Source of the DNA: Frigoribacterium faeni
Lineage (GTDB): Bacteria > Actinomycetota > Actinomycetes > Actinomycetales > Microbacteriaceae
Direction: 5' to 3'
DNA: 64,000 nucleotides
Assembly (NCBI RefSeq): GCF_011761235.1
Contig: NZ_JAAOYW010000001.1
Span: 62,781 to 126,780 of the forward strand
Shown: positions 1-64,000 of the stretch, piece after piece
Position numbering within the stretch: position 1 is the first letter of the stretch
Layout of the letters: each line of letters begins with the position of its first letter
Notes under the pieces: model-generated
Database searches by the model: none
What the model was told of the DNA's origin: nothing
The model's input: only the letters and a program-made list of their open reading frames with translations
Made by a program: the position numbers and the translations under genes

Positions 1-555
1 GGTCGTGGCCTCCTTGTGCCCGAAGTTCTTGACGGCGAAGGCACGGCCGATCGTGAGCAGGAACGCGATCAGGCCGCCGATGACGTGGGCCCCGTGGAAC
101 CCGGTCGTCATGTAGAAGGCGGAGCCGTACGCGCTCGAGCTCAGGGTGACGTGCTCGGAGATCAGGTGCGCGTACTCGAACACCTGCAGGCAGATGAACG
201 CCGCGCCCATGGAGTAGGTGAGGAAGAACCACTCGACCATGCCCCAGGAGCCGACCTGGAAGAGCTTGCCGGTGCGCCGCGCCTGCATGCGCTCGGCCGC
301 GAACACGCCGAACTGGCACGTGACGGACGACAGCACGAGCATGATCGTGTTCGTCAGCGCGAACGGCACGTCGAGCTTGGCGGTCTCGGCCGCCCACAGC
401 CCGGGGGAGGTGCTGCGCAGCGTGAAGTAGATCGCGAAGAGGCCGGCGAAGAACATGACCTCGCTGCCGAGCCACACGATGGTGCCCACGGCAACCGTGC
501 TCGGCCGGTTCACGACCGGTCCTGCAGAAGGTCTCGAGAGAGAGGTACTTGTCAC
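1..555 (-). CDS. ctaE: cytochrome c oxidase subunit III (3' end beyond window)
   Basis: Membrane subunit III of the aa3-type cytochrome c oxidase, which structurally supports the catalytic subunit of the respiratory oxidase. Read leftward, the protein opens MTSTSLSRPS and continues through the family-typical segments VWLGSEVMFFAGLFAIYF, LSSVTCQFGVFAAERM, MVEWFFLTYSMG and TGFHGAHVIGGLIAF. The GTG at 555 is chosen over the ATG at 564 because a CATAAT hexamer ends 7 nt before it, which would give a leaderless mRNA, and because it gives the usual N-terminus. The frame stays open to base 1, so roughly the last tenth is missing. It is divergent from trpD, as in M. tuberculosis. Confidence 0.93.
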   Translation of the reverse strand, partial: MTSTSLSRPSAGPVVNRPSTVAVGTIVWLGSEVMFFAGLFAIYFTLRSTSPGLWAAETAKLDVPFALTNTIMLVLSSVTCQFGVFAAERMQARRTGKLFQVGSWGMVEWFFLTYSMGAAFICLQVFEYAHLISEHVTLSSSAYGSAFYMTTGFHGAHVIGGLIAFLLTIGRAFAVKNFGHKEATT

Positions 556-562
556 GCGGTCC

Positions 563-568
563 ATTATG
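563..568 (-). promoter_or_regulatory. -10 hexamer CATAAT of ctaE, leaderless
   Basis: CATAAT lies 7 nt upstream of the GTG start, so the predicted transcript begins at or next to the start codon. No Shine-Dalgarno sequence is present. Confidence 0.5.
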
Positions 569-660
569 CCTGGTAAGTGGCCCAGGGTTTGCGCAGGAAA
601 CCCCGGGCGGTCGATTTTGCGTTGACGACGAGCTATGTCATGGGGCACCCTGTCCGCCGC

Positions 661-666
661 TAGCCT
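661..666 (+). promoter_or_regulatory. -10 hexamer TAGCCT of trpD, leaderless
   Basis: TAGCCT followed by 7 nt and ATG; no ribosome binding site. Fits the window-wide leaderless pattern. Confidence 0.5.
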
Positions 667-673
667 TGGCGGC

Positions 674-1726
674 ATGATGCACGACCTGACCTGGCCCTTC
701 CTCATCGACCAGCTGCTCTCCGGGCGCGACCTCTCGATCAGCGAGGCGACGTGGGCGATGGAGCGCGTCATGGTCGGCGAGGCGTCCCCGGCGCAGCTCG
801 GCGCGTTCCTCGTGGCGCTGCGCGCGAAGGGCGAGACGGTCGACGAGATCGTGGGCTTCCGCGACGCCGTGCTGGCCCACGCCGTGCCCCTCCCGGTCGA
901 CTCCATGGCCGTCGACATCGTCGGCACGGGCGGCGACCGGTTCGGCACCGTGAACGTGTCGACGATGGCGTCGATCGTGGTCGCCGCGACGGGCGTCCCG
1001 GTGATCAAGCACGGCAACCGGGCCGCGAGCTCGTCGTCGGGCTCGTCGGACGTCCTGGCGGCCCTCGGCATCGATCTCGGCCTGGGGGCGGACCGCGTCG
1101 CGGCCGTCCTGGAGGAGGTGGGCCTCACGTTCGCCTTCGCGGCCGCCTTCCACCCGGGGTTCGGCAACGCGGCAGCCGTCCGCCGTGAGATCGGCGTCCC
1201 GACCGTGTTCAACTTCCTCGGCCCGCTGGTCAACCCCGCGCGGCCCGAGGCCAGCGCGGTCGGCGTCGCCTCGCCCGAGAAGGTTGCCCTGATCGTCGGC
1301 GTGTTCCAGACCCGCGGGGCGACGGCGCTCGTGTTCCGCGGCGACGACGGGCTCGACGAGCTCACGACGACCGGCCACAGCCACATCTGGGAGGTCTCGG
1401 CGGGCTCCGTCACCGAGCACGACCTCGACCCCGTCGAGCTGGGCGTGCCGCGCGCCTCCATCGCCGACCTGGTCGGCGGCGACGCCGCGCACAACGCCGA
1501 CGTCGCCCGACGCGTGCTGGCGGGCGAGACCGGCCCGGTGCGCGACATCGTGCTGCTGAACGCGGCGGCGGGCCTCGTGTCGTACCGGCTGGCCCGGGAC
1601 CCTGCCCAGCGCGACCGCCCGATCCTCGCCCGCTTCCGCGAGCAGCTCGTCGTCGCGGCCGAGGCGGTCGACTCGGGCGCCGCCTCCCGCAAGCTGGACG
1701 CGTGGGTGGCCGCGACCCGTCGCTGA
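674..1726 (+). CDS. trpD: anthranilate phosphoribosyltransferase
   Basis: Transfers phosphoribose from PRPP to anthranilate, the second committed step of tryptophan synthesis (cytosol). The 350-residue product matches family length. It shows the PRPP-binding DIVGTGGDRFGTVNVST stretch, the KHGNRAASSSSGSSDVL anthranilate/Mg region and the NFLGPLVNPARP motif. The start is ATG 674 (ATG 677 also possible), with TAGCCT 7 nt upstream; the in-frame ATG at 635 would lie upstream of that promoter. It stands alone, away from other trp genes, as is common in actinobacteria. It converges with glpK across a shared hairpin. Confidence 0.95.
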   Translation: MMHDLTWPFLIDQLLSGRDLSISEATWAMERVMVGEASPAQLGAFLVALRAKGETVDEIVGFRDAVLAHAVPLPVDSMAVDIVGTGGDRFGTVNVSTMASIVVAATGVPVIKHGNRAASSSSGSSDVLAALGIDLGLGADRVAAVLEEVGLTFAFAAAFHPGFGNAAAVRREIGVPTVFNFLGPLVNPARPEASAVGVASPEKVALIVGVFQTRGATALVFRGDDGLDELTTTGHSHIWEVSAGSVTEHDLDPVELGVPRASIADLVGGDAAHNADVARRVLAGETGPVRDIVLLNAAAGLVSYRLARDPAQRDRPILARFREQLVVAAEAVDSGAASRKLDAWVAATRR

Positions 1727-1792
1727 GTCGTGACGGCCGCCTCCTCGGCCTGGGGCCGGTGACCGGTGACCGGCCGGCGCCGGACACGACGG

Positions 1793-1820
1793 AGGGCCCG
1801 TTCCGGTCGGAACGGGCCCT
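1793..1820. terminator. bidirectional hairpin between trpD and glpK
   Basis: A perfect 12-bp stem (AGGGCCCGTTCC / GGAACGGGCCCT) with a GGTC loop. It lies between two converging genes and lacks a clear U-tract, typical of high-GC terminators. Confidence 0.75.
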
Positions 1821-1847
1821 CGTGCTGTCGCCTCGGGGAGGCAGGCG

Positions 1848-3365
1848 TCAGTTGACGTCCTCGTCGACCCAGTCGAAGGTCTTGGTCACGGCCTTCTTCC
1901 AGAGGCGGAGGGTGCGGTCGCGCTCGTCGGCCTCGATGGCCGGCGTCCAGCGCTTGTCCTCCTGCCAGTTGCTGCGCAGGTCGTCGAGCGTCTCCCAGAA
2001 GCCGACCGCGAGGCCGGCCGCGTAGGCGGCGCCCAGGGCCGTCGTCTCGGCGACGACCGGACGCACCACGGGCACGTTCAGGATGTCGGCCTGGAACTGC
2101 ATGAGCGCGTCGTTCGCGGTCATGCCGCCGTCGACCTTGAGCTCGGTCAGGTCGACGCCCGAGTCGGCGTTGACGGCGTCGAGCACCTCGCGGGTCTGGA
2201 AAGCCGTCGCCTCGAGCGCCGCACGGGCGATGTGGCCCTTGTTGACGTAGCGCGTGAGGCCGACGAGGGCGCCACGGGCGTCGGAGCGCCAGTACGGCGC
2301 GAACAGGCCGGAGAACGCGGGGACGAAGTAGACGCCGCCGTTGTCCTCGACGCTCTTCGCGAGCTCCTCGACCTCGGCCGCGGACCCGATGAGCCCCAGG
2401 TTGTCGCGCAGCCACTGGATCAGCGAGCCGGTGACCGCGATCGAGCCCTCGAGCGCGTAGTGCGGCGCGGCGTCGCCGAGCTTGTAGCCCAGCGTCGTGA
2501 GCAGGCCGTTCTTCGAGTGGACGATCTCCTCGCCCGTGTTGAAGATGAGGAAGTTGCCGGTGCCGTAGGTGTTCTTGGACTCGCCCTGGTCGAAGGCGGC
2601 CTGGCCGAAGGTGGCGGCCTGCTGGTCGCCGAGGATGCCGGCGATCGGGACCTCGCGGAGGAGGCTGGACGCCTCGACCGTCCCGTAGACCTCGGACGAG
2701 CTCTTGATCTCGGGGAGCATCGAGCGGGGCACGTCGAAGGCCTCGAGGATGTCGTCGCGCCACTCGAGCGTCTCGAGGTCCATGAAGAGCGTGCGGGAGG
2801 CGTTGGTCACGTCGGTGACGTGGACGCCGCCGTCCGTGCCGCCGGTGAGGTTCCAGAGCACCCAGGTGTCGGTCGTGCCGAAGAGCAGGTCGCCGGCCTC
2901 CGCCTTCTCGCGGGCGCCCTCGACGTTCTCGAGGATCCAGACGACCTTGGTGCCCGAGAAGTACGTCGCGAGGGGCAGGCCGACGACGGGCTTGAAGCGC
3001 TCGACCCCGCCGTCCGCGGCGAGGCGGTCGACGATGGACTGCGTGCGGGTGTCCTGCCAGACGATCGCGTTGTAGACGGCCTTGCCGGTGGTCTTGTCCC
3101 AGACGACGGCGGTCTCGCGCTGGTTGGTGATGCCCACGGCCTTGATGTTGTGGCGCGTGATGTCGGCGCGCGACAGCGCCTGGCCGATGACCTCGCGGGT
3201 GTTCTCCCAGATCTCGGCGGGGTCGTGCTCGACCCAGCCGGCACGGGGGAAGATCTGCTCGTGCTCCTTCTGGCCGGTGGACACGATCGAGCCCGAGTGG
3301 TCGAAGATGATGGCTCGGGTGCTGGTGGTGCCCTGGTCGATCGCCAGGATGTAGTCGTCGCTCAC
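1848..3365 (-). CDS. glpK: glycerol kinase
   Basis: ATP-dependent phosphorylation of glycerol to sn-glycerol 3-phosphate in the cytosol. The 505-residue length equals the usual GlpK. The FGGY-kinase N-terminus [49 protein letters not shown] and [16 protein letters not shown] are all visible. Start is GTG 3365: AAGGAG lies 7 nt upstream and the protein then begins [11 protein letters not shown] longer frame from 3398 reads through this ribosome binding site and is not credible. It sits downstream of glpF on the same strand, with a hairpin between the two genes. Confidence 0.96.
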
Positions 3366-3413
3366 GGGGTGTTCTCCTTCGTCGTTGATGGTGCGCACAG
3401 CAGAGGGCGGACA

Positions 3414-3435
3414 CGCCCCGGCCTCGGCCGGGGCG
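3414..3435 (-). terminator. hairpin between glpF and glpK
   Basis: Ten-bp stem CGCCCCGGCC / GGCCGGGGCG with a 2-nt spacer, inside the glpF-glpK operon. It may trim or attenuate the transcript rather than end it. Confidence 0.4.
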
Positions 3436-3499
3436 CGTCCCGGGTGTCCCCGCGGTGCAGTCGTGGAACGGGTGTGGTGGTCCGCTGGCCCGAGGCCTG

Positions 3500-4237
3500 C
3501 TAGCCGTTGATGAGGGGGAGGAGCGGGTACGACAGCAGCGCCGCGAGCGCGCCGCCGACCAGGGGGCCCACGACGGGCACCCAGGCGTAGGACCAGTCGC
3601 TCGAGCCCTTGCCCTTGATGGGCAGGAAGGCGTGGGCGATGCGGGGGCCGAGGTCACGGGCCGGGTTGATGGCGTAGCCGGTCGGGCCGCCGAGGGAGGC
3701 GCCGATGCCGACCACCAGGAGGGCCACGGCCAGGCCGCCGAGGCCGCCGAGGTCGACGGGCGCCGCGCTGCCGTTCGTGAAGGCGATGATGACGAAGACG
3801 AGGACGAACGTGCCGATGATCTCGGTGACGAGGTTCCAGCCGTAGTTGCGGATCGCCGGGCCGGTCGAGAACACGCCGAGCTTCGAGGCCGGGTCGGGCT
3901 CCTCGTCGAAGTGGTTCTTGTAGGCCAGCCACACGATGACCGCACCGAGGATCGCACCGACCATCTGGGCGGCCACGTAGACCAGGAACTGCGGGAAGTC
4001 GATGTTGCCGAGGATCAGCTGCGCGATGCTGACCGCGGGGTTGAGGTGCGCTCCCGACTTGTACGAGACCGCGATGCCGGCGAAGACCGCGAGGCCCCAG
4101 CCGAAGTTCACCATCAGGGTGCCGCCGTTGAAGCCCTTCGACTTCGTGAGGGCCACGTTGGCGACCACGCCGCCACCGAGGGTGAGGAGCATGGCGGTGC
4201 CCACCAGCTCAGAGAGAAAAATCGTTCCCAGGTCCAC
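3500..4237 (-). CDS. glpF: glycerol facilitator (aquaglyceroporin)
   Basis: Passive inner-membrane channel bringing glycerol to GlpK. The 245-residue protein has about six membrane segments and the two MIP half-helix motifs, HLNPAVS near residue 66 and [11 protein letters not shown] near residue 195. The Asp after NPAR is the mark of glycerol-conducting rather than water-specific members. Start is GTG 4237, with AGGAAGG about 6 nt upstream; the longer frame from 4438 runs through the control region and was rejected. It is the first gene of glpF-glpK and diverges from dhaKLM across a palindromic operator. Confidence 0.95.
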
Positions 4238-4272
4238 GTCGACCTTCCTTAGTCGTCGGGCGGGGTGCCACT

Positions 4273-4278
4273 GTGCAC
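4273..4278. promoter_or_regulatory. GTGCAC half-site in the glpF leader
   Basis: A second, isolated GTGCAC, the core half of the palindrome at 4346-4365, lies in the glpF 5' leader. It could be an auxiliary operator or chance. Confidence 0.2.
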
Positions 4279-4301
4279 CTCCGCGGTGAGCGTGTGGCAT
4301 C

Positions 4302-4307
4302 ACCATA
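4302..4307 (-). promoter_or_regulatory. candidate -10 of glpFK
   Basis: TATGGT on the minus strand, about 65 nt before the glpF GTG. A start site near 4295 would put the 4346-4365 palindrome centre near -60. No good -35 is seen. Confidence 0.35.
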
Positions 4308-4345
4308 GACCCGCGGAAGCACCCGTCCGCTAGCCGAATCACCCT

Positions 4346-4365
4346 GCGTGCACATATGTGCACGC
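4346..4365. promoter_or_regulatory. 20-bp perfect palindrome, glp/dha operator candidate
   Basis: GCGTGCACATATGTGCACGC is perfectly self-complementary over 20 bp and lies almost midway between the candidate -10 hexamers of glpF (4302-4307) and dhaK (4406-4411). An AT-centred palindrome is rare in this base composition. The regulator is not encoded nearby, so its identity is unknown. Confidence 0.7.
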
Positions 4366-4405
4366 GGCACGTCGCGAGACCCGCCTGCGCGTGCCCGCCC
4401 CGGAG

Positions 4406-4411
4406 TAGCTT
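4406..4411 (+). promoter_or_regulatory. candidate -10 of dhaKLM
   Basis: TAGCTT, about 54 nt upstream of the dhaK ATG. The predicted start site near 4418 places the palindrome centre at about -62. Confidence 0.4.
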
Positions 4412-4464
4412 CGAGTCGCGACGGTGCCGTCCGCGCACCGCGCCCGTTCCAGGGAGGGACTTCG

Positions 4465-5466
<1,002 letters not shown>

Positions 5467-5478
5467 CCCGACCGCGGG

Positions 5479-5494
5479 CGGCGGCCGGCCGCCG
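5479..5494 (+). repeat. 16-bp GC palindrome in the dhaK-dhaL gap
   Basis: CGGCGGCCGGCCGCCG is perfectly palindromic and lies just after the dhaK stop. A possible intra-operonic processing or attenuation hairpin. Confidence 0.35.
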
Positions 5495-5570
5495 GGGGAG
5501 CGGCACGGTGACGCATCCTGACACAGAGACCGACATCGACACCGACGAAGACACCGAAGAGAAGGACGAC

Positions 5571-6242
5571 ATGACACTGGACTCCACCTGGGCGCGCGAC
5601 TTCATCGCGCGCGCGGCCGACACCGTCGCCGAGAACCGGACCGCGCTCATCGAGCTCGACCGCGAGATCGGCGACGGCGACCACGGCGAGAACCTCGAGC
5701 GCGGCTTCTCGGCGGTGCGCGCGAAGCTGGGGGACCAGCCGGTCGACGCGACCCCGGGCGCCCTGCTCAAGATGGTCGCCACGACCCTCATCTCCACCGT
5801 CGGCGGGGCCTCGGGCCCCCTGCTCGGCACGGCGTTCCTCAAGGGGGCGGGCGCCCTCGGCGACTCGGCCGAGGTCGACTCCGCGGGCGCCGCGGCCTTC
5901 GTCGCCGCGGCCCGGGACGGCGCGGTGCTCCGCGGCAAGGCCGAGGTCGGCGACAAGACGATGATCGACGCCTGGGCCCCGGCCGCCGACGCCGCGCAGG
6001 CCGCCGCCGACGCCGGCGACGACCCCGCCGCCGTGCTGCGGGCCGCCGCGGACGCCGCCGCCCAGGGGGCCGTGTCGACCGAGCCGCTCGTCGCCCGGAA
6101 GGGCCGCGCGAGCTACCTCGGAGAACGGGCGGTGGGCCACCGCGACCCGGGCGCCCAGTCGTCGGCCCTCATCCTGGCCGCGGCCGCCGACGCGGCATCC
6201 GCCGTCGCCCCGTCGGCCCGCACGACCTCCGGGGAGGCGTGA
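5571..6242 (+). CDS. dhaL: dihydroxyacetone kinase, ADP-binding subunit DhaL
   Basis: Carries tightly bound Mg-ADP/ATP and phosphorylates DhaK-bound dihydroxyacetone. It contains DREIGDGDHGENLERGF near residues 30-45, whose aspartates coordinate magnesium, and the glycine-rich TLISTVGGASGPLLGTAFL. Start ATG 5571 (MTLDSTWARDF) has AGAAGGA upstream and gives 223 residues. An in-frame GTG at 5509 with GGGGGAG upstream would add a 21-residue Asp/Thr-rich tail; it is less likely because the family begins at MTLD. It overlaps the alternative dhaM start by GTGA. Confidence 0.93.
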   Translation: MTLDSTWARDFIARAADTVAENRTALIELDREIGDGDHGENLERGFSAVRAKLGDQPVDATPGALLKMVATTLISTVGGASGPLLGTAFLKGAGALGDSAEVDSAGAAAFVAAARDGAVLRGKAEVGDKTMIDAWAPAADAAQAAADAGDDPAAVLRAAADAAAQGAVSTEPLVARKGRASYLGERAVGHRDPGAQSSALILAAAADAASAVAPSARTTSGEA

Positions 6243-6244
6243 CC

Positions 6245-6937
6245 ATGGCCTCCGTCGGCATCGTGATCGTCTCCCACAGCTCCAAGATCGCCGAGGGCAC
6301 CGTCGAGCTGGCCCGCCAGATGGCGCCCACCACCACCCTCGTGGCCGCCGGCGGCACGGACGCCGGCGGCATCGGCACGAGCTTCGACGCCGTCTCGGCC
6401 GCGCTCGGCACGGCCGGCCGGGGCGGCGGGGGAGTCGTCGTGCTCTGCGACCTGGGCTCTGCCGTGCTCACCTCGGAGACCGCGGTCGAGTTCCTCGACG
6501 ACGCCGAGCGGGAGCGCGTCCTCGTCGTGGACGCCCCGGTCGTCGAGGGCGCGGTGGCCGCGGCCGTCGCGGCCGAGACCGGCGGCACCCTGGCCCAGGT
6601 GGCGGATGCGGCCCGCAGCGCGACGGGCGTCGCCGACCCGCACGCCGACGAGCGCGAGCTGCGCGGCGGGGACGCCGTCGAGCGCTCGGCCGTGCTGGTG
6701 AACGCCACGGGGCTGCACGCGCGACCGGCTGCCGAGCTCGTGACCCACGCCTCCCGGTTCCAGGCCGACGTCACGGTCAACGGCGTCGACGCCAAGAGCC
6801 TGCTCCGCATCATGGGCCTCGGGCTCGGCGTCGGGTCGACCGTGTCGCTCATGGCGACGGGGCCGGACGCGCAGCAGGCCGTCGACGACCTGGTCGAGCT
6901 GGTCGAGAGCGGGTTCGGCGAGGCGGGCCAGGCCTGA
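6245..6937 (+). CDS. dhaM: PTS phosphocarrier DhaM (EIIA-like plus HPr domains)
   Basis: Relays phosphate from the phosphotransferase system to ADP on DhaL. Residues 1-130 form the EIIA-mannose-like domain with the acceptor His in IVIVSHSSK near residue 9. Residues about 150-230 form an HPr domain with the acceptor His in NATGLHARPAAELV and DAKSLLRIMGLGLG at the regulatory region. The enzyme-I-like third domain of E. coli DhaM is absent, so EI must come from elsewhere. ATG 6245 is chosen because GGGGAGG sits 7 nt upstream; the GTG at 6239 is too close to it. Confidence 0.93.
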   Translation: MASVGIVIVSHSSKIAEGTVELARQMAPTTTLVAAGGTDAGGIGTSFDAVSAALGTAGRGGGGVVVLCDLGSAVLTSETAVEFLDDAERERVLVVDAPVVEGAVAAAVAAETGGTLAQVADAARSATGVADPHADERELRGGDAVERSAVLVNATGLHARPAAELVTHASRFQADVTVNGVDAKSLLRIMGLGLGVGSTVSLMATGPDAQQAVDDLVELVESGFGEAGQA

Positions 6938-6959
6938 TCTCGAGGGGACGCACGTCGCG

Positions 6960-6978
6960 GGCCCGGTCCGACCGGGCC
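6960..6978. terminator. hairpin after dhaM
   Basis: GGCCCGGTC and GACCGGGCC around a single central base, between converging dhaM and folE. Confidence 0.5.
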
Positions 6979-7061
6979 TGCGACGGGGGAGCCCGCCTCA
7001 GGCGCCGGTCGTCACGCCGGACCGGTCGCGCACCGGCCGGGTGAGCGGTCCGGCCGAGGGG

Positions 7062-7655
7062 TCAGGCGTCGCCGTCCCCGGTCCCCACCAGGGCGATCGC
7101 TTCGGCCCGCGCGACGGGGTCGGCCAGGGCGCCGCGACTGGCCAAGGTGACCGTCGAGCTGCCGACCTGCCGCGGGCCGCGGGTCGTGACGCAGCCGTGC
7201 ACGGCGTCGAGGACGACGAGCACGCCGGCGGGGGCCAGGCCCGTGACGAAGGCGTCGGCGATCTCCTCGCCGAGGCGCTCCTGCAGCTGCGGCCGGGAGG
7301 CGAGCGCGTCGACCACCCGGGGGACCGTGCCGAGTCCGACGATGCGGTCCGAGGGCACGTACGCGACGTGGGCCGTGCCGAGGAACGGCAGGAGGTGGTG
7401 CTCGCAGACCGACCGGAACGAGACGCCGCGGACGATCACCAGCTCGCCGAGCTGCCCGGGCCCGGACGGCACGGCGGACGATCGGACGAGCTCGACGGCA
7501 TCGACGTCGAGCCCGGCGAAGAACTCGGCGTAGGCCTCGGCGACGCGCCGGGGGGTCGACTCGAGCCCGGGGCGGGACGCGTCCTCGCCGATCGCCGCGA
7601 GGATCTCGGAGACGGCCGCCTCGATGCGCGGGCGGTCGACGGGGGGCGGAGTCAT
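7062..7655 (-). CDS. folE: GTP cyclohydrolase I
   Basis: Opens GTP to dihydroneopterin triphosphate, the first step of tetrahydrofolate synthesis. The 197-residue protein keeps GEDASRPGL, the zinc ligands in SVCEHHLLPF and HGCVTTRG, VPRVVDALASRPQLQERL and SSTVTLASRG, all landmarks of the zinc-dependent FolE1 family. ATG 7655 has no Shine-Dalgarno, but CAGACT lies 6 nt upstream. No other folate genes are adjacent. An AT-rich palindrome sits about 90 bp upstream. Confidence 0.93.
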   Translation of the reverse strand: MTPPPVDRPRIEAAVSEILAAIGEDASRPGLESTPRRVAEAYAEFFAGLDVDAVELVRSSAVPSGPGQLGELVIVRGVSFRSVCEHHLLPFLGTAHVAYVPSDRIVGLGTVPRVVDALASRPQLQERLGEEIADAFVTGLAPAGVLVVLDAVHGCVTTRGPRQVGSSTVTLASRGALADPVARAEAIALVGTGDGDA

Positions 7656-7661
7656 CGAGCC

Positions 7662-7667
7662 AGTCTG
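7662..7667 (-). promoter_or_regulatory. -10 hexamer CAGACT of folE, leaderless
   Basis: CAGACT, 6 nt, ATG; no ribosome binding site. Confidence 0.4.
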
Positions 7668-7745
7668 CCAGGTGGGCCGGCGTGCCCCGGGCTGCCGGGG
7701 TCTGTCCGACGGCCTGGAGGAGGGGTCGCCGACAGATGAGTTGAC

Positions 7746-7759
7746 ATAATGTGCATTAT
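7746..7759. promoter_or_regulatory. AT-rich palindrome ATAATG-TG-CATTAT
   Basis: A 6+6-bp inverted repeat embedded in TTGACATAATGTGCATTATC, the most AT-rich 20 bp of its region. It lies between the Nudix gene end and folE, on the upstream side of folE. Probably an operator; the regulator is unknown. Confidence 0.5.
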
Positions 7760-7791
7760 CAGCGCCCGGCCAGGATGCCGAGAGGGGCAGC

Positions 7792-8247
7792 TCAGTCGCC
7801 CGTCAGGACCTCGCGCAGCAGCGCCGCCAGGTCGGCCGGCTCGACGGGGTCGTCGGTCGCCTCGAGCTCGGCGAGCGACCACCAGCGTGACTCGAGGATG
7901 TCGACGCGCTCGTCGTCGGTCCAGCCGTCGTCGACGACCTCGAAGTGCGGCAGCCGCACGACGAAGAACTCGGCGTGGCCGTGCGTGTGGTCGGCGTCGT
8001 CCCACGGGACGACGAAGTCGTCGACGCGGACGACCGGGCCCACGTCGGCGACGACCTGGCCGGTCTCCTCGAGCAGCTCGCGGACGGCCGCCTGCGGGTG
8101 GTCCTCGCCCGGGTCGACTCCCCCTCCGGGCGTGATCCAGCGGGCGGCGCCGCTCGTATCCGGCGCCTTCGTCATCATCAGCAGCAGCCGGTCGTGCTCG
8201 TCGAGCACGAGGAGGCGCGAGGTCGGTCGGACGATCCGCTCGGTCAC
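7792..8247 (-). CDS. Nudix hydrolase
   Basis: Small pyrophosphohydrolase of unknown nucleotide substrate. The Nudix box GGGVDPGEDHPQAAVRELLEETG (residues about 41-63) matches GX5EX7REUXEEXG exactly. The 151-residue protein starts at GTG 8247 with GGGGAG about 8 nt upstream, 14 bp after the end of the SDR gene on the same strand, so the two are probably co-transcribed. The fold resembles MutT/ADP-ribose-type members, but substrate cannot be told from sequence. Confidence 0.88.
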   Translation of the reverse strand: MTERIVRPTSRLLVLDEHDRLLLMMTKAPDTSGAARWITPGGGVDPGEDHPQAAVRELLEETGQVVADVGPVVRVDDFVVPWDDADHTHGHAEFFVVRLPHFEVVDDGWTDDERVDILESRWWSLAELEATDDPVEPADLAALLREVLTGD

Positions 8248-8261
8248 GGGGCTCCCCCGTC

Positions 8262-9029
8262 TCAGCTCAGCGGGGCGAAGTCGCTCGTGTCGCCGACGTA
8301 GCGCGTGTGGTCGGCGGGAATCGGGTCGACGGCGGCGGAGGCGACCTCGGCGGCGAACTCGGCGACGTTGTAGAGCCTGCCGGCGCTCTCCTTGCGCGAG
8401 GAGATGGCGCCCGGGTTCGACCGCTCGAGCAGCGTCGCGGTGATGGTGCCCTCGATCATGTCGCCCGAGACGACGACGAACTCGACGCCCGCGGCCTCGA
8501 GCTGCGGGAGCATCTCGCGCAGGGCGTCCTCGCCGGCGCGCTTGCTCAGCGCCACGGGCAGGTACTCGGGCATCGTCTCGGTGGTGCGGATGAAGTGCGC
8601 CTGGTGGCTCGTGACGAACACGACCCGCGACCCCGGCGCCATCAGCGGCAGCGCGCTCGTGAGCAGCTGCACCTGCGCGTCGCGGTTGAGCTTCAGCGCG
8701 TAGTCCTCGGCCATGCCGCTCTCCATGCCGCCCGAGGCGTTCATGACGAGCACGTCCAGCCCGCCGAGGGACTCGCGCACCCGGGCGAACATGGCGTCCA
8801 GGCTCGCGGGGTCGGTCAGGTCGGCGCCCACGGCGATCGCCTCGCCGCCCGCGGCCTCGATCGCCGAGACGAGCTGCAGGGCGCGCTTCTCCTTGTTGCG
8901 GTAGTTGACGACCACGCGGGCCCCGGCCTCGGCGAGGTAGCGGACCGTGTCGGCCCCGATCCCCCGGGACGACCCGGTGACGAGGGCGCGCTTGCCGGTG
9001 AGCGATCCTGCGGCGAGGGGGTTGGACAC
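8262..9029 (-). CDS. SDR-family oxidoreductase, atypical active site
   Basis: NAD(P)-binding Rossmann protein of 255 residues. TGSSRGIG near residue 18 is the cofactor loop, and NASGG replaces NNAG. The usual YxxxK catalytic pair is not intact: the segment reads EYLPVALSK, with Val where Tyr is expected four residues before Lys and a Tyr three residues earlier. Function may therefore differ from a classical dehydrogenase. GTG 9029 follows TGGAG. First gene of an SDR-Nudix operon. Confidence 0.85.
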   Translation of the reverse strand: MSNPLAAGSLTGKRALVTGSSRGIGADTVRYLAEAGARVVVNYRNKEKRALQLVSAIEAAGGEAIAVGADLTDPASLDAMFARVRESLGGLDVLVMNASGGMESGMAEDYALKLNRDAQVQLLTSALPLMAPGSRVVFVTSHQAHFIRTTETMPEYLPVALSKRAGEDALREMLPQLEAAGVEFVVVSGDMIEGTITATLLERSNPGAISSRKESAGRLYNVAEFAAEVASAAVDPIPADHTRYVGDTSDFAPLS

Positions 9030-9124
9030 GGTGGGCTCCAGACTGTGGTGAGGACGTGGTTCGGGCGGCCGTGAGGGGCCCCGTCGAGACTATCGGTCCC
9101 CGTCCCGCTGTCGGGTGCCCCTGG

Positions 9125-9130
9125 TAGCGT
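9125..9130 (+). promoter_or_regulatory. candidate -10 TAGCGT of the NfeD-SPFH-GDPD operon
   Basis: TAGCGT is 29 nt before the GTG, giving a short leader that contains AAGGAGG. Confidence 0.4.
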
Positions 9131-9159
9131 CACGACCACGGCGATCGAAGGAGGCCGAC

Positions 9160-9624
9160 GTGGACGTCGTCACCCAGTGGGCGTGGCTGATCTGGATCGG
9201 GCTGCTGCTCGTGTTCGTGGTCGTCGAGGTCACGACGCTCGAGCTGACCTTCCTCATGCTCGCCGTGGGCAGCGTCGGCGGCCTCCTCGCGGGGCTCTTC
9301 GGGGCTCCCTGGTGGCTGCAGGTCATCGTCGCCGGCCTCATCGCCGTCCTGCTGCTCTTCACCGTCCGCCCTCCCCTGCTCCGGGCGCTGGGCAAGGGCG
9401 GAGACCCGACCCCGAGCAACCTCGACGCCCTCATGGGCATCCGCGGCACGGTCGTCGTGCCGATCGGTCCCGACGGGGGCCAGGTCAAGCTGACCAACGG
9501 CGAGACCTGGACCGCCCGCCTCCTCCCGCCTCCCCCGGCGACCGCCGGGATCGTGCTCGACACCGGCGCGCCGGTCGTCGTCACCGCCATCGAAGGGTCG
9601 ACCGCCCTGGTCGTCCCCGCCTGA
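9160..9624 (+). CDS. NfeD-family membrane protein
   Basis: Partner protein of stomatin-like SPFH proteins. The 154-residue product has three hydrophobic segments (about residues 5-25, 27-47 and 50-70) followed by a small C-terminal OB-like domain (IRGTVVVPIGPDGGQVKL). Start GTG 9160 has AAGGAGG about 6 nt upstream; the ATG frame from 9115 precedes that site. TAGCGT at 9125-9130 is a likely -10. Followed 11 bp later by the SPFH gene, the classical NfeD-stomatin pairing implicated in membrane microdomain organisation. Confidence 0.88.
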   Translation: MDVVTQWAWLIWIGLLLVFVVVEVTTLELTFLMLAVGSVGGLLAGLFGAPWWLQVIVAGLIAVLLLFTVRPPLLRALGKGGDPTPSNLDALMGIRGTVVVPIGPDGGQVKLTNGETWTARLLPPPPATAGIVLDTGAPVVVTAIEGSTALVVPA

Positions 9625-9635
9625 AGGGACTCTCC

Positions 9636-10724
9636 ATGGACCCCGCCACCATCGTGACCGTCGTCGTCGTCGCGATCATCGTCGTCTTCGTGCTCGTCGT
9701 GCTGTTCCGAGCCGTGCGGATCATCCCGCAGGCCAGCGCCGGCGTCGTCGAGCGCCTCGGCAAGTACCACAAGACCCTCATGCCCGGCCTGAACCTGCTC
9801 GTGCCCTTCATCGACCGGGTGCGGCCGCTCATCGACATGCGCGAGCAGGTCGTGTCGTTCCCGCCCCAGCCGGTCATCACCGAGGACAACCTGGTCGTCT
9901 CGATCGACACCGTCGTCTACTTCCAGGTGACCGACGCCCGGGCGGCGACGTACGAGATCGCGAACTACCTCGGCGCCGTCGAGCAGCTGACCACCACGAC
10001 CCTCCGCAACGTCGTCGGCGGCCTCAACCTCGAAGAGGCCCTGACCAGCCGCGACAACATCAACGGCCAGCTGCGCATCGTGCTCGACGAGGCCACCGGC
10101 AAGTGGGGCATCCGCGTCGGACGCGTCGAGCTCAAGGCCATCGACCCGCCCGTGTCGATCCAGGACTCCATGGAGCAGCAGATGCGCGCCGAGCGGAACC
10201 GTCGTGCCGCCATCCTCACCGCCGAGGGCACGAAGCAGTCCCAGATCCTCGAGGCCGAGGGCTCGCGCCAGTCGGCGATCCTCCGGGCCGAGGGCGACGC
10301 GCGCGCCCAGGTGCTCCGCGCGCAGGGCGAGGCCGAGGCGATCGAGACGGTCTTCAACGCCATCCACCTCGGCGACCCCGACCCGAAGCTGCTGGCCTAC
10401 CAGTACCTGCAGACCCTGCCGAAGCTGGCCGACGGCACCGCGAACAAGCTCTGGATCATCCCGAGCGAGCTGACCGAGGCCCTCAAGGGCATCGGCTCGG
10501 GCTTCTTCGCCCCGAAGGACCCGTCGGCCCCCGGCTGGGTCGACCGCGGCACGACGAAGGTCTCCGAGACCGAGCAGACGCCCGACCTCGCCACCACGGT
10601 CGACCTCGGCAGCGAGCCCGACCTCGGCTTCCCGACGGTGACGCGACCCGGCTCGTCGGACGGACCGGCCGCCTCGGACGGCAGCACGGACGTGCCGCCC
10701 ACCGCTCCCCCGGCTGCTCCCTAG
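9636..10724 (+). CDS. SPFH/band 7 (stomatin-like) membrane protein
   Basis: Oligomeric membrane scaffold of the stomatin/prohibitin superfamily. It has one N-terminal membrane helix (residues about 5-27), the SPFH core (IIPQASAGVVERLGKYHKTLMPGLNLLVPFID, then REQVVSFPPQPVITEDNL), an alanine/glutamate-rich helical coiled region (about residues 180-240, TAEGTKQSQILEAEG) and a Pro/Ser/Thr-rich tail of about 70 residues. Length is 362. ATG 9636 follows GAAGGGA. Co-transcribed with NfeD and with the downstream phosphodiesterase, whose GTG abuts its TAG stop. Confidence 0.92.
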   Translation: MDPATIVTVVVVAIIVVFVLVVLFRAVRIIPQASAGVVERLGKYHKTLMPGLNLLVPFIDRVRPLIDMREQVVSFPPQPVITEDNLVVSIDTVVYFQVTDARAATYEIANYLGAVEQLTTTTLRNVVGGLNLEEALTSRDNINGQLRIVLDEATGKWGIRVGRVELKAIDPPVSIQDSMEQQMRAERNRRAAILTAEGTKQSQILEAEGSRQSAILRAEGDARAQVLRAQGEAEAIETVFNAIHLGDPDPKLLAYQYLQTLPKLADGTANKLWIIPSELTEALKGIGSGFFAPKDPSAPGWVDRGTTKVSETEQTPDLATTVDLGSEPDLGFPTVTRPGSSDGPAASDGSTDVPPTAPPAAP

Positions 10725-10726
10725 TG

Positions 10727-11515
10727 GTGCCGGTCCGCGCCTCCGTCTGGTTCGACGGTCCGACGCCACGGGTGCTCGCGCACCGGGGGCTTGCCCTCGA
10801 CGTGCCCGAGAACACGACCGCCGCCTTCGCGCAGGCGATCGCGTCGGGCGCCCGGTGGGTCGAGACCGACGTGCACGCCACCAGCGACGACGTGGCCGTG
10901 GTCAGCCACGACCCCGACCTCGGCCGGCTCGCGGGCCGCGACGCCTCGGTCCGTGACCTGACGCTCGCCGAGGTGAGCCTCGTGCGGCTCGAGGGCGGCT
11001 ACGAGATGCCCACCCTCGAGGAGGCGCTGGCCGCGTTCCCCGAGACCTGCTTCAACATCGACGTCAAGGTCGCCGAGGCGGTGGGGCCGACCGTCGAGGC
11101 CGTCCGCCGCGCCGGGGCGGAGCACCGCGTGCTCGTCACCTCGTTCGGGCAGCGGATCCGACGGCGCGTCCTCGCCGGGCTGCCCGGCGCGGTGACGTCC
11201 GCGTCCTCGCTCGGCGTCGCCGTCGCGGTCGCCCTGGGCGTCGTGCCCGTCACGTGGCTGCGCCGACGGCTGCTGGCCCGCGTGCTCGTCGGCTGCCGCG
11301 CCGTCCAGGTGCCCGAGCGCCAAGGGCCCCTCCGGATCGTCACGAGGCGGCGCGTCCGCGACCTCGAGGCGATCGGCGTCGAGACCCACGTCTGGACCGT
11401 GAACGACCCCGTCGCGATGAGGCGCCTCCTCGACCTCGGCGTGCACGGCATCATCACCGACCGGGCCGACCTGGCCCTCGCGGAGGTGCGGGCGGCCACT
11501 GCCAGAGCACTGTGA
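10727..11515 (+). CDS. glycerophosphodiester phosphodiesterase
   Basis: GDPD-family enzyme hydrolysing glycerophosphodiesters to glycerol 3-phosphate plus alcohol. Conserved landmarks are LAHRGLALDVPENT (catalytic His-Arg and Glu/Asn), WVETDVHATSD (metal Glu/Asp), VVSHDPDL (second catalytic His), FNIDVK and the C-terminal VWTVNDP...GIITDRAD. No signal peptide, so probably cytosolic. Two tandem GTG codons at 10724 and 10727 directly follow the SPFH stop; either may start translation (262-263 residues). Its product would feed the same glycerol-phosphate pool as GlpK. Confidence 0.88.
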   Translation: MPVRASVWFDGPTPRVLAHRGLALDVPENTTAAFAQAIASGARWVETDVHATSDDVAVVSHDPDLGRLAGRDASVRDLTLAEVSLVRLEGGYEMPTLEEALAAFPETCFNIDVKVAEAVGPTVEAVRRAGAEHRVLVTSFGQRIRRRVLAGLPGAVTSASSLGVAVAVALGVVPVTWLRRRLLARVLVGCRAVQVPERQGPLRIVTRRRVRDLEAIGVETHVWTVNDPVAMRRLLDLGVHGIITDRADLALAEVRAATARAL

Positions 11516-11526
11516 GCGCACTGTGA
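11507..11526 (+). repeat. 9-bp direct repeat upstream of rbpA
   Basis: GCACTGTGA occurs at 11507-11515 and 11518-11526, an 11-bp period (one helical turn). The first copy contains the stop codon of the phosphodiesterase gene. Candidate tandem operator for rbpA. Confidence 0.4.
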
Positions 11527-11601
11527 ATCCCGCCGGGACGAAACAGGCGAGGCCACCGTGACGTTACAACGGGAGATTGCAACGCGAGAGGAGACCACAC
11601 A

Positions 11602-11967
11602 ATGGCAGATCGCAGTTTGCGTGGAATGCGGCTCGGCAGTCAGAGCCTGCAGAGCGAAGAGGGCGTGGAGTTCTCGCCCCGGAAGCGGGCCGTCTACCAG
11701 ACGGCAGACGGCCAGGAGTTCGACATGGTCTTCGCGGCCGACGCGGAGATCCCCGACATCTGGCAGTCGCCCAAGAGCGGCCAGGAGGGTCGTCTGCTCG
11801 CCGCCGACGGCAAGCCCGTCGAGATCGAGGCCGGCGACGTCAAGGTCCCGAGGAGCCACTGGGACATGCTGCTCGAGCGTCGCAGCCGTGACGAGCTCGA
11901 AGAGCTGCTCGAGGAACGTCTGACGTTCCTCCGGGCACGTCGAGGCAAGCAGGCCATCGGAGCCTGA
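11602..11967 (+). CDS. rbpA: RNA polymerase-binding protein RbpA
   Basis: Actinobacterial essential transcription factor that binds principal sigma and stabilises the open complex. The 121-residue protein begins MADRSLRGMRLGSQSLQSEEGVEF, has the small beta core (residues about 25-75), then the basic linker and the C-terminal helix HWDMLLERRSRDELEELL, the sigma-interaction domain. There are no cysteines at all, so the zinc site of Streptomyces-type RbpA is absent. ATG 11602 follows GAGAGGAGA. Monocistronic, closed by a strong hairpin. Confidence 0.95.
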   Translation: MADRSLRGMRLGSQSLQSEEGVEFSPRKRAVYQTADGQEFDMVFAADAEIPDIWQSPKSGQEGRLLAADGKPVEIEAGDVKVPRSHWDMLLERRSRDELEELLEERLTFLRARRGKQAIGA

Positions 11968-11989
11968 GCCCCGGCACCGCTCCCCCACC

Positions 11990-12026
11990 ATCGGCCCCGG
12001 TCGTCGTCGAGACGACCGGGGCCGAT
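11990..12026. terminator. bidirectional terminator of rbpA and lnt
   Basis: Perfect 16-bp stem (ATCGGCCCCGGTCGTC / GACGACCGGGGCCGAT) with a GTCGA loop, between two converging genes. Confidence 0.8.
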
Positions 12027-12053
12027 GTGCGTCCGGCTGCTCGGGCCGAGGGC

Positions 12054-13724
12054 TCAGCGCGAGCGGCGGCGGCGACGCGCGGCGTCGAACTGGCCGGGAT
12101 CCGACAGCTCGTCCTCGACCGCCGTCGACCGCCGCGTCGCCGGCACGGTGGAGGAGAACTCGGCCCACGGCGCCTCGTCGAGGAGGCGACGCCGACGGCT
12201 GCGCCGGCCGCCGATGAGCACGCGCGACAGGACCAGCACCGCGAGCCCCAGGAACGAGACGAACAGCTCGACGGCCCGGCTGCCCACCGTGGCCGGCGTC
12301 GTGCCCGAGCCGAGCTCGACGGAGTGGACCATCGTGCCCGCGGTGAAGTCCCTGACCCCCGCCACGATGTGGCCCTGCGCGTCGATGACCCGGCTCGACG
12401 CGACGGTCGAGACGTTGACGACCGGGCGGGCGGTCTCGATCGCCCGGAGGCGGGCGATGGCGAGCTGCTGGGCGTTCTCGTCGGTGTCGCCGAAGTCGGC
12501 GTTGTTCGTCTGGGCGATGATGACCTGGGCGCCGTCGCGCATCATGTTCGTGACGAGCTGGTCGTCGACGATGTCGAAGCAGATCGAGATGCCGGCGGTG
12601 AAGTCGCCGATCGTCATCGCCTCCGGCCGGGTGCCGGGCGTGTAGTCGCGGGCGATGAGGTCGATCAGGTCGGGGGCGAACGGCCGCCAGAACGACCGGT
12701 CGGGCACGTACTCGCCGAACGGGATGGGGTGCTTCTTGTCGTACTGGCCCTGGACCTCGCCGTCCTGCCAGAGCACCGACGAGTTCCAGACGGTCTCGCC
12801 GTCGTCGCTCTGCGTGATGACGCCCGACAGCAGCGGGGCGTCGTAGCCGGTGGTGATCGCGTCGAAGACGTAGCGTCCGTAGGCGTCGCGGGTCGGGTCG
12901 CGGTCGCTGCCGCCCTCGGGCCAGACGATCAGGTCGAGGTCGTCGCCGGGCTGGATGCCGCTCATCGCCAGCACCTGCGAGTTGAGCAGGTCGCCCTGCT
13001 CGCGCTCGTCGAAGTAGCCGGCCGGACCGTTGCCCTGCACGCCCGCGATGCGCGCCGTGCCGCTCGACGAGGTCGGCCACGCGGGCACCGCGAGCACGGC
13101 GACGACGGCCACGGCGCCGGCCAGGACCCGGGTCGCCCGGGGCAGCGTCGCGAGCAGGGCGAGCTGGAGGAGGGCCGCGACCAGGGCGACCATGAGGAAG
13201 CTGAGGCCCGAGATGCCGACCCAGGCCACGAGGCCGGCGAACGGGCTCTGCGACTGGCTCAGGGCGAGGCGCCCCCAGGCGAAGCCGCCATAGGGCCAGT
13301 TGCCCCCGACGAACTCGCGCAGCGTCCAGAGGCCGGCGACGACGACCGGCACGACCACCGTCTGGCCGACGACGCCGGGCCAGACGCGCGGCACCCAGCG
13401 GTAGGCGAGGGCGATGAGCACGCCTCCCCCGCCGACGATCAGCGCCTCGAGCGTCGAGAGCGCGAGCCAGGGCACGAGCCCGAGGTAGAGCGTCGCCCAG
13501 AAGACGTGCACGAGGTAGAACGAGAGGCCCGCGACGAACGCCACGAGGAACGCTCCCCCGGCGCGTCGGCCGCGCAGCGACACGAGCACGAGCGCGATGC
13601 CGACGAACGCGAGCGGCCAGACGTCGCCGTCGGGGAAGCCCGCGTCGAGCACGACGCCCGAGCCCGCGGCGACGATCACGGCGGCCCAGAGCGGGAGGCG
13701 GAGATCGGTCACGCGGAGGGGCAC
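12054..13724 (-). CDS. lnt: apolipoprotein N-acyltransferase
   Basis: Transfers a third acyl chain to lipoprotein N-terminal cysteines at the outer face of the membrane. The 556-residue protein has seven to eight membrane helices (residues about 10-215) and a nitrilase-fold domain (about 225-480) with the Glu-Lys-Cys triad visible as VWPEGG (E270), YDKKHPIPFGEYVP (K330) and ISICFDIV (C382), then a last membrane helix and an Arg-rich tail. GTG 13724 has TAGGAT 6 nt upstream. Lipoproteins FKBP and ProX in this window are plausible substrates. The lnt-rbpA pairing is conserved in actinobacteria. Confidence 0.94.
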   Translation of the reverse strand: MPLRVTDLRLPLWAAVIVAAGSGVVLDAGFPDGDVWPLAFVGIALVLVSLRGRRAGGAFLVAFVAGLSFYLVHVFWATLYLGLVPWLALSTLEALIVGGGGVLIALAYRWVPRVWPGVVGQTVVVPVVVAGLWTLREFVGGNWPYGGFAWGRLALSQSQSPFAGLVAWVGISGLSFLMVALVAALLQLALLATLPRATRVLAGAVAVVAVLAVPAWPTSSSGTARIAGVQGNGPAGYFDEREQGDLLNSQVLAMSGIQPGDDLDLIVWPEGGSDRDPTRDAYGRYVFDAITTGYDAPLLSGVITQSDDGETVWNSSVLWQDGEVQGQYDKKHPIPFGEYVPDRSFWRPFAPDLIDLIARDYTPGTRPEAMTIGDFTAGISICFDIVDDQLVTNMMRDGAQVIIAQTNNADFGDTDENAQQLAIARLRAIETARPVVNVSTVASSRVIDAQGHIVAGVRDFTAGTMVHSVELGSGTTPATVGSRAVELFVSFLGLAVLVLSRVLIGGRRSRRRRLLDEAPWAEFSSTVPATRRSTAVEDELSDPGQFDAARRRRRSR

Positions 13725-13730
13725 CGTGCG

Positions 13731-13736
13731 ATCCTA
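13731..13736 (-). promoter_or_regulatory. -10 hexamer TAGGAT of lnt, leaderless
   Basis: TAGGAT, 6 nt, GTG; no Shine-Dalgarno. Confidence 0.5.
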
Positions 13737-13802
13737 CGGGGGCGAGGCTGGGAGGCGGGACGCGCCTCCTTCAGGTCGGGAGCCGTCACCGAGCCCGTCG
13801 CC

Positions 13803-16325
13803 TCAGACCGCCGAGTACGAGACGATGCCCCGTCGGACGGCGTCGAGCGCCCGGCGGGCGACGGGCCCGACCGGCAGGTCGGCGACCACCGAGAGCTGGT
13901 CGAGCAGGTCGATCGTCTGCTTCGTCCAGCGCACGAAGTCGCCCGCGGCCAGCTCGGCGTCCTCGAGGACGCTGTCGAGGTCGGCGCCCCGGGCCCAGCG
14001 GTGCATGGCGAGCGCGAGGCCGGGAGCCGGCGGGTTGCTGCCCGGCAGCCGGTGCTCCTGCTCGAGGTCGTCGAGCTCGGCCCACAGCTTCTGCGTCTCG
14101 TCGAGGGCCTCGCGGTACGCGCCGCGGGGCAGGAACCGTTCGCTGAGCTGCCCCTCGTCGCGTCGGGGCTCGTAGACCAGGGTGGCCGCCATGGCGGCCA
14201 TCGACGGGACGTCGAGGGCGTCCCACAGGCCGAGCCGGAGGCTCTCGGCCACGAGCAGGTCGCGGTCGCCGTAGATGCGGCGGAGCGTCCGGCCCGTCGA
14301 CGTGACCGCGACCTCGGCGGTGCGGTCGCCGCGACGGCCCGACGACGTGGGCGCGGCCGCGCCCGACGTCGACGACCGCGGGGCGGCCGGCTCGAGGTAG
14401 CCCCGGTCGAGCAGCACGTCGGTCACCCGGTCGAAGACCTTGGCCACGGCGCCCGTGCGGCCCCGGATCTGCGCCGAGAGCTGGTCGGTCTGCTTCTTGA
14501 GCTTCCACCAGCGCTCGGACCAGCGCGCGTGCTGCTCGCGCTCAGGGCACGCGTGGCAGGGGTGCTGGCGCAGCCGTCGACGCAGGTCGGCGAGCTGGCG
14601 CTGGCGACGGTCGTGCTCGGCCCGCGACTGCGAGTCCGCCCGGGCCGCGCCCTGCTTCTCGAGGTCGCCGAGCTCGCGGCGGATGGTCGTGTACTCGCCG
14701 AAGTCGCCGAGGTGGCACTGCATGCTGCGGGCGTAGCCGTCGAGGCTCTCTTGCTGGGTGCGGACCTTGCGCGCCAGGTCGACGACGGCACGGTCGGCCT
14801 GGAACTGCGCGAACGACGTCTCGAGGACCTCGCGCGTGCGGGACCGCCCGAACTGCTCGATGAGGTTGACGGCCATGTTGTACGTCGGCCGGAAGCTGGA
14901 GTTCATCGGGTAGGTGCGGCGGGAGGCGAGGCTCGCGACCGCCTGGGGGTCGAGGCCCTGCTGCCACTGGATCAGCGAGTGGCCCTCGACGTCGATGCCC
15001 CGGCGGCCGGCGCGGCCCGTGAGCTGCGTGTACTCCCCCGGCGTGATCGGCACCCGGGCCTCGCCGTTGAACTTCTCGAGCTTCTCGAGCACGACGGTGC
15101 GGGCCGGCATGTTGATGCCGAGGGCCAGGGTCTCGGTGGCGAAGACGACCTTGACGAGCTTCTTCTGGAAGAGCTCCTCGACCACCTCCTTGAAGGCGGG
15201 CAGCAGGCCCGCGTGGTGGGCGGCGACGCCGCGCTCGAGGCCGTCGAGCCACTGCCAGTAGCCGAGCACGGCGAGGTCCTCGTCGCGCAGGGTGCGGCAC
15301 CGTGCCTCGACGATCTCGCGGATCTCCTGGCGCTGGTCGGCGGTGGTCAGTCGGATGCCCGACCGCAGCACCTGCTTGACGGCCTGGTCGCAGCCGACGC
15401 GGCTGAAGACGAAGAAGATCGCGGGCAGGAGGTTCTGGTCGTCGAGCATCTCGACGATCTTCCAGCGGTCGAGGCGGCCCTGGGCGTGCTGCGTGGGCGG
15501 CACGACGTGGCCGCGCGGGCCCCGACCGGAGAAACCGTCGCGACCGCCGCGCTCGCGCCGGCTGCCGCCTCCTCGGCGGGACAGCGACGTGGCGCGCAGC
15601 AGCTCGGGGTTGACCCGGTTCGTGGCTGCCTGGCCGCTCGAGTCGAAGAGGTCGAGGAACTTGCCGCCGACGAGCACGTGCTGGTCGAGGGGCACCGGGC
15701 GGTCCTCGGAGACGATGACGTCGGTGCCGCCGCGGACGGTCTGCAGCCAGTCGCCGAACTCCTCGGCGTTCGACACTGTGGCGCTGAGCGAGATGAGGCG
15801 GACGTCGAGGGGCAGGTGGATGATCACTTCTTCCCAGACGGCGCCGCGGAACCGGTCGGCCAGGAAGTGCACCTCGTCGAGCACGACGTAGCGGAGGTCG
15901 TCGAGCATCTCGGAGCCCGCGTAGATCATGTTGCGCAGCACCTCGGTCGTCATGACGACGATGCGGGCGCGGGAGTTCACGTTCGTGTCGCCCGTGAGCA
16001 GGCCGACCTCGGAGGCGCCGTACTCGGCCACCAGCTCTTGGAATTTCTGGTTGCTGAGCGCCTTCATCGGCGCCGTGTAGAAGACCTTGTCCCTCGGGTG
16101 CTGCATGGCGAGGTGGATGGCGAACTCGGCGACGAGGGTCTTGCCTGCCCCCGTCGGGGCCGCCACGAGCACGCTCGAGCCTTCTTCGACGGAGGCGCAG
16201 GCGGCCTCCTGGAAGGGGTCGAGCGAGAAGCCGAGCCGTGAGCGGAAGGACTGCAGCTGCGGCGTGCGCACCCGGGTCTTCGAGGCGGCGAAGCGGGCGG
16301 CCGGGCTGAGGTCGCTGCTGGTCAT
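13803..16325 (-). CDS. helY: Ski2/HelY-type DEVH-box helicase
   Basis: Superfamily-2 ATP-dependent helicase related to Mtr4/Ski2 and mycobacterial HelY, probably RNA-acting. The 840-residue protein has motif I APTGAGKT (near residue 59), TAPMKALSNQK, DEVH (near 150), SLSATVSN (motif III), LALGINMPARTVV and QLTGRAGRRGIDVEG (motif VI), then a long helical C-terminal DSHCT-like region. ATG 16325 lies 4 bp after the tatC stop; GGAAGG inside tatC serves as its ribosome binding site. The order pafB-pafC-tatA-tatC-helY matches M. tuberculosis. Confidence 0.92.
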   Translation of the reverse strand: MTSSDLSPAARFAASKTRVRTPQLQSFRSRLGFSLDPFQEAACASVEEGSSVLVAAPTGAGKTLVAEFAIHLAMQHPRDKVFYTAPMKALSNQKFQELVAEYGASEVGLLTGDTNVNSRARIVVMTTEVLRNMIYAGSEMLDDLRYVVLDEVHFLADRFRGAVWEEVIIHLPLDVRLISLSATVSNAEEFGDWLQTVRGGTDVIVSEDRPVPLDQHVLVGGKFLDLFDSSGQAATNRVNPELLRATSLSRRGGGSRRERGGRDGFSGRGPRGHVVPPTQHAQGRLDRWKIVEMLDDQNLLPAIFFVFSRVGCDQAVKQVLRSGIRLTTADQRQEIREIVEARCRTLRDEDLAVLGYWQWLDGLERGVAAHHAGLLPAFKEVVEELFQKKLVKVVFATETLALGINMPARTVVLEKLEKFNGEARVPITPGEYTQLTGRAGRRGIDVEGHSLIQWQQGLDPQAVASLASRRTYPMNSSFRPTYNMAVNLIEQFGRSRTREVLETSFAQFQADRAVVDLARKVRTQQESLDGYARSMQCHLGDFGEYTTIRRELGDLEKQGAARADSQSRAEHDRRQRQLADLRRRLRQHPCHACPEREQHARWSERWWKLKKQTDQLSAQIRGRTGAVAKVFDRVTDVLLDRGYLEPAAPRSSTSGAAAPTSSGRRGDRTAEVAVTSTGRTLRRIYGDRDLLVAESLRLGLWDALDVPSMAAMAATLVYEPRRDEGQLSERFLPRGAYREALDETQKLWAELDDLEQEHRLPGSNPPAPGLALAMHRWARGADLDSVLEDAELAAGDFVRWTKQTIDLLDQLSVVADLPVGPVARRALDAVRRGIVSYSAV

Positions 16326-16329
16326 GGGG

Positions 16330-17166
16330 TCACCTTCCGGCGAGTTCGGCGTCGAGCGCGGCTGCTCGCTTGGCGACGCCGCGGTCGTGGATCCAGGCCA
16401 CGCCCGCGGCGACGAAGTAGAGGACGACCATAGGGACGGCGAGGAGGAACATCGAGAAGATGTCGGCCGCGGGGGTCGCGATGGCCGTGAAGACGGTGAT
16501 GAGGAGGATGGCGACGCGCCAGCCCTTGATGATGGCCTTCGCGCCGATGACGCCCACGAAGTTGAGCAGCACGAGGAACACGGGGAGCACGAAGGCGATG
16601 CCCACGGCGAGGATGAGCTTGAGGACGAAGTCGAAGTACTGCTTCGCGTCGATGATCGCGGCGTCCTGCTCGGAGACGAAGCCCGTGAGCACCCGCACGA
16701 TGTTCGGGAGGACGTACACGCCGCTGAGGCAGCCCAGCAGGAACAGCGGGATCGCCGACCCGATGAACCCGACCGCGTAGAGCTTCTCGCGGCGGACGAG
16801 AGCCGGGACGATGAAGGCCCAGATCTGGTACAGCCACACGGGGCTGCTGAGGACGACGCCGACCGTGACGGCGATCTGCATGCGCAGGTCGAAGGAGCTC
16901 GTGATCTGGCCGTAGTTGAGCAGGGCCTCGTTCGCGTGGGCCCCGGCCATGGTGAGGACCGGGGCGCGGAGCAGGTCGAGCACCCACGTCGACACGAACC
17001 AGCCGGCGACGCTGGCGAGGATCAGCGCCAGGGCGGACCGGAAGAGGCGCTTGCGCAGCTCGACGAGGTGCGCGCCCAGGGACATGCGACCGTCGGCGGA
17101 GCGCTTCCTCGAGCCCCGCGGCGCCTGGTCGCCCTCGTCGGTGCCACGAGTCGTCGTCGTGGCCAC
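16330..17166 (-). CDS. tatC: Sec-independent translocase TatC
   Basis: Multispanning receptor of the twin-arginine export pathway, binding RR signal peptides together with TatA/B proteins. The 278-residue protein has six membrane helices and the signature MSLGAHLVELRKRLFR near residue 28, followed by SSPVWLYQIWAFIVPAL and the FVLPVFLVLLNFVG helix. GTG 17166 lies 3 bp after the tatA stop; an internal ATG at the MSLG motif would give a shorter form. Co-transcribed tatA-tatC-helY. Confidence 0.95.
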   Translation of the reverse strand: MATTTTRGTDEGDQAPRGSRKRSADGRMSLGAHLVELRKRLFRSALALILASVAGWFVSTWVLDLLRAPVLTMAGAHANEALLNYGQITSSFDLRMQIAVTVGVVLSSPVWLYQIWAFIVPALVRREKLYAVGFIGSAIPLFLLGCLSGVYVLPNIVRVLTGFVSEQDAAIIDAKQYFDFVLKLILAVGIAFVLPVFLVLLNFVGVIGAKAIIKGWRVAILLITVFTAIATPAADIFSMFLLAVPMVVLYFVAAGVAWIHDRGVAKRAAALDAELAGR

Positions 17167-17169
17167 GCG

Positions 17170-17445
17170 TCAGTTCTTCAGGTGGTCGTCGCCGCTGGTC
17201 GGGCGGACGGTCGGGGCGTCGGACGGACGGCGGGCGTCGTCGACCGACGTGGTGCGGTCGTGGACCGACGAGGAGCGCGTGACGTCGTCGTCGCCGGTCT
17301 TCTTGTCGTCGCTGATCTCGTTCTTGAAGATGCGCATCGACTGGGCGATGCTCTTCGCGAGGGCAGGCAGCTTGGGCGCGCCGAAGAGCAGCAGCACGAT
17401 CGCCAGGACGAGGATCAGGTGCCAGCCGGTGAGGTTTCCGAGCAT
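17170..17445 (-). CDS. tatA: Sec-independent translocase TatA
   Basis: Pore-forming Tat subunit of 91 residues: one N-terminal membrane helix (WHLILVLAIVLLLFGAPKLP) with the FG hinge, an amphipathic helix LAKSIAQSMRIFKNEI and a polar, unstructured tail. ATG 17445 is preceded by AGGAGA. TAGACT at 17478-17483 is the likely -10, leaving a leader of about 25 nt. This promoter separates tatAC-helY from pafBC. Confidence 0.95.
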   Translation of the reverse strand: MLGNLTGWHLILVLAIVLLLFGAPKLPALAKSIAQSMRIFKNEISDDKKTGDDDVTRSSSVHDRTTSVDDARRPSDAPTVRPTSGDDHLKN

Positions 17446-17477
17446 GAGGGGTGTCTCCTAGCGGGAAGGGGACGGCC

Positions 17478-17483
17478 AGTCTA
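17478..17483 (-). promoter_or_regulatory. candidate -10 TAGACT of tatA-tatC-helY
   Basis: TAGACT about 32 nt upstream of the tatA ATG, with AGGAGA in the leader. Confidence 0.4.
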
Positions 17484-17573
17484 ACCCGCGGCCCGTCACC
17501 GGACCTGGTGACCCGGCCGACGTCGAACCACCGGGCCGCGCCCCGGGGACGCCCGCCCTCGGGTCAGCGCGCG

Positions 17574-18548
17574 TCAGTCGTCGTAGCGGGCCGCGGCCCC
17601 GGCGGCCCAGTCGGCCACGGCCTGCCGTGCCTCGTCGGGCGCCACCACGCGGGCGCGTCCGGGGAGCCCGCTCACGAGGCGCGCCACCGTGCCCACGTGG
17701 CCGACGCGGAGCGTCAGCCGGGCCCGGCCGTCGCCGGCGTCCTCGACGTCGACGGGACGGTAGTCGTCGAGCAGGGGCGCCGCGGCGGCGTCGATCTCGA
17801 CCACGACGTCGAGGTCGTCGGGCGAGCCCTCGAAGAAGCCGTCGGGCAGCGAGAGGTCGGAGGCGCGGTGCGTGATGCGCACGTCGGTGAGGGCGGGCGA
17901 CGCGATGCGGTCCAGGCGGAACGTGCGCAGCGCCTCCCTCAGGTGGTCCCAGCCGCGCAGGTACCAGTCGGCGTCGAGCGACTCGACCCGCAGCGGGTCG
18001 ACCCGTCGACGCTCGACCAGGCCTCGGACCCCCGCGTAGTCGAACTCGAGCTGCACGCCGCGCTCGACGGCCTCCCGGACGAGCGCAAGGACCTCGCTGG
18101 TCTCGTCCTGCGCGACGGCCACCTGGCTGGGCTCGCCCGAGGCCCCGCGGGACAGCTTCGACATGAGGGAGGCGACCGCGCCCCGGTCGGCGTTCTCGGG
18201 CAGCGACGAGAGGTACTGCAGGCCGGCGATCAGCGCGGCGGCCTCGCGGGCCGAGAACCGTGGGGTGTCGTCGATGGCGACGAGGTTCGTGAGGACGATC
18301 ACGTCGTTCTGCTCGAAGTCGTCCCAGGCGATGTCGAACAGGTCGGCGTGCTGGTACTGGGCGGTGTCGCCCGGGATGCCGGAGACCGCGATCAGCTCGA
18401 CGGCGCGCCGGATGTCGGCGACGCCCACGCCGAAGTGCGCCGCGGCCTCGGCGACGCTCACCCGCTCGTGGTCGATGAGCCACGGCACGAGCGAGAGGAG
18501 GAACGCGAGCTTGTCGGTCGCGTGGAGCGACGGGCGGCGGTCGGTCAC
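17574..18548 (-). CDS. pafC: WYL-domain transcription regulator PafC
   Basis: Second half of the PafBC regulator, which in mycobacteria activates most of the LexA-independent DNA-damage response. It has an N-terminal winged-helix region (residues 5-65), a central linker, and a WYL domain with the eponymous DADWYLRGWDHL followed by the R-rich FRLDRIASPAL strand; a C-terminal WCX-like domain ends the 324-residue protein. GTG 18548 overlaps the pafB stop by 4 bp (GTGA), so the two are translationally coupled and probably form a heterodimer. Confidence 0.9.
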   Translation of the reverse strand: MTDRRPSLHATDKLAFLLSLVPWLIDHERVSVAEAAAHFGVGVADIRRAVELIAVSGIPGDTAQYQHADLFDIAWDDFEQNDVIVLTNLVAIDDTPRFSAREAAALIAGLQYLSSLPENADRGAVASLMSKLSRGASGEPSQVAVAQDETSEVLALVREAVERGVQLEFDYAGVRGLVERRRVDPLRVESLDADWYLRGWDHLREALRTFRLDRIASPALTDVRITHRASDLSLPDGFFEGSPDDLDVVVEIDAAAAPLLDDYRPVDVEDAGDGRARLTLRVGHVGTVARLVSGLPGRARVVAPDEARQAVADWAAGAAARYDD

Positions 18549-19573
18549 GAGGCGTCTCCCCCGATGCCGGAGCCGGAGGCGGCCGCGTGGTCGGAGGCCA
18601 GGTCGCGGAGGCGGTCGGCGACCAGGGCGCGGAGCTCGGCGGGCGCGAGCACGACGACCTCGGGACCGAATGCGGTCAGTTCTTCGGCGAGGACCTGGCG
18701 GTCGCTGTAGTGGACGACGAGCACGTCGTCGTCGCCGACCACGGTGCCGCGGCGCTTGCCGAGCCGGGTGCGGGCGTCCGAGCCCGGCACGGCGCGGACG
18801 GTGGCCGTGTTCTGCTCCCACAGGCGGTCGAGGCCCTCGAGGGCCGAGTCCGCCGTGGCGTCGGCGGGGCGCGGGAACGACCTCGAGGTCACCGTCACGG
18901 GGCCGACGATGCGCGACAGCAGGAAGTTCTTGCGCGACGAGGTGTCGGGCTCGACGACCGACACCATCCACCGGCCCATGTGCTGGACGAGGGCGAAGGG
19001 CGCCACCTCGCGGCGCCGGGGCGCGTCCTCGCCGGGCTTGAGGTAGTCGAACCGGACGACGACGCCGCGGTCGAGGGCGGTGCGGAGCGGCTCGAACGCC
19101 GCGTCGCGACTGCGCACGCGCGGCGCGTAGTCGAGCTCGGGGACGCTCGCGGCGCCTCCCAGGGACCGCAGCTTGAGCAGGGCCCGCCGGGACTCGGCCG
19201 ACAGGGTGCCCTCGCGCCAGACCATGCCCGCGAGCGTCAGCAACGCCGTCTCCTCCGGCGAGAACGAGATGTCGAGCGGCAGCTCGTAGTCGCCCCGCAG
19301 GATGCGGTAGCGGAGGAGGTGGTTGTCGCCGGCCGCGGACGGGTCGTCCACCGTCTCGAGCGGGACGCCGAGCTCGCGGATGTCGTCCTTGTCGCGCTCG
19401 AACTGCCGCTCGAGGGCGGCGTTGTCTCCCCCGGAGACGTACTTCTGCCGGTAGCCCTGGACCGTGGACAGGATCTCGGTCTTGGTGAGGCCCGCATCGG
19501 TGGCGAGAAGGGCGAGGACCAGGCTGAACAGGCGTTCCTCGACGGGGATGCGCGGAGCGCGGACGGCGGCCAC
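18545..19573 (-). CDS. pafB: WYL-domain transcription regulator PafB
   Basis: Partner of PafC in the DNA-damage regulator. The 342-residue protein has an N-terminal helix-turn-helix (ERLFSLVLALLATDAGLTKTEIL, then YERQFERDKDDIRELG-like recognition region), the linker helix SAESRRALLKLRSLG and a WYL domain whose motif is degenerate (GRWMVSVVEPD). GTG 19573 has TAGGAT 6 nt upstream and no Shine-Dalgarno, so the pafBC mRNA is probably leaderless. In proteasome-bearing actinobacteria the gene before pafB is pafA; none is present here. Confidence 0.9.
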   Translation of the reverse strand: MAAVRAPRIPVEERLFSLVLALLATDAGLTKTEILSTVQGYRQKYVSGGDNAALERQFERDKDDIRELGVPLETVDDPSAAGDNHLLRYRILRGDYELPLDISFSPEETALLTLAGMVWREGTLSAESRRALLKLRSLGGAASVPELDYAPRVRSRDAAFEPLRTALDRGVVVRFDYLKPGEDAPRRREVAPFALVQHMGRWMVSVVEPDTSSRKNFLLSRIVGPVTVTSRSFPRPADATADSALEGLDRLWEQNTATVRAVPGSDARTRLGKRRGTVVGDDDVLVVHYSDRQVLAEELTAFGPEVVVLAPAELRALVADRLRDLASDHAAASGSGIGGDAS

Positions 19574-19579
19574 GGCTCG

Positions 19580-19585
19580 ATCCTA
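19580..19585 (-). promoter_or_regulatory. -10 hexamer TAGGAT of pafBC, leaderless
   Basis: TAGGAT, 6 nt, GTG; same spacing as at lnt. Confidence 0.5.
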
Positions 19586-19647
19586 GGACACGCCCGCGAG
19601 GCCGGCGGCCCCGCGGACGGGGAGCCGGGTCGACGCGGCGCGGCGGC

Positions 19648-20577
19648 TCAGAGGGCGCCCAGGAGGTCGAAGACGTAGACGAGGGGCGACGGGGTGCCCG
19701 CGGCCTCGTCGGCGGGCACGACGACCATCACCTGGGAGCCGATCGTCGCGCCCACCAGGGCGTCGCGGATCGAGTCGGGGATCTGGGCGTCGCCGAGCGG
19801 GAGGGACGTGGCCGCACCGCCGTTCGTCCACGACGAGGTCGCGACGGTCGACGGGGAGTCCCACGTGACGGCGGTGAACTGCACGACGGCCGTGTCGTCG
19901 GCGGTCAGCTCACGGCCGGAGCCGTCGAGGACGAGGTGCGACTCGGGCGACGTCGGGGCGGCGGACGCGGGCACGGTGATGCCCGGGGCGCCGTTCGGCG
20001 CGGTGACGACGGCGGGCATGCCCTGCTCGCCGAGCACGTGACGGCCGTTCGCCTTCGGCAGGAACGACTGGCGGATGTCGACGACGGCGACGTAGGCCGC
20101 GTCGGGCGAGTCGTCCGCCTCGCCGGCGCCGCCGTTGACCGACGCCGAGAGCTCGGAGGCCTTGATCGCCACGGCCACGCGCGAGCCGACCCGGGAGCAC
20201 TCGAGGGCGGAGGCGAGCGGGGCCAGGGCGTTGCCGCCCACCGTGATGGGGCTGTTCAGGCTGCCGTCGTAGCCGCTGTCCTCGACCTCGGCGCCCGTGG
20301 TGCCGTCGTAGAGCGTGTAGTCGATGAGCACCGGCGTGCCCTCGACGACCTCGTCGCCGTCGCCCTCGATCAGGGTGGAGACCTGGGTCTCGGTCGTGAC
20401 GATCGGGCTGGGCACCTTCGCGTCGGGCTTCTCGCCGAACGCGCCGGTCGCCGTGACGACGGAGGCCGCGTCGCCCGTGGGCGGGCAGCCGGCTGCTCCC
20501 GGTGCGGGGGTCGTCGCGCACGCCGTCAGCGAGGCGAGCAGGCCGACGGTCACGACGAGGGCGGAGATCTTGCGCAC
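19648..20577 (-). CDS. FKBP-type peptidyl-prolyl isomerase, lipoprotein
   Basis: Probable exported folding catalyst anchored by lipid. The 309-residue precursor has a signal peptide ending in the lipobox LTAC (Cys near residue 20). It is followed by two diverged FKBP-like domains (about residues 60-165 and 205-305). The second keeps VVQFTAVTWDSP and the C-terminal VMVVVPADEA...YVFDLLGAL strands; the first is more diverged. GTG 20577 follows AGGAAGAAG. FKBP genes sit at this position next to pafA in other actinobacteria. Here it is the only gene left between trmI and pafB. Confidence 0.85.
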   Translation of the reverse strand: MRKISALVVTVGLLASLTACATTPAPGAAGCPPTGDAASVVTATGAFGEKPDAKVPSPIVTTETQVSTLIEGDGDEVVEGTPVLIDYTLYDGTTGAEVEDSGYDGSLNSPITVGGNALAPLASALECSRVGSRVAVAIKASELSASVNGGAGEADDSPDAAYVAVVDIRQSFLPKANGRHVLGEQGMPAVVTAPNGAPGITVPASAAPTSPESHLVLDGSGRELTADDTAVVQFTAVTWDSPSTVATSSWTNGGAATSLPLGDAQIPDSIRDALVGATIGSQVMVVVPADEAAGTPSPLVYVFDLLGAL

Positions 20578-20644
20578 GGGGACTTCTTCCTGGGGCTGCG
20601 GCCGGGGCCGCGACTGGCGGGTCGCTGGTGATGCGGACGACAGC

Positions 20645-21790
<1,146 letters not shown>

Positions 21791-22483
21791 TCAGGAATCG
21801 CTGGTGTGCGCCTCGCGGGCACGTCGGCCCGCGGCGTGCATCTCGCGCAGGTCGGCCAGGCCGACCCCGACGAGGGTGTCGCGGCGCACGTAGCCGGCGT
21901 CGTCGGCGAGCGGGGCCGCGTGCTCCACGCCGAGGGCCACGGCACCGGCGGCGACGGCCGACGCGAGGCCCGGCACGCTGTCCTCGATCGCGACGCAGTC
22001 GACGACGTCGACCCCGAGCAGCTCGGCGCCGCGCAGGTACGCCTCGGGGTGGGGCTTGCTGTGCTCGACCTCGTCGCCCGCCACGACCGCGTCGAAGGAG
22101 TCGTCGCCGATGGCGTCGACCATGAACTGGGCCATCCGGCGGATCGACATCGTGACGAGGGCGGTCGGCACCCCGGCCGCGCGGAGCTCGGCGAGGAGCT
22201 CGCGGGCCCCCGGGCGCCACGGCACGTGCTCGGCGCACCGCGTCAGCACCTCGGTGGTGAGGCGGTCGATGATGTCGTCCTCGGGCAGGTCGACCCCGTG
22301 CTGCTGCAGCACGCGGGCCGAGTGCCAGAGGCCGGAGCCGATGAGGGTGTCGCCCTGTTCCTTGGTCCAGGTGCCCCCGAAGGAGGCGACGAGGTCGACC
22401 TGGGACTCGAACCAGTAGGGCTCGGTGTCGACGAGGGTTCCGTCCATGTCCCAGAGGACGGCGGCAGGCAGGAGGTCGGTCAC
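21791..22483 (-). CDS. HAD-family phosphatase (beta-phosphoglucomutase-like)
   Basis: Haloacid-dehalogenase hydrolase of unknown phosphoester substrate. Motif I is LWDMDGTLVDTEPYWF (two catalytic Asp near residues 11 and 13), motif II TALVTMS, motif III HSKPHPEAY and motif IV VAIEDSVPGLASA; a four-helix cap follows motif I. The 230-residue protein starts at GTG 22483, with TAGACT 8 nt upstream. The longer frame to 22930 runs over the divergent PAC2 gene and was rejected. Confidence 0.9.
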   Translation of the reverse strand: MTDLLPAAVLWDMDGTLVDTEPYWFESQVDLVASFGGTWTKEQGDTLIGSGLWHSARVLQQHGVDLPEDDIIDRLTTEVLTRCAEHVPWRPGARELLAELRAAGVPTALVTMSIRRMAQFMVDAIGDDSFDAVVAGDEVEHSKPHPEAYLRGAELLGVDVVDCVAIEDSVPGLASAVAAGAVALGVEHAAPLADDAGYVRRDTLVGVGLADLREMHAAGRRAREAHTSDS

Positions 22484-22491
22484 GGGGCACG

Positions 22492-22497
22492 AGTCTA
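22492..22497 (-). promoter_or_regulatory. -10 hexamer TAGACT of the HAD gene, leaderless or nearly so
   Basis: TAGACT, 8 nt, GTG; leader at most 1-2 nt. Confidence 0.4.
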
Positions 22498-22631
22498 CGG
22501 GAGCGGTCCCGCGGTCCGTGCGGGCGCCTCCTCGGGTCGCCGGCCGTGCGGGGCCCCGCCGCCCGGGCGACGAGGGGCGGCTATCGTGGAGGACGAGACG
22601 CCGGGGACCGTGCCCGGCCGGTGAGGATCCC

Positions 22632-23675
22632 GTGTCCGGTGATGACGCAGTGCCCGACGAGGCCACGCCCGACGAGGCGACGCCCGACGAGGCGACGCCC
22701 GACGAGGCGACGCCCGACGAGTCGACGGCCCTAGGGGCGCGTCCCGACGGCGTGGGCGCTCCCGGCCCGGCGTCGGCGCGGCCGGCCCGGGCGTTCGGCG
22801 CGGGGCGACTGCTCGTGGTCGCCTTCGAGGGCTGGAACGACGCCGGCGAGGCCGCCAGCGGCGTCGCCCGCAGCATCGTCGACACCCTGGCGCTCGAGCC
22901 CGTGGCCGAGCTCGACGGCGAGCGGTACATCGACTACCAGTTCAACCGGCCCCAGGTCGGCTACGACGACGACGGCGAGCGGGCCCTGGTCTGGCCGCGC
23001 ATCCAGCTGCACGCCTCCCCCGTGGTCGCCTCGACGCCGGCGGGTCCGCCGCTCGGCGGCGACCCCGACGTGCTCGTGCTGCTCGGGGCCGAGCCCTCGC
23101 GCAGCTGGCGGGGGTTCGCGGCGGAGGTCGTCGACCTCGTCGACGTGCACGACGTGTCGGCCGTGGTGTTCCTCGGCGCCATGCTCGCCGACGTGCCGCA
23201 CACGCGCCCCATCTCGGTCTTCGTCAGCAGCGACGACGAGGAGGTGCGGGGCGAGCTGGGCCTGGAGCGCAGCACCTACGAGGGCCCCGTCGGCATCCTG
23301 TCCGTGCTGGGCGACGCCGTCGAGACGGCCGGCGTGCCGACGGTCTCGATCTGGGCCCAGGTGCCGCACTACGTGCACGCCGCGCCCTCGCCGAAGGCCA
23401 CGCTCGCGCTCATCGAGAAGCTCGACGAGGTCGCCGGGGTGAGCATCCCCCGCGGCGACCTCGAGGCCGAGTCCGCGGCGTGGGAGCAGGGCATCGACGC
23501 CCTCGCCTCGGACGACGACGACATGGCCGGCTACATCGAGCAGCTCGAGCAGGCGCGCGACACCGTCGACTCCCCCGAGGCCAGCGGCGAGGCGATCGCC
23601 GAGGAGTTCGAGCGCTACCTCCGGCGCAACGACGGCAAGGGCCCGGACGACCCGAGGATGCCGCCCGCCCCCTAG
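22632..23675 (+). CDS. PAC2-family protein
   Basis: Homologue of the proteasome-assembly-chaperone-2 family (PAC2), function unproven in bacteria. After a repetitive acidic N-terminus (residues 1-45, built from PDEAT repeats) the PAC2 fold begins RLLVVAFEGWNDAGEAASGVAR and continues through YIDYQFNRPQVGYDDDG, VLVLLGAEPSRSWRGFA, VVFLGAMLADVPHTRP and SIWAQVPHYVHAAPSPKATLALI. A helical acidic tail ends the 347 residues. GTG 22632 follows GAGGA. It is divergent from the HAD gene. PAC2 genes lie near the proteasome locus in M. tuberculosis. Confidence 0.87.
   Translation: MSGDDAVPDEATPDEATPDEATPDEATPDESTALGARPDGVGAPGPASARPARAFGAGRLLVVAFEGWNDAGEAASGVARSIVDTLALEPVAELDGERYIDYQFNRPQVGYDDDGERALVWPRIQLHASPVVASTPAGPPLGGDPDVLVLLGAEPSRSWRGFAAEVVDLVDVHDVSAVVFLGAMLADVPHTRPISVFVSSDDEEVRGELGLERSTYEGPVGILSVLGDAVETAGVPTVSIWAQVPHYVHAAPSPKATLALIEKLDEVAGVSIPRGDLEAESAAWEQGIDALASDDDDMAGYIEQLEQARDTVDSPEASGEAIAEEFERYLRRNDGKGPDDPRMPPAP
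22641..22730 (+). repeat. 15-bp tandem repeat encoding PDEAT units
   Basis: Four near-identical units GACGAGGCGACGCCC at 22656-22715 (the first differs at one base), flanked by degenerate units at 22641-22655 and 22716-22730. In frame, 15 bp gives a five-residue period, so copy-number change would not shift the reading frame. Confidence 0.85.
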
Positions 23676-23691
23676 GGGCGACGGAGCGGCC

Positions 23692-23710
23692 GCGCCGTCA
23701 ACGACGGCGC
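23692..23710. terminator. short hairpin between PAC2 and the ABC permease
   Basis: 8-bp stem GCGCCGTC / GACGGCGC with a 3-nt loop, overlapping the permease stop codon; serves both converging genes. Confidence 0.45.
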
Positions 23711-24804
23711 CAGGCCTGGCCGAGCGACGTCGTGCCGCCGGTGCGGAGCAGCGACCCCTCGTAGAGCCGCGCCGCCGCGAGCACGACGACCACGGCGCAC
23801 CCCGCGAGCAGGGCCAGCGCGACGAGGGGCTGCCAGACGGGCACGCCGCCCTCGACGACCATGCGCACCGGCATCGCCACCGGGGCGCTGAACGGGACGA
23901 ACGACAGCGCCGTGAGGGCCGGCCCCGGCGCGTCGACGAAGACCGTGGCGAAGAACGGCAGCATGACGAGCAGCTGCACCGGCGTCGTGGTGGAGCCGAG
24001 GTCCTCGATGCGGGAGACGAGGGCGCCGGCGACGGCCCACAGCCCGGCAAGCAGGAGGAACCCGGCGACGAAGAACGGCACGTACCAGCCGACCGCGGCG
24101 GACAGCGCCGGGAGGAGGTCGGCGGGCAGCGCGTCGGCCCGCCCCGTCAGGGCCAGGCCGCCGAGCGCCACCGTCGCGAGCACCGCGGTCTGCGCGATCG
24201 CCAGGGCCCCGGCGCCGAGCACCTTGCCGGCGAGGAGGGTGCGCACGGGAACGGCCGCCACGAGGATCTCGACGACGCGGGTCTGCTTCTCCTCGACGAC
24301 GCTCTGGGCGATGCTGAGGCCGAACAGCAGCGACGTCGTCATGAACAGGACGCCGAACGCCAGCGGCGCGAAGACCGTCACGAGGGGGTCGGCGTCGGCG
24401 GGCTCGAGCAGCTCGACGGGCGACGCCTGGCTGGTGCCGAGCACGAGCGAGGACGAGACCGACTCGAGCCCGACGACCCGCAGGCCCGTCGGCGACGCGT
24501 CGTCGGGGAGCACGGCGGCGTCGACGTCGCCCGAGCGGACGGCCGCGGTCGCGTCGTCGGCGGTGCCGACGGTGACGGCCTCGGCGCCGGCGGCCTCGAC
24601 GGCGGCGGCCGAGGAGGCGTCGAGCACGGCCACCCGGTCGGGCCCGCCGGCGAGCAGCACCGGCACGACGAGCGCGGCGGCGATGAGCACGAGCATGACG
24701 ACGCCGCTGACGACGAAGGCCCGGTCACGGAGCTTGACCGCCATCTCGCGCCGGGCGACCACCCAGACGAGGCCGCGCGCGGCGGGCCGGTCGGCGCCCG
24801 TCAC
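23698..24804 (-). CDS. ABC-2 type transporter permease (NatB-like)
   Basis: Membrane component of an efflux ABC system. The 368-residue protein has one N-terminal membrane helix (AFVVSGVVMLVLIAAALVV), an extracytoplasmic domain (about residues 55-165), then five helices, with the VEEKQTRVVEILVAAVPVRTLLAGKVLG motif characteristic of the NatB/COG1668 family. GTG 24804 overlaps the ATPase stop by 4 bp. The substrate (ions or a peptide/drug) cannot be told. Confidence 0.87.
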   Translation of the reverse strand: MTGADRPAARGLVWVVARREMAVKLRDRAFVVSGVVMLVLIAAALVVPVLLAGGPDRVAVLDASSAAAVEAAGAEAVTVGTADDATAAVRSGDVDAAVLPDDASPTGLRVVGLESVSSSLVLGTSQASPVELLEPADADPLVTVFAPLAFGVLFMTTSLLFGLSIAQSVVEEKQTRVVEILVAAVPVRTLLAGKVLGAGALAIAQTAVLATVALGGLALTGRADALPADLLPALSAAVGWYVPFFVAGFLLLAGLWAVAGALVSRIEDLGSTTTPVQLLVMLPFFATVFVDAPGPALTALSFVPFSAPVAMPVRMVVEGGVPVWQPLVALALLAGCAVVVVLAAARLYEGSLLRTGGTTSLGQAWRRR

Positions 24805-25685
24805 CGCACGACCTCGTCGAAGATCTCGGCGAGCCGGGGCAGGACGGGGTGGAAGGCCCGCACGGGCCCGCGCCGCAGCCCGGCCGCCAGCACGGCCTGG
24901 TCGTCGACGCCGGGCGCCAGCTCGACGAGGGCCTCGGGCCCGTCGAGCTCGACGACGGTGACGCCGGGCTCGTCGCGCAGCCAGCCCGCGTCGTCGTCGA
25001 CCACGACGCTCCACCGGGCCCGCGCGAAGCGGGCACGGAGCTCCTCTCGCGTGCCCGCCGCGCGGACCGTCCCCTCGGCGATGACCACGAGGTCGTCGCA
25101 GAGGCGCTCCACGACGTCGAGCTGGTGGCTCGAGAACAACACGGGCACGCCGGCGGCGGCCTGCTCGCGCAGCACGGCGACGACCACGTCGACGGCGAGG
25201 GGGTCGAGGCCCGAGAACGGCTCGTCGAGCACGAGCACGAGCGGCTCGTGCACGAGCGCGGCGGCGATCTGGACGCGCTGCTGGTTGCCGAGCGAGAGGG
25301 AGTCCAGCCGATCGCGGGCGCGGTCGCCGAGGCCCAGCCGGTCGAGCACCTCGAGGGCCCGGCGCCGCGCCGTCGCACGCCCGACCCCGTGCAGGCGTGC
25401 GAGGTAGACGAGCTGCGCGAGCACCGTCATCTTCGGGTACAGGCCCCTCTCCTCGGGCATGTAGCCGAAGCGGCGGCGGACGTCGTCGCCGAGCGGCCGG
25501 CCGTCCCACCGGACCTCGCCCGAGTCGGCCGCGAGCACGCCGAGCACGATCCGCATCGTCGTGGTCTTGCCGGCGCCGTTCGCGCCGACGAAGCCCGTCA
25601 GGCGCCCCTCGGCGACGCCGAACGAGACCCCGTCGAGGGCGGTGCGGTCGCCGAACGACCGACGGACCTGGTCGAGCTCGAGCAC
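24801..25685 (-). CDS. ABC transporter ATP-binding protein (NatA-like)
   Basis: ATPase driving the NatB-like permease. Walker A is GANGAGKTT (near residue 36), the signature reads LSLGNQQ in place of LSGGQ, and Walker B is LVLVLDEPFSGLDP, followed by the SSHQL H-loop. The last 90 residues form the extra C-terminal domain of exporters. GTG 25685 has GGAGGGAGG upstream, and TACGCT at 25751-25756 is a plausible -10. Confidence 0.9.
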   Translation of the reverse strand: MLELDQVRRSFGDRTALDGVSFGVAEGRLTGFVGANGAGKTTTMRIVLGVLAADSGEVRWDGRPLGDDVRRRFGYMPEERGLYPKMTVLAQLVYLARLHGVGRATARRRALEVLDRLGLGDRARDRLDSLSLGNQQRVQIAAALVHEPLVLVLDEPFSGLDPLAVDVVVAVLREQAAAGVPVLFSSHQLDVVERLCDDLVVIAEGTVRAAGTREELRARFARARWSVVVDDDAGWLRDEPGVTVVELDGPEALVELAPGVDDQAVLAAGLRRGPVRAFHPVLPRLAEIFDEVVR

Positions 25686-25865
25686 GGGGCCTCCCTCCGG
25701 GCGGCACCGGGGCGGCCCGTCGTCGACGGCGCGCGTCGGCCGTCGGCACCAGCGTAGGAGGCGGTGGTCGCGCCGTGCCTCCCGCCCACGGCCCGGCGCG
25801 TCCTCGCCCGCCCGGCGGAGGTCGACGGCGGGCTCCGGCGCACGGGCCTCGGCGCACCGGTGCCG

Positions 25866-26642
25866 TCAGCGCACCGCGTCCCCCGGGACGACCACCCCGT
25901 TCTCGTAGGCGAAGACCACGGCCGCCGTGCGGTCGCGGAGGTCGAGCTTGGCGAGGACGTTCGAGACGTGGGTCTTCACGGTCGCCTCGCCGAGGTACAG
26001 CTCACGGGCGATCTCGGCGTTCGAGCGACCCGCGGCCATGCGGTCGAGCACCTCGCGTTCGCGCTCGGTCAGGGCCGCCAGCCGCGGGCTCGGGACGATC
26101 GGCGACGCGGCGGCGTCGGCGAGGGCGGCCGAGACGACGCTGCGGGTCAGCTCCGGCGCGAGCAGGGCGTCGCCGCGGTGGACGACGGCGACGGCGGCGA
26201 TCAGGTCCTCCGGGCTCGAGGTCTTGAGCAGGAAGCCGCTCGCGCCGGCGCGCAGGGCGCGGAACAGGTACTCGCCGCGGCCGAAGGTCGTCAGCACGAG
26301 CACGGCCGGGCCGCCCGGCGACGCGGCCTCGAGGATGCGGCGGGTGGCCTCGATGCCGTCGACGCCCGGCATCTCGACGTCCATCACGATGACGTCGGGC
26401 CGGGTCGCGGCGGCCGCGGCGACGGCCTCGAGGCCGTCGCGCGCCTCGCCGACGACCACGACGTCGGGGGCGGTGTCGAGGATGATGCGGAAGCCCGCCC
26501 GGACCAGGTCCTGGTCGTCGGCGAGGAGCACGCGCACCGGCCGACGCGCCGCCCGGTCGGCGGGGTCGCGCGTGGCGTCGACGGGGGCGTGCGGATCGTG
26601 CGGCACATCGGGCGCGTGGGGCACGTCGGGCAGGTCGTTCAC
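25866..26642 (-). CDS. LuxR/NarL-type response regulator
   Basis: DNA-binding half of a two-component system. The receiver (residues about 36-155) has the acidic pair in VLLADDQD, phospho-acceptor Asp in [10 protein letters not shown] and Lys in GFLLKTSSP. The LuxR helix-turn-helix is [46 protein letters not shown] 26642 overlaps the kinase stop by 4 bp, which leaves an unusual 35-residue N-terminal extension rich in Asp, His and Pro ([14 protein letters not shown]). A downstream GTG at VRVLL would remove it. Confidence 0.9.
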
Positions 26643-27958
26643 GGCGTCGGGGCCTCTCCGTGGTCGGGACGACGGGCGTCGCCCGCCGGGTCGAGGGTGC
26701 GGGCGGCGGGGAGGACGGCCCGGACGCGGTAGCCGCCCCGACGACGGGGACCGACGTGCAGCTCGCCGCCGTGCAGGTCGACGCGCTCGCGCATGCCCCG
26801 CTGGCCGAGGCCGGAGCCCGTGGGCGCCCCGGCGGTCGAGCCCGTGCCGGAGCCCAGGCCGTCGTCCGTCACCTCGACCTCGACCGCCCGGTCGCGGAAC
26901 CGCAGGCGGACCTCGGCGACGCCCGCCGACGCGTGCTTCAGGGTGTTGGTCAGCGCCTCCTGCGCGACGCGGAAGAGCGTGACGCCGACGCTGTCCGGGA
27001 CGTCGAAGCGCTCGCCGTGGGTGCTGAAGCGCACGTCGAGCCCGAGGCGGCGGGTCTCGGCCACGAGCCCCGGCAGGGCGGCGAGCCCCGTCGGGCCGTG
27101 CGGTGCGGCGTCGTCGCGGTCGCGCAGCACGGTGACGAGGCGGTCGAGCTCGTCGACGGCGGTGCGCGCGGTCGACTCGACGGCGCTGAGCGCGCCGCTG
27201 GCGATCTCGGGCCGGTCGAGCGTGCGTCGTGCCGCGCCCGCCTGGATCCCGATGACGGCGACGTGGTGCGCGACGACGTCGTGCAGCTCGCGGGCGATGC
27301 GCGTGCGCTCCTCGCCGATGGCCCGGTCGGCCACGAGCTCCTGGGCCGCGCGGAGGTCGACCCCCGCGCGCTCGAGGGCGTGGCGGCGGACGGCCGAGAC
27401 ACGGGAGGCCCGGCCGGACCAGACGGCGGCGAGGAAGAACAGCAGGTTGAGGACGAACGAGTACACGACGTCGGCCACGGTCGCCACGGGCACCGGCTCG
27501 TCGAGCGGGAACTCCCCCAGCACGGCGACGCCGAGCCACGCGAGCACGGCGGCCGTGACGAGGGTGCTGCCGACCAGGGCGCGTCGGCCCGAGCGCGCCC
27601 AGGCGTTCGCCGTGTGGATGGCGAGGAACTCGACGACGGACGGCGTGAGCGCGTCCGGGTAGCCCCGCAGCTGGCTGAGGACGAACACGGCGCTGACGAC
27701 GGCCATGACGGAGACCGGCGCCCGACGTCGGACCGCGAGGGGCGCGCACAGGGCGACGAGCCACGCGACCGACTCGGACAGCGGCGCGACGGGGGCGTCC
27801 GTGCCCTCGGCGGCCATCGACGCCAGCCAGAGCGTCAGCAGCCCGAGCCCGAACAGGCCGGCCGCGAGCCAGGCGTCGCCCCGGGCCTGCCGACGGGTCA
27901 GGGCGCCCCGGTGGGGCACGGTCTCGTCGTGGTCGGCGGGGCAGTCGGGGGCGGACAC
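26639..27958 (-). CDS. sensor histidine kinase (NarL/DesK class)
   Basis: Membrane sensor pairing with the LuxR-type regulator. Four to six membrane helices occupy residues about 30-180. The dimerisation box [23 protein letters not shown] carries the phospho-His (HisKA_3 type). [10 protein letters not shown] (N box) and the glycine-rich [16 protein letters not shown] form the ATPase domain. The start is GTG 27958, with CATACT 7 nt upstream and no Shine-Dalgarno; the longer frame to 29221 overlies mshC and was rejected. 439 residues. The signal is unknown. Confidence 0.9.
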
Positions 27959-27965
27959 ACCGATC

Positions 27966-27971
27966 AGTATG
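27966..27971 (-). promoter_or_regulatory. -10 hexamer CATACT of the two-component operon, leaderless
   Basis: Extended TGACATACT lies 7 nt before the kinase GTG, in the gap after mshC. Confidence 0.45.
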
Positions 27972-28023
27972 TCAGGAGCGACGTGTCGCGAGCCTTCGTC
28001 ACGATCGAGGAGGCGGCGGTGCG

Positions 28024-29283
28024 TCAGCGCCGCAGGTCCACCCCCAGCAGCGCGTCCACCGCGTCCACGTCGACCCGCGTCGCCGGCCGTCCGGCCGCCA
28101 CGTGGTCGTCGACGGCCCGGATCGCCCGCGGCGTGTCGAGGTCGTCGGCGAGGGCTCCGCGCAGGGCGGCCAGGAGGGGCGTCGCACTGCCGCCGGGCTC
28201 GTCCTCGGCCGCACCTGCGGCCCAGGCGGCCCAGCGGGCGAGGCGCGCCTCGGCGGCGGCGAGGTCGCCGTCGAGCCACTCCCAGTCGGACCGCCAGTGG
28301 TGGGCCGTGATGGCCAGCCGCACGGCCCGGGCGTCGTGGCCGGCCGAGACCAGCTCGCTCACCTTGACGAGGTTGCCGAGCGACTTGCTCATCTTCTCGC
28401 CCTGGTACGCCACCATGCCGCTGTGCGCCCACTGGCGGGCAGACGGCGCACCCGTGACGGACTCGGCGTGCGCCGTGCTCATCTCGTGGTGGGGGAACAC
28501 CAGGTCGCTGCCGCCGCCCGCCACGGTCGCGGTCCCGCCGAGGTGCTGCTCGGCGATGACCGTGCACTCGATGTGCCACCCGGGCCGACCGGGGCCGACC
28601 GAGGTCGGCCAGGACGGCTCGTCGGCCCGGGCCGCGCGCCAGAGGAGCGGGTCGAGGGGATCGCGCTTGCCGGCTCGGCCGGGGTCTCCCCCGCGCTCGG
28701 CGAAGAACCGCGCCATGGTCTCGGCGTCGTACCGGCTCTCGAGGCCGAGGTGCCACGAGGTGTCCCGCTCGGCGCCGCGGACGTCGAAGTAGACGTCGTC
28801 GCCGTCCGTCGAGTCCGGGGTGTCGACCCGGTAGGCCACGCCGGCGTCGAGCAGGCCGGCGACCGCGTCGGCCACGTCGCCCACGACGTCGGTGACCGCG
28901 ACGTAGTGCTCGGGCGGCACGACGGACAGGTGCTGCATGTCGGACCGGAACAGGTCGGTCTGCGAGGCCGCGAGGGCCCGCCAGTCGACCCCGGTCGCCG
29001 TGGCGCGCTCGAGCAGCGGGTCGTCGACGTCGGTGGTGTTCTGGGCGTACACGACCCGGAGGCCGGCGTCGCGCCAGACCCGGACGAGCGAGTCGAACGC
29101 GAGGTACGTCGACGCGTGCCCGAGGTGCGTCGCGTCGTAGGGCGTGATTCCGCACACGTACAGGGTCGCGACGCCGTCGACGGGCCGGGTCGTCACGAGG
29201 GAGGCGGTGGCCGTGTCCCACAGGACGGGCAGCGGACCGTCGCCCGGCAGCGCCGGGACCGCGGGCGCGTCCCAGGCCCTCAC
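28024..29283 (-). CDS. mshC: cysteine:GlcN-Ins ligase (mycothiol synthesis)
   Basis: ATP-dependent ligase joining cysteine to 1D-myo-inosityl 2-amino-2-deoxy-glucopyranoside, the penultimate step of mycothiol synthesis. It is a class I tRNA-synthetase relative: HIGH-type HLGHAST within YVCGITPYDATHLGHAS (with a zinc Cys), WHIECTVIAEQHLGG, FPHHEMSTAHAES and KMSKSLGN. 419 residues, family-typical. GTG 29283 overlaps the uppP stop by 4 bp. Marks the organism as a mycothiol producer; uppP and mshC are neighbours in other actinobacteria as well. Confidence 0.95.
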   Translation of the reverse strand: MRAWDAPAVPALPGDGPLPVLWDTATASLVTTRPVDGVATLYVCGITPYDATHLGHASTYLAFDSLVRVWRDAGLRVVYAQNTTDVDDPLLERATATGVDWRALAASQTDLFRSDMQHLSVVPPEHYVAVTDVVGDVADAVAGLLDAGVAYRVDTPDSTDGDDVYFDVRGAERDTSWHLGLESRYDAETMARFFAERGGDPGRAGKRDPLDPLLWRAARADEPSWPTSVGPGRPGWHIECTVIAEQHLGGTATVAGGGSDLVFPHHEMSTAHAESVTGAPSARQWAHSGMVAYQGEKMSKSLGNLVKVSELVSAGHDARAVRLAITAHHWRSDWEWLDGDLAAAEARLARWAAWAAGAAEDEPGGSATPLLAALRGALADDLDTPRAIRAVDDHVAAGRPATRVDVDAVDALLGVDLRR

Positions 29284-30122
29284 GCGGCCACCACGCCCGT
29301 GCCGAGCAGGACCAGCAGGACGCCGCCGAGCAGGATGCGGTACACGACGAAGGGCAGGAAGCTGCGCTTCGAGATGTAGTTCATGAAGAAGGCGATGACG
29401 ACGAACCCGACGACGAAGGCGACCACCGTCGCCGCGAGGGTCTCGCCGAGCGAGTAGGGGCCCGGCTCGCTGAAGCTCTGGACGAGCTCGAAGAGGCCGC
29501 TCCCGAAGACCGCGGGCACGGCGAGCAGGAACGAGAACCGCGCCGCGGCCGGACGCGTGTAGCCGAGGCTCAGCGCGGCGGTCGTCGTGGCGCCCGACCG
29601 CGAGACGCCGGGGAACAGCGCCAGCACCTGGGCGACGCCGACGGCGATGCCGTGGCCGTAGGTCATCTCGTCGAAGCGGGCCTGCTTCTTGCCGAGACGG
29701 TCGGCGAGGCCGAGCAGCACGCCGAAGACGATCAGCACGATCGCGACGATCCAGAGCGAGCGGAAGACGGTGCGGATGTACTCCTGCGCGAAGTAGCCCA
29801 CCAGGACGATCGGGACCGTCCCGATGATGACGAGCCAGCCCATGCGCACGTCGGGGTCGGTGCGCGGGATCCTGCCGGTGACGCCCTGGAACCAGCGCGT
29901 GACGATCCGCCTGATGTCGCCCCAGAAGTAGATGACGACGGCGAGCTCGGTGCCGAGCTGCGTGATCGCGGTGAACGTCGCCCCGGGGTCGAACGCCGCG
30001 GCGCCGTCGGGGTCGGAGAAGAACAGGCCGACGAGCCGCAGATGGGCGCTCGACGAGATGGGGAGGAACTCCGTCAGGCCCTGGACGAGGCCGAGCAGGA
30101 GTGCCTGGAGGAGATGCTCCAC
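29280..30122 (-). CDS. uppP: undecaprenyl-diphosphatase
   Basis: Recycles undecaprenyl pyrophosphate to the monophosphate carrier used for peptidoglycan and surface polymers, including the product of the cluster at 43-56 kb. The 280-residue membrane protein has the BacA motifs GLVQGLTEFLPISSSAHL and PGVSRSGATTTAAL. GTG 30122 (VEHLLQALLLG) has AGAAGGG about 9 nt upstream; the longer frame to 30188 overlaps the peptidase gene and is unlikely. Confidence 0.94.
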   Translation of the reverse strand: MEHLLQALLLGLVQGLTEFLPISSSAHLRLVGLFFSDPDGAAAFDPGATFTAITQLGTELAVVIYFWGDIRRIVTRWFQGVTGRIPRTDPDVRMGWLVIIGTVPIVLVGYFAQEYIRTVFRSLWIVAIVLIVFGVLLGLADRLGKKQARFDEMTYGHGIAVGVAQVLALFPGVSRSGATTTAALSLGYTRPAAARFSFLLAVPAVFGSGLFELVQSFSEPGPYSLGETLAATVVAFVVGFVVIAFFMNYISKRSFLPFVVYRILLGGVLLVLLGTGVVAA

Positions 30123-30147
30123 GCGTGGTGCCCTTCTGGTGGGGGTG

Positions 30148-31470
30148 TCAGTAGGTCGCCAGGAGGTCCCGGAGGACGCGACTGCCAAAGGCTAGTGCGT
30201 CGAGCGGGACCCGCTCGTCGACCCCGTGGAACATCGCCGGGAAGTCCATGTCCTGCCCCAGCCGCAGCGGGGCGAAGCCGTAGCCGGCGATCCCCAGCAG
30301 GCTCAGCGCCTTGTTGTCGGTGCCGCCCGACAGCAGGTACGGCAGGACGGGCGCACCCGGGTCGTGCCGCTGCAGGGTGGCCGTGATCGACTCGACGAGG
30401 TCGCCCGAGAAGGGCGTCTCGAGCCCGATGTCGGTGTGGACGGTCTCGATCTCGACGTCGTCGCCGACGAGCTCGCGCACCTGGGCGAGGACCGCTTCCT
30501 CCTGGCCGGGCATGCAGCGGATGTCGACCCGCGCCTCCGCCGTGTCGGGGACGACGTTGTGCTTGTAGCCCGCCGTCAGCATCGTCGGGTTCGTCGTCGT
30601 GCGCAGCGAGCCGCGGATGAACCCCTGCGCCGTCCCGGTGTGCAGCACGAGCTCGTCGGGCGCGGTCTGCGTCACGTCGACGTCGAGGATGCGCGCGACC
30701 TCGCCCAGCAGCGCCGTCGTCGTCTCGGTGAGGGCGATGGGCCACTCCTGACGGCCGAGGGCCGCGACGGCCTCGGCGAGCCGGGTCACCGCGTTGGCCC
30801 GGATCATCTGCGAGCCGTGGCCCGCGGTGCCGCGCGTGCGGAGCGTGATCCAGATCAGCGCCTTCTCGCCCGTCTGCAGCAGGTACGAGCGACGCCCGTC
30901 GATGTAGGTCGAGTAGCCGCCCACCTCGCTGATGGCCTCGGTCGCGCCCGCGAACAGCTCGGGGTGCTCCTTCACGAGGAAGTGCGAGCCGAGCACTCCC
31001 CCGGCCTCCTCGTCGGCGAAGAAGCCGACGACGAGGTCGCGGGCGGGGCGCTCGCCGGAGCGGAGGATGTCGCCGAGCGAGGTCAGCATCATCGCGTCCA
31101 TGTTCTTCATGTCGACGGCGCCGCGGCCCCAGAGCATGTCGTCCTTCACGACGCCGGCGAACGGGTCGACCGACCAGTTCGCCGGGTCGGCGGGCACGAC
31201 GTCGAGGTGGCCGTGGACGACGAGGCCCGGCTTCGCCCGGTCGGCGCCCTCGACGCGGGCGACCACGCTGACGCGGCCCGGCTCGGACTCGAAGAGCTGC
31301 GGCTCGAGGTCGAGCGCCCGCAGGGCCTCGGCCACGTACTCGGCCGCGTCCGCCTCGCCCTCGGACCGGCCGCCTCCGTAGTTGGAGGTGTCGAAGCGGA
31401 TCAGGTCGCGCGCGATGACGGCCGTCTCGTCGAGGTCGTGGTGGTCCGGCTGCGATGCGCTCGTCGTCAT
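30148..31470 (-). CDS. M20-family metallopeptidase
   Basis: Zinc-dependent amidohydrolase/dipeptidase of the M20/M25/M40 family. Metal-binding landmarks are VVHGHLDVVP (His, Asp), WGRGAVDMKN, GFFADEEAGG (catalytic and metal Glu) and the terminal YLLSGGTDNKAL. The lid/dimerisation domain contains RTRGTAGHGSQM. 440 residues from ATG 31470, which has TACCGT 7 nt upstream; the GTG at 31479 is part of that promoter. Its position beyond uppP mirrors dapE2 (Rv2141c) of M. tuberculosis. Substrate not determinable. Confidence 0.9.
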   Translation of the reverse strand: MTTSASQPDHHDLDETAVIARDLIRFDTSNYGGGRSEGEADAAEYVAEALRALDLEPQLFESEPGRVSVVARVEGADRAKPGLVVHGHLDVVPADPANWSVDPFAGVVKDDMLWGRGAVDMKNMDAMMLTSLGDILRSGERPARDLVVGFFADEEAGGVLGSHFLVKEHPELFAGATEAISEVGGYSTYIDGRRSYLLQTGEKALIWITLRTRGTAGHGSQMIRANAVTRLAEAVAALGRQEWPIALTETTTALLGEVARILDVDVTQTAPDELVLHTGTAQGFIRGSLRTTTNPTMLTAGYKHNVVPDTAEARVDIRCMPGQEEAVLAQVRELVGDDVEIETVHTDIGLETPFSGDLVESITATLQRHDPGAPVLPYLLSGGTDNKALSLLGIAGYGFAPLRLGQDMDFPAMFHGVDERVPLDALAFGSRVLRDLLATY

Positions 31471-31477
31471 GCCGTCC

Positions 31478-31483
31478 ACGGTA
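31478..31483 (-). promoter_or_regulatory. -10 hexamer TACCGT of the M20 peptidase, leaderless
   Basis: TACCGT, 7 nt, ATG. Confidence 0.4.
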
Positions 31484-31532
31484 CCCGGCGTCCGCCTCCT
31501 GCCCGTGGTCGAGAGTGCCTCCGTGGTCGTGC

Positions 31533-31538
31533 TAGTGT
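31533..31538 (+). promoter_or_regulatory. candidate -10 TAGTGT of tRNA-Leu
   Basis: TAGTGT lies about 30 nt upstream of the mature tRNA 5' end, a plausible promoter distance. Confidence 0.35.
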
Positions 31539-31568
31539 TTCGCAGTCGGCTTCGGCAGGCACCATCCA

Positions 31569-31653
31569 GTCCGGGTGGCGGAAATGGCAGACGCGCTAGC
31601 TTGAGGTGCTAGTGCCCGTATAGGGCGTGGGGGTTCAAGTCCCCCCTCGGACA
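31569..31653 (+). tRNA. tRNA-Leu(GAG)
   Basis: Acceptor stem GTCCGGG pairs with CTCGGAC (one G-U), discriminator A at 31653. The anticodon stem CTAGC/GCTAG encloses loop TTGAGGT with anticodon GAG at 31603-31605. A long class II variable arm and the T arm GGGGG-TTCAAGT-CCCCC follow. The CCA end is not fully encoded (ACCG follows). Confidence 0.96.
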
Positions 31654-31695
31654 CCGATCGTGAGATCGAGACATTGGTTGAGACAGTGTCAGACG

Positions 31696-31723
31696 AAGGC
31701 CCCGCTCCGGCGGGGCCTTTTCT
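31696..31723 (+). terminator. rho-independent terminator of tRNA-Leu
   Basis: 10-bp stem AAGGCCCCGC / GCGGGGCCTT, TCCG loop, then TTCT: the clearest intrinsic terminator in the window. Confidence 0.88.
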
Positions 31724-31727
31724 CTGT

Positions 31728-31760
31728 CCCGTCGACCGGGCCGCCCCGTCGACCGGGCCG
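31728..31760 (+). repeat. 16-bp direct repeat before the hydrolase promoter
   Basis: CCCGTCGACCGGGCCG at 31728-31743 and again at 31745-31760, a 17-bp period, directly abutting the -10 hexamer of the next gene. Candidate tandem operator. Confidence 0.5.
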
Positions 31761-31766
31761 TAGGGT
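31761..31766 (+). promoter_or_regulatory. -10 hexamer TAGGGT of the alpha/beta hydrolase, leaderless
   Basis: TAGGGT, 6 nt, ATG; no ribosome binding site. Confidence 0.5.
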
Positions 31767-31772
31767 CGCCTC

Positions 31773-32660
31773 ATGTCGCTCCTCATGGCCGCCACGCGCT
31801 CCCTGCTGTACCTGTTCCCCCGCACGACGCGGAGCGGACAGAGCGTGCGGCGCGAGATCGCGAGGCGAGGCACGGAGGCTGCTCCGTTCCCGCGCAGCCT
31901 GCACCGGGTCGCCGTCGTCACCGAGACCACGGTCGAGGGGCAGCGCGTCGTCCGGATCACCCCTCGCCGCGGCGCCACCGGCGCGCACCTGGTCTGGACG
32001 TGCGGCGGCGCCTACGTGTACCCGGCGCTGCGCACCCACTGGGCGCTCCTCGCCCGACTGGTCCGCGCCTCCGGCGTGACGGTGACGGTGCCGCTCTACG
32101 GCCTGGCGCCCGAGCACGACGTCGACGACGCCGTCCGGCTGCTCGACGCCGTGCACGACGGGCTCCGCTCCGAGGGCGTCGAGGTCGTCCACCTCGGGGG
32201 CGACTCGGCCGGGGGCGCGCTCGCCCTGGTCCAGGCCCTGCGGCACCGGGACGCCGGCAGGCCCGCGGCCGCGTCCCTGCTGCTCGTCTCGCCGTGGCTC
32301 GACGCGACCCTGAGCGACCCCGAGGTGCCCTGGCTCGCCGACCTCGACCCGATGCTCGGCCGTGACGGGCTCGTCGCCGCGGGCGCGTGGTGGGCCGGGG
32401 CGCACGACCGCCGCGACCCGCTGGTGAGCCCGCTCTTCGGCGAGCTCGGCGGCCTCCCTCCCGTCTTCGCCTACCAGGGCGACCGCGACCTGTTGGTCGC
32501 CGACGCGAAGGAGCTCGCCCGGCGCGTCTCGCGGGCCGGCGGCGACGTCGAGCTGCGCCTGTACCGCGGCGCGTTCCACGTCTTCGTCGGCGCCCCGTGG
32601 ACGAGGGAGGCGCGGCGGGCCACCGCGCACCTGGCCGGCGTGCTGCGCGGCCGGGCCTGA
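31773..32660 (+). CDS. alpha/beta-hydrolase (HSL-like esterase)
   Basis: Serine hydrolase of the hormone-sensitive-lipase group, probably an esterase. 295 residues. The nucleophile elbow is GGDSAGGALAL (Ser near residue 145), the acid is in YQGDRDLLVADA and the His in RGAFHVFVGAP. The oxyanion loop reads WTCGGAYVYP where the family has HGGG, so the leading His is Cys. No signal peptide. Monocistronic, between tRNA-Leu and an aldo-keto reductase. Confidence 0.87.
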   Translation: MSLLMAATRSLLYLFPRTTRSGQSVRREIARRGTEAAPFPRSLHRVAVVTETTVEGQRVVRITPRRGATGAHLVWTCGGAYVYPALRTHWALLARLVRASGVTVTVPLYGLAPEHDVDDAVRLLDAVHDGLRSEGVEVVHLGGDSAGGALALVQALRHRDAGRPAAASLLLVSPWLDATLSDPEVPWLADLDPMLGRDGLVAAGAWWAGAHDRRDPLVSPLFGELGGLPPVFAYQGDRDLLVADAKELARRVSRAGGDVELRLYRGAFHVFVGAPWTREARRATAHLAGVLRGRA

Positions 32661-32731
32661 CCTCGCTCCCCCGCCCCGCCTCCCCACGGCCTCGACCGGG
32701 CCCGCGCCGACCGGCCCGACGTCGACCGGCA

Positions 32732-32737
32732 TAGGGT
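32732..32737 (+). promoter_or_regulatory. candidate -10 TAGGGT of the aldo-keto reductase
   Basis: TAGGGT preceded by GTCGACCGG, as at 31748-31766. It leaves a leader of about 19 nt containing GAGAGGA. Confidence 0.4.
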
Positions 32738-32762
32738 CGGCGGCGACGAGAGGACACACACC

Positions 32763-33740
32763 ATGGAGCACACGCGACTCGGCACGAGCGGCCTGCAGGT
32801 CTCGACGATCATCCTCGGCTGCATGAGCTTCGGCGTGCCCGACCGGGGCGCGCACGAGTGGACGCTGGACGAGGAGGCCTCGCGGCCGTTCATCCGACGT
32901 GCCCTCGAGCAGGGCATCACGACGTTCGACACCGCGGACGTCTACAGCGACGGCACCAGCGAGGAGATCGTCGGCCGGGCGCTGGCGGACTTCGCGCGCC
33001 GCGACGAGGTCGTCATCGCGACCAAGGTCAACGGGCGCATGCACCCCGGGCCCAACGGCGCCGGCCTGTCGAGGGCGCACGTCATGAGCGCGATCGACGA
33101 CAGCCTGCGCCGGCTCGGCACCGACCACGTCGACCTGTACCAGATCCACCGCTGGGACCCCGAGACCCCGATCGAGGAGACCATGGAGGCCCTGCACGAC
33201 GTCGTCCGCTCGGGCAAGGCGCGGTACATCGGAGCGTCGAGCATGTGGGCCTGGCAGTTCGCGAAGGCGCAGCACACCGCCGACCTCGGCGGCTGGACCC
33301 GCTTCGTCTCGATGCAGGACCAGTACAGCCTCGTGCAGCGTGAGGAGGAGCGCGAGATGCACCCGCTCTGCCTCGACCAGGGCGTGGGCGTCATCCCGTG
33401 GTCGCCCCTGGCCCGCGGCAAGCTCACCCGTGACTGGGACGCCACCACGGCGCGCACCGAGACCGACCGCTTCGGCCAGACCCTGTACCGGCAGCAGGAG
33501 GACGGCGACCGTCGCGTCGCCGCCGCGGTCGCCGAGGTCGCGGAGGCGCGGGGCGTGTCCCGGGCCCAGGTCGCCTTGGCCTGGGTGCGGCAGCAGGAGG
33601 TCGTCTCGGCGCCGATCGTCGGCGCCACGAAGATGCAGCACCTCGACGACGCGGTCGCCTCGGCCGACCTGTGGCTGACGGACGACGAGCTCGACCGGCT
33701 CGAGTCGCCCTACGTCACGCGGGAGAACGAGGGCTTCTGA
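32763..33740 (+). CDS. aldo-keto reductase
   Basis: NADPH-dependent carbonyl reductase with a TIM barrel. The catalytic tetrad is visible: Asp and Tyr in FDTADVYSDGTSEE (near residues 56 and 61), Lys in VVIATKVNG and His in YQIHRWDPETP. The C-terminal cofactor segment is APIVGATKMQHLDDAV. 325 residues; ATG 32763 follows GAGAGGAC. Resembles the AKR11/voltage-gated-channel-beta-like group, but the substrate is unknown. Confidence 0.9.
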   Translation: MEHTRLGTSGLQVSTIILGCMSFGVPDRGAHEWTLDEEASRPFIRRALEQGITTFDTADVYSDGTSEEIVGRALADFARRDEVVIATKVNGRMHPGPNGAGLSRAHVMSAIDDSLRRLGTDHVDLYQIHRWDPETPIEETMEALHDVVRSGKARYIGASSMWAWQFAKAQHTADLGGWTRFVSMQDQYSLVQREEEREMHPLCLDQGVGVIPWSPLARGKLTRDWDATTARTETDRFGQTLYRQQEDGDRRVAAAVAEVAEARGVSRAQVALAWVRQQEVVSAPIVGATKMQHLDDAVASADLWLTDDELDRLESPYVTRENEGF

Positions 33741-33762
33741 GCCCTCGGGCGTCGAGCCCGTC

Positions 33763-33768
33763 TAGGGT
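33763..33768 (+). promoter_or_regulatory. candidate -10 TAGGGT of the His-rich small protein gene
   Basis: TAGGGT about 54 nt before the ATG. Confidence 0.35.
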
Positions 33769-33822
33769 GAGCCGCACGGGCGGCGAGGACGCCGACCGCC
33801 ACGACGAAGACGGAGGCACCCC

Positions 33823-34056
33823 ATGGGCACCGAGCACCACGGCACCGACGAGCACACCGAGCACGAGCACGCCGAGCACACCGAGCACCACGGCCACGAC
33901 GAGACGCGGGTCACGAAGGACACCACGACCTCCAGCGAGTCGGACGGCTCGTACGTCGACAGCGACGTCCCCGAGGACGGCGGCACGACCGACGGACCGC
34001 ACGACGGCGAGGCCGACGGCTCGTACACCGACTCGGACGTCCCCTCGGAGCGCTGA
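33823..34056 (+). CDS. small His-rich, acidic protein with internal repeat
   Basis: Unrecognised 77-residue protein. Residues 1-27 contain nine histidines (EHHGTDEHTEHEHAEHTEHH), suggesting metal binding. The C-terminal half is acidic and carries a repeated unit, DGSYVDSDVPED and DGSYTDSDVPSER, separated by a Gly/Asp linker. No signal peptide or membrane segment. ATG 33823 has GGAGG 7-8 nt upstream, its own candidate promoter and a downstream hairpin, so it is a real transcription unit rather than a shadow frame. Function unknown. Confidence 0.75.
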   Translation: MGTEHHGTDEHTEHEHAEHTEHHGHDETRVTKDTTTSSESDGSYVDSDVPEDGGTTDGPHDGEADGSYTDSDVPSER

Positions 34057-34083
34057 CCCGACGGGCGACGCCGCCCGCACCGC

Positions 34084-34116
34084 CGACGCCCCGTGCCTGC
34101 CCAGGCCGGGGCGTCG
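34084..34116 (+). terminator. hairpin after the His-rich gene
   Basis: CGACGCCCCG pairs with CGGGGCGTCG around an inner GCCT/AGGC extension. Confidence 0.6.
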
Positions 34117-34168
34117 TCTCGTCCGGCCCCCGCGGCCGGGCGTCTCGCCCCGCGTGGCCCCCGCAGAG

Positions 34169-34174
34169 TACGGT
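34169..34174 (+). promoter_or_regulatory. candidate -10 TACGGT of ndh
   Basis: TACGGT, 22 nt before the ndh ATG, with AGGGAGGA in the leader. Confidence 0.35.
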
Positions 34175-34196
34175 CGTCGCAGGGAGGAACACATCC

Positions 34197-35591
34197 ATGA
34201 CACAGCGAATCATCATCCTCGGCGGCGGTTCCGCCGGGCTCACCACCGCACTCGAGCTGCAGAAGCGTCGTCCGCCGCAGAGCGCCAGCATCACGCTGGT
34301 CGACCAGTCGCCGTACTACACGTACCAGCCGTTCCTGCCGGAGGTCGCCGGCGGGCACATCGCCCCGCGCGACGTGACCGTGCAGCTGCGCAAGGCGCTG
34401 CGCCGGACCACCGTCGTGGAGGCCGGGGTCACGGGCCTCGACTCGACGGCCAAGAAGGTCACGGTCACCACGGCCGACGGCCGTGAGCAGGAGCTGGCCT
34501 ACGACCAGCTCGTCGTCGCCCTCGGCGCCGTCACGCGCACGTTCCCGACGCCCGGCCTCGCCGAGAACGGCGTCGGCTTCAAGAGCGTGGAGGAGGCGCA
34601 GTACGTCCGCGACCGCGTCCTCGGCAACATCTCGGAGGCCGCGTCGGTCACCGACGCCGCCACCCGCCGCAAGCTGATGACCGTCGTCTTCGTCGGCGGC
34701 GGCTACACCGGCGTCGAGGCGATGGCCGAGCTCGACGACGCCGCCAAGGCGGCCGTCGACCAGTTCCCGACGCTGTCCCGCGACGAGCTGCGCTTCGTGC
34801 TCGTCGAGGCCCTCGACCGCGTCGCCCCCGAGGTCGGCCCCGAGCTCTCGAAGTGGACGCTCGGCCACCTCCGCGGCCGCGGCATCGACGTGCGCCTCGG
34901 CACGACGATGCCTTCGTGCGTCGACGGCGACGTCGTCCTCAGCGACGGCGAGACCATCCCGGCCGGCACCATCGTCTGGACGGCCGGCGTCAAGCCCAAC
35001 CCGGTCGTCGCCGACCTCGGCCTGCCGCTCGGCCCGAAGGGCCACGTCAACGTCAGCGCCACCCTGCAGGTCGAGACCGAGCAGGGCGAGAAGCTCGACG
35101 GCGTCTGGTCGCTCGGCGACGTCGCGCAGGTGCCGAACCTGCTGGCCGAGAAGCAGCCGGCCTACTACCCGCCGAACGCGCAGAACGCCGTCCGCCAGGC
35201 GGTCACCGTCGCGGACAACGTCATCGCCGCGCTCTCGGGCGCCCCGGCGAGCGAGTACCGCCACGAGTCGCTCGGCACCGTCGCGAGCTACGGCATCGGC
35301 AAGGGGGCGGGCGTGCTCAAGGGCGTGTCGGTCAAGAACGTGCCGGCGTGGCTCGCCCACCGCGGCTACCACCTCTACGCGATGCCGACGCTCAACCGGA
35401 AGTGGCGCATCCTCGCCGGCTGGGTCACGAACTTCGTGGGCGGCCGCGACCAGACCCCGCTCGTCGGCCTGAAGGACCCGCGTGCCGGGTTCCTCAAGGT
35501 GACCCCTGTCGTCCAGCCGAAGTCGGACCCGGCGACCGAGTCGAAGAGCGCGGCGAAGCCCGCGACGAAGACCGGCGCCGCGAAGAAGTAG
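34197..35591 (+). CDS. ndh: type II NADH:quinone oxidoreductase
   Basis: Non-proton-pumping FAD-dependent NADH dehydrogenase feeding the quinone pool. Two Rossmann motifs are visible, IIILGGGSAGLTTALEL (FAD, residues 5-21) and TVVFVGGGYTGVEAMAEL (NADH, near 165), plus VWTAGVKPNP and the FAD-pyrophosphate WSLGDVAQVP. The C-terminal membrane-associating region (about 370-430) precedes a Lys/Ala-rich tail (SAAKPATKTGAAKK). 464 residues; ATG 34197 follows AGGGAGGA. Monocistronic. Confidence 0.9.
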   Translation: MTQRIIILGGGSAGLTTALELQKRRPPQSASITLVDQSPYYTYQPFLPEVAGGHIAPRDVTVQLRKALRRTTVVEAGVTGLDSTAKKVTVTTADGREQELAYDQLVVALGAVTRTFPTPGLAENGVGFKSVEEAQYVRDRVLGNISEAASVTDAATRRKLMTVVFVGGGYTGVEAMAELDDAAKAAVDQFPTLSRDELRFVLVEALDRVAPEVGPELSKWTLGHLRGRGIDVRLGTTMPSCVDGDVVLSDGETIPAGTIVWTAGVKPNPVVADLGLPLGPKGHVNVSATLQVETEQGEKLDGVWSLGDVAQVPNLLAEKQPAYYPPNAQNAVRQAVTVADNVIAALSGAPASEYRHESLGTVASYGIGKGAGVLKGVSVKNVPAWLAHRGYHLYAMPTLNRKWRILAGWVTNFVGGRDQTPLVGLKDPRAGFLKVTPVVQPKSDPATESKSAAKPATKTGAAKK

Positions 35592-35609
35592 CGCGACCGC
35601 CAGAGCAGA

Positions 35610-35643
35610 GGAGGCGCGTCCCGGGTCACCGGGGCGCGCCTCC
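35610..35643. terminator. strong hairpin between ndh and the MFS gene
   Basis: About 15-bp stem, GGAGGCGCG-TC-CCGG against CCGG-GG-CGCGCCTCC, loop GTCA; serves both converging genes. Confidence 0.8.
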
Positions 35644-35701
35644 TTCGTCGTCCCGTGCCGGGACGGGGCGGGCCGACCGGGCCGACCGGGCCTGCGGACC
35701 G

Positions 35702-36907
35702 CTAGGGCTGCGGGACGGGCACGCCCCGGGGCAGCCGCACGGCCACCAGGGCGCTGACCGCCAGCAGGGCCGCCGCCGTGCCGAAGGCGACCTCGAAGGA
35801 CGCGACGTCGACGAGCAGCCCGGCCACCAGGGGCCCGGCGATCGCGCCCACGTCGGAGCACATCGAGAAGATCGCCACGGGACGTCCGCCGCGGGCGCCG
35901 GCCGCGTCGCCGACCAGCGCCGCCGGGGCCGTGCCCATGAAGGCCGTGGCGACGCCGTAGACGGCCAGGAGGGCGCCGAGCGAGACGAGCCCCGGAGCGA
36001 GGGGGACGAGCGCCAGCGAGACGGCGGCCACCGCGAACGACCCGATCACCGCGGGGCGGCGCCCGACGGTGTCGACGAAGCGCGAGGCCGGGGCGAGCGC
36101 GAGGGTCTGGGCGACCGCGGCGACGGCGAACAGGACGCCCGTCCACGACGTCGGCTGCAGCAGCACCTCGACGACGAGCACCGGCACGAGCGCGCTGCGG
36201 ACCCCCAGCGACGACCAGCCCTGGGCGAAGCTCGCGACGCAGGCGGCCCGGAAGCGCACGTCGCGCAGCACGTCGGCGAGGGGCCGGGCGAGCTCGACGG
36301 CCGAGGCGCGCCCGCCGTCGACGCGGCGGGGCGGGCTCAGCAGCAGGATGCCGACCAGTCCCGCGACCGCGAGGGTCCCGGCGTAGAAGAAGAACGGGGC
36401 GGTGAGCGAGACGGTCGCGAGCAGCCCGCCGAGCGCCGGCCCGGCCATGCCGCCGACGAGGAACCCGCCCTGGTAGAAGCCGATCGAGCGCGCCCGCCGC
36501 TCGGGCGTGGTCGAGGCGAGCAGCAGGGTCATGGCCGAGATCGTGAACATCGCCGACCCGATGCCGCCGACCCCGCGCAGCACCAGCAGCTGCACGTAGT
36601 CGTGCGCGAGGCCGGCGAGGCCGCTCGACACGGCGACGATGCCGATGCCGACCGAGAGCACCACGCGCTCGCCCGCGACGTCGATCATGCGCCCGACGAA
36701 CGGGCTCGCGACGAGGCGCATCAGGGCGAAGGCCGAGAGGACCGCGCCGACGGCCACGTAGCCGACGCCGAAGCTCGCGGCGTAGACGGGCAGCACCGGC
36801 ACGACCACGCCGAAGCCGACCATGACGAAGAACGCGATCACGCCGAGGACGACGACGTCGCGCCCGAGCCGGACGCGAGGAGGGCGGGGCAGGGCTCGGC
36901 GGGTCAC
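35702..36907 (-). CDS. MFS transporter (drug-efflux-like)
   Basis: Major-facilitator exporter with about 12 membrane helices in 401 residues. The N-terminal half has the motif-A-like ASPFVGRMIDVAGERVV and a FYQGGFLVGGMAGPALGGLLA segment resembling the antiporter motif C. GTG 36907 has TAGTCT 6 nt upstream. Divergent from a flavin monooxygenase across 79 bp, so the two may be co-regulated. Substrate unknown. Confidence 0.87.
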   Translation of the reverse strand: MTRRALPRPPRVRLGRDVVVLGVIAFFVMVGFGVVVPVLPVYAASFGVGYVAVGAVLSAFALMRLVASPFVGRMIDVAGERVVLSVGIGIVAVSSGLAGLAHDYVQLLVLRGVGGIGSAMFTISAMTLLLASTTPERRARSIGFYQGGFLVGGMAGPALGGLLATVSLTAPFFFYAGTLAVAGLVGILLLSPPRRVDGGRASAVELARPLADVLRDVRFRAACVASFAQGWSSLGVRSALVPVLVVEVLLQPTSWTGVLFAVAAVAQTLALAPASRFVDTVGRRPAVIGSFAVAAVSLALVPLAPGLVSLGALLAVYGVATAFMGTAPAALVGDAAGARGGRPVAIFSMCSDVGAIAGPLVAGLLVDVASFEVAFGTAAALLAVSALVAVRLPRGVPVPQP

Positions 36908-36913
36908 CGACCA

Positions 36914-36919
36914 AGACTA
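36914..36919 (-). promoter_or_regulatory. -10 hexamer TAGTCT of the MFS gene, leaderless
   Basis: TAGTCT, 6 nt, GTG. Confidence 0.45.
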
Positions 36920-36986
36920 GGCGTCGCGTGTGACGCCGCGTTGCGCGGACGTGGCGGCGGTGCGGCGCGGCGGCGACGATGGCGCC

Positions 36987-38375
36987 ATGACTCGACGCAT
37001 CCGGTTCAACGCCTTCGACATGAACTGCGTGGGACACCAGTCCCCCGGTCTCTGGCGGCACCCCGACGACCGCTCGCCCGACTACACGAAGCTCAGCTAC
37101 TGGACCTCCCTCGCGCACCTCCTCGAGCGGGGTCGCTTCGACGGCCTCTTCATCGCGGACGTGCTCGGCACGTACGACGTCTACGGGGGCGACCACGACG
37201 CCGCGCTCCGCAACGGCACGCAGACGCCCGTCGGAGACCCGATCCTGCTCGTCTCGGCCATGGCGGCCGCGACCGAGCACCTCGGCTTCGGCATCACCGC
37301 CGGCACGGCCTACGAGCACCCCGTGCCCTTCGCTCGTCGCATGTCGACCCTCGACCACCTCACCGACGGACGGGTCGGCTGGAACGTCGTCACCGGCTAC
37401 CTGCCCAGCGCGGCCCGAAACATGGGCGCCGACGACCAGCTCGACCACGACGACCGCTACGACCAGGCCGACGAGTACCTCGAGGTGCTGTACAAGCTGT
37501 GGGAGGGGTCGTGGGAGGACGACGCCGTCGTGCGGGACCGCGAGAGCGGCGTCTTCACCGACCCGACGAAGGTGCACGAGATCGGGCACGAGGGCCGGTG
37601 GTACAAGGTGCCCGGCATCCACGTCTCGGAGCCGAGCCCGCAGCGCACCCCCGTCATCTACCAGGCGGGCGCGTCGCCGCGGGGCATCCGCTTCGCCGCC
37701 GGCAACGCCGAGTCGATCTTCGTCGCGGCCCCGACGAAGGAGCGGCTCGCCGCGACCGTGACGAAGCTCCGCGACGCGCTCGAGGAGGCGGGCCGCGACC
37801 GGCACTCCGCCCGCATCTACACGCTGCTGACGATCATCACCGACGCGACGCCCGAGGCCGCCGAGGCCAAGCACGAGGAGTACCGCCGCTGGGCGTCCCA
37901 CGAGGGCGCGCTGACCCTGATGTCCGGCTGGATGGGCGTCGACCTGTCGACCTACTCGCTCGACGACCCCGTCGGCGACGTCGAGAGCAACGCGATCCAG
38001 TCGGCGCTCGCGAACTTCCAGGCGCAGGAGGGGGCCGACGAGAAGGTGTGGACCATCCGCGACATCGCCGAGGCGGCCAGCATCGGCGGCCTCGGGCCCC
38101 GCATCGTCGGGTCGGGCGAGCAGATCGCGGACCAGCTGCAGGAGTGGGTCGCCGAGACCGACGTCGACGGCTTCAACCTCGCCTACGCGATCACGCCGGG
38201 CACCTTCGAGGACATCGTCGAGCACGTCGTGCCGGTGCTGCAGGCACGCGGCGTCTACCCCACGGAGTACGAGCCGGGCACGCTGCGCCAGAAGCTGTTC
38301 GGCCGCGGCGACCGCCTGCCCGACGAGCACCACGGCGCCCGCCACAAGGTCACGGCGCCGGTGCCGCCGGCCTGA
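36987..38375 (+). CDS. flavin-dependent monooxygenase, NtaA/SnaA/DszA family
   Basis: FMNH2-dependent class C monooxygenase of the luciferase-like superfamily, a group that oxidises sulfur compounds, chelators and secondary metabolites. The 462-residue protein keeps RGRFDGLFIADVLG, the LLVSAMAAATEHLGFGITAGTAYEHP strand, FARRMSTLDHLTDGRVGWNVVTGYLPSAARNMG and VIYQAGASPRGIRFAAGNAE. ATG 36987 has GACGAT 6 nt upstream (possibly leaderless). Needs a flavin reductase supplied elsewhere. Substrate unknown. Confidence 0.88.
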   Translation: MTRRIRFNAFDMNCVGHQSPGLWRHPDDRSPDYTKLSYWTSLAHLLERGRFDGLFIADVLGTYDVYGGDHDAALRNGTQTPVGDPILLVSAMAAATEHLGFGITAGTAYEHPVPFARRMSTLDHLTDGRVGWNVVTGYLPSAARNMGADDQLDHDDRYDQADEYLEVLYKLWEGSWEDDAVVRDRESGVFTDPTKVHEIGHEGRWYKVPGIHVSEPSPQRTPVIYQAGASPRGIRFAAGNAESIFVAAPTKERLAATVTKLRDALEEAGRDRHSARIYTLLTIITDATPEAAEAKHEEYRRWASHEGALTLMSGWMGVDLSTYSLDDPVGDVESNAIQSALANFQAQEGADEKVWTIRDIAEAASIGGLGPRIVGSGEQIADQLQEWVAETDVDGFNLAYAITPGTFEDIVEHVVPVLQARGVYPTEYEPGTLRQKLFGRGDRLPDEHHGARHKVTAPVPPA

Positions 38376-38388
38376 CGGGAGCCCCTCG

Positions 38389-38424
38389 GGAGGCGCGGTG
38401 CGGGGGGCCGTGCACCGCGCCTCC
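38389..38424 (+). terminator. terminator after the monooxygenase gene
   Basis: 13-bp stem GGAGGCGCGGTGC / GCACCGCGCCTCC with a 10-nt loop. Confidence 0.7.
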
Positions 38425-38438
38425 GGCGTCTCGGCCGA

Positions 38439-38517
38439 GATCGTTACACACGGGCGGGGGCGATCGGCCCAGCCCGGCCCTGACCAGGGGTTCCCCGCCC
38501 CGGCGCAGGTAACGATC
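38439..38517. repeat. inverted pair GATCGTTAC ... GTAACGATC
   Basis: Two 9-bp copies in opposite orientation, 38439-38447 and 38509-38517, separated by 61 bp, in the upstream region of the osmoprotectant operon. A candidate pair of regulator sites that could loop. Confidence 0.4.
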
Positions 38518-38538
38518 CGGGGCGCCCGGACCCCCTGA

Positions 38539-38550
38539 CGACACCTGTCG
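38539..38550. promoter_or_regulatory. operator candidate CGACA-CC-TGTCG
   Basis: Near-perfect palindrome, centred about 45 bp upstream of the expected transcription start of the ABC operon. The same element in opposite orientation is at 42547-42558. The identical 15-bp core GACGACACCTGTCGC spans 38537-38551. Confidence 0.55.
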
Positions 38551-38577
38551 CCTCGACAGGACCCGACGTGTCCTCGT

Positions 38578-38583
38578 TATGGT
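38578..38583 (+). promoter_or_regulatory. candidate -10 TATGGT of the osmoprotectant operon
   Basis: TATGGT leaves a leader of about 68 nt before ATG 38658. Confidence 0.4.
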
Positions 38584-38657
38584 GGACGCCGATCGCCCGG
38601 CCAGGCCGGGCGTTCGTGCAGAGGGTCGACGAGCGTGTGACGAGGAACGGGGAACAG

Positions 38658-39308
38658 ATGGCGTGGGACTACGTGTCGGGGCGGTGGGACCAGATCTGGT
38701 TCGCCGCGTGGCAGCACTTCTCGTTGGTGGTCCAGTGCCTCGTGCTGGCGGTCGTGATCGCCGTCGTGGTCGCCGCCCTGGTGCATCGCGTGCCCGGCCT
38801 CATCGCCCTCGCGAACGGCGTCTCGGCCGTCGGGCTCACGCTGCCGTCGTTCGCCGTCGTCGGGCTGCTCATCGTGCCCCTCGGCTTCGGCGTGGTGCCG
38901 GCCGTCGTCGTCGTGACCTTCTTCGCGACCCTGCCCGTGCTGCGCAACGCCGTCGTCGGGCTCACGCAGGTCGACCCCGCGCTGGTCGAGTCGGCCCGGG
39001 GCATCGGCATGAGCAGCTTCCGCACGCTCGTCCAGGTGCAGCTGCCGCTCGCCTGGCCGGTCATCCTCACCGGCGTGCGCGTCAGCGCGCAGATGGTGAT
39101 GGGCATCGCCGCCGTGGCGGCGTACTCGCTGGGGCCCGGCCTCGGCGGCTTCATCTTCTCGGGCCTGTCCCGGGCCGGCGGCGCGAACGCGCTCGCCTCC
39201 GTGGTCACCGGGGTGGTCGGCGTCGTCGTCCTCGCCCTGGTGCTCGATCTCCTGCTCGTCGGCCTCGGCCGCCTGACCGTCTCGCGAGGCATCGTTGTCC
39301 AGAACTGA
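38658..39308 (+). CDS. glycine betaine/osmoprotectant ABC permease (first)
   Basis: Inner-membrane permease of an OpuB/OpuC-type importer for quaternary-amine osmoprotectants. Five to six membrane helices; the EAA-like cytoplasmic loop DPALVESARGIGMSSFRTLVQVQLPLAWPVILTGVR contacts the ATPase. 216 residues from ATG 38658, with GGGGAA 7 nt upstream; longer frames from 38568 or 38637 lack a ribosome binding site. Its end overlaps the ATPase start by 14 bp. One of two permeases in the operon. Confidence 0.88.
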   Translation: MAWDYVSGRWDQIWFAAWQHFSLVVQCLVLAVVIAVVVAALVHRVPGLIALANGVSAVGLTLPSFAVVGLLIVPLGFGVVPAVVVVTFFATLPVLRNAVVGLTQVDPALVESARGIGMSSFRTLVQVQLPLAWPVILTGVRVSAQMVMGIAAVAAYSLGPGLGGFIFSGLSRAGGANALASVVTGVVGVVVLALVLDLLLVGLGRLTVSRGIVVQN

Positions 39309-40626
39309 CTCCCCCACCGTCCCCGACGCGACCGCCGAGGTCTCGGGCCGCAGCATCCTGCTCGACCAGGTGACGAAGCGCTACCCGGGCCAGTCCGCGC
39401 CCGCCGTGGACGGCATCACCCTCGAGATCCCCGCCGGCAAGATCGTCATGCTCGTGGGCCCCTCCGGCTGCGGCAAGACCACGACCCTCAAGATGATCAA
39501 CCGGCTGATCGAGCCGACCGAGGGCCGTGTCGTGCTCGGCGGCGACGACGTCACCGACATCGACGGCGACGAGCTGCGCCGGCGCATCGGCTACGTGATC
39601 CAGGCCGGCGGGCTGTTCCCGCACATGACCGTGGCGGCCAACATCGCCATCGTGCCCAAGATGCTCGGCTGGGCCTCCGACCGCATCGCGGCCCGCGTCG
39701 ACGAGCTGCTCGAGCTCGTCTCGCTCGACCCGGAGACCTACCGCGACCGGTTCCCCCGCGAGCTCTCGGGCGGGCAGCAGCAGCGCGTCGGCGTGGCCCG
39801 GGCCCTCGCGGCGGACCCGCCCGTGCTGCTGATGGACGAGCCGTTCGGGGCCGTCGACCCCATCACGCGCCAGCGCCTGCAGGACGAGCTGATCAACATC
39901 CAGCACGAGCTGCAGAAGACGATCGTCATCGTCACCCACGACTTCGACGAGGCGGTCAAGCTCGGCGACTGGATCGTCATCTTCTCCGAGGGCGCGCACA
40001 TCGTGCAGTACGACACCCCCGAGCGGATCCTCGCCGAGCCCGCGAACGAGTTCGTCGAGAACTTCATCGGGTCGGGCGCGGGGCTGAAGCAGCTCACCCT
40101 CACCCGCGTGCGCGACGTCGACCTGGCGGAGGCGGTGGTCGCCCGTGCGGGCGAGACCGGCCGCGAGGTCGCCGCCCGCGTCGAGGCCGCGGGGCACGAG
40201 CACGCCGTCGTCGTCGACGACCGAGGCCGGCCGGCCCGCTGGCCGTCGCTGCGCCAGCTCTCGCGGCTCGACGTCGTGCCGGACGGCACCGACCCCGAGC
40301 TGCCCGTGATCGGCAGCGGCGCGACCCTCAACGACGCGCTCGACACGATGCTCGTCTCCAGCGCGGGCGCCGCCCTGGTGACGGGCCGCCGCGACGCCTT
40401 CGTCGGGGTCATCACGGTCGAGGTGGTCATGGAGGCCATCACCCGTGCCCGGCGGGCCGCGGCCGTGGCCCTGACCGACGCTCCCGTCGGCACCAACACG
40501 GGTCCGCTGCCCGTCGTGGGCACGACCCCGGCAGGGTCGGACGACGACGACGCCGACGACCTCGCCGCAGACGTCGACGACGAGCGCGTCGCCGACGGGG
40601 CCGGCCGGACCGGGGACCGACCGTGA
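39295..40626 (+). CDS. glycine betaine/osmoprotectant ABC ATPase
   Basis: ATP-binding subunit (ProV/OpuCA type). Walker A GPSGCGKTT near residue 54, Q-loop YVIQAGGLFPHM, signature LSGGQQQRVGVARAL and Walker B VLLMDEPFGAVDP are intact. Residues about 270-390 form a pair of CBS domains, which sense ionic strength in OpuA-like systems, and an acidic tail (SDDDDADDLAADVDD) follows. The only plausible start is TTG 39295 inside the permease gene; no ATG or GTG lies near the conserved N-terminus. 443 residues. Confidence 0.9.
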   Translation: MSRTDSPTVPDATAEVSGRSILLDQVTKRYPGQSAPAVDGITLEIPAGKIVMLVGPSGCGKTTTLKMINRLIEPTEGRVVLGGDDVTDIDGDELRRRIGYVIQAGGLFPHMTVAANIAIVPKMLGWASDRIAARVDELLELVSLDPETYRDRFPRELSGGQQQRVGVARALAADPPVLLMDEPFGAVDPITRQRLQDELINIQHELQKTIVIVTHDFDEAVKLGDWIVIFSEGAHIVQYDTPERILAEPANEFVENFIGSGAGLKQLTLTRVRDVDLAEAVVARAGETGREVAARVEAAGHEHAVVVDDRGRPARWPSLRQLSRLDVVPDGTDPELPVIGSGATLNDALDTMLVSSAGAALVTGRRDAFVGVITVEVVMEAITRARRAAAVALTDAPVGTNTGPLPVVGTTPAGSDDDDADDLAADVDDERVADGAGRTGDRP

Positions 40627-41408
40627 CGGCCGTCGCGGACGCGCCCGGCGCCTCCTCGGCACCCGCGCGCGCCCGGCGGGCCCGGCCGACGTGGCTCGGG
40701 CTCGTCGTGCAGCCGGCCGCCGTCGCCGTGGTGTTCGCCGCGTTCGCCGTGTGGCTGTCGACGGCGGACCTGACGACCGCCGAGCGCACGACCCTGAACC
40801 CGTCGGCCCTGCTGACCTACACGGGCGAGCACCTCGCGCTCACCTTCGCCTCGGCCGTCATCGTGCTCGTGCTGGCCGTGCCCCTGGGGGTCCTGCTCAC
40901 CCGCCGGCCGTTCCGCCGCGCGGCGGGGCCGGTGCTCGTGCTGGCCAACGTCGGGCAGGCGGCCCCCGCGGTCGGCCTGATCGTGCTGCTGGCGCTGTGG
41001 CTCGGCTTCTCGTTCTGGACGGCCGTCGTCGCCCTCGTGCTGTACGCGGTCCTGCCCGTGCTCCGCAACACGATGATCGGCCTGCAGAGCGTCGACGCGC
41101 GCCTGGTCGAGGCGGGCCGGGGCATGGGGATGTCCGCCGTCTCCGTGCTGTTCCGCGTCGAGCTGCCCCTCGCCGTGCCCGTCATGCTCTCCGGCATCCG
41201 CACGGCCCTCGTGCTGCTCGTCGGCTCGGCGGCGCTCGCCACGTTCATCGGCGCCGGCGGCCTCGGGCTGCTCATCACGACCGGCGTCAACCTGTTCCTG
41301 CCGAAGGTGCTCGTCTCGGGCGCCCTGCTCGTCGCGCTCCTGGCGCTGCTGATCGACTGGCTCGGCCGCGTGGTCGAGCACGTCGCCCGACCGAAGGGCC
41401 TCCGATGA
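40623..41408 (+). CDS. glycine betaine/osmoprotectant ABC permease (second)
   Basis: Second permease of the importer, five to six helices, with the EAA-like loop DARLVEAGRGMGMSAVSVLFRVELPLAVPVMLSGIR and the terminal FIGAGGLGLLITTGVNL helix. 261 residues; GTG 40623 overlaps the ATPase stop by GTGA. Heterodimeric permease pairs of this kind are typical of OpuC/OpuB systems. Confidence 0.88.
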   Translation: MTAVADAPGASSAPARARRARPTWLGLVVQPAAVAVVFAAFAVWLSTADLTTAERTTLNPSALLTYTGEHLALTFASAVIVLVLAVPLGVLLTRRPFRRAAGPVLVLANVGQAAPAVGLIVLLALWLGFSFWTAVVALVLYAVLPVLRNTMIGLQSVDARLVEAGRGMGMSAVSVLFRVELPLAVPVMLSGIRTALVLLVGSAALATFIGAGGLGLLITTGVNLFLPKVLVSGALLVALLALLIDWLGRVVEHVARPKGLR

Positions 41409-42430
41409 CCCCCGCCCCCGCCTCGCGCCGCCTCCCCCGGGCGCTGCGCCGCGCCTCCCTGCTGGGCCTCGTGGCGGCCTCGTCCGCGGCCGTCCTCACG
41501 GGCTGCGGCCTGCAGCCCGCGACGGCCTTCGTGCCCGCGGTCGCCCCCGGGTCGATCGAGGCCCAGGACGACCTGCCCGACGACGCCGCGATCACCGTGA
41601 CGGCGAAGAACTTCACCGAGCAGCTGATCCTCGGCAAGATCGCCGTGCTCGCCGCCCAGGCCGCCGGCTTCGAGGTGACGGACATGACCAACGTGCCGGG
41701 CAGCGTCGCCGTGCGGCAGCTCATGCTCGACGGCGGCGCCGACATGACCTACGAGTACACGGGCACCGCCTGGCTGACCTACCTGGGCCAGGAGGCGGGC
41801 ATCCCGGACAAGGACGAGCAGTACACGGCCGTTCGCGACGCCGACGAGGAGAACGGCCTCGTCTGGCTCGAGCCGGCGCCGCTCAACAACACCTACGCGA
41901 TGGCGGTCCGGTCGGAGGCGGTCGCCGAGCTGGGCGACGTGGCCACGCTCTCGCAGATCGCGGCCCTGCCCGTCGAGCAGCGCACGTTCTGCGTCGAGGC
42001 CGAGTTCAACTCGCGCGCCGACGGGTTCGCCCCGATGCTCGAGCGGTACGGCCTCGAGCTCGGCGCCGCCGACGGCGTGCCGACCGGCAACGTCAGCATC
42101 CTCGACACGGGCACCGTCTACGAGGCGACCGACCGGGGGCGCTGCAACTTCGGCGAGGTGTTCACGACGGACGGTCGGATCGACTCCCTCGACCTCACGG
42201 TCCTCGAGGACGACCAGGGGTTCTTCCCGGCGTACAACGTGGCACCCGTCCTCACGGACGACGTGCTGGCGCGCTACCCGCAGCTCGCCGGCGTCTACGA
42301 CCAGATCTCCCCCGCCCTGACCGACGACGAGCTGCGCACGCTCAACCGACGCGTGGACGTCGAGGGCGAGGAGCCCGCGGACGTGGCCTTCGACTGGATG
42401 GTCGAGAAGGGGTTCGTGACACGCCCGTGA
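41405..42430 (+). CDS. osmoprotectant-binding lipoprotein
   Basis: Extracytoplasmic substrate-binding component (OpuCC/OsmX type). The 341-residue precursor has a signal peptide ending in lipobox LTGC near residue 34. The mature protein starts with TVTAKNFTEQLILGKIAVLAAQAAG, followed by GADMTYEYTGTAWLTYLG and an FCVEAEFNSRADGFAPML hinge. ATG 41405 overlaps the permease stop by ATGA. Which quaternary amine it binds cannot be told by eye. Confidence 0.88.
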   Translation: MTPAPASRRLPRALRRASLLGLVAASSAAVLTGCGLQPATAFVPAVAPGSIEAQDDLPDDAAITVTAKNFTEQLILGKIAVLAAQAAGFEVTDMTNVPGSVAVRQLMLDGGADMTYEYTGTAWLTYLGQEAGIPDKDEQYTAVRDADEENGLVWLEPAPLNNTYAMAVRSEAVAELGDVATLSQIAALPVEQRTFCVEAEFNSRADGFAPMLERYGLELGAADGVPTGNVSILDTGTVYEATDRGRCNFGEVFTTDGRIDSLDLTVLEDDQGFFPAYNVAPVLTDDVLARYPQLAGVYDQISPALTDDELRTLNRRVDVEGEEPADVAFDWMVEKGFVTRP

Positions 42431-42474
42431 CCCCTCGCCCGTGGGGTGATTAACACGGGCTATCCGCAGGGTGA

Positions 42475-42502
42475 ACGGCAGGTGGGGACACCTGCCGTTC
42501 GT
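42475..42502 (+). terminator. terminator of the osmoprotectant operon
   Basis: 12-bp perfect stem GAACGGCAGGTG / CACCTGCCGTTC, loop GGGA; no U-tract. Confidence 0.7.
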
Positions 42503-42546
42503 CGTCCCCCGTCCGTGGGGCAGGCGCCCAGGGTGACCCGTCTGTG

Positions 42547-42558
42547 CGACAGGTGTCG
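42547..42558. promoter_or_regulatory. operator candidate CGACA-GG-TGTCG
   Basis: Inverted copy of the element at 38539-38550; 15 bp (42546-42560) are the exact reverse complement. Lies upstream of the surface-polymer operon. Confidence 0.55.
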
Positions 42559-42821
42559 TCTAAAGGAGGGCGTGGCCCGGGGGTCGCCAGGCGGGTCGCC
42601 GCCCGCTCCGCATGCCGCTCTGACCGGCTGTTCTCGTGACAGGCGGGCAATGCGCGCCGCCTCGGCCACGGAGAGCCTGTCCGGACCTCGTGCGACTCGG
42701 GTCGAGGCCGCCCCGACGGGGGCGTCCGTACCCCGCCCGGGGTGAGTGCCCGACGTGTCCCACGTGCGGGGGGCAGCCGAGCCCCCGAACGGGGGGTCCC
42801 CTCCCGGGGGGTGCCCCGACT

Positions 42822-42827
42822 TAGAGT
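42822..42827 (+). promoter_or_regulatory. candidate -10 TAGAGT of the surface-polymer operon
   Basis: TAGAGT in an otherwise G/C-rich stretch, nearly 300 nt before the first gene; no clear -35. Confidence 0.3.
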
Positions 42828-42869
42828 TCATACCACCGGAAGGCGGCACCCACCGCCCACGAGAGCCAC

Positions 42870-42910
42870 ACCCGAACCGCTCCACCCGAACTGCACGACC
42901 AAACCCGAAC
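42870..42910 (+). repeat. ACCCGAAC repeat cluster
   Basis: ACCCGAAC at 42870-42877, 42884-42891 and 42903-42910. CCCGAAA variants occur near 43030 and 43071, and CCGAACACCC occurs twice just before the LamG gene (about 46787-46809). Possible protein-binding or RNA-structure element of the operon. Confidence 0.4.
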
Positions 42911-43119
42911 GGGCCCCGCCGACGAACCACCCGACGTCGGCGTCGCCCACGACGTCCGTCGACGCCGTGCTGCCGTACCCGCGGCAGCCGGACGACACGA
43001 CGCCCGTCGACCCTCGTCGTCCGGACGAACCCGAAACTCGCCCGGACGGCTGTTCCGTTGCCCGACGCCGCCCGAAACGGCGCCGGTGTCATTCGTCGCC
43101 TACCCGAGCACGAGTCCCC

Positions 43120-44772
43120 ATGCCCAGCAGCCCGTCGTCCCTCCGTACCCTCTCCCACTCCGGCCGCCCCGCCGGGACGGCCACCCCGGCCGCCCCTGCC
43201 CCGGTCGCACCCGCCCGTCCGGCCGGCGAGCCCGTCGACGCCGTCCGTGCCGTGCCCCGGGCGGTCGTCGCCGACCCGGCCCGCACCTCCTCCCCCCTCG
43301 TCGGCCGTGCCGCCGAGACGGTGACGGGTGCGCGCTGGGCGCTCCGCTACCGCCGTCGTCTCCGCGTGACGGACACCGCGGTCGTCCTCGCCAGCGTCGT
43401 GGCCGCCGCCGTGGTCGACGTCGTCGACGACCTCGTCTCGCAGGGCGCCGGGTCGCCGTCGGCCGTCGTCGACGGGGTGCTCGCCGCCCTCTGGCTGCCC
43501 CTCGTCGTCGCCGTCGTCTGGACGGCCGCGCTGGCCCTCTACCGCAGCCGCGACCTGGCCGTGGTCGGCAGCGGCGTGCTCGAGTACAAGCGGGTCGGCA
43601 GCGCCAGCGTCCTCGCGTTCGTCGTGGTGGCCGTCTGGTTCTCGGTCACCGGCCACGTGGGCGGCCAGGAGTACTTCCTCGTCGCGCTGCCCGTCGGCGG
43701 CGCCGGGCTCGTCGTCGGCCGCTGGGCCATGCGACGGTGGCTCGAGGCCCAGCGGGGCGCCGGCCACTACCTCTCGCGCGCCGTCGTCGTCGGCAGCCGC
43801 GAGGACATCGCCTACGTCGTCGACCGCATCGACGCCACCAGCGGGGCGGTCTACGACGTCGTGGGCGCCGTGCTCACGGATGACGAGCCCGACGCGTCCG
43901 GCGTGGTCATCGGCGACCGCGTCGTGCCCGTCGTGGCGGGGCTCGACGACGTGCCGCGGGCCGTCTGGCGGCTCAGCGCGGAGAGCGTCATCGTCGCCGG
44001 CGACGCCGGCCGCGGCCGCGACTGGCTGCGCGACCTGGGCTGGTCGCTCGAGGGCCGCGCCACCGAGCTGGTGCTCGCCTCGCGGCTGACCAACGTCGCC
44101 GGGCCGCGCATCCACTTCCGCCCCGTCGAGGGCCTGCCCCTGATGCACGTCGAGCTGCCCGAGTTCGACGGGCCGCGCCACGCGATGAAGCGTCTCTCGG
44201 ACGTCGTCCTGGCCGGCAGCGCCCTGCTGGTGCTGGCACCGCTCCTCCTCGTGCTCGCCGTCGCCGTGCGCGTCGACAGCGCCGGCCCCGTGCTGTTCCG
44301 GCAGCGTCGCGTCGGCCGCGACGGCCGCACCTTCGAGATGCTCAAGTTCCGGTCGATGGTCGTCGACGCGGAGCAGCTGCTCGGCGGCCTGGGGACGGCC
44401 GACGAGGGCGCCGGACCGCTGTTCAAGATGCGCCACGACCCCCGGGTCACCCGCGTGGGCCGCGTGCTGCGCAAGTGGTCGCTCGACGAGCTGCCGCAGC
44501 TCTGGAACATCGTCCGCGGCGAGATGAGCGTCGTCGGCCCGCGTCCGCCCCTGCCCCGCGAGGTCGCCGACTACGAGCGCCACGTCCACCGCCGGCTGTA
44601 CATCAAGCCGGGCCTGACCGGGATGTGGCAGATCAACGGCCGCAGCGACCTGAGCTGGGAGGACAGCGTCCGACTCGACCTGTACTACGTCGAGAACTGG
44701 TCGCTGACCGCCGACCTCGTCATCATGTGGCGCACCGTCCGGGTGCTGCTCCGTCACGAAGGGGCCTACTGA
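43120..44772 (+). CDS. polyprenyl-phosphate sugar-1-phosphate transferase
   Basis: Initiating enzyme of surface polysaccharide synthesis (WcaJ/WbaP/ExoY type): loads the first sugar phosphate on undecaprenyl phosphate. A polar Ser/Pro/Ala N-terminus is followed by four membrane helices (residues about 85-205), a nucleotide-binding-like cytosolic domain (RAVVVGSREDIAYVVDRI) and the C-terminal transferase domain from MKRLSDVVLAGSAL, with MLKFRSMVVDAEQLL, WSLDELPQLWNIVRGEMSVVGPRPP and KPGLTGMWQINGRSDLSWEDSVRLD. ATG 43120 gives 550 residues; upstream frame is leader. Stop and next start overlap as TGATG. Confidence 0.92.
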   Translation: MPSSPSSLRTLSHSGRPAGTATPAAPAPVAPARPAGEPVDAVRAVPRAVVADPARTSSPLVGRAAETVTGARWALRYRRRLRVTDTAVVLASVVAAAVVDVVDDLVSQGAGSPSAVVDGVLAALWLPLVVAVVWTAALALYRSRDLAVVGSGVLEYKRVGSASVLAFVVVAVWFSVTGHVGGQEYFLVALPVGGAGLVVGRWAMRRWLEAQRGAGHYLSRAVVVGSREDIAYVVDRIDATSGAVYDVVGAVLTDDEPDASGVVIGDRVVPVVAGLDDVPRAVWRLSAESVIVAGDAGRGRDWLRDLGWSLEGRATELVLASRLTNVAGPRIHFRPVEGLPLMHVELPEFDGPRHAMKRLSDVVLAGSALLVLAPLLLVLAVAVRVDSAGPVLFRQRRVGRDGRTFEMLKFRSMVVDAEQLLGGLGTADEGAGPLFKMRHDPRVTRVGRVLRKWSLDELPQLWNIVRGEMSVVGPRPPLPREVADYERHVHRRLYIKPGLTGMWQINGRSDLSWEDSVRLDLYYVENWSLTADLVIMWRTVRVLLRHEGAY

Positions 44773-45380
44773 TGCGCCGCCGCACCGCCCTGCTCTCCGG
44801 GGCCGGCGTCCTGGTCGTCGCGGCAGCCGCCGTCGTCGTGGGGGTCGTGGTCGCCACGAGCGCGCCCGACGCCGCGGCGACCGCCGGCGGCATCGACGCG
44901 CCCGCCTACGTCACCACCGAGACCGGGGCGCCCGTCGTCGAGCGCGACGGCGTCACCGCCCCCGACGACCGCGTCGCGGCCGACCCCGCGCCCTTCGGCG
45001 GCACCGTCGACTACGCGGACGGGCTGACCGTCCGCACGGAGGCGGTCGACCAGGGCACCGTCACCTCCACGGGCGCCGGCGTCGTCACCGGGGCCCCGTT
45101 CGTCGTCTTCTCGGTGACGGTGCACAACGGCACGGACGCCGACGTCGACCTGACGAGCGTCGTGCCGAGCCTCCGCGCCGGCTCCGACGTGGTCCCGGCC
45201 GCGCCGCTCTACGACGACGTCGACGTCGCCGACCTCGACAGCGTCGTCGCCGCGGGCGACGACGTCACGGCCCGCTACGCGTTCGTCGTCCCCGACGACC
45301 GCCGCGACGAGGCGACGCTGTACCTCGACCTGGACGGCGTCCACGCGCCGGCCACCTTCACGGGGAGCCTGCCCCGATGA
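44772..45380 (+). CDS. membrane-anchored beta-domain protein, DUF4352-like
   Basis: Unassigned 202-residue protein with one N-terminal helix (residues about 8-30, LLSGAGVLVVAAAAVVVGVVV) acting as signal anchor. An extracytoplasmic domain follows with the pattern DYADGLTVRTEAVDQG...FVVFSVTVHNGTDADVDLTSVVPSLRAG, which resembles the immunoglobulin-like DUF4352/telokin fold of secreted actinobacterial proteins. ATG 44772 overlaps the transferase stop; its own TGA overlaps the flippase ATG. It may be an accessory of polymer assembly; no enzymatic motif is seen. Confidence 0.8.
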   Translation: MRRRTALLSGAGVLVVAAAAVVVGVVVATSAPDAAATAGGIDAPAYVTTETGAPVVERDGVTAPDDRVAADPAPFGGTVDYADGLTVRTEAVDQGTVTSTGAGVVTGAPFVVFSVTVHNGTDADVDLTSVVPSLRAGSDVVPAAPLYDDVDVADLDSVVAAGDDVTARYAFVVPDDRRDEATLYLDLDGVHAPATFTGSLPR

Positions 45381-46831
45381 CCGCCACCACCCACGGCGGG
45401 CGCGGGCCCGCACGCACCGCGCCGCCGGTCGCGCCCCGTCCGCGTCGCCGCGTCCACGTGCTGGGCGCGCTCGGCGGACAGGGCACCCAGGCCCTGCTCG
45501 GGCTGGCCGGCCAGATCGTCGCGGCCCGCCTGCTCGCACCGTCCGACTTCGGCGTCTGGGCCGTGCTCTACGGCGTCGTCGTCGTGTTCGCCGCCCTCGC
45601 GAGCGGCTTCGTCGGCGACTCGCTCACCGTGCTCGACCGGGGCTCGGCCGACGTGCGACGCGGCCTCTGGGCCTGGGCCGCCGTCTGGTGCCTCGCGCCC
45701 CCGGCCGTCGCGGGCGTCGTCATCGGCCTGTCCGGCGTGCTCGAGCCCGTCGAGGCGGTGCTCTTCGCCCTCGCGGCCGGCGCCTTCGCCGCCGAGGAGG
45801 TCGCTCGTCGTCTGCTCATGGCGCAGCTGCGCTTCTGGCGCCTCGTCGTCGTCGACCTCTCCGGCCTCGGCGCGCTCCTGGCCGTCGCCGGCGTGCTCGC
45901 CGCGGGCGGCACGACCGGGCTGCCCCTCCCGCTCGGCGCCCTCGCGGCCGGCCAGGCCGTCGCGCTCGTCGTCGCCCTCCTCCTGGCCGGGCCGCGTCGC
46001 TCGGCGGCGCCCGCCCCGAGCTGGGCCACCGGCCACAGCGGGGTGCGCATCGTGGCGGCCTACGGCTCGCTGCGGGCCGCGCAGGCCGTGGTGCGACCGT
46101 CCCTGCTGACGGTCACGCGCCTCCTCGTCGTGCTCTTCGTCGGCACCGCCGCGACCGGCGACCTCGAGGCGGCCCGCGTCTTCGTGGCGCCCGTCCTGCT
46201 GCTCGTCGGCGGGCTGTCGACGTACCTGTTCGCGACCTTCGCGGTCGCCCACGCCGTGCCGACCCGGACGCTCGTGCGCCGGGCCGACCGCGCGGTCCTG
46301 CGGCTGCTCGTCGGCGCCCTCGCCGTCGGCGCCGTGGCCGTGCTGCTCGCACCGGTCGCGGGCGAGCTCGTGGCCGGGCGGCCCCTCGACACCGTCGCCG
46401 TCGCCGCGTGGGCCGCCTACGCCGTGAGCGTCGCCGCCGTCACGCCCTACGGGTCGCTCGCCGCCGTGCGCGGCGGCCAGGGGCGCGTGCTCGCCGTCCG
46501 CGTCGCGGACTCGTTCTTCTCGCTCGCCGCGGCCGTCGCCGTGCTCGGCGTCGGCGCCCCGCCGGCCGCGGTCCCGCTCGCGCTCTGCACGGGCAGCGTC
46601 CTCGGCGGCCTGCTCGTGCGGCGCGTCGTGCTCAGCCTCGGCGACGCCGTGCCGGCCCGCGACCGGCCGGGCTCGTCCGGCGCCGGGCCGGCGTCGTCGA
46701 CCCGCGCCGACGACCTGGACGACGACCAGGACGACGACCGCCTCCTCGACGACCGGTCCTTCGCCCTGGCGAGCCGGCTCCGCCCCGAACACCCCTCATC
46801 CGAACACCCGACCCGAGAGACACGACCATGA
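45377..46831 (+). CDS. polysaccharide flippase (Wzx-like, MOP superfamily)
   Basis: Membrane protein with 12-14 helices and 484 residues, of the polysaccharide transporter family that turns lipid-linked oligosaccharide to the outer face. It opens with the typical GALGGQGTQALLGLAGQIVAARLLAPSDFGVWAVLYG (first helix, then RLLxPxDFG), and its second half has RIVAAYGSLRAAQAVVR. The last 45 residues are Asp/Arg-rich and cytosolic. ATG 45377 overlaps the previous stop (ATGA); its TGA overlaps the ATG of the LamG gene. Confidence 0.85.
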   Translation: MTATTHGGRGPARTAPPVAPRPRRRVHVLGALGGQGTQALLGLAGQIVAARLLAPSDFGVWAVLYGVVVVFAALASGFVGDSLTVLDRGSADVRRGLWAWAAVWCLAPPAVAGVVIGLSGVLEPVEAVLFALAAGAFAAEEVARRLLMAQLRFWRLVVVDLSGLGALLAVAGVLAAGGTTGLPLPLGALAAGQAVALVVALLLAGPRRSAAPAPSWATGHSGVRIVAAYGSLRAAQAVVRPSLLTVTRLLVVLFVGTAATGDLEAARVFVAPVLLLVGGLSTYLFATFAVAHAVPTRTLVRRADRAVLRLLVGALAVGAVAVLLAPVAGELVAGRPLDTVAVAAWAAYAVSVAAVTPYGSLAAVRGGQGRVLAVRVADSFFSLAAAVAVLGVGAPPAAVPLALCTGSVLGGLLVRRVVLSLGDAVPARDRPGSSGAGPASSTRADDLDDDQDDDRLLDDRSFALASRLRPEHPSSEHPTRETRP

Positions 46832-49800
46832 CCCCCACCCCTCGTCGAACGGCCCGCTCGGCCGTCGGCGTCCTCGCCCTCACGGCCCTCGTGGCCACGG
46901 GCCTCGCCTGGGCGCCCTCGGCCGCCTCGGCGGCGACGACGGCTGCCGTCCCCGGCATGACCGTCACCGGTGCCTACACCAGCAGCACCCCGGCCGGCAG
47001 CGCCGCCGCCGCGGGCACCGCCACCGTCAGCTCCGACGTCCTGCCGACCCCGCAGATCAACGGCGTCGTCTGGAGCACGGCCGTCGTCGGGAACACCGCC
47101 TACGCGGTGGGCGCCTTCACGTCCGCCCGCCCGTCGGGCAGCGCCCGGGGGCAGAACGAGGTCACGCGCAACAACGCGATGGCGTTCGACGTCCGGACCG
47201 GCGCGATCCTGCCCTGGAACCCGAACCTCAGCGCCCAGGCCCGGTCGGTCGAGGTGTCGCCGGACAAGGCGACGCTCTACGTGGGCGGCGACTTCTCGAC
47301 CGTCGGCGGCGTCGCCAAGAGCAAGATCGCCGCGTTCACCGTCTCGACGGGCGCCCTGAAGACCTCGTTCTCGGGGTCCATCTCGGGGTCGGTCTGGGGC
47401 ATCGCGCCCACCGCCACGACGGTCTACGTCGTCGGCTCGTTCGGCACCGCGAGCTCGAAGGCCCGCGCCAACGCCGCGGCCTTCACCGCCGCGTCCGGCG
47501 CCCTGACCGCCTGGAACCCGGGCACCGACAACATCACCCAGGCCGTCGTGGCCGCGCCCGACGACAGCCGCGTCGTCATCGGCGGCCGGTTCCAGACCCT
47601 CGGCGGACAGCCGATCGTCGGCATCGGCGCCGTCGACGGCTCGACCGGGGCGATCCAGCCCTTCGAGGCCAAGCCGATCACGCCCCAGCAGGGCACGAAC
47701 CGCTCCTGGGTCACCGACATGACCCTCGTCGACGGCGTCGTCTACGCGACCGGGAACGGCGAGGGCGGCCACTGGTTCGACGGCCGCTTCGCGACCCGCT
47801 TCGACACCGGCGCCCTCGTCTGGCTCGACAACTGCTACGGCGCCAGCTACGGCACCGCGGTCATCGGCGAGGTCGCCTACGCGGTCTCCCACTCGCACGA
47901 CTGCTCCTCGGTCGGGGCGTTCGCCGAGCAGTCGCCGAGCGTCTGGAAGCGCGCGACCGCCAACACGATCGCCGCGACCGGCACCGACCAGGCCGGGCCC
48001 AGCTCGGGCAGCATCTACTCGGGCCAGGCCACGCCGACCCAGCTGCCCTGGTACCCCGCCGTCAACTCCGGGTCGTACACGCGTCAGTTCCAGGGCGGCT
48101 GGTCGCTCGGCACGTCGTCGAGCACCGGGAAGTACCTCGTCATGGGCGGCGAGTTCACCCAGGTGAACGGCAAGGCCCAGGAGGGCCTCGCCACCTTCGC
48201 CACCCGCGACACGGCGCCGAACAAGGTGGCCCCGCAGTACGCGCCGATGAAGCCCACCGGGCTCTCGCTGGCCTCGGGCACCGTCCGCGTCTCGTTCCCC
48301 ACCACCTGGGACTACGACGACGGCAGCCTGACCTACCAGCTGCTCCGCGACTCCGGCACGACGCCGATCGCGACGCAGGTGGCGGACTCCCGCTTCTGGC
48401 GCCTCCCGACCCTCGGCTTCGTCGACACGGGCGTCGCGCCCGGCAGCAGCCACACGTACCGCGTGTCGGTGACGGACGCGGCCGGCAACACGTTCACGGG
48501 CTCGCGCTCCGACGCGGTCACCGTGTCGTCGTCGGCCGGCGACCCCTACGAGAAGGCCGTGGCCGCCGACGGCGCCACGAGCCTGTGGACCCTCGGCGAG
48601 GCCTCCGGCTCCGCCGTGTACGACCACGTCGGGTTCGCGGACGCCACGGCCACGGACGCCGTGACGCGGGGCCGGTCGGGCCCGGTCAGCACCACCGCGG
48701 CCTCGTTCGGCGGCCAGCAGGACTCGACGGTCGCCGCGAACGCGTCGGTCGAGGGTCCGCAGACCTTCACCGTCGAGTCGTGGTTCCGCACGACGAGCAC
48801 GTCGGGCGGCAAGATCGTCGGCTTCGGCGACCGCCAGACCGGCAACTCGTCGAGCTACGACCGTCACGTCTACATGGACGGCGCGGGACGCGTGACCTTC
48901 GGGGTCTACCCCGGCTACACGGCCACCGTGTCGAGCGGCCCCGGCCTCAACGACGGGCAGTGGCACCTCGCCACGGCCAGCCTCGGCTCGGCCGGCATGA
49001 GCCTGTCGATCGACGGCGTCAAGGTCGCCGCCCGCGGCGACGTGACGAGCGGCCAGGCCTACTCCGGCTACTGGCGGGTCGGCGGCGACTCCAACGGCGG
49101 CTGGCCGAACTCGGGCAGCGACTGGTTCACCGGCGACGTCGCCGACGTCGCGGTCTACCCGACCGTGCTCACGCCCGGCCAGGTCGACGGGCACTGGGTC
49201 GCCTCGGGACGCACCTCGAGCGTCCCCGCTCCCCCGACGGACGCCTACGGCAAGGCCGTGACGACCGACCAGCCGTCGCTCTACTGGCGCCTCGACGAGA
49301 CCGGCACGGGCTCGACCGCCGTCTCGACGACGCCCTCGCCGGACGCGGGCCTGATCACCGGCGGCGTCACCAAGGGCGTCCCCGGCGCCCTCGGCGGCAC
49401 CGGCACGGCCTTCGGCCTCGACGGCCAGCAGGGCCAGGTCGTGCAGGTGCAGGAGGCCCCGGCCCCCAGCACGTACAGCGCCGAGCTCTGGTTCTCGACG
49501 ACCAGCACCTCCGGCGGCAAGCTGATCGGCTACGGCGACTCCGCCCAGGGGCTGTCGAGCAACTACGACCGGCACGTGTACCTGCAGGACGACGGCCGCA
49601 TCGTGTTCGGCACCTGGACCGGCCAGGCCAACACGGTCACGACCGACCGCGCCTACAACGACGGCGCCTGGCACCAGGTCGTCGCCACGCAGTCGAGCGC
49701 GGGCATGGTGCTCTACGTCGACGGCGTCGCGGTCGGCACGAACCCGCAGGCGGGCGCCCAGGGCTACACGGGTCGCTGGCACGTCGGCGGAGACGTCACG

Positions 49801-50877
49801 TGGGGCTCGTCGAGCTCCTACGTGGCCGGCTCGATCGACGAGGTCTCGGTCTACCCGACGGCGCTCACCGCGGCCCAGGTCGCGGCGCACCACGACGCCG
49901 GCACCGGCGTCGTGACGCCGCCGCCCGCCCCGGCCAACGTCGCCCCGACGGCGTCCGGCTCGGCCACCTCGGCCGACCTGACCGCCAGCTTCGACGGCAG
50001 CGCGTCGTCCGACCCCGACGGGACCGTCGCCTCCTGGGCGTGGGACTTCGGGGACGGCTCGACGGGCACCGGCGCGACGGTGCAGCACGCCTACGCCGCG
50101 GCGGGGACCTACCAGGCCGTCCTCACCGTGACCGACGACGACGGCGCGACCGCCGGCACCACCGTGCCGGTGACCGTGACCGCCCCCGTGGTCGTGACGC
50201 CGCCGGTGGTCACGCCGCCGGCGACCACCGCCTACGCCGCCGACGCCTTCGAGCGCCAGACGACGGGCGGCTGGGGCACGGCGGACGCCGGAGGCGCGTG
50301 GACGACCCCGAACGCGGTCTCGTCGTTCTCGACCACCCAGGGCGCCGGCCAGATCAAGATGGCCGCCGCGGGCTCCGGGCCGCAGATCTACCTCGGCGGC
50401 GTGCAGGCCACCGACGCGGTCACCCGCGTCACCGTGGCCCTCGACAAGGTGCCCACCGGCGCCGGCGTGTACGCGTCGGTGATCGGCCGAGGCGTGACGG
50501 GCCAGGGCGACTACCGGGCCAAGGTCACGTTCCGCGCCAACGGCGCCGTCGCGGTCGCGCTGTTCCGCCAGGCGGCCGACGGCACGCAGACGGTCCTCGG
50601 CACCGAGAGCGTCGTCTCCGGCCTGACGTACGCGCCGGGCCAGAAGATCGCCGTCCTGCTCGAGGTCACCGGCACGTCGCCGACGACCGTCCGGGCGAAG
50701 GTCTGGTCCGCGGCGGGCTCCGAGCCCGCCACGTGGACCAAGACCGCGACCGACTCCACGGCCGGGCTCCAGGCGGCAGGGCGCGTGGGCTTCCACTCGT
50801 ACCTGTCCGGCTCGGCCACCAACTCACCCGTCGTCTCCTCGTGGGACGACCTGACCATCACGAAGGCAGGCGACTGA
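46828..50877 (+). CDS. large secreted multidomain protein: propeller, FN3, two LamG, PKD, C-terminal beta domain
   Basis: 1,349-residue exported protein. Signal peptide about 1-36 (ending SAASA). Domains in order: repeated strand motifs of a propeller-like region (about 60-430; NTAYAVGAFT, ATLYVGGDFSTVGG, TTVYVVGSF, SRVVIGGRFQTLGG), a fibronectin-III-like domain (475-565), two LamG/concanavalin-like domains (571-787 and 804-1024) sharing TFTVESWFRTTSTSGGK and YSAELWFSTTSTSGGK, a PKD domain (1036-1117; WAWDFGDGSTGTG) and a jelly-roll-like C-terminus (1134-1349). No LPXTG or catalytic motif seen. Probably a surface adhesin or polymer-binding protein; coupled to the flippase by ATGA. Confidence 0.85.
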   Translation: MTPTPRRTARSAVGVLALTALVATGLAWAPSAASAATTAAVPGMTVTGAYTSSTPAGSAAAAGTATVSSDVLPTPQINGVVWSTAVVGNTAYAVGAFTSARPSGSARGQNEVTRNNAMAFDVRTGAILPWNPNLSAQARSVEVSPDKATLYVGGDFSTVGGVAKSKIAAFTVSTGALKTSFSGSISGSVWGIAPTATTVYVVGSFGTASSKARANAAAFTAASGALTAWNPGTDNITQAVVAAPDDSRVVIGGRFQTLGGQPIVGIGAVDGSTGAIQPFEAKPITPQQGTNRSWVTDMTLVDGVVYATGNGEGGHWFDGRFATRFDTGALVWLDNCYGASYGTAVIGEVAYAVSHSHDCSSVGAFAEQSPSVWKRATANTIAATGTDQAGPSSGSIYSGQATPTQLPWYPAVNSGSYTRQFQGGWSLGTSSSTGKYLVMGGEFTQVNGKAQEGLATFATRDTAPNKVAPQYAPMKPTGLSLASGTVRVSFPTTWDYDDGSLTYQLLRDSGTTPIATQVADSRFWRLPTLGFVDTGVAPGSSHTYRVSVTDAAGNTFTGSRSDAVTVSSSAGDPYEKAVAADGATSLWTLGEASGSAVYDHVGFADATATDAVTRGRSGPVSTTAASFGGQQDSTVAANASVEGPQTFTVESWFRTTSTSGGKIVGFGDRQTGNSSSYDRHVYMDGAGRVTFGVYPGYTATVSSGPGLNDGQWHLATASLGSAGMSLSIDGVKVAARGDVTSGQAYSGYWRVGGDSNGGWPNSGSDWFTGDVADVAVYPTVLTPGQVDGHWVASGRTSSVPAPPTDAYGKAVTTDQPSLYWRLDETGTGSTAVSTTPSPDAGLITGGVTKGVPGALGGTGTAFGLDGQQGQVVQVQEAPAPSTYSAELWFSTTSTSGGKLIGYGDSAQGLSSNYDRHVYLQDDGRIVFGTWTGQANTVTTDRAYNDGAWHQVVATQSSAGMVLYVDGVAVGTNPQAGAQGYTGRWHVGGDVTWGSSSSYVAGSIDEVSVYPTALTAAQVAAHHDAGTGVVTPPPAPANVAPTASGSATSADLTASFDGSASSDPDGTVASWAWDFGDGSTGTGATVQHAYAAAGTYQAVLTVTDDDGATAGTTVPVTVTAPVVVTPPVVTPPATTAYAADAFERQTTGGWGTADAGGAWTTPNAVSSFSTTQGAGQIKMAAAGSGPQIYLGGVQATDAVTRVTVALDKVPTGAGVYASVIGRGVTGQGDYRAKVTFRANGAVAVALFRQAADGTQTVLGTESVVSGLTYAPGQKIAVLLEVTGTSPTTVRAKVWSAAGSEPATWTKTATDSTAGLQAAGRVGFHSYLSGSATNSPVVSSWDDLTITKAGD

Positions 50878-50880
50878 CCC

Positions 50881-52170
50881 ATGACCCTCGACACCACCAG
50901 ACCGACCGACCGGGGCGCGGGGGCGCCCGGGGCGTCGTCCGCGACCGCGGACGCCGCACCCGGACCCCGGCAGGCCGAGCAGTGGCTGCTCGACGTGGCG
51001 GACCTCCCGGAGACGCCCCCGCGTCGCCCCGGGGCCCGTCGCAGCAGGGTGCTCGTCGTGCACTCGTCCGACGAGATGTACGGCTCCGACCGGATCGTCC
51101 TCGAGGTCGTCGGCGAGCTCGCCGCCCGCGACGACCTCGACGTGACCGTGTGGCTGCCCACCGACGTGGCCGTCGGCCCCCTGGGGCCGCAGCTCCGGGA
51201 GCTCGGCGCCCGCGTCGAGCGCACCGCGCTGCCGATCCTCCGCCGGTCGCACCTCGGCCCGGTCGGCCTCGCGCGGCTCGCCCGCGACGCCGCACGGACC
51301 GCGGCGCGGCTCGCGGGCCGGCACTTCGACCTCGTCTACTGCGCCACCAGCGCGTGCCTCGTGGTCGCGCCCCTCGCCCGTCTCGCCGGCGTCCAGCACG
51401 TCGTCGGGCACCTGCAGGAGCCGTGGGGCGACACCGACCGCAAGGGGCTCCGTCCCCTCGCCCGGGCCTGCACCGCGCTCGTCGCCGTGTCGCGCTCGGT
51501 GCTCGGCAGCTCGGGGCTCGACGGCGACGACCGTGCCGTCGTCGTCCACAACGGCGTCCCGCGCCGGTCGCGCGACCTCGTCGCCGCTCCCGAGCACCGC
51601 CTCCCCCACTACCTGATGGCCAGCCGCTGGAACTCGCACAAGGGCCACAGCACCCTGCTGACCGCCTGGAACGCCGCGGGCTGCCCCGGCCAGCTCGTCG
51701 TCCTCGGCGGTCCGCCCGCCGTGGGCGCCGGCGTGGACGTGCCCGCCCTCGTGGCGGCGATCGTGTCCCGACCCGAGACGGTCACCGTCGTCGGCCAGGT
51801 CGCCGACGCCACCCCGTACGTGCGCGACGCCGACGCGATCGTGCTGCCCACCGACACGCTCGAGGGCTTCGGGCTCGTCGCGCTCGAGGCCTTCAGCGAG
51901 GGCCGTCCGGTCATCGCGAGCCGCAGCGGCGGACCGGAGGAGGTGGTGGTCGACGGCGAGACCGGCTGGCTGTTCGACCGCCAGGACGTCGACGCCCTCG
52001 CCGACATCTTCGCCGGCCTCGACGTCGACACCCTCGCGGCCGCCGGACGCCGCGCCCAGGCGACCTACCAGGAGCGCTACACGCCCGAGAAGATGCGGCG
52101 GCGCATCGGCGCCGTGGTGTCCCGCGAGCTGCACCGCGAGCACGGCCAGGACCTGGCGGTGGCCTCGTGA
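50881..52170 (+). CDS. glycosyltransferase family 4
   Basis: Retaining GT-B glycosyltransferase, the only recognisable glycosyltransferase in the operon besides the initiating transferase. N-terminal domain RVLVVHSSDEMYGSDRIVLEVVGEL; C-terminal nucleotide-sugar domain with LMASRWNSHKGHSTLL, TVVGQVADATPYVRDADAIVLPT and the EX7E motif EGFGLVALEAFSEGRPVIASRSGGPEEVV. An unstructured 50-residue N-terminus precedes the fold. 429 residues; ATG 50881 is 3 bp after the LamG stop. Donor and acceptor unknown. Confidence 0.9.
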   Translation: MTLDTTRPTDRGAGAPGASSATADAAPGPRQAEQWLLDVADLPETPPRRPGARRSRVLVVHSSDEMYGSDRIVLEVVGELAARDDLDVTVWLPTDVAVGPLGPQLRELGARVERTALPILRRSHLGPVGLARLARDAARTAARLAGRHFDLVYCATSACLVVAPLARLAGVQHVVGHLQEPWGDTDRKGLRPLARACTALVAVSRSVLGSSGLDGDDRAVVVHNGVPRRSRDLVAAPEHRLPHYLMASRWNSHKGHSTLLTAWNAAGCPGQLVVLGGPPAVGAGVDVPALVAAIVSRPETVTVVGQVADATPYVRDADAIVLPTDTLEGFGLVALEAFSEGRPVIASRSGGPEEVVVDGETGWLFDRQDVDALADIFAGLDVDTLAAAGRRAQATYQERYTPEKMRRRIGAVVSRELHREHGQDLAVAS

Positions 52171-52976
52171 CCCGGCTGGGGGCGACGCCCACGCGTCCCG
52201 AGCCGGCGACCGCCTCCTCGGCCGCGCCCCGGACGCCCGTGCCGCACGAGTTCCGGGCGGCCCTCTCGGCCCTCGCCTCGGCGCAGAAGTCGTCGAGCGG
52301 GGCGCCCGCCTACTCGCGCTACGTGAACCGGCGGCTCGGCCGCTGGGCCGCCGCCGCCGCGCACGTGCTGCGCGCGACGCCGAACCAGGTGACCGCGGTC
52401 AGCGCCGCGGCGACGTTCGCGGGCATCGCCGTGCTCGCGACCGTGCCCGCCGGCTGGCTGCCCGCCGTGCTGGTGCCCCTGCTGCTCGTCGTCGGCTACG
52501 CGCTCGACTCGGCCGACGGCCAGCTGGCCCGCCTCCGCGGCGGCGGCAGCCCGGCCGGCGAGTGGCTCGACCACGTCATCGACGCCACGAAGATCGCCGT
52601 GCTGCACCTCGTGGTCTTCGCGTCGTGGATCCGCGAGCCCGAGGGCAGGGAGGCGGTCCTCGCGCTGCCCCTCGCCTACCAGGTCGTCGCCACGGTCGCC
52701 TTCTTCGCCATCGTGCTCACCGAGCAGCTGCGGCGCGCCGAGTCGGTGGCCCAGGGGTCGCCCGTGCTGGTGCGCCGCCAGACGGGCACCCTCTACTCGC
52801 TCGCGGTCGTCCCGACCGACTACGGCCTGATGTGCCTCGTCTTCGTGCTGCTCGCGTGGCCCGGGGCGTTCACGGTGGCCTACCTCCTGCTCTTCGCGGC
52901 CAACGCCGCGTACCTCCTCCTCGCCCTGCCCAAGTGGTTCCGCGAGCTCCGCACCGACCCGATGAGGACCTCATGA
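52167..52976 (+). CDS. CDP-alcohol phosphatidyltransferase-family enzyme
   Basis: Integral membrane enzyme that moves a phospho-alcohol from a CDP-activated donor to an acceptor alcohol. The signature is complete: DSADGQLARLRGGGSPAGEWLDHVID matches D(x2)DG(x2)AR(x8)G(x3)D(x3)D. Six membrane helices in 269 residues. GTG 52167 overlaps the glycosyltransferase stop (GTGA). In an exopolysaccharide operon with a TagD-like cytidylyltransferase it may attach a CDP-activated polyol, such as CDP-glycerol, to a lipid or the growing polymer. The acceptor is not determinable. Confidence 0.88.
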   Translation: MTRLGATPTRPEPATASSAAPRTPVPHEFRAALSALASAQKSSSGAPAYSRYVNRRLGRWAAAAAHVLRATPNQVTAVSAAATFAGIAVLATVPAGWLPAVLVPLLLVVGYALDSADGQLARLRGGGSPAGEWLDHVIDATKIAVLHLVVFASWIREPEGREAVLALPLAYQVVATVAFFAIVLTEQLRRAESVAQGSPVLVRRQTGTLYSLAVVPTDYGLMCLVFVLLAWPGAFTVAYLLLFAANAAYLLLALPKWFRELRTDPMRTS

Positions 52977-54649
52977 CCAGCACCGCCCGCGCCGTCGTCG
53001 TCGACGACCGCCTCGACCTCGGGGACTACCTCCGCTTCGTCGCCCAGCACCTCGTGGTCGTCGTCGTGGCCGCCGTCCTCGGCCTCGCCGCCGGGGTGGG
53101 GCTGTCCCAGGTGGCCCCTGCCTCGTACACCGCCCAGGCCACCGTGTTCGTCCGGGCCGACGCGCCCGGGTCGAACCTCGACGAGCGCTCGTCGTTCGCG
53201 CTCCGCCAGGTCGCGTCGTACGCCCAGCTCGGCACGAGCGCCCAGGTGCTCGGGCCCGTGGCCCAGGCCGAGGGCGTCTCGCTCGCCGACCTGGGCGAGC
53301 GAGTCGCCGTCACGAACCCCGTCGACACCGTGGTGCTGCTGGTCTCCGCGACCGACTCCACCGCCACCGGCGCGGCCGACCTCGCCGACACCGTCGCGGG
53401 CCGCCTCTCCGACACGGTCGACCAGATCGAGTCGTCCGAGGGCGCCGACGGCCAGACCGTCGCGCTCGACCTGACGGCGCCCGCCCCGGTGCCCACGTCG
53501 TCCACCGGCCCGAGCACGGTCGTGCTGGGCCTCCTCGGCCTGCTCGTCGGCCTCGGGGCGGGCGTCGCCCTCGCGATCGTCCTCGCCCGCACCCGCCCGC
53601 GCGTCAGCACGGTCGACGACGTGCGCCGCGCCACGGGCCTGCCCGTGGTCGGCCAGCTGCCGACCGTCGTGCGCCGCTCTGACGACCCCGACGGCCGCGG
53701 CGCCTCGGCGTCGACCCGGACGGCGCTCCGCGAGACGGTGCAGAACGTCCGTGCACTCCGCGGCGGCGAGCTCCCCCGCGTGCTGCTCCTGGCCCGCACC
53801 GACACGGTCGCCGAGGCGGCGGGCGTCGACGGCGGCCTCGCCCGGGCGGTCGTCGAGCTGGGCTCCACCTGCGCGCTGCTGCAGTCCGACTACGACACGC
53901 GCACCGTGTCGCGTCCGTCGACCGTGCCGGTCGACGCGCTGCCCGAGCTGACGGAGGCGGACCTCGCCGGCTACGACCGCGTGCCGGTCCCCGACGTGGT
54001 CGAGGCCTCGACCCGGTCGTTCGTGCGCTCCGGCGTGGAGCAGTTCTTCGCCCAGCTGCGCGGCACCTACGACGTGACCGTGGTGCAGTCGGCCTCGGAC
54101 TCGCAGCCGCTCTCCCTGCGGACGGTCACCTCCGAGTCCGACGAGGTCGTGCTCGTGGTGCGGGCCGGGGCCACGCGCCTCGAGTCGCTCCGCAGCCTCG
54201 CCGCCGAGCTGATGAGCCTCGACGTCGAGCCGATCGGCGTCGTCCTGGCCGGCGTCCCCCGCTGGCGCCGCGTGCTGCTGCGCGCGACCTGGCGCGACGA
54301 GGACTTCCGCCACGTCGGCCGCACGGGCACCGCCCTCGCCGCCCCCGCCCGCACGACCGCCCCGACGAGCGACCGCGCGTCCGGCGAGCGTTCGACGGGC
54401 GAGCGCGTGACGGGCGACCGTCCGACGAGCATCGCCGGTCTGGTGCAGGACCCGTTCACGACGACCGCCCCGATCGTCCCCGCCGAGAAGGCGACGGAGG
54501 TGCGGGAGGCATCCGAGACGGCGTCGCCCGCCGAGGCCCCGGCCGCCGCCCCTGCCCGCAAGCCGCGCGGCAAGGGCCGTGTCCCGCGGCCGAGCCGCCC
54601 GGCGCGTCCTGCCCGCGGCACGGACGACGGCGCGGACGACGGCGAGTGA
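52973..54649 (+). CDS. Wzz-like chain-length protein with a degenerate BY-kinase domain
   Basis: Polysaccharide co-polymerase. Wzz domain: membrane helix about 23-45 (LVVVVVAAVLGLAAGVGLSQ), extracytoplasmic coil with YTAQATVFVRAD, second helix about 182-203. The cytosolic part (about 255-440) aligns by eye with bacterial tyrosine kinases (PRVLLLARTDTVAEAAGVDGG...CALLQSDYD; YDVTVVQSASDSQPL; EVVLVVRAGATRLESLRSLAAEL). However, the Walker A, A' and B motifs are gone: no GxxxxGK(S/T), and Gln and Ser replace the aspartates. A disordered Thr/Pro/Lys tail ends the 558 residues. ATG overlaps the previous stop (ATGA). Confidence 0.83.
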   Translation: MTSTARAVVVDDRLDLGDYLRFVAQHLVVVVVAAVLGLAAGVGLSQVAPASYTAQATVFVRADAPGSNLDERSSFALRQVASYAQLGTSAQVLGPVAQAEGVSLADLGERVAVTNPVDTVVLLVSATDSTATGAADLADTVAGRLSDTVDQIESSEGADGQTVALDLTAPAPVPTSSTGPSTVVLGLLGLLVGLGAGVALAIVLARTRPRVSTVDDVRRATGLPVVGQLPTVVRRSDDPDGRGASASTRTALRETVQNVRALRGGELPRVLLLARTDTVAEAAGVDGGLARAVVELGSTCALLQSDYDTRTVSRPSTVPVDALPELTEADLAGYDRVPVPDVVEASTRSFVRSGVEQFFAQLRGTYDVTVVQSASDSQPLSLRTVTSESDEVVLVVRAGATRLESLRSLAAELMSLDVEPIGVVLAGVPRWRRVLLRATWRDEDFRHVGRTGTALAAPARTTAPTSDRASGERSTGERVTGDRPTSIAGLVQDPFTTTAPIVPAEKATEVREASETASPAEAPAAAPARKPRGKGRVPRPSRPARPARGTDDGADDGE

Positions 54650-55944
54650 CCGTGCCCTCCCCCTCGCGGCTCGCCTCCGCCCCCGTCGTCCTGCCCGCGG
54701 CCTCGCCGCGCGCGGCGGCGTGGCGGGGCGCGACCGCGCTCCACGACGACCTGCCGTCCGCACGACACCTGGTGCGCCCGGCGGTCGTCATGACCGTGCT
54801 GGTCGCCTCCGTCGTGCCGTGGCGCACCGGCGTGATCTACGACGGCGGCCTCGACCCGATCGTCGCGGCGAAGGCCGTGCTCGCGGCCGTCGCCCTCGTC
54901 CTGGCCCTCACGGGCTCGCCCGCGGGACGCGACGGCCGGCACCTCGCCAACCGGGTCGGACCCGTCGCCGTCGCGTTCCTGCTCGCCTACCTCGGGATCG
55001 CGTTCGTCGGCGGAGTCTCCGCCGGGCTGACCTCGTCGACCGCGGTGCTGGTCGTCCGGGTGCTCATGGTCGCGGCGACGATCGTCGCGGTCGTGCACCG
55101 CAGCGAGCCGCGCGTCGTGGTGCGGTCGCTGCTCCTCGCCCTGGGCATCGTCGGGGCCGTCTCGGCCCTGTCGGGGCTGCAGGTCTACCTGGCCGGGGGG
55201 CGCCTCGCCGGCACCCTGCCCGCCCTGAGCCCGAACGAGATCGCCCTGCTGCTCGGGCTGCCGCTCATCGGGGTCGTCCACCGCCTCCTCGTCGAGAAGG
55301 CGACGCCGGCGTCGCTGGCGCTCCTGGCCGTCCTCGTGGCGCTCTTCGTCACGACGGGGTCGCGCGCGGCGTTCCTCGCGGCGCTCGTCGCCGTCGCCGT
55401 GGCCGTCGTCGCGGCGCGGCGGGTCCGCCCGTCCGTGGCCGTCGTGGTCGCCCTCGGGGTGCCCGTCGTCGTCGCGGTCCTCGCGACCACCGACCTGCTG
55501 ACCCGGGTCGTCGAGCGGGGCGGCGACAGCGCGAGCATCGCCACGCTCAACTCGCGCACGATCGCGTGGAACACCGTGCTGCAGGCCGATCCCGCCACCT
55601 GGGGCCGCTGGATCGGCTCCGGGCTCACCGTCAAGCAGGTGCCCGTCGCCGGCCAGTACTGGGCCGAGCAGGTGCTCGACAGCAGCTGGATCTCCGCGCT
55701 CGCGCAGGCGGGCGTCGTCGGCGCCGCCCTGCTCGCCGTCTGGGTCGTGGTCGGCCTCGTGACGGCGGGCCGTGCCAGCCTCCGCGTCGTCGGGTTCGGC
55801 GCCGTCCTGCCCGCGTTCGTCTTCATCGTCATCAGGAGCGTCGTCGAGAGCGGGCTGGTCGACTCCAGCAGCGCCTTCGTCGCCTTCTTCACCCTGGTCG
55901 TGCTCGCCGAGTCGGCCCCTCGTCCCCGGAGCGTGACCCCGTGA
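54646..55944 (+). CDS. O-antigen ligase/polymerase-like membrane protein
   Basis: Wzy/WaaL-type protein with 10-12 membrane helices in 432 residues. The O-antigen ligase domain is marked by LSPNEIALLLGLPL, FVTTGSRAAFLAALVAVAVA and the long loop after it (SRTIAWNTVLQADPATWGRWIGSG) with a following WISALAQAGVVGA segment. In this operon it is the only candidate to polymerise flipped subunits or ligate the polymer to its acceptor. GTG 54646 overlaps the Wzz-like stop (GTGA). Confidence 0.85.
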   Translation: MTVPSPSRLASAPVVLPAASPRAAAWRGATALHDDLPSARHLVRPAVVMTVLVASVVPWRTGVIYDGGLDPIVAAKAVLAAVALVLALTGSPAGRDGRHLANRVGPVAVAFLLAYLGIAFVGGVSAGLTSSTAVLVVRVLMVAATIVAVVHRSEPRVVVRSLLLALGIVGAVSALSGLQVYLAGGRLAGTLPALSPNEIALLLGLPLIGVVHRLLVEKATPASLALLAVLVALFVTTGSRAAFLAALVAVAVAVVAARRVRPSVAVVVALGVPVVVAVLATTDLLTRVVERGGDSASIATLNSRTIAWNTVLQADPATWGRWIGSGLTVKQVPVAGQYWAEQVLDSSWISALAQAGVVGAALLAVWVVVGLVTAGRASLRVVGFGAVLPAFVFIVIRSVVESGLVDSSSAFVAFFTLVVLAESAPRPRSVTP

Positions 55945-56453
55945 CCTCGTCCCCCGAACTCCTCGACCCCGCCACCTCCCGACCGGGAGGCGCAGGCCGC
56001 GTCGGCTACGCGGCCGGTGCCTTCGACCTGTTCCACATCGGCCACCTCAACCTGCTGCGGCACGCCCGGCAGCACTGCGACCACCTCGTCGCGGGCGTCG
56101 TGTCCGACGAGATGCTCGCCCTGACGAAGGGCATCACGCCCGTGGTGCCCCTCGCCGAGCGGCTCGAGATCGTCGACCACATCGACGTCGTCGACACCGC
56201 GTACGCCGAGACCGTGCCCGACAAGCTCGACGTCTGGCGTGAGCTGCGCTTCGACGTCTTCTTCAAGGGCGACGACTGGCGCGGCACCGAGAAGGGGCTG
56301 CGACTCGAGCGCGAGTTCGCCGAGGTCGGGGTCGAGGTCGTGTACTTCCCCTACACGATGAGCACGTCGAGCACGGTCCTGCGCAGGGCGCTGCGGGCGC
56401 TCTCGGGCGGGGCGCCGGCGCAGGAGGCGGCGACCGCGGACCGAGGTCGCTGA
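55941..56453 (+). CDS. cytidylyltransferase, glycerol-3-phosphate (TagD)-like
   Basis: Nucleotidyltransferase of 170 residues that activates a small phospho-alcohol with CTP. The HxGH motif is in GYAAGAFDLFHIGHLNLLRHAR, and the C-terminal STSSTVLRRAL corresponds to the family ISTT region; KGDDWRGTEKG lies between. This pattern is that of glycerol-3-phosphate or ethanolamine-phosphate cytidylyltransferases. GTG 55941 overlaps the ligase stop (GTGA), last gene of the operon. It probably supplies the donor for the CDP-alcohol phosphotransferase four genes upstream. Confidence 0.85.
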   Translation: MTSSPELLDPATSRPGGAGRVGYAAGAFDLFHIGHLNLLRHARQHCDHLVAGVVSDEMLALTKGITPVVPLAERLEIVDHIDVVDTAYAETVPDKLDVWRELRFDVFFKGDDWRGTEKGLRLEREFAEVGVEVVYFPYTMSTSSTVLRRALRALSGGAPAQEAATADRGR

Positions 56454-56494
56454 CGGTCCGCTCCCCCTCCTCCCCAGCGGGCCCGCTGGTGCCT

Positions 56495-56526
56495 CCTCCC
56501 CGACCTGGTCGACCTGGCCGGGGAGG
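56495..56526 (+). terminator. terminator of the surface-polymer operon
   Basis: 8-bp stem CCTCCCCG / CGGGGAGG with further imperfect pairing inside, 42 bp after the last stop codon. Confidence 0.55.
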
Positions 56527-56582
56527 CGCGCGGCACTGTGGACGACGTCCCGCGGCCCGGCCCGCGGCGACACGATCGACGC

Positions 56583-57188
56583 ATGAAGAACGCCCCTGTC
56601 GTCCCCGACGCCGCGCCCCACGACCCCCATGCCCGCCTCTGCTCGACCGACGACCTGCTCGCCCGGGTCAGGCTCCTCGTGCCCGTCGCGGTGCGACGGC
56701 AGCTCTGGACGCTGTTCCTCGACGCCGACGACGTGCAGCTGCCGATGGTGGTGCCCCTCGACGGCGTCCCCGAGGTCCCCGACGGGCCGGCGGTGGAACG
56801 GTGGGGCGATGCTCTCGAAGAGGTCGCCGCCGAGTTCGGCGTCGCCTCGCTGGTCTTCGTGCTCGAGCGTCCCGGCCCCGTCGGCCCTGGGGGCCCCACG
56901 GCCTCCGACCGTGACTGGCAGGCGGCCCTTACGGGCCTGGCGGCACCGCGCCGCTACGAGGTGCGGGCCGTGTTCACGTGCGGCACCGACGGGGTGGAAC
57001 TGCTCGCCGGGTCAGGCCCCGCGGGGGTGGTCGACGCCGCGCCGGCCTCGGCCTCGGCCACGGCCTCGGCCTCGGCCACGACCTCTACCGCGACCGCGTC
57101 GGCCAGGGAGGACCGCCTCGGCGCGGTGCGCCGGGCTCAGTCCTCGCCGAGGCGCCTGCGCATCTCGGACGCGCTCTCGGTCCGGTGA
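56583..57188 (+). CDS. hypothetical protein with Ala/Ser/Thr repeat tail
   Basis: Not recognised. 201 residues. The globular part (about 20-145) reads LLARVRLLVPVAVRRQLWTLFLDADDVQLPMVVPLD...WGDALEEVAAEFGVASLVFVLERPG...YEVRAVFTCGTDGVELLAG, consistent with a small alpha/beta domain common in related genomes. The tail (ASASATASASATTSTATAS) is low-complexity and is encoded by an 18-bp tandem duplication. ATG 56583 has CACGAT 6 nt upstream (possibly leaderless). Its last 52 bp overlap the 3' end of the opposite-strand gene. Confidence 0.65.
   Translation: MKNAPVVPDAAPHDPHARLCSTDDLLARVRLLVPVAVRRQLWTLFLDADDVQLPMVVPLDGVPEVPDGPAVERWGDALEEVAAEFGVASLVFVLERPGPVGPGGPTASDRDWQAALTGLAAPRRYEVRAVFTCGTDGVELLAGSGPAGVVDAAPASASATASASATTSTATASAREDRLGAVRRAQSSPRRLRISDALSVR
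57045..57080 (+). repeat. 18-bp tandem duplication in the hypothetical gene
   Basis: Two exact copies of GCCTCGGCCTCGGCCACG, themselves built from GCCTCG units; encodes alternating Ala/Ser/Thr. Confidence 0.8.
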
Positions 57189-57391
57189 CCCCGTCCCTGG
57201 TCGAGGTGCCGCCACCAGGCGGTCTCGGCCAGCTCGGCCGAGGTGTAGACGCCGAGCGACTCCTGCTCGACCGCGTCGAGCGACCAGCGTCGCAGGCGCC
57301 AGCCGCTGCCGAACGCCTCGACGACGGCCTCGGCAGGCCCGTCTGGCCCGGAGCGGACGAAGAGTCGGTCGACGGAGGCGCGGTCCAGCAT
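57137..57391 (-). CDS. small hypothetical protein
   Basis: Not recognised. 84 residues: MLDRASVDRLFVRSG, then VVEAFGSGWRLRRWSLDAVEQESLGVYTS and a C-terminal helix with AWWRHLDQGRG. No membrane segment. ATG 57391 has TAGCAT exactly 6 nt upstream, the leaderless arrangement used throughout the window, which supports it being real. Its 3' end overlaps the convergent hypothetical gene by 52 bp. Confidence 0.6.
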   Translation of the reverse strand: MLDRASVDRLFVRSGPDGPAEAVVEAFGSGWRLRRWSLDAVEQESLGVYTSAELAETAWWRHLDQGRGHRTESASEMRRRLGED

Positions 57392-57397
57392 CGTCCG

Positions 57398-57403
57398 ATG
57401 CTA
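57398..57403 (-). promoter_or_regulatory. -10 hexamer TAGCAT of the small hypothetical gene, leaderless
   Basis: TAGCAT, 6 nt, ATG. Confidence 0.45.
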
Positions 57404-57438
57404 GCCGGGCCGCGTGCTGCCCGGCCTGCCCGCCGCGG

Positions 57439-58329
57439 TCAGCCTCGAGCCCGGGCGCGGTCCAGGGCGAGCGGGAACACCATCCTCGTGTCCTGGGCGA
57501 GCGCCGGGTCGGGCAGGTCGCGCCGAGCGACGACGCGTCCGTCCCACTCGACCCGCCGCAGCAGCACGGGTGCGCGGTCGTCGTCCTGGGCGGCCACGAC
57601 GTCCCCGACGAGGCGCCCGGTCGAGAACGTGAGCTGGTCCGCGTCCGGGACGGCCACCTCCTGCCCCTCGGCGAGCTCCGAGAACGCGTCCCTCTGGGCG
57701 GTCCAGGCCGGGCCCGTCCGGCCCCGGGGCGAGGCCTCGGCGACGGTGACGACGCCGGCCCTCAGCCAGTCGTCGCCCGTCTCCGCGGATCGGGGCCGCA
57801 CGACCCAGACCCGGTCGGCCGCCGCCAGGGCGTCGTCGTCGCTCGGCGCCTCGGTGCCGGGGTCGGCCCCCGGCCACGTGTAGTCGAGGTCGTCGGGAAC
57901 GTCGGGGAACCTGCCGCGGTACCACTCCGGCTCTTTCTGCACGAGCTTCGACCGGTGGCTGCGGTGGACCTCGGCGTCGCCGAGCCACAGCGGCAGGTCG
58001 GCCTCGACGAGGGCGGCGGCCCGCGCGGCGGCCGCGCCGTCCGCACCGCCCAGGGCGTCGAGCGCCGGGGCGAACTCGAGCACCTGCGGCCGGACCGTGT
58101 CGGCGTGACCCTGCGCGATCCACTCGTCCGTGACGGCCAGGGCGTAGGCGGCGAGGGACGTCCGGTGCCCCCGCCACATGGCGATCGCGGGGTGGCTCTG
58201 CCACCCGTAGCCGGGCAGCGTCACCGCCCTCAGCACCTGCAGCGCCTCGACGCGCTGCTTGCCGAGGCGGGCCTGGTCGAGCACCTGGGCGCTCTCGGCG
58301 AAGTCCGGGTACGGGAGGAACGTCTGCAC
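57439..58329 (-). CDS. MSMEG_6728-family protein (possible pyrimidine-dimer glycosylase-like N-terminus)
   Basis: 296-residue actinobacterial protein. The N-terminus VQTFLPYPDFAESAQVLDQARLGKQRVEALQVLRAV and GWQSHPAIAMWRGHRTSLAAYALAV are the hallmark of the MSMEG_6728 family, which I recall as distantly related to pyrimidine-dimer DNA glycosylases. The C-terminal half (about 130-296) is a variable domain. GTG 58329 has TAGCCT 7 nt upstream and no Shine-Dalgarno. The neighbouring helicase and DNA polymerase IV genes fit a DNA-repair role, but this is inference. Confidence 0.65.
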   Translation of the reverse strand: MQTFLPYPDFAESAQVLDQARLGKQRVEALQVLRAVTLPGYGWQSHPAIAMWRGHRTSLAAYALAVTDEWIAQGHADTVRPQVLEFAPALDALGGADGAAAARAAALVEADLPLWLGDAEVHRSHRSKLVQKEPEWYRGRFPDVPDDLDYTWPGADPGTEAPSDDDALAAADRVWVVRPRSAETGDDWLRAGVVTVAEASPRGRTGPAWTAQRDAFSELAEGQEVAVPDADQLTFSTGRLVGDVVAAQDDDRAPVLLRRVEWDGRVVARRDLPDPALAQDTRMVFPLALDRARARG

Positions 58330-58336
58330 CCCTGCC

Positions 58337-58342
58337 AGGCTA
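58337..58342 (-). promoter_or_regulatory. -10 hexamer TAGCCT of the MSMEG_6728-family gene, leaderless
   Basis: TAGCCT, 7 nt, GTG; identical hexamer and spacing to trpD. Confidence 0.45.
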
Positions 58343-58352
58343 GGCGCGTCGG

Positions 58353-60212
58353 CTAGCCGCGGTTGCCGATGCGCCCCCGGAGCACGTCGATCCGCTTCTG
58401 GATCTGGTCGGTGCTCGCCTGCGCCACCGACGGCCCCCCGCTCACCCGGCGGAGCTCGGCGTGGATGACCCCGTGCGGCTCGTTCGACACGCGGGACCAG
58501 ATCGACACGAGGCGGCTCAGCTCTTGCCGCTGCTCTTTGATGGTCTGGTAGAGCGGCCTGGCCTCGGCCACGGGCGCGGCCACGGTCGGCATCCCGGTCT
58601 TGCGCGACCGCGTCGCCTGCTTGGCCTGCCGCTGGCGCAGCAGGTCCCGCACCTGGTCGGGCTCGAGCAGCCCGGGGATGCCGATGAAGTCGAGCTCTTC
58701 GAGGCTGCCGATCTCGCCGCCCGTGCCGAACTCGCCGCCGTCGTAGAGCACACGGTCGAACGAGGCCTGCGAGTCGAGCGCCTCGAAGGGCTGCTGCTCG
58801 AGCAGGCTGGAGGCCTTCTCCTCGCGGTTGGCCGCCGCCATCATGTCCTCCTCCGGCGCGAAGATGCCGTCGTCGGCGGTCTCCGGCCGGTCGAGGGCGT
58901 GGTCGCGCTCGAGCTCGAGCTGCCCCGCGAGGGCCATCAGGCTGGGGACGCTCGGGAGGAAGATCGACGCGGTCTCGCCGCGTCGGCGGGCCCGGACGAA
59001 GCGGCCGACCACCTGGGCGAAGAACAACGGCGTCGACGCCGAGGTCGCGTACACGCCCACGGCGAGCCTCGGCACGTCGACGCCCTCGGACACCATGCGG
59101 ACGGCGACCATCCACCGGCTGTCGCCGTCGGAGAACGCCTGGATCCGGTCGGAGGCGGCCTTCTCGTCCGAGAGGACCACCGTCGGCCGCTCGCCGGTCA
59201 GCTTCTGCAGCACGGCCGCGTACTGCCGCGCCGCGGTGTGGTCGGTGGCGATGACGAGGCCGCCGGCGTCGGGGACGCCCCGTCGCACCTCGGTGAGGCG
59301 CTTGTCGGCCGCGGAGAGGACGGCGGGGATCCAGTCGCCCTGGGGCGACAGGGCCGTGCGCCAGGCCTGCGCCGTGATGTCCTTCGTGACGGCCTCGCCG
59401 AGGCTGGCGCTCATCTCGTCGCCCATGCGCGTGCGCCAGCGCATCTGCCCGGCGTACGCCATGAACAGCACGGGGCGCACCACGCCGTCGGCGAGGGCGC
59501 GCCCGTAGCCGTACGAGTAGTCGGCCCGGGACGTGCGGATGCCCTGCTCGTCGGGCTCGTAGGTGACGAACGGGATCGGCGCCGTGTCCGACCGGAACGG
59601 CGTCCCGGTCAGCGACAGCCGACGGGCGGCGCGACCGTAGGCCTCGCGGATGCCGTCGCCCCAGCTGAGGGCGTCGCCGCCGTGGTGGACCTCGTCGAGG
59701 ATGACGAGGGTGCGCCCGGCGGCCGTGAGGTCGGCGTGCACCTGGGGGTTCATCCCGACCTGGGCGTAGGTGACCGCGACGCCGTGGTAGTGGCGGCCGA
59801 AGGTCACGTCGGCGTTCTTGAACATCGGGTCGAGCCGCAGGTTGACGCGGTCGGCGGCGTCGGCCCATTGGCGCTTGAGGTGCTCGGTGGGCGCCACGAC
59901 GACGACGCGGTCGACCTCGCCCCGCGAGAGCAGCTCGGTCGCGAGCCGCAGGGCGAAGGTCGTCTTGCCGGCGCCCGGCGTGGCCGCGGCGAGGAAGTCC
60001 TGCGGCAGGGCCGCGAAGTACTGCTCGAGAGCCTCGGCCTGCCAGGCGCGGAGCTTGCTCGCGGTGCCCCAGGCGGCCCGCTCGGGGAACGCCGGGGAGA
60101 GGTGCTCGGCGGCCGAGTTGCCGGCCGTCGCGCCGACCTCGCCCAGGTCGAGCTGGTCGTCGGTGCCGGTGCCGTCACCCCCGGCCGGGTCGTGCTCGTT
60201 CGCTGTGCTCAC
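58353..60212 (-). CDS. DEAD/DEAH-box SF2 helicase
   Basis: 619-residue ATP-dependent helicase/translocase. Motif Q-like RAWQAEALEQYF, motif I TPGAGKTTFAL (near residue 80), motif Ia VVVAPTEHLKRQW, motif II VILDEVHHGGD, motif III SLTGTPFRSD, motif V VSEGVDVPRLAVGVYA and motif VI FAQVVGRFVRARR. The last 180 residues are helical and unassigned. GTG 60212 has TAAGAT 8 nt upstream, overlapping the dinB stop codon. The motif set resembles the ComFA/type III restriction-helicase-like group, but no nuclease partner is adjacent. Confidence 0.87.
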   Translation of the reverse strand: MSTANEHDPAGGDGTGTDDQLDLGEVGATAGNSAAEHLSPAFPERAAWGTASKLRAWQAEALEQYFAALPQDFLAAATPGAGKTTFALRLATELLSRGEVDRVVVVAPTEHLKRQWADAADRVNLRLDPMFKNADVTFGRHYHGVAVTYAQVGMNPQVHADLTAAGRTLVILDEVHHGGDALSWGDGIREAYGRAARRLSLTGTPFRSDTAPIPFVTYEPDEQGIRTSRADYSYGYGRALADGVVRPVLFMAYAGQMRWRTRMGDEMSASLGEAVTKDITAQAWRTALSPQGDWIPAVLSAADKRLTEVRRGVPDAGGLVIATDHTAARQYAAVLQKLTGERPTVVLSDEKAASDRIQAFSDGDSRWMVAVRMVSEGVDVPRLAVGVYATSASTPLFFAQVVGRFVRARRRGETASIFLPSVPSLMALAGQLELERDHALDRPETADDGIFAPEEDMMAAANREEKASSLLEQQPFEALDSQASFDRVLYDGGEFGTGGEIGSLEELDFIGIPGLLEPDQVRDLLRQRQAKQATRSRKTGMPTVAAPVAEARPLYQTIKEQRQELSRLVSIWSRVSNEPHGVIHAELRRVSGGPSVAQASTDQIQKRIDVLRGRIGNRG

Positions 60213-60220
60213 TCGACCCG

Positions 60221-60226
60221 ATCTTA
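60221..60226 (-). promoter_or_regulatory. -10 hexamer TAAGAT of the helicase gene
   Basis: TAAGAT contains the TAA stop of dinB (60224-60226) and lies 8 nt before the helicase GTG. Confidence 0.4.
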
Positions 60227-61519
60227 CTCGCCGGCGGCGGCCGGTCGGTCACGCCCCGGCCGGTCGCGGTCGTGTCGCGACCGACGCCGCTCGTCGGCGC
60301 CGCCGCCGCGCAGCAGCGAGGCGGGCGTCGGCGCCGCGGACCCGAAGCGGGCCCGCAGGGCGTCCATGGTCGACTCGGCCTCGCGCCACTCGGCGTCGTC
60401 GTCCCAGAGGCCGAGCGAGAGCCCGCCGTCGTCGCCCGCGCCGAGCTGCTCGACCCGGACGCCCACCAGGCGGATGCGCTCGTGCTGCTTGCCCGTCGCC
60501 TCGTAGACGGCCCGCACCTCGTCGTAGATGCGGCGGCCGAGGTCGGTGGGGTCGGCCAGGGTGCGCGACCGCGTGATGGTGACGAAGTCGCTCGTGCGGA
60601 GCTTGAGCACGACGGTGCGGCCGCTGAGGCCGGCGGCCCGCAGCCGGGCCCCCACCTTGTCGCTGAGCCGCAGCAGCTCGCGTCGGATGACGTCGGGGTC
60701 GACCACGTCGGTCGAGAAGGTCATCTCGTGGCCGACGCTCTTCTCCTCGGTCTCGGTGTGGACCCGTCGCGGGTCCCTGGCCCAGGCGAGGTCGTGCAGC
60801 TTGGCGCCGGCGGCCGGCCCGACCGCGCGCACGAGGGTGTCGAGCGACGCGGTGGCGACGTCGCCGACGGTGCGCAGGCCGAGCCGCGAGAGCACCTCCT
60901 CCGTCTTGCCGCCGACGCCCCAGAGGGCGCTGATCGGGCGCGGGTGCAGGAACTCGATGGTCTGCTCGTGCGGCACGACGAGCAGCCCGTCGGGCTTCGA
61001 GACGCTCGAGGCGAGCTTGGCGACGAACTTGGTCGAGGCGGCCCCGATGCTGCAGCGCAGGCCGGTCTCGGCGTGCACCCGTCGGCGCAGCTCGGTCGCG
61101 ATGTGCCACGGCGGCCCCATCAGCCTGATCGCGCCCGACACGTCGAGGAACGCCTCGTCGATGCCGAGCCGCTCGACGAGGGGCGTGACGTCGTCGAACA
61201 TCGACATGACCCTCGACGACCAGTGCCGGTACTTCTCGCCGTGCGGCTCGAGCACGACGGCCTGCGGGCAGCGCCGCAGCGCCAGGGCCATGGGCATCGC
61301 CGAGTTGACCCCGAACTTGCGCGCCTCGTAGGTGGCCGCCGTGACCACCGACCGGTCGGAACGGTGACCGATGACGACGGGCTTGCCCACGAGGTCGGGG
61401 CGGTCGAGCAGCTCGACCGACGCGAAGAAGGCGTCCATGTCGACGTGCAGGATGGGCGCCGACACGTCGTCGGTGGGGGTCGCGGTGACGAGGCGCCCGC
61501 TGCCGTCCTGTTTGCTCAC
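60224..61519 (-). CDS. dinB: DNA polymerase IV (Y family)
   Basis: Error-prone translesion polymerase. Palm-domain catalytic acids are in HVDMDAFFASVE (near residue 27) and GIDEAFLDVSG; CSIGAASTKFVAKLAS, WGVGGKTEEVLSRLGL (helix-hairpin-helix) and the little-finger region EMTFSTDVVD follow. The C-terminal 60 residues are Arg/Asp-rich, with no beta-clamp motif identified by eye. GTG 61519 (MSKQDGSGRL) has GAGGA upstream. 431 residues. A plausible PafBC- or LexA-controlled gene; no clear SOS box seen. Confidence 0.93.
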   Translation of the reverse strand: MSKQDGSGRLVTATPTDDVSAPILHVDMDAFFASVELLDRPDLVGKPVVIGHRSDRSVVTAATYEARKFGVNSAMPMALALRRCPQAVVLEPHGEKYRHWSSRVMSMFDDVTPLVERLGIDEAFLDVSGAIRLMGPPWHIATELRRRVHAETGLRCSIGAASTKFVAKLASSVSKPDGLLVVPHEQTIEFLHPRPISALWGVGGKTEEVLSRLGLRTVGDVATASLDTLVRAVGPAAGAKLHDLAWARDPRRVHTETEEKSVGHEMTFSTDVVDPDVIRRELLRLSDKVGARLRAAGLSGRTVVLKLRTSDFVTITRSRTLADPTDLGRRIYDEVRAVYEATGKQHERIRLVGVRVEQLGAGDDGGLSLGLWDDDAEWREAESTMDALRARFGSAAPTPASLLRGGGADERRRSRHDRDRPGRDRPAAAGE

Positions 61520-61556
61520 CCGGTGATCCTCACACGGACCGCCGACATCCCCCGCG

Positions 61557-62753
61557 TCAGCGGTGCTCGTCGAGGGGCCCGAGCAGCCGTGCCGCGATCG
61601 TGGCGTGCGCCGAGTCCGTGCTCGACGGGTGGAACCGGGAGGCCAGGACGTCGCGCTGCAGCCGCCCCAGCTCCGACGACGCCCGGAACGAGCCGCCGCC
61701 GACGACGCCGACGGCCTGGTCGACGATCGCGCGCGCGGTCTCCGTCACCCGGGTCTTCAGGCCGACGAGCAGGGGCGGCCAGTCCGCCCCGTGGTCGACG
61801 AGCCCGTCGACGTCCCGCGCGACCGCGTCGACCTGGGGCTCGATCCCGTCGACCGCCATCCGCGCGTCCGCGACGCGCCAGCGGACCACCGGGTCCTGCG
61901 AGAGCAGCGCCCCGGTGCGGAGCGACGTCCGTCCCGCCGCCGAGTCGACGGCCAGCTCGACGGCCCGCCGTGCGACTCCGCGGTAGACGGCCGCGACCAG
62001 CGTCTCGAAGACGGCGAAGACCGCGAACACGAGCAGGTCGCCGCTCGGCCCGACCGGCAGCCGGCGCACGATGCGCGAGGCGGGCACCTCGACCCCGTCG
62101 AGGCGCGTGCTGTGGCTCTCCGTCGCCCGCATGCCGATCGTGTCCCAGTCGCCGAGCGACGACCAGCCGGGCTGCTCCCGGTGCACGAAGCCGTGCACGA
62201 GCTGCGGCGCCGCCGGGTCGGTGTCGTCCCGGCCGAAGACGCCGAGGCGGGTCCAGACGGGCGAGAGCGACGTCGCGGTCTTGGTGCCGGTGAACCGCCA
62301 GCCGCCGTCGCCCGTGGGCTCGGCGCGCGTCGTCGAGTCCTGCAGCACGAGGTCGTTGCCCGGCTCGCTCACGCCGAAGGCGAAGACCTCGCCCGCGGCC
62401 GCGTCCGCGAGCACGAGGTCGAGCGACCGGTCGCCGCGCGCCCGCAGCACCGCCGCGCACCCGGTCCAGACGAGGTGCATCCCCACGGCCAGCGCCGTGG
62501 CGGGGGCGGCCGTGGCCAGGCGGGACTGCAGGGCCGCGACCTGTTCGAGTCCCAGGCCCGCGCCTCCGTCGTCCTCGGGCACGAACAGCGTCAGGTAGCC
62601 CCGCTCGCGGAGCTCGGCGAGGTCGTCGTGCGGGAACGAGCCCTCCCGGTCGTGCCCGGCGGCCCGGGCGCGGAACCGCTCGAGGAGGTCGTCCGGCAGC
62701 ACCGCGTCGGCGCTCCACGAGGAGGCGGGGGCTGGGCGGGCGCCGTCGGTCAT
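61557..62753 (-). CDS. acyl-CoA dehydrogenase-family protein
   Basis: FAD-dependent enzyme of the acyl-CoA dehydrogenase fold, 398 residues. Visible are LAELRERGYLTLFVPEDDGGAGLGLEQVAAL, VFAFGVSEPGNDLVLQDSTTRAEP, FTGTKTATSLSPVWTRLGVFG and DWDTIGMRATESHSTRLDGVEVP, then the helical C-terminal domain. The usual catalytic Glu position could not be identified with confidence, so a DszC/HpaH-like monooxygenase is an alternative. ATG 62753 has TACCCT 6 nt upstream. Divergent from the SGNH hydrolase. Confidence 0.85.
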   Translation of the reverse strand: MTDGARPAPASSWSADAVLPDDLLERFRARAAGHDREGSFPHDDLAELRERGYLTLFVPEDDGGAGLGLEQVAALQSRLATAAPATALAVGMHLVWTGCAAVLRARGDRSLDLVLADAAAGEVFAFGVSEPGNDLVLQDSTTRAEPTGDGGWRFTGTKTATSLSPVWTRLGVFGRDDTDPAAPQLVHGFVHREQPGWSSLGDWDTIGMRATESHSTRLDGVEVPASRIVRRLPVGPSGDLLVFAVFAVFETLVAAVYRGVARRAVELAVDSAAGRTSLRTGALLSQDPVVRWRVADARMAVDGIEPQVDAVARDVDGLVDHGADWPPLLVGLKTRVTETARAIVDQAVGVVGGGSFRASSELGRLQRDVLASRFHPSSTDSAHATIAARLLGPLDEHR

Positions 62754-62759
62754 GCCCCG

Positions 62760-62765
62760 AGGGTA
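62760..62765 (-). promoter_or_regulatory. -10 hexamer TACCCT of the acyl-CoA dehydrogenase gene, leaderless
   Basis: TACCCT, 6 nt, ATG; only 20 bp from the divergent -10 at 62786. Confidence 0.45.
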
Positions 62766-62785
62766 GCCACGTCGGTCCTCGGCGG

Positions 62786-62791
62786 TAACGT
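62786..62791 (+). promoter_or_regulatory. -10 hexamer TAACGT of the SGNH hydrolase gene, leaderless
   Basis: TAACGT, 7 nt, ATG. Confidence 0.45.
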
Positions 62792-62798
62792 GGAGGCC

Positions 62799-63587
62799 AT
62801 GACTCAGCTGCACCCCTGGTCGCGGTACGTCGCCATCGGAGACTCGTTCACCGAGGGCATCGGAGACCCCGAGGAGCGCTCGCCCGGCGGCCACCGCGGG
62901 TGGGCCGACCGGGTCGCCGAGGTCCTCGGCTCGTCGGCGGACGACTTCGCCTACGCCAACCTCGCGGTGCGCGGCCGCCTGCTCCGCCAGATCATCGACG
63001 AGCAGGCCGACGCGGCCCTCGCGCTGCGGCCCGACCTCATCTCGGTGTCGGCCGGCGGCAACGACATCATCCGCCCCGGCACCGACCCCGACGAGGTCGC
63101 GGCGGGCTTCGACGGCCTCGTCGAGAAGCTGCGCAGAGACGGGGCCACCGTGGTCGTCTTCACCGGCCCCGACATCGGGCTGACCCCCGTGCTCGGCAGG
63201 CTGCGCGGCAAGGTGGCCATCTACAACGAGCACGTGCACGCCATCGCGCTGAAGCACGACGCCGTGGTCGCCGACATGTGGGCGCTCCGCCAGCTCGGCG
63301 ACTCGCGCATGTGGGCCCCCGACCGGCTGCACTTCAGCCCCCTCGGGCACCACACGATCGCCCGGGCCGTGCTCGGCGCCCTCGCCGTCGAGAACGACCT
63401 CGAGCCCTGGCGTCCCGAGCCCCTCGAGCGCCGCCCCTGGCGCCAGGCGCGTGCGGAGGACGTGGGCTGGGCCCGCGAGTACCTCGTGCCCTGGGTGGTG
63501 CGTCGCATCCGCCACCAGTCGTCGGGCGACGGCCTGCAGCCGAAGCGCCCCGACGCCGTCACCGTCCTCTACCGCGACGGGCAGTAG
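62799..63587 (+). CDS. SGNH/GDSL hydrolase
   Basis: Serine esterase/lipase of the SGNH fold, 262 residues. Block I AIGDSFTEGIGDP carries the nucleophile near residue 16, block II is ANLAVRGRLLRQI, block III is VSAGGNDIIRPG (Asn) and block V is APDRLHFSPLGHHTIA (Asp and His). No signal peptide, so probably cytosolic. ATG 62799 has TAACGT 7 nt upstream. Substrate unknown; related proteins deacylate lipids or deacetylate carbohydrates. Confidence 0.9.
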   Translation: MTQLHPWSRYVAIGDSFTEGIGDPEERSPGGHRGWADRVAEVLGSSADDFAYANLAVRGRLLRQIIDEQADAALALRPDLISVSAGGNDIIRPGTDPDEVAAGFDGLVEKLRRDGATVVVFTGPDIGLTPVLGRLRGKVAIYNEHVHAIALKHDAVVADMWALRQLGDSRMWAPDRLHFSPLGHHTIARAVLGALAVENDLEPWRPEPLERRPWRQARAEDVGWAREYLVPWVVRRIRHQSSGDGLQPKRPDAVTVLYRDGQ

Positions 63588-63602
63588 CCCGGCCGAGGCC
63601 GC

Positions 63603-63623
63603 GGCCGAGGGCCGAGGGCCGAG
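63603..63623 (+). repeat. heptamer tandem repeat GGCCGAG
   Basis: Three exact contiguous copies, with a further copy at 63591-63597, in the gap after the SGNH gene. Confidence 0.7.
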
Positions 63624-63628
63624 GAGGC

Positions 63629-63652
63629 GGCGGCCGGCTCGCGCAGGCCGCC
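63629..63652. terminator. hairpin between the SGNH and carboxypeptidase genes
   Basis: 7-bp stem GGCGGCC / GGCCGCC with a 10-nt loop between converging genes. Confidence 0.4.
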
Positions 63653-63664
63653 CGGCCTCCGGGT

Positions 63665-64000
63665 TCAGTCGCCCCGGCCCAGGACCTCACGGGGGTGCGT
63701 GAGCCGCCACCACGCGCCGGGCTCGGGGATGGCGGCGTCGAGCACGAGCGGCACCTCGACCTCGTCGCCCTCGACGTCGAAGCGCACCGTGCCGACCTCG
63801 CTGCCGGCCTCGGCGGGCCCGACCTCGTCCGTCTCGACCGACGAGGTGACCGCCGCGTCGCCCCAGACGAGCACCTCGGCGTCCTCGGCCGCGACCGCCT
63901 GGGCCGAGGCGCCCCAGGGCAGGTCGTACCGGGCCCAGACGTCGTCCCGGGTCGCGAGCTGCACGGTGCGGAACTGGCCCGTCACGCTCTGCAGCAGGCG
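63665..64000 (-). CDS. probable D-alanyl-D-alanine carboxypeptidase, C-terminal part (start beyond window)
   Basis: The last 111 residues of a protein whose frame is open to base 64000. The segment TRDDVWARYDLPWGASAQAVAAEDAEVLVWGDAAV...VGTVRFDVEGDEVEVPLVLDAAIPEPGAWWRLTHP is a beta-sandwich-like tail as found after the penicillin-binding domain of family S11 carboxypeptidases in Microbacteriaceae. The catalytic SxxK/SxN/KTG motifs would lie outside the window, so the assignment is tentative. The internal ATG-like start at 63985 is not a true start. Confidence 0.5.
   Translation of the reverse strand, partial: RLLQSVTGQFRTVQLATRDDVWARYDLPWGASAQAVAAEDAEVLVWGDAAVTSSVETDEVGPAEAGSEVGTVRFDVEGDEVEVPLVLDAAIPEPGAWWRLTHPREVLGRGD

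Follow-up and report, generated by a model that had tools for sequence, protein, structure and literature searches.

What might a run of nine tightly packed genes in Frigoribacterium faeni build at the cell surface, and does the giant secreted protein encoded in their midst belong to the same system? The window (the whole stretch of DNA analysed, 64,000 nucleotides) contained nine ORFs on the forward strand between positions 43120 and 56453, named g1 to g9 here (Table 1). Their eight junctions were overlaps of 1 or 4 bp with a single 3-bp gap, exactly as a sequence-only reading of this DNA had described. A codon-based gene caller recovered the same chain, with g3 and g6 called shorter, and in Frigoribacterium sp. 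PhB116 (locus L003) all nine recurred with their junction spacings unchanged; the chain is therefore not due to chance. A consensus scan detected no sigma-70-type promoter. Its single terminator-like site, at 46496, was internal and no more than chance would give (1 found, 0.7 expected), and none lay 3' of g9. Judging by their packing, the nine genes are probably co-transcribed. Integration at a tRNA was considered and dropped, as the tRNA-Arg predicted by ARAGORN (43016–43110, minus strand) was without an Rfam match at the gathering score.

Table 1. Positions, assignments and junctions of the features of the nine-gene locus (positions in the window).
Feature	Position	Strand	Assignment	Evidence	Junction
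g1	43120–44772	+	Polyprenyl glycosylphosphotransferase	TIGR03025, 399.6 bits (cut-off 295.55); PF02397 (Bac_transf), 233 bits	First of nine ORFs
g2	44772–45380	+	Short anchored protein, DUF4352-like outer domain	DUF4352, weak, 14.4 bits (cut-off 25.9)	1-bp overlap with g1
g3	45377–46831	+	Wzx-type flippase (probable)	PF13440 (Polysacc_synt_3), weak, 14.2 bits (cut-off 23)	4-bp overlap with g2
g4	46828–50877	+	Secreted protein, 1349 aa	Two LamG_3 stretches, one PKD (Pfam)	4-bp overlap with g3
g4 codons 336–359	47833–47904	+	Conserved residues C336, G338, Y351, H355, H357, C359		
g5	50881–52170	+	GT4-type glycosyltransferase	PF13692, 76.9 bits; PF00534, 72.3 bits	3-bp gap after g4
g6	52167–52976	+	CDP-alcohol phosphotransferase	PF01066 (CDP-OH_P_transf), 31.1 bits (cut-off 22)	4-bp overlap with g5
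g7	52973–54649	+	Wzz-type chain-length regulator	PF02706, 28.9 bits (cut-off 25.5)	4-bp overlap with g6
g8	54646–55944	+	Wzy_C-type polymerase (probable)	PF04932, 28.7 bits (cut-off 31.7; slightly under)	4-bp overlap with g7
g9	55941–56453	+	Cytidylyltransferase, TagD/PCYT2-like	PF01467 (CTP_transf_like), 58 bits (cut-off 21)	4-bp overlap with g8

The gene content supported the earlier assignment to a Wzx/Wzy-type glycopolymer operon. As in the Wzx/Wzy-dependent loci with which Gram-positive bacteria make exopolysaccharides and capsules, genes for a phosphotransferase, a glycosyltransferase, a probable flippase, a probable polymerase and a chain-length regulator were clustered. By its family, g1 would load the first sugar-1-phosphate onto the lipid carrier. 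About 10 hydrophobic segments were predicted in g3 and 11 in g8, and g7 carried a C-terminal kinase-like extension (weak match to TIGR03029, EpsG, at 355–425; 21.9 bits, cut-off 313.8). The sequence-only reading had called g8 O-antigen-ligase-like, a name that its Pfam family (PF04932) indeed carries. Nevertheless, g8 is more likely a polymerase than a ligase, because the pathway requires a polymerase and the nine genes offer no other candidate. Compared with the known Wzx/Wzy loci, the operon additionally contained a CDP-alcohol pair (g6, g9) and a pair formed by an anchored and a giant secreted protein (g2, g4). No nucleotide-sugar gene or LCP attachment gene was found among the nine with Pfam. 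The locus did not correspond to the XrtA/PEP-CTERM exopolysaccharide system, as g4 showed no PEP-CTERM sorting signal (no NCBIfam match) and g1 reached 199.7 bits with TIGR03013, the model for the XrtA-type transferase (cut-off 393.35).

The LamG and PKD domains by which g4 had been labelled were present, but the label overlooked a propeller-like N-terminal domain of about 430 residues (about 41–470). The protein also had a conserved C-terminal domain (1125–1349), a stretch that we labelled FN3-like without a Pfam FN3 match, and a signal peptide with an AxA site (read by eye); its only hydrophobic segment was at 9–27. Neither an LPxTG motif nor a C-terminal membrane segment, the marks of a sortase-anchored adhesin, was found in g4. 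The six propeller residues listed in Table 1 were identical in 113 of 113 aligned domains (113 of 116 matches, three short ones being excluded), and C336 and C359 were the sole cysteines of g4. The propeller resembled Rax2/DUF5122 beta-propeller proteins through a weak Rax2 match (23.1 bits, cut-off 28.8), and one of its relatives (L043:1218-3137) passed both Rax2 (47.6 bits) and DUF5122 (27.6 bits, cut-off 27). Unlike those proteins, g4 itself was below the cut-off and had the invariant Cys/His set and lectin-like modules. Profile searches with the propeller (alignment A1, the window plus 70 relatives from a list filtered at 80% identity and capped at that number) and the C-terminal domain (A2, the window plus 52 of 70 listed) yielded no relevant solved structure, and the best propeller match (E 0.012) was located in the FN3-like part. 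The neighbour of g6 in genomes G016, G021, G044 and G048 was a protein that kept the propeller but had a different head. The head of L089 matched Fibrinogen_C below the cut-off (18.8 of 22 bits), and the other heads were alike by eye. The lectin-like and propeller domains of g4 would agree with the adhesin role proposed earlier, but also with an organising role in the matrix or with enzyme activity.

CDP-alcohol phosphotransferases have the catalytic motif DxxDGxxAR...GxxxDxxxD, which was intact in g6: D113, D116, G117, R121, G130, D134 and D138 were invariant in 36 aligned sequences (A3 numbering) and A120 was kept in at least 90% of them. Besides the window, alignment A3 comprised 35 of 37 listed relatives and A4 comprised 24 of 25. 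Among solved structures, the g9 profile matched PCYT2 best (7e-31), and also TagD (8e-18) and the cytidylyltransferase domain of Fom1. The order of a cytidylyltransferase and then a CDP-alcohol phosphotransferase is that of the Kennedy pathway (PCYT2, CEPT1/CPT1), although g9 and g6 were distant homologues and lay inside a polysaccharide operon. PCYT2 is reported in one account to make CDP-glycerol too, for glycan modification (PMC8587909). As in teichoic acid synthesis, g9 belonged to the TagD family if this is broadly defined (TIGR01518, 60.3 bits), but the score was far under the cut-off of 165.4 that defines the glycerol-3-phosphate cytidylyltransferase equivalog. No CDP-glycerol glycerophosphotransferase of the teichoic TagB/TagF type was found in the nine genes among the Pfam and NCBIfam matches listed (for g5, 25 of 30 NCBIfam matches); in contrast to teichoic acid synthesis, the transferase of the operon was of the CDP-OH_P type. 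Phosphonate tailoring was considered for the Fom1 match and rejected, since PEP mutase exceeded the cut-off in none of 18 genomes with g6/g9 (best score 136.8 bits, TIGR02320 cut-off 319.55); sub-threshold matches occurred in 18/18 of these genomes versus 6/14 controls. Clusters for phosphonyl tailoring with PntC likewise use cytidylyl activation for surface tailoring, but the PntC enzymes, as described in one report, belong to PF12804 (PMC6697681) and g9 to PF01467.

The survey of loci around g4 relatives took in the 80 best-scoring out of 123, which amounted to 79 distinct loci, and the counts apply to these. Genes in the fetched loci were predicted with our own small caller, with approximate starts, and families were labelled with own-cluster models; L047 and L057 came from one organism and had identical propellers. 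Of eight families for polymer assembly, two or more were encoded in 70/79 loci; a CDP-alcohol transferase was encoded in 46/79, and this transferase or a cytidylyltransferase in 54/79. In a profile comparison, the g2 protein, which has one N-terminal hydrophobic segment (10–28), proved to be a homologue of the c4 family (probability 99.8, E 7e-28). A g2/c4 protein occurred in 51/79 loci, and in 33/79 it lay directly upstream, on the same strand, of the propeller gene or tandem; g2 is probably the partner of g4. Seven Cryobacterium copies of g4 adjoined heme genes, with assembly genes absent from the fetched flanks, and all 13 Streptosporangiaceae loci were without g6/g9 within the fetched flanks. 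Of the annotated loci, only PhB116 had the nine genes in this order; L004 and L094, probably a duplicate of it, had them with one insertion. The proposal of a nine-gene unit was thus not supported, the order being limited to two other genomes, one of them with the insertion. Nor was the suggested label "minimal" supported: other g4 loci held more glycosyltransferases, and L004, the nearest locus outside Frigoribacterium among those listed, had a tenth gene encoding a DUF1972 glycosyltransferase.

Co-occurrence was also observed at the level of whole genomes, and a chance neighbourhood was rejected on this basis. Of 60 Microbacteriaceae genomes, 18 (one of them the window's) had g6 (E<=1e-15), and exactly these 18 had a strong g9 match (E<1e-35; Fisher 1e-15); weaker g9 matches (E 4e-13 to 8e-11) occurred in 5 further genomes. 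The propeller protein was found in 19/60, including 18/18 with g6/g9 (Fisher 2e-14), and g4 and g6 were within 20 kb in 12 of 14 genomes holding both (distances by hand). By contrast, the g1 family was found in 45/60; the set is therefore characteristic of a subtype among the loci with a transferase of this kind. The 60 genomes overlap the 79 loci (G039 with L004 and G033 with L025 are suggested), and the two sets are not independent. With the bait reversed, g6 was found in 13 of 118 Actinomycetia genomes, and the propeller matched in 13/13 genomes with g6 versus 27/105 without (Fisher 2e-7); absences in this class-wide sample are less sure, with at most 22 (g6) or 11 (propeller) candidates scored per genome. 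In 12 of these 13 genomes both genes were on one contig, about 12 kb or less apart (by hand). Of the 12 non-window g6 genes, 8 had a propeller protein in the surrounding 20-kb stretch; for 8 of the 12, too, a cytidylyltransferase was present there, with one match being weak. Linkage of the assembly genes to the CDP-alcohol branch and to the giant secreted protein thus recurred across Actinobacteria, and the possibility, raised beforehand, that homologous loci would never link them did not hold. A splitting into separate units was seen in part: g4 was 1.2 Mb away from g6/g9 in G004, and g9 about 450 kb away from g4 in G014, but both genomes still kept the parts. A g4 relative was present without g6/g9 in G028, as were full-length propellers without g6 in G176, G075, G087 and G113 of the Actinomycetia sample; the phospho-alcohol therefore cannot be a need of every g4 relative. 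The same-genus genome G035 yielded no match to g4, g6 or g9, and the locus is therefore accessory and not a genus trait.

The reading that we put forward, and judge about evenly balanced between right and wrong, is that the nine genes form one Wzx/Wzy-type exopolysaccharide operon with a phospho-alcohol and a dedicated extracellular partner protein, g4, which binds the polymer. Its chemical steps, substrate and acceptor are proposed from protein families. The g1 product would charge the lipid carrier with a sugar phosphate and g5 would extend the glycan, perhaps with help from a DUF1972 transferase whose gene lies elsewhere in the genome. The lipid-linked glycan would be flipped by g3 and polymerised by g8, and g7 would fix the length of the polymer. 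The g9 product would make the CDP derivative of a small alcohol (CDP-glycerol is the likeliest, CDP-ethanolamine the next), and g6 would transfer the phospho-alcohol, for which the most likely acceptor is the lipid-linked glycan on the inner face of the membrane. The membrane-anchored g2 and the secreted g4, with its propeller and LamG/PKD domains, would be the dedicated outer partners of the polymer, which g4 may bind and organise on the cell surface.

Alternatively, g6 and g9 might make a lipid, with the CDP-alcohol passed to diacylglycerol or polyprenol to give either a membrane lipid of an unusual kind or a lipid that anchors the polymer. The PDB profile matches of g6 (AF2299, PIPS, CPT1 and CEPT1), of which at least PIPS and CPT1/CEPT1 are lipid enzymes, and its six hydrophobic segments are consistent with this. 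We nevertheless consider it unlikely, as in most loci examined the neighbours of g6/g9 encode a flippase, a polymerase or a transferase together with the propeller protein, and a membrane lipid alone leaves the tie to an extracellular protein unexplained. Unlikely, too, is that g4 is an extracellular enzyme that trims, cross-links or modifies the polymer instead of binding it. The invariant Cys/His/Tyr/Asp set of the propeller resembles an active or metal site, and cluster proteins with a right-handed beta-helix, a common fold of polysaccharide-active enzymes, occurred in 24/79 best-scoring g4 loci (two members tested with Pfam). However, the propeller profile convincingly matched no enzyme of known structure, the two cysteines alone could form a structural disulphide, and the fibrinogen-headed propeller type does not share the His-x-His spacing (read by eye).

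It is improbable that g4 serves as a carrier with the polymer covalently attached, i.e. as a secreted glycoprotein. The name of the g8 family would agree with such a role, as would a precedent reported for Actinomyces oris, in which the wall-polymer transferase LcpA glycosylates the surface protein GspA (PMC7831098). Against it, Pfam showed neither a LytR-CpsA-Psr-type match nor a further ligase-type one among the nine genes, the pathway would need g8 as its polymerase, and g4 is without an LPxTG signal. Mere hitch-hiking in glycan gene islands, without functional coupling, appears improbable as well, although two observations are in its favour. In a tree of 79 rows (the window and 78 of 79 loci, L076 not being among the rows shown), the window's g4 grouped with Streptosporangiaceae and Actinomadura, apart from other Microbacteriaceae, so parts have been reshuffled. 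Mirror-distance co-evolution was weak and uneven across loci (rho 0.19 for propeller and g6, 0.14 for g6 and g9, 0.32 for g2/c4 and propeller), with correlations over all family pairs from -0.20 to 0.63, and is not taken as support for the coupling. Yet presence and absence were far tighter than for g1, and co-presence held where the parts lie distant (G004, G014), which hitch-hiking does not predict.

Returning to the exopolysaccharide operon with its dedicated partner protein, we tentatively extend it to an undescribed, widespread actinobacterial system, a proposal that is possible but doubtful. In such a system, an exopolysaccharide would receive a phospho-alcohol (glycerol phosphate, perhaps) from a Kennedy-type enzyme pair and be read by a propeller/lectin protein encoded alongside, so that glycan and lectin would be matched within each lineage. 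The transferases and the LamG- or fibrinogen-like head would be exchanged, with g6/g9 and the propeller kept. No published description of the gene set was found in open-licence PubMed Central. To our knowledge, the genetics of the surface matrix in Microbacteriaceae is little charted. If the proposal is true, the recurring set would provide testable genes for making and holding the surface matrix in these actinobacteria, and a candidate bacterial counterpart of glycerol-phosphate glycan tailoring. It would also draw attention to a conserved and so far uncharacterised propeller domain, which may contain an active or metal site.

The nine plus-strand ORFs g1–g9, described by a sequence-only reading as one coupled operon, were recovered with the same junctions when the window was re-read. 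The nearest named relative at this locus, Frigoribacterium sp. PhB116 (g4 identity 90% over the best segment, the window's own record possibly being absent from the search), has all nine genes too, and the spacing of every junction is unchanged, down to the 3-bp gap that follows g4. The operon is preceded by the end of a glycine-betaine-type ABC transporter operon and followed by an ORF without a Pfam match and then, on the opposite strand, by pyrimidine-dimer glycosylase-like, helicase-like and DNA-polymerase-IV-like genes. The genome (3.2 Mb, five contigs) contains a single full copy of g4; the sole further match is partial, LamG-like and located on contig C4. Further features are listed in the table.

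Coordinates of the operon and of additional features
Feature	Location	Strand	Observation
g1–g9	window 43120–56453	+	nine-gene operon
Inverted repeat	window 42473–42500		perfect 12-bp repeat, 4-nt loop, ~40 bp past the betaine-type ABC operon; possibly its terminator, T-run absent
tRNA-Arg	window 43016–43110	−	95 nt, predicted by ARAGORN; no Rfam match, hence probably false
g7 (Wzz)	window 52973–54649	+	residues ~240–430: C-terminal extension weakly resembling EpsG kinase
Second polymer locus (L083)	own genome, contig C2, 4704–19999		Wzz, DUF1972 glycosyltransferase and Polysacc_synt protein; an adjoining divergent ORF (at least 3035 aa) contains 23 DUF7507 and 12 DUF11 stretches
Beta-helix cluster protein (example)	L007, 8062–9750		right-handed beta-helix

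Pfam cut-offs were exceeded by g1, g5, g6, g7 and g9 and, within g4, by the LamG and PKD parts; g1 also exceeded the TIGR03025 cut-off. The Pfam matches of g3 and g8 were weak and under the cut-off, and these proteins were called flippase and polymerase from the weak matches, hydrophobic segments and pathway logic. For g2, Pfam gave a weak DUF4352 match; the protein has a single membrane segment, and a profile comparison placed it in the same group as the anchored c4 proteins found at other loci (probability 99.8). No Walker A motif was seen in the g7 extension (by eye), which is maybe a dead kinase domain.

The g4 protein (1349 residues) comprises a signal peptide (identified by eye), a propeller-like domain, an FN3-like stretch (our label, not backed by Pfam in g4), two LamG domains, one PKD domain and a conserved C-terminal domain. 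The propeller-like domain matched only Rax2, and weakly; comparison of its profile with solved structures gave no convincing sequence match (best E 0.012). Residues C336, G338, Y351, H355, H357, C359, P410, Q422, W425, Q451, G453, D495, D497 and others were invariant in 113/113 aligned relatives. Since C336 and C359 are the only cysteines of g4, a disulphide between them likely frames the His-x-His site. The relatives differ in their numbers of LamG, PKD and C-terminal domains. The C-terminal domain is the sole domain of five proteins, and a cluster of beta-helix proteins accounts for 5 of its 104 matches. This cluster was present in 24 of 79 g4 loci (L006–L013, L015 and others); two members matched Beta_helix (two were tested with Pfam) and three begin, by eye, with a membrane segment or signal. 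Its proteins are candidate polymer-processing enzymes.

The gene neighbourhood was analysed in these 79 loci, obtained with g4 as bait from the best 80 of 123 relatives, with families assigned by hmmsearch using our own models. DUF1972-type glycosyltransferases and GT4 were each found in 53/79 loci, followed by g2/c4-type proteins (51), Wzy-type proteins (49), CDP-alcohol transferases (46), Wzz (38), g1-type transferases (34), cytidylyltransferases (33) and Wzx (32). Leaving aside g2/c4, at least two of the other eight, assembly families occurred in 70 loci, one in a single locus and none in eight, namely seven Cryobacterium copies and one 5.3-kb contig. In Cryobacterium (L016, L017, L018, L019, L022, L033, L058), the g4 relative adjoins heme-synthesis genes and the fetched flanks lacked assembly genes; we read it as a captured or re-used copy. 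At least two propeller genes lay on the bait's strand in 29 loci, and a same-strand g2/c4 gene was located directly 5' of the propeller gene or tandem in 33. The window's gene order was shared by PhB116 (L003) and, with one glycosyltransferase inserted, by Glaciihabitans (L004).

Among 60 Microbacteriaceae genomes (59 genera, own genome counted), g4 was found in 15 and g6 in 18, the same 18 giving strong g9 matches. All g4 genomes except G028 contained g6 (14/15). Four genomes (G016, G021, G044, G048) had g6 and no close g4; directly 5' of g6 they encode a protein with the propeller and a different head. Its full-length matches were restricted to these four, while shorter matches covered the propeller in g4 genomes and the rear part in others. 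The head matched Fibrinogen_C under the cut-off in L089; that of L097 had no Fibrinogen_C match listed by Pfam and resembles the L089 head by eye. The g6/g9 pair was thus accompanied by a propeller protein in 18/18 genomes, and a propeller occurred without g6/g9 once (G028). Relatives of g1 occurred in 45/60 genomes, so the propeller/g6/g9 set does not go with every locus that has a g1-type transferase. The distance between g4 and g6 was <20 kb in 12 of 14 genomes; in G008 both lie close to the ends of two contigs, and in G004 the two genes are separated by 1.2 Mb. One G004 site holds g1-GT4-g6-Wzz-g9, the other the propeller, anchored protein, polymerase and transferases, and the two sets are largely complementary. 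In L095 (G009, assembly 86% complete), g1, g6 and the DUF1972 gene seem broken into pieces, perhaps through sequencing errors or decay.

With g6 as bait, 13 of 118 Actinomycetia genomes gave profile matches. Around the 12 non-window genes, a 20-kb stretch contained a propeller protein in eight cases and a cytidylyltransferase in eight, one of them weak. The propeller profile matched in 40 genomes, including all 13 with g6; in 12 of these both lay on one contig within ~12 kb, and in G106 the propeller and g6 lay on different contigs, g6 close to the end of its own. Many of the 27 propeller-match genomes without g6 had partial matches only, and four (G176, G075, G087, G113) had full-length or near full-length propellers. 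In the sampled genomes, g6 therefore implies a propeller protein, but not vice versa. In other actinobacteria (L088, L089, L090, L097, L107, L109, L111–L113), the propeller proteins near g6 have a fibrinogen-C-like head and take the place of the LamG type.

In a propeller tree, rooted as a drawing aid, the window, PhB116 and Glaciihabitans fell into one group (100/100) with Streptosporangiaceae and Actinomadura, separate from other Microbacteriaceae and with long branches. In contrast, the window's g1, g6 and g9 have close relatives in G004, a genome of the same family (identity 63%, 70% and 82%, respectively), versus 39–41% identity for the G004 propellers. Pairwise distances correlated weakly or unevenly between families, and the same-genus genome G035 lacks g4, g6 and g9. 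The modules seem to have been exchanged.

The g9 profile matched PCYT2 (7e-31), TagD (8e-18) and Fom1 cytidylyltransferase (1e-15), and that of g6 matched AF2299 (8e-9), PIPS, CPT1 and CEPT1. According to passages of one source, PCYT2 makes CDP-ethanolamine and CDP-glycerol, the latter serving glycan modification (PMC8587909); by analogy, glycerol phosphate or phosphoethanolamine is the likely cargo of g6/g9. Of the two, glycerol phosphate ranks ahead, as the precursor it requires is ubiquitous. Phosphonates are unlikely: PEP mutase matches stayed under the cut-off in all 18 g6/g9 genomes. The mammalian glycan in question, carried by alpha-dystroglycan, is a laminin ligand, and there, according to the same passages, glycerol phosphate lowers the binding (PMC8587909); the parallel is curious, no more.

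The proposed linkage of polymer, CDP-alcohol and LamG genes was borne out, and more widely than the sequence-only reading knew (79 loci, surveys of 60 and 118 genomes). Its labels, "minimal" for the system and "adhesin" for g4, exceed the evidence. With function inferred for all parts, g1–g9 would best be described as a variant Wzx/Wzy exopolysaccharide locus that also encodes a phospho-alcohol pair together with a dedicated propeller/lectin protein.
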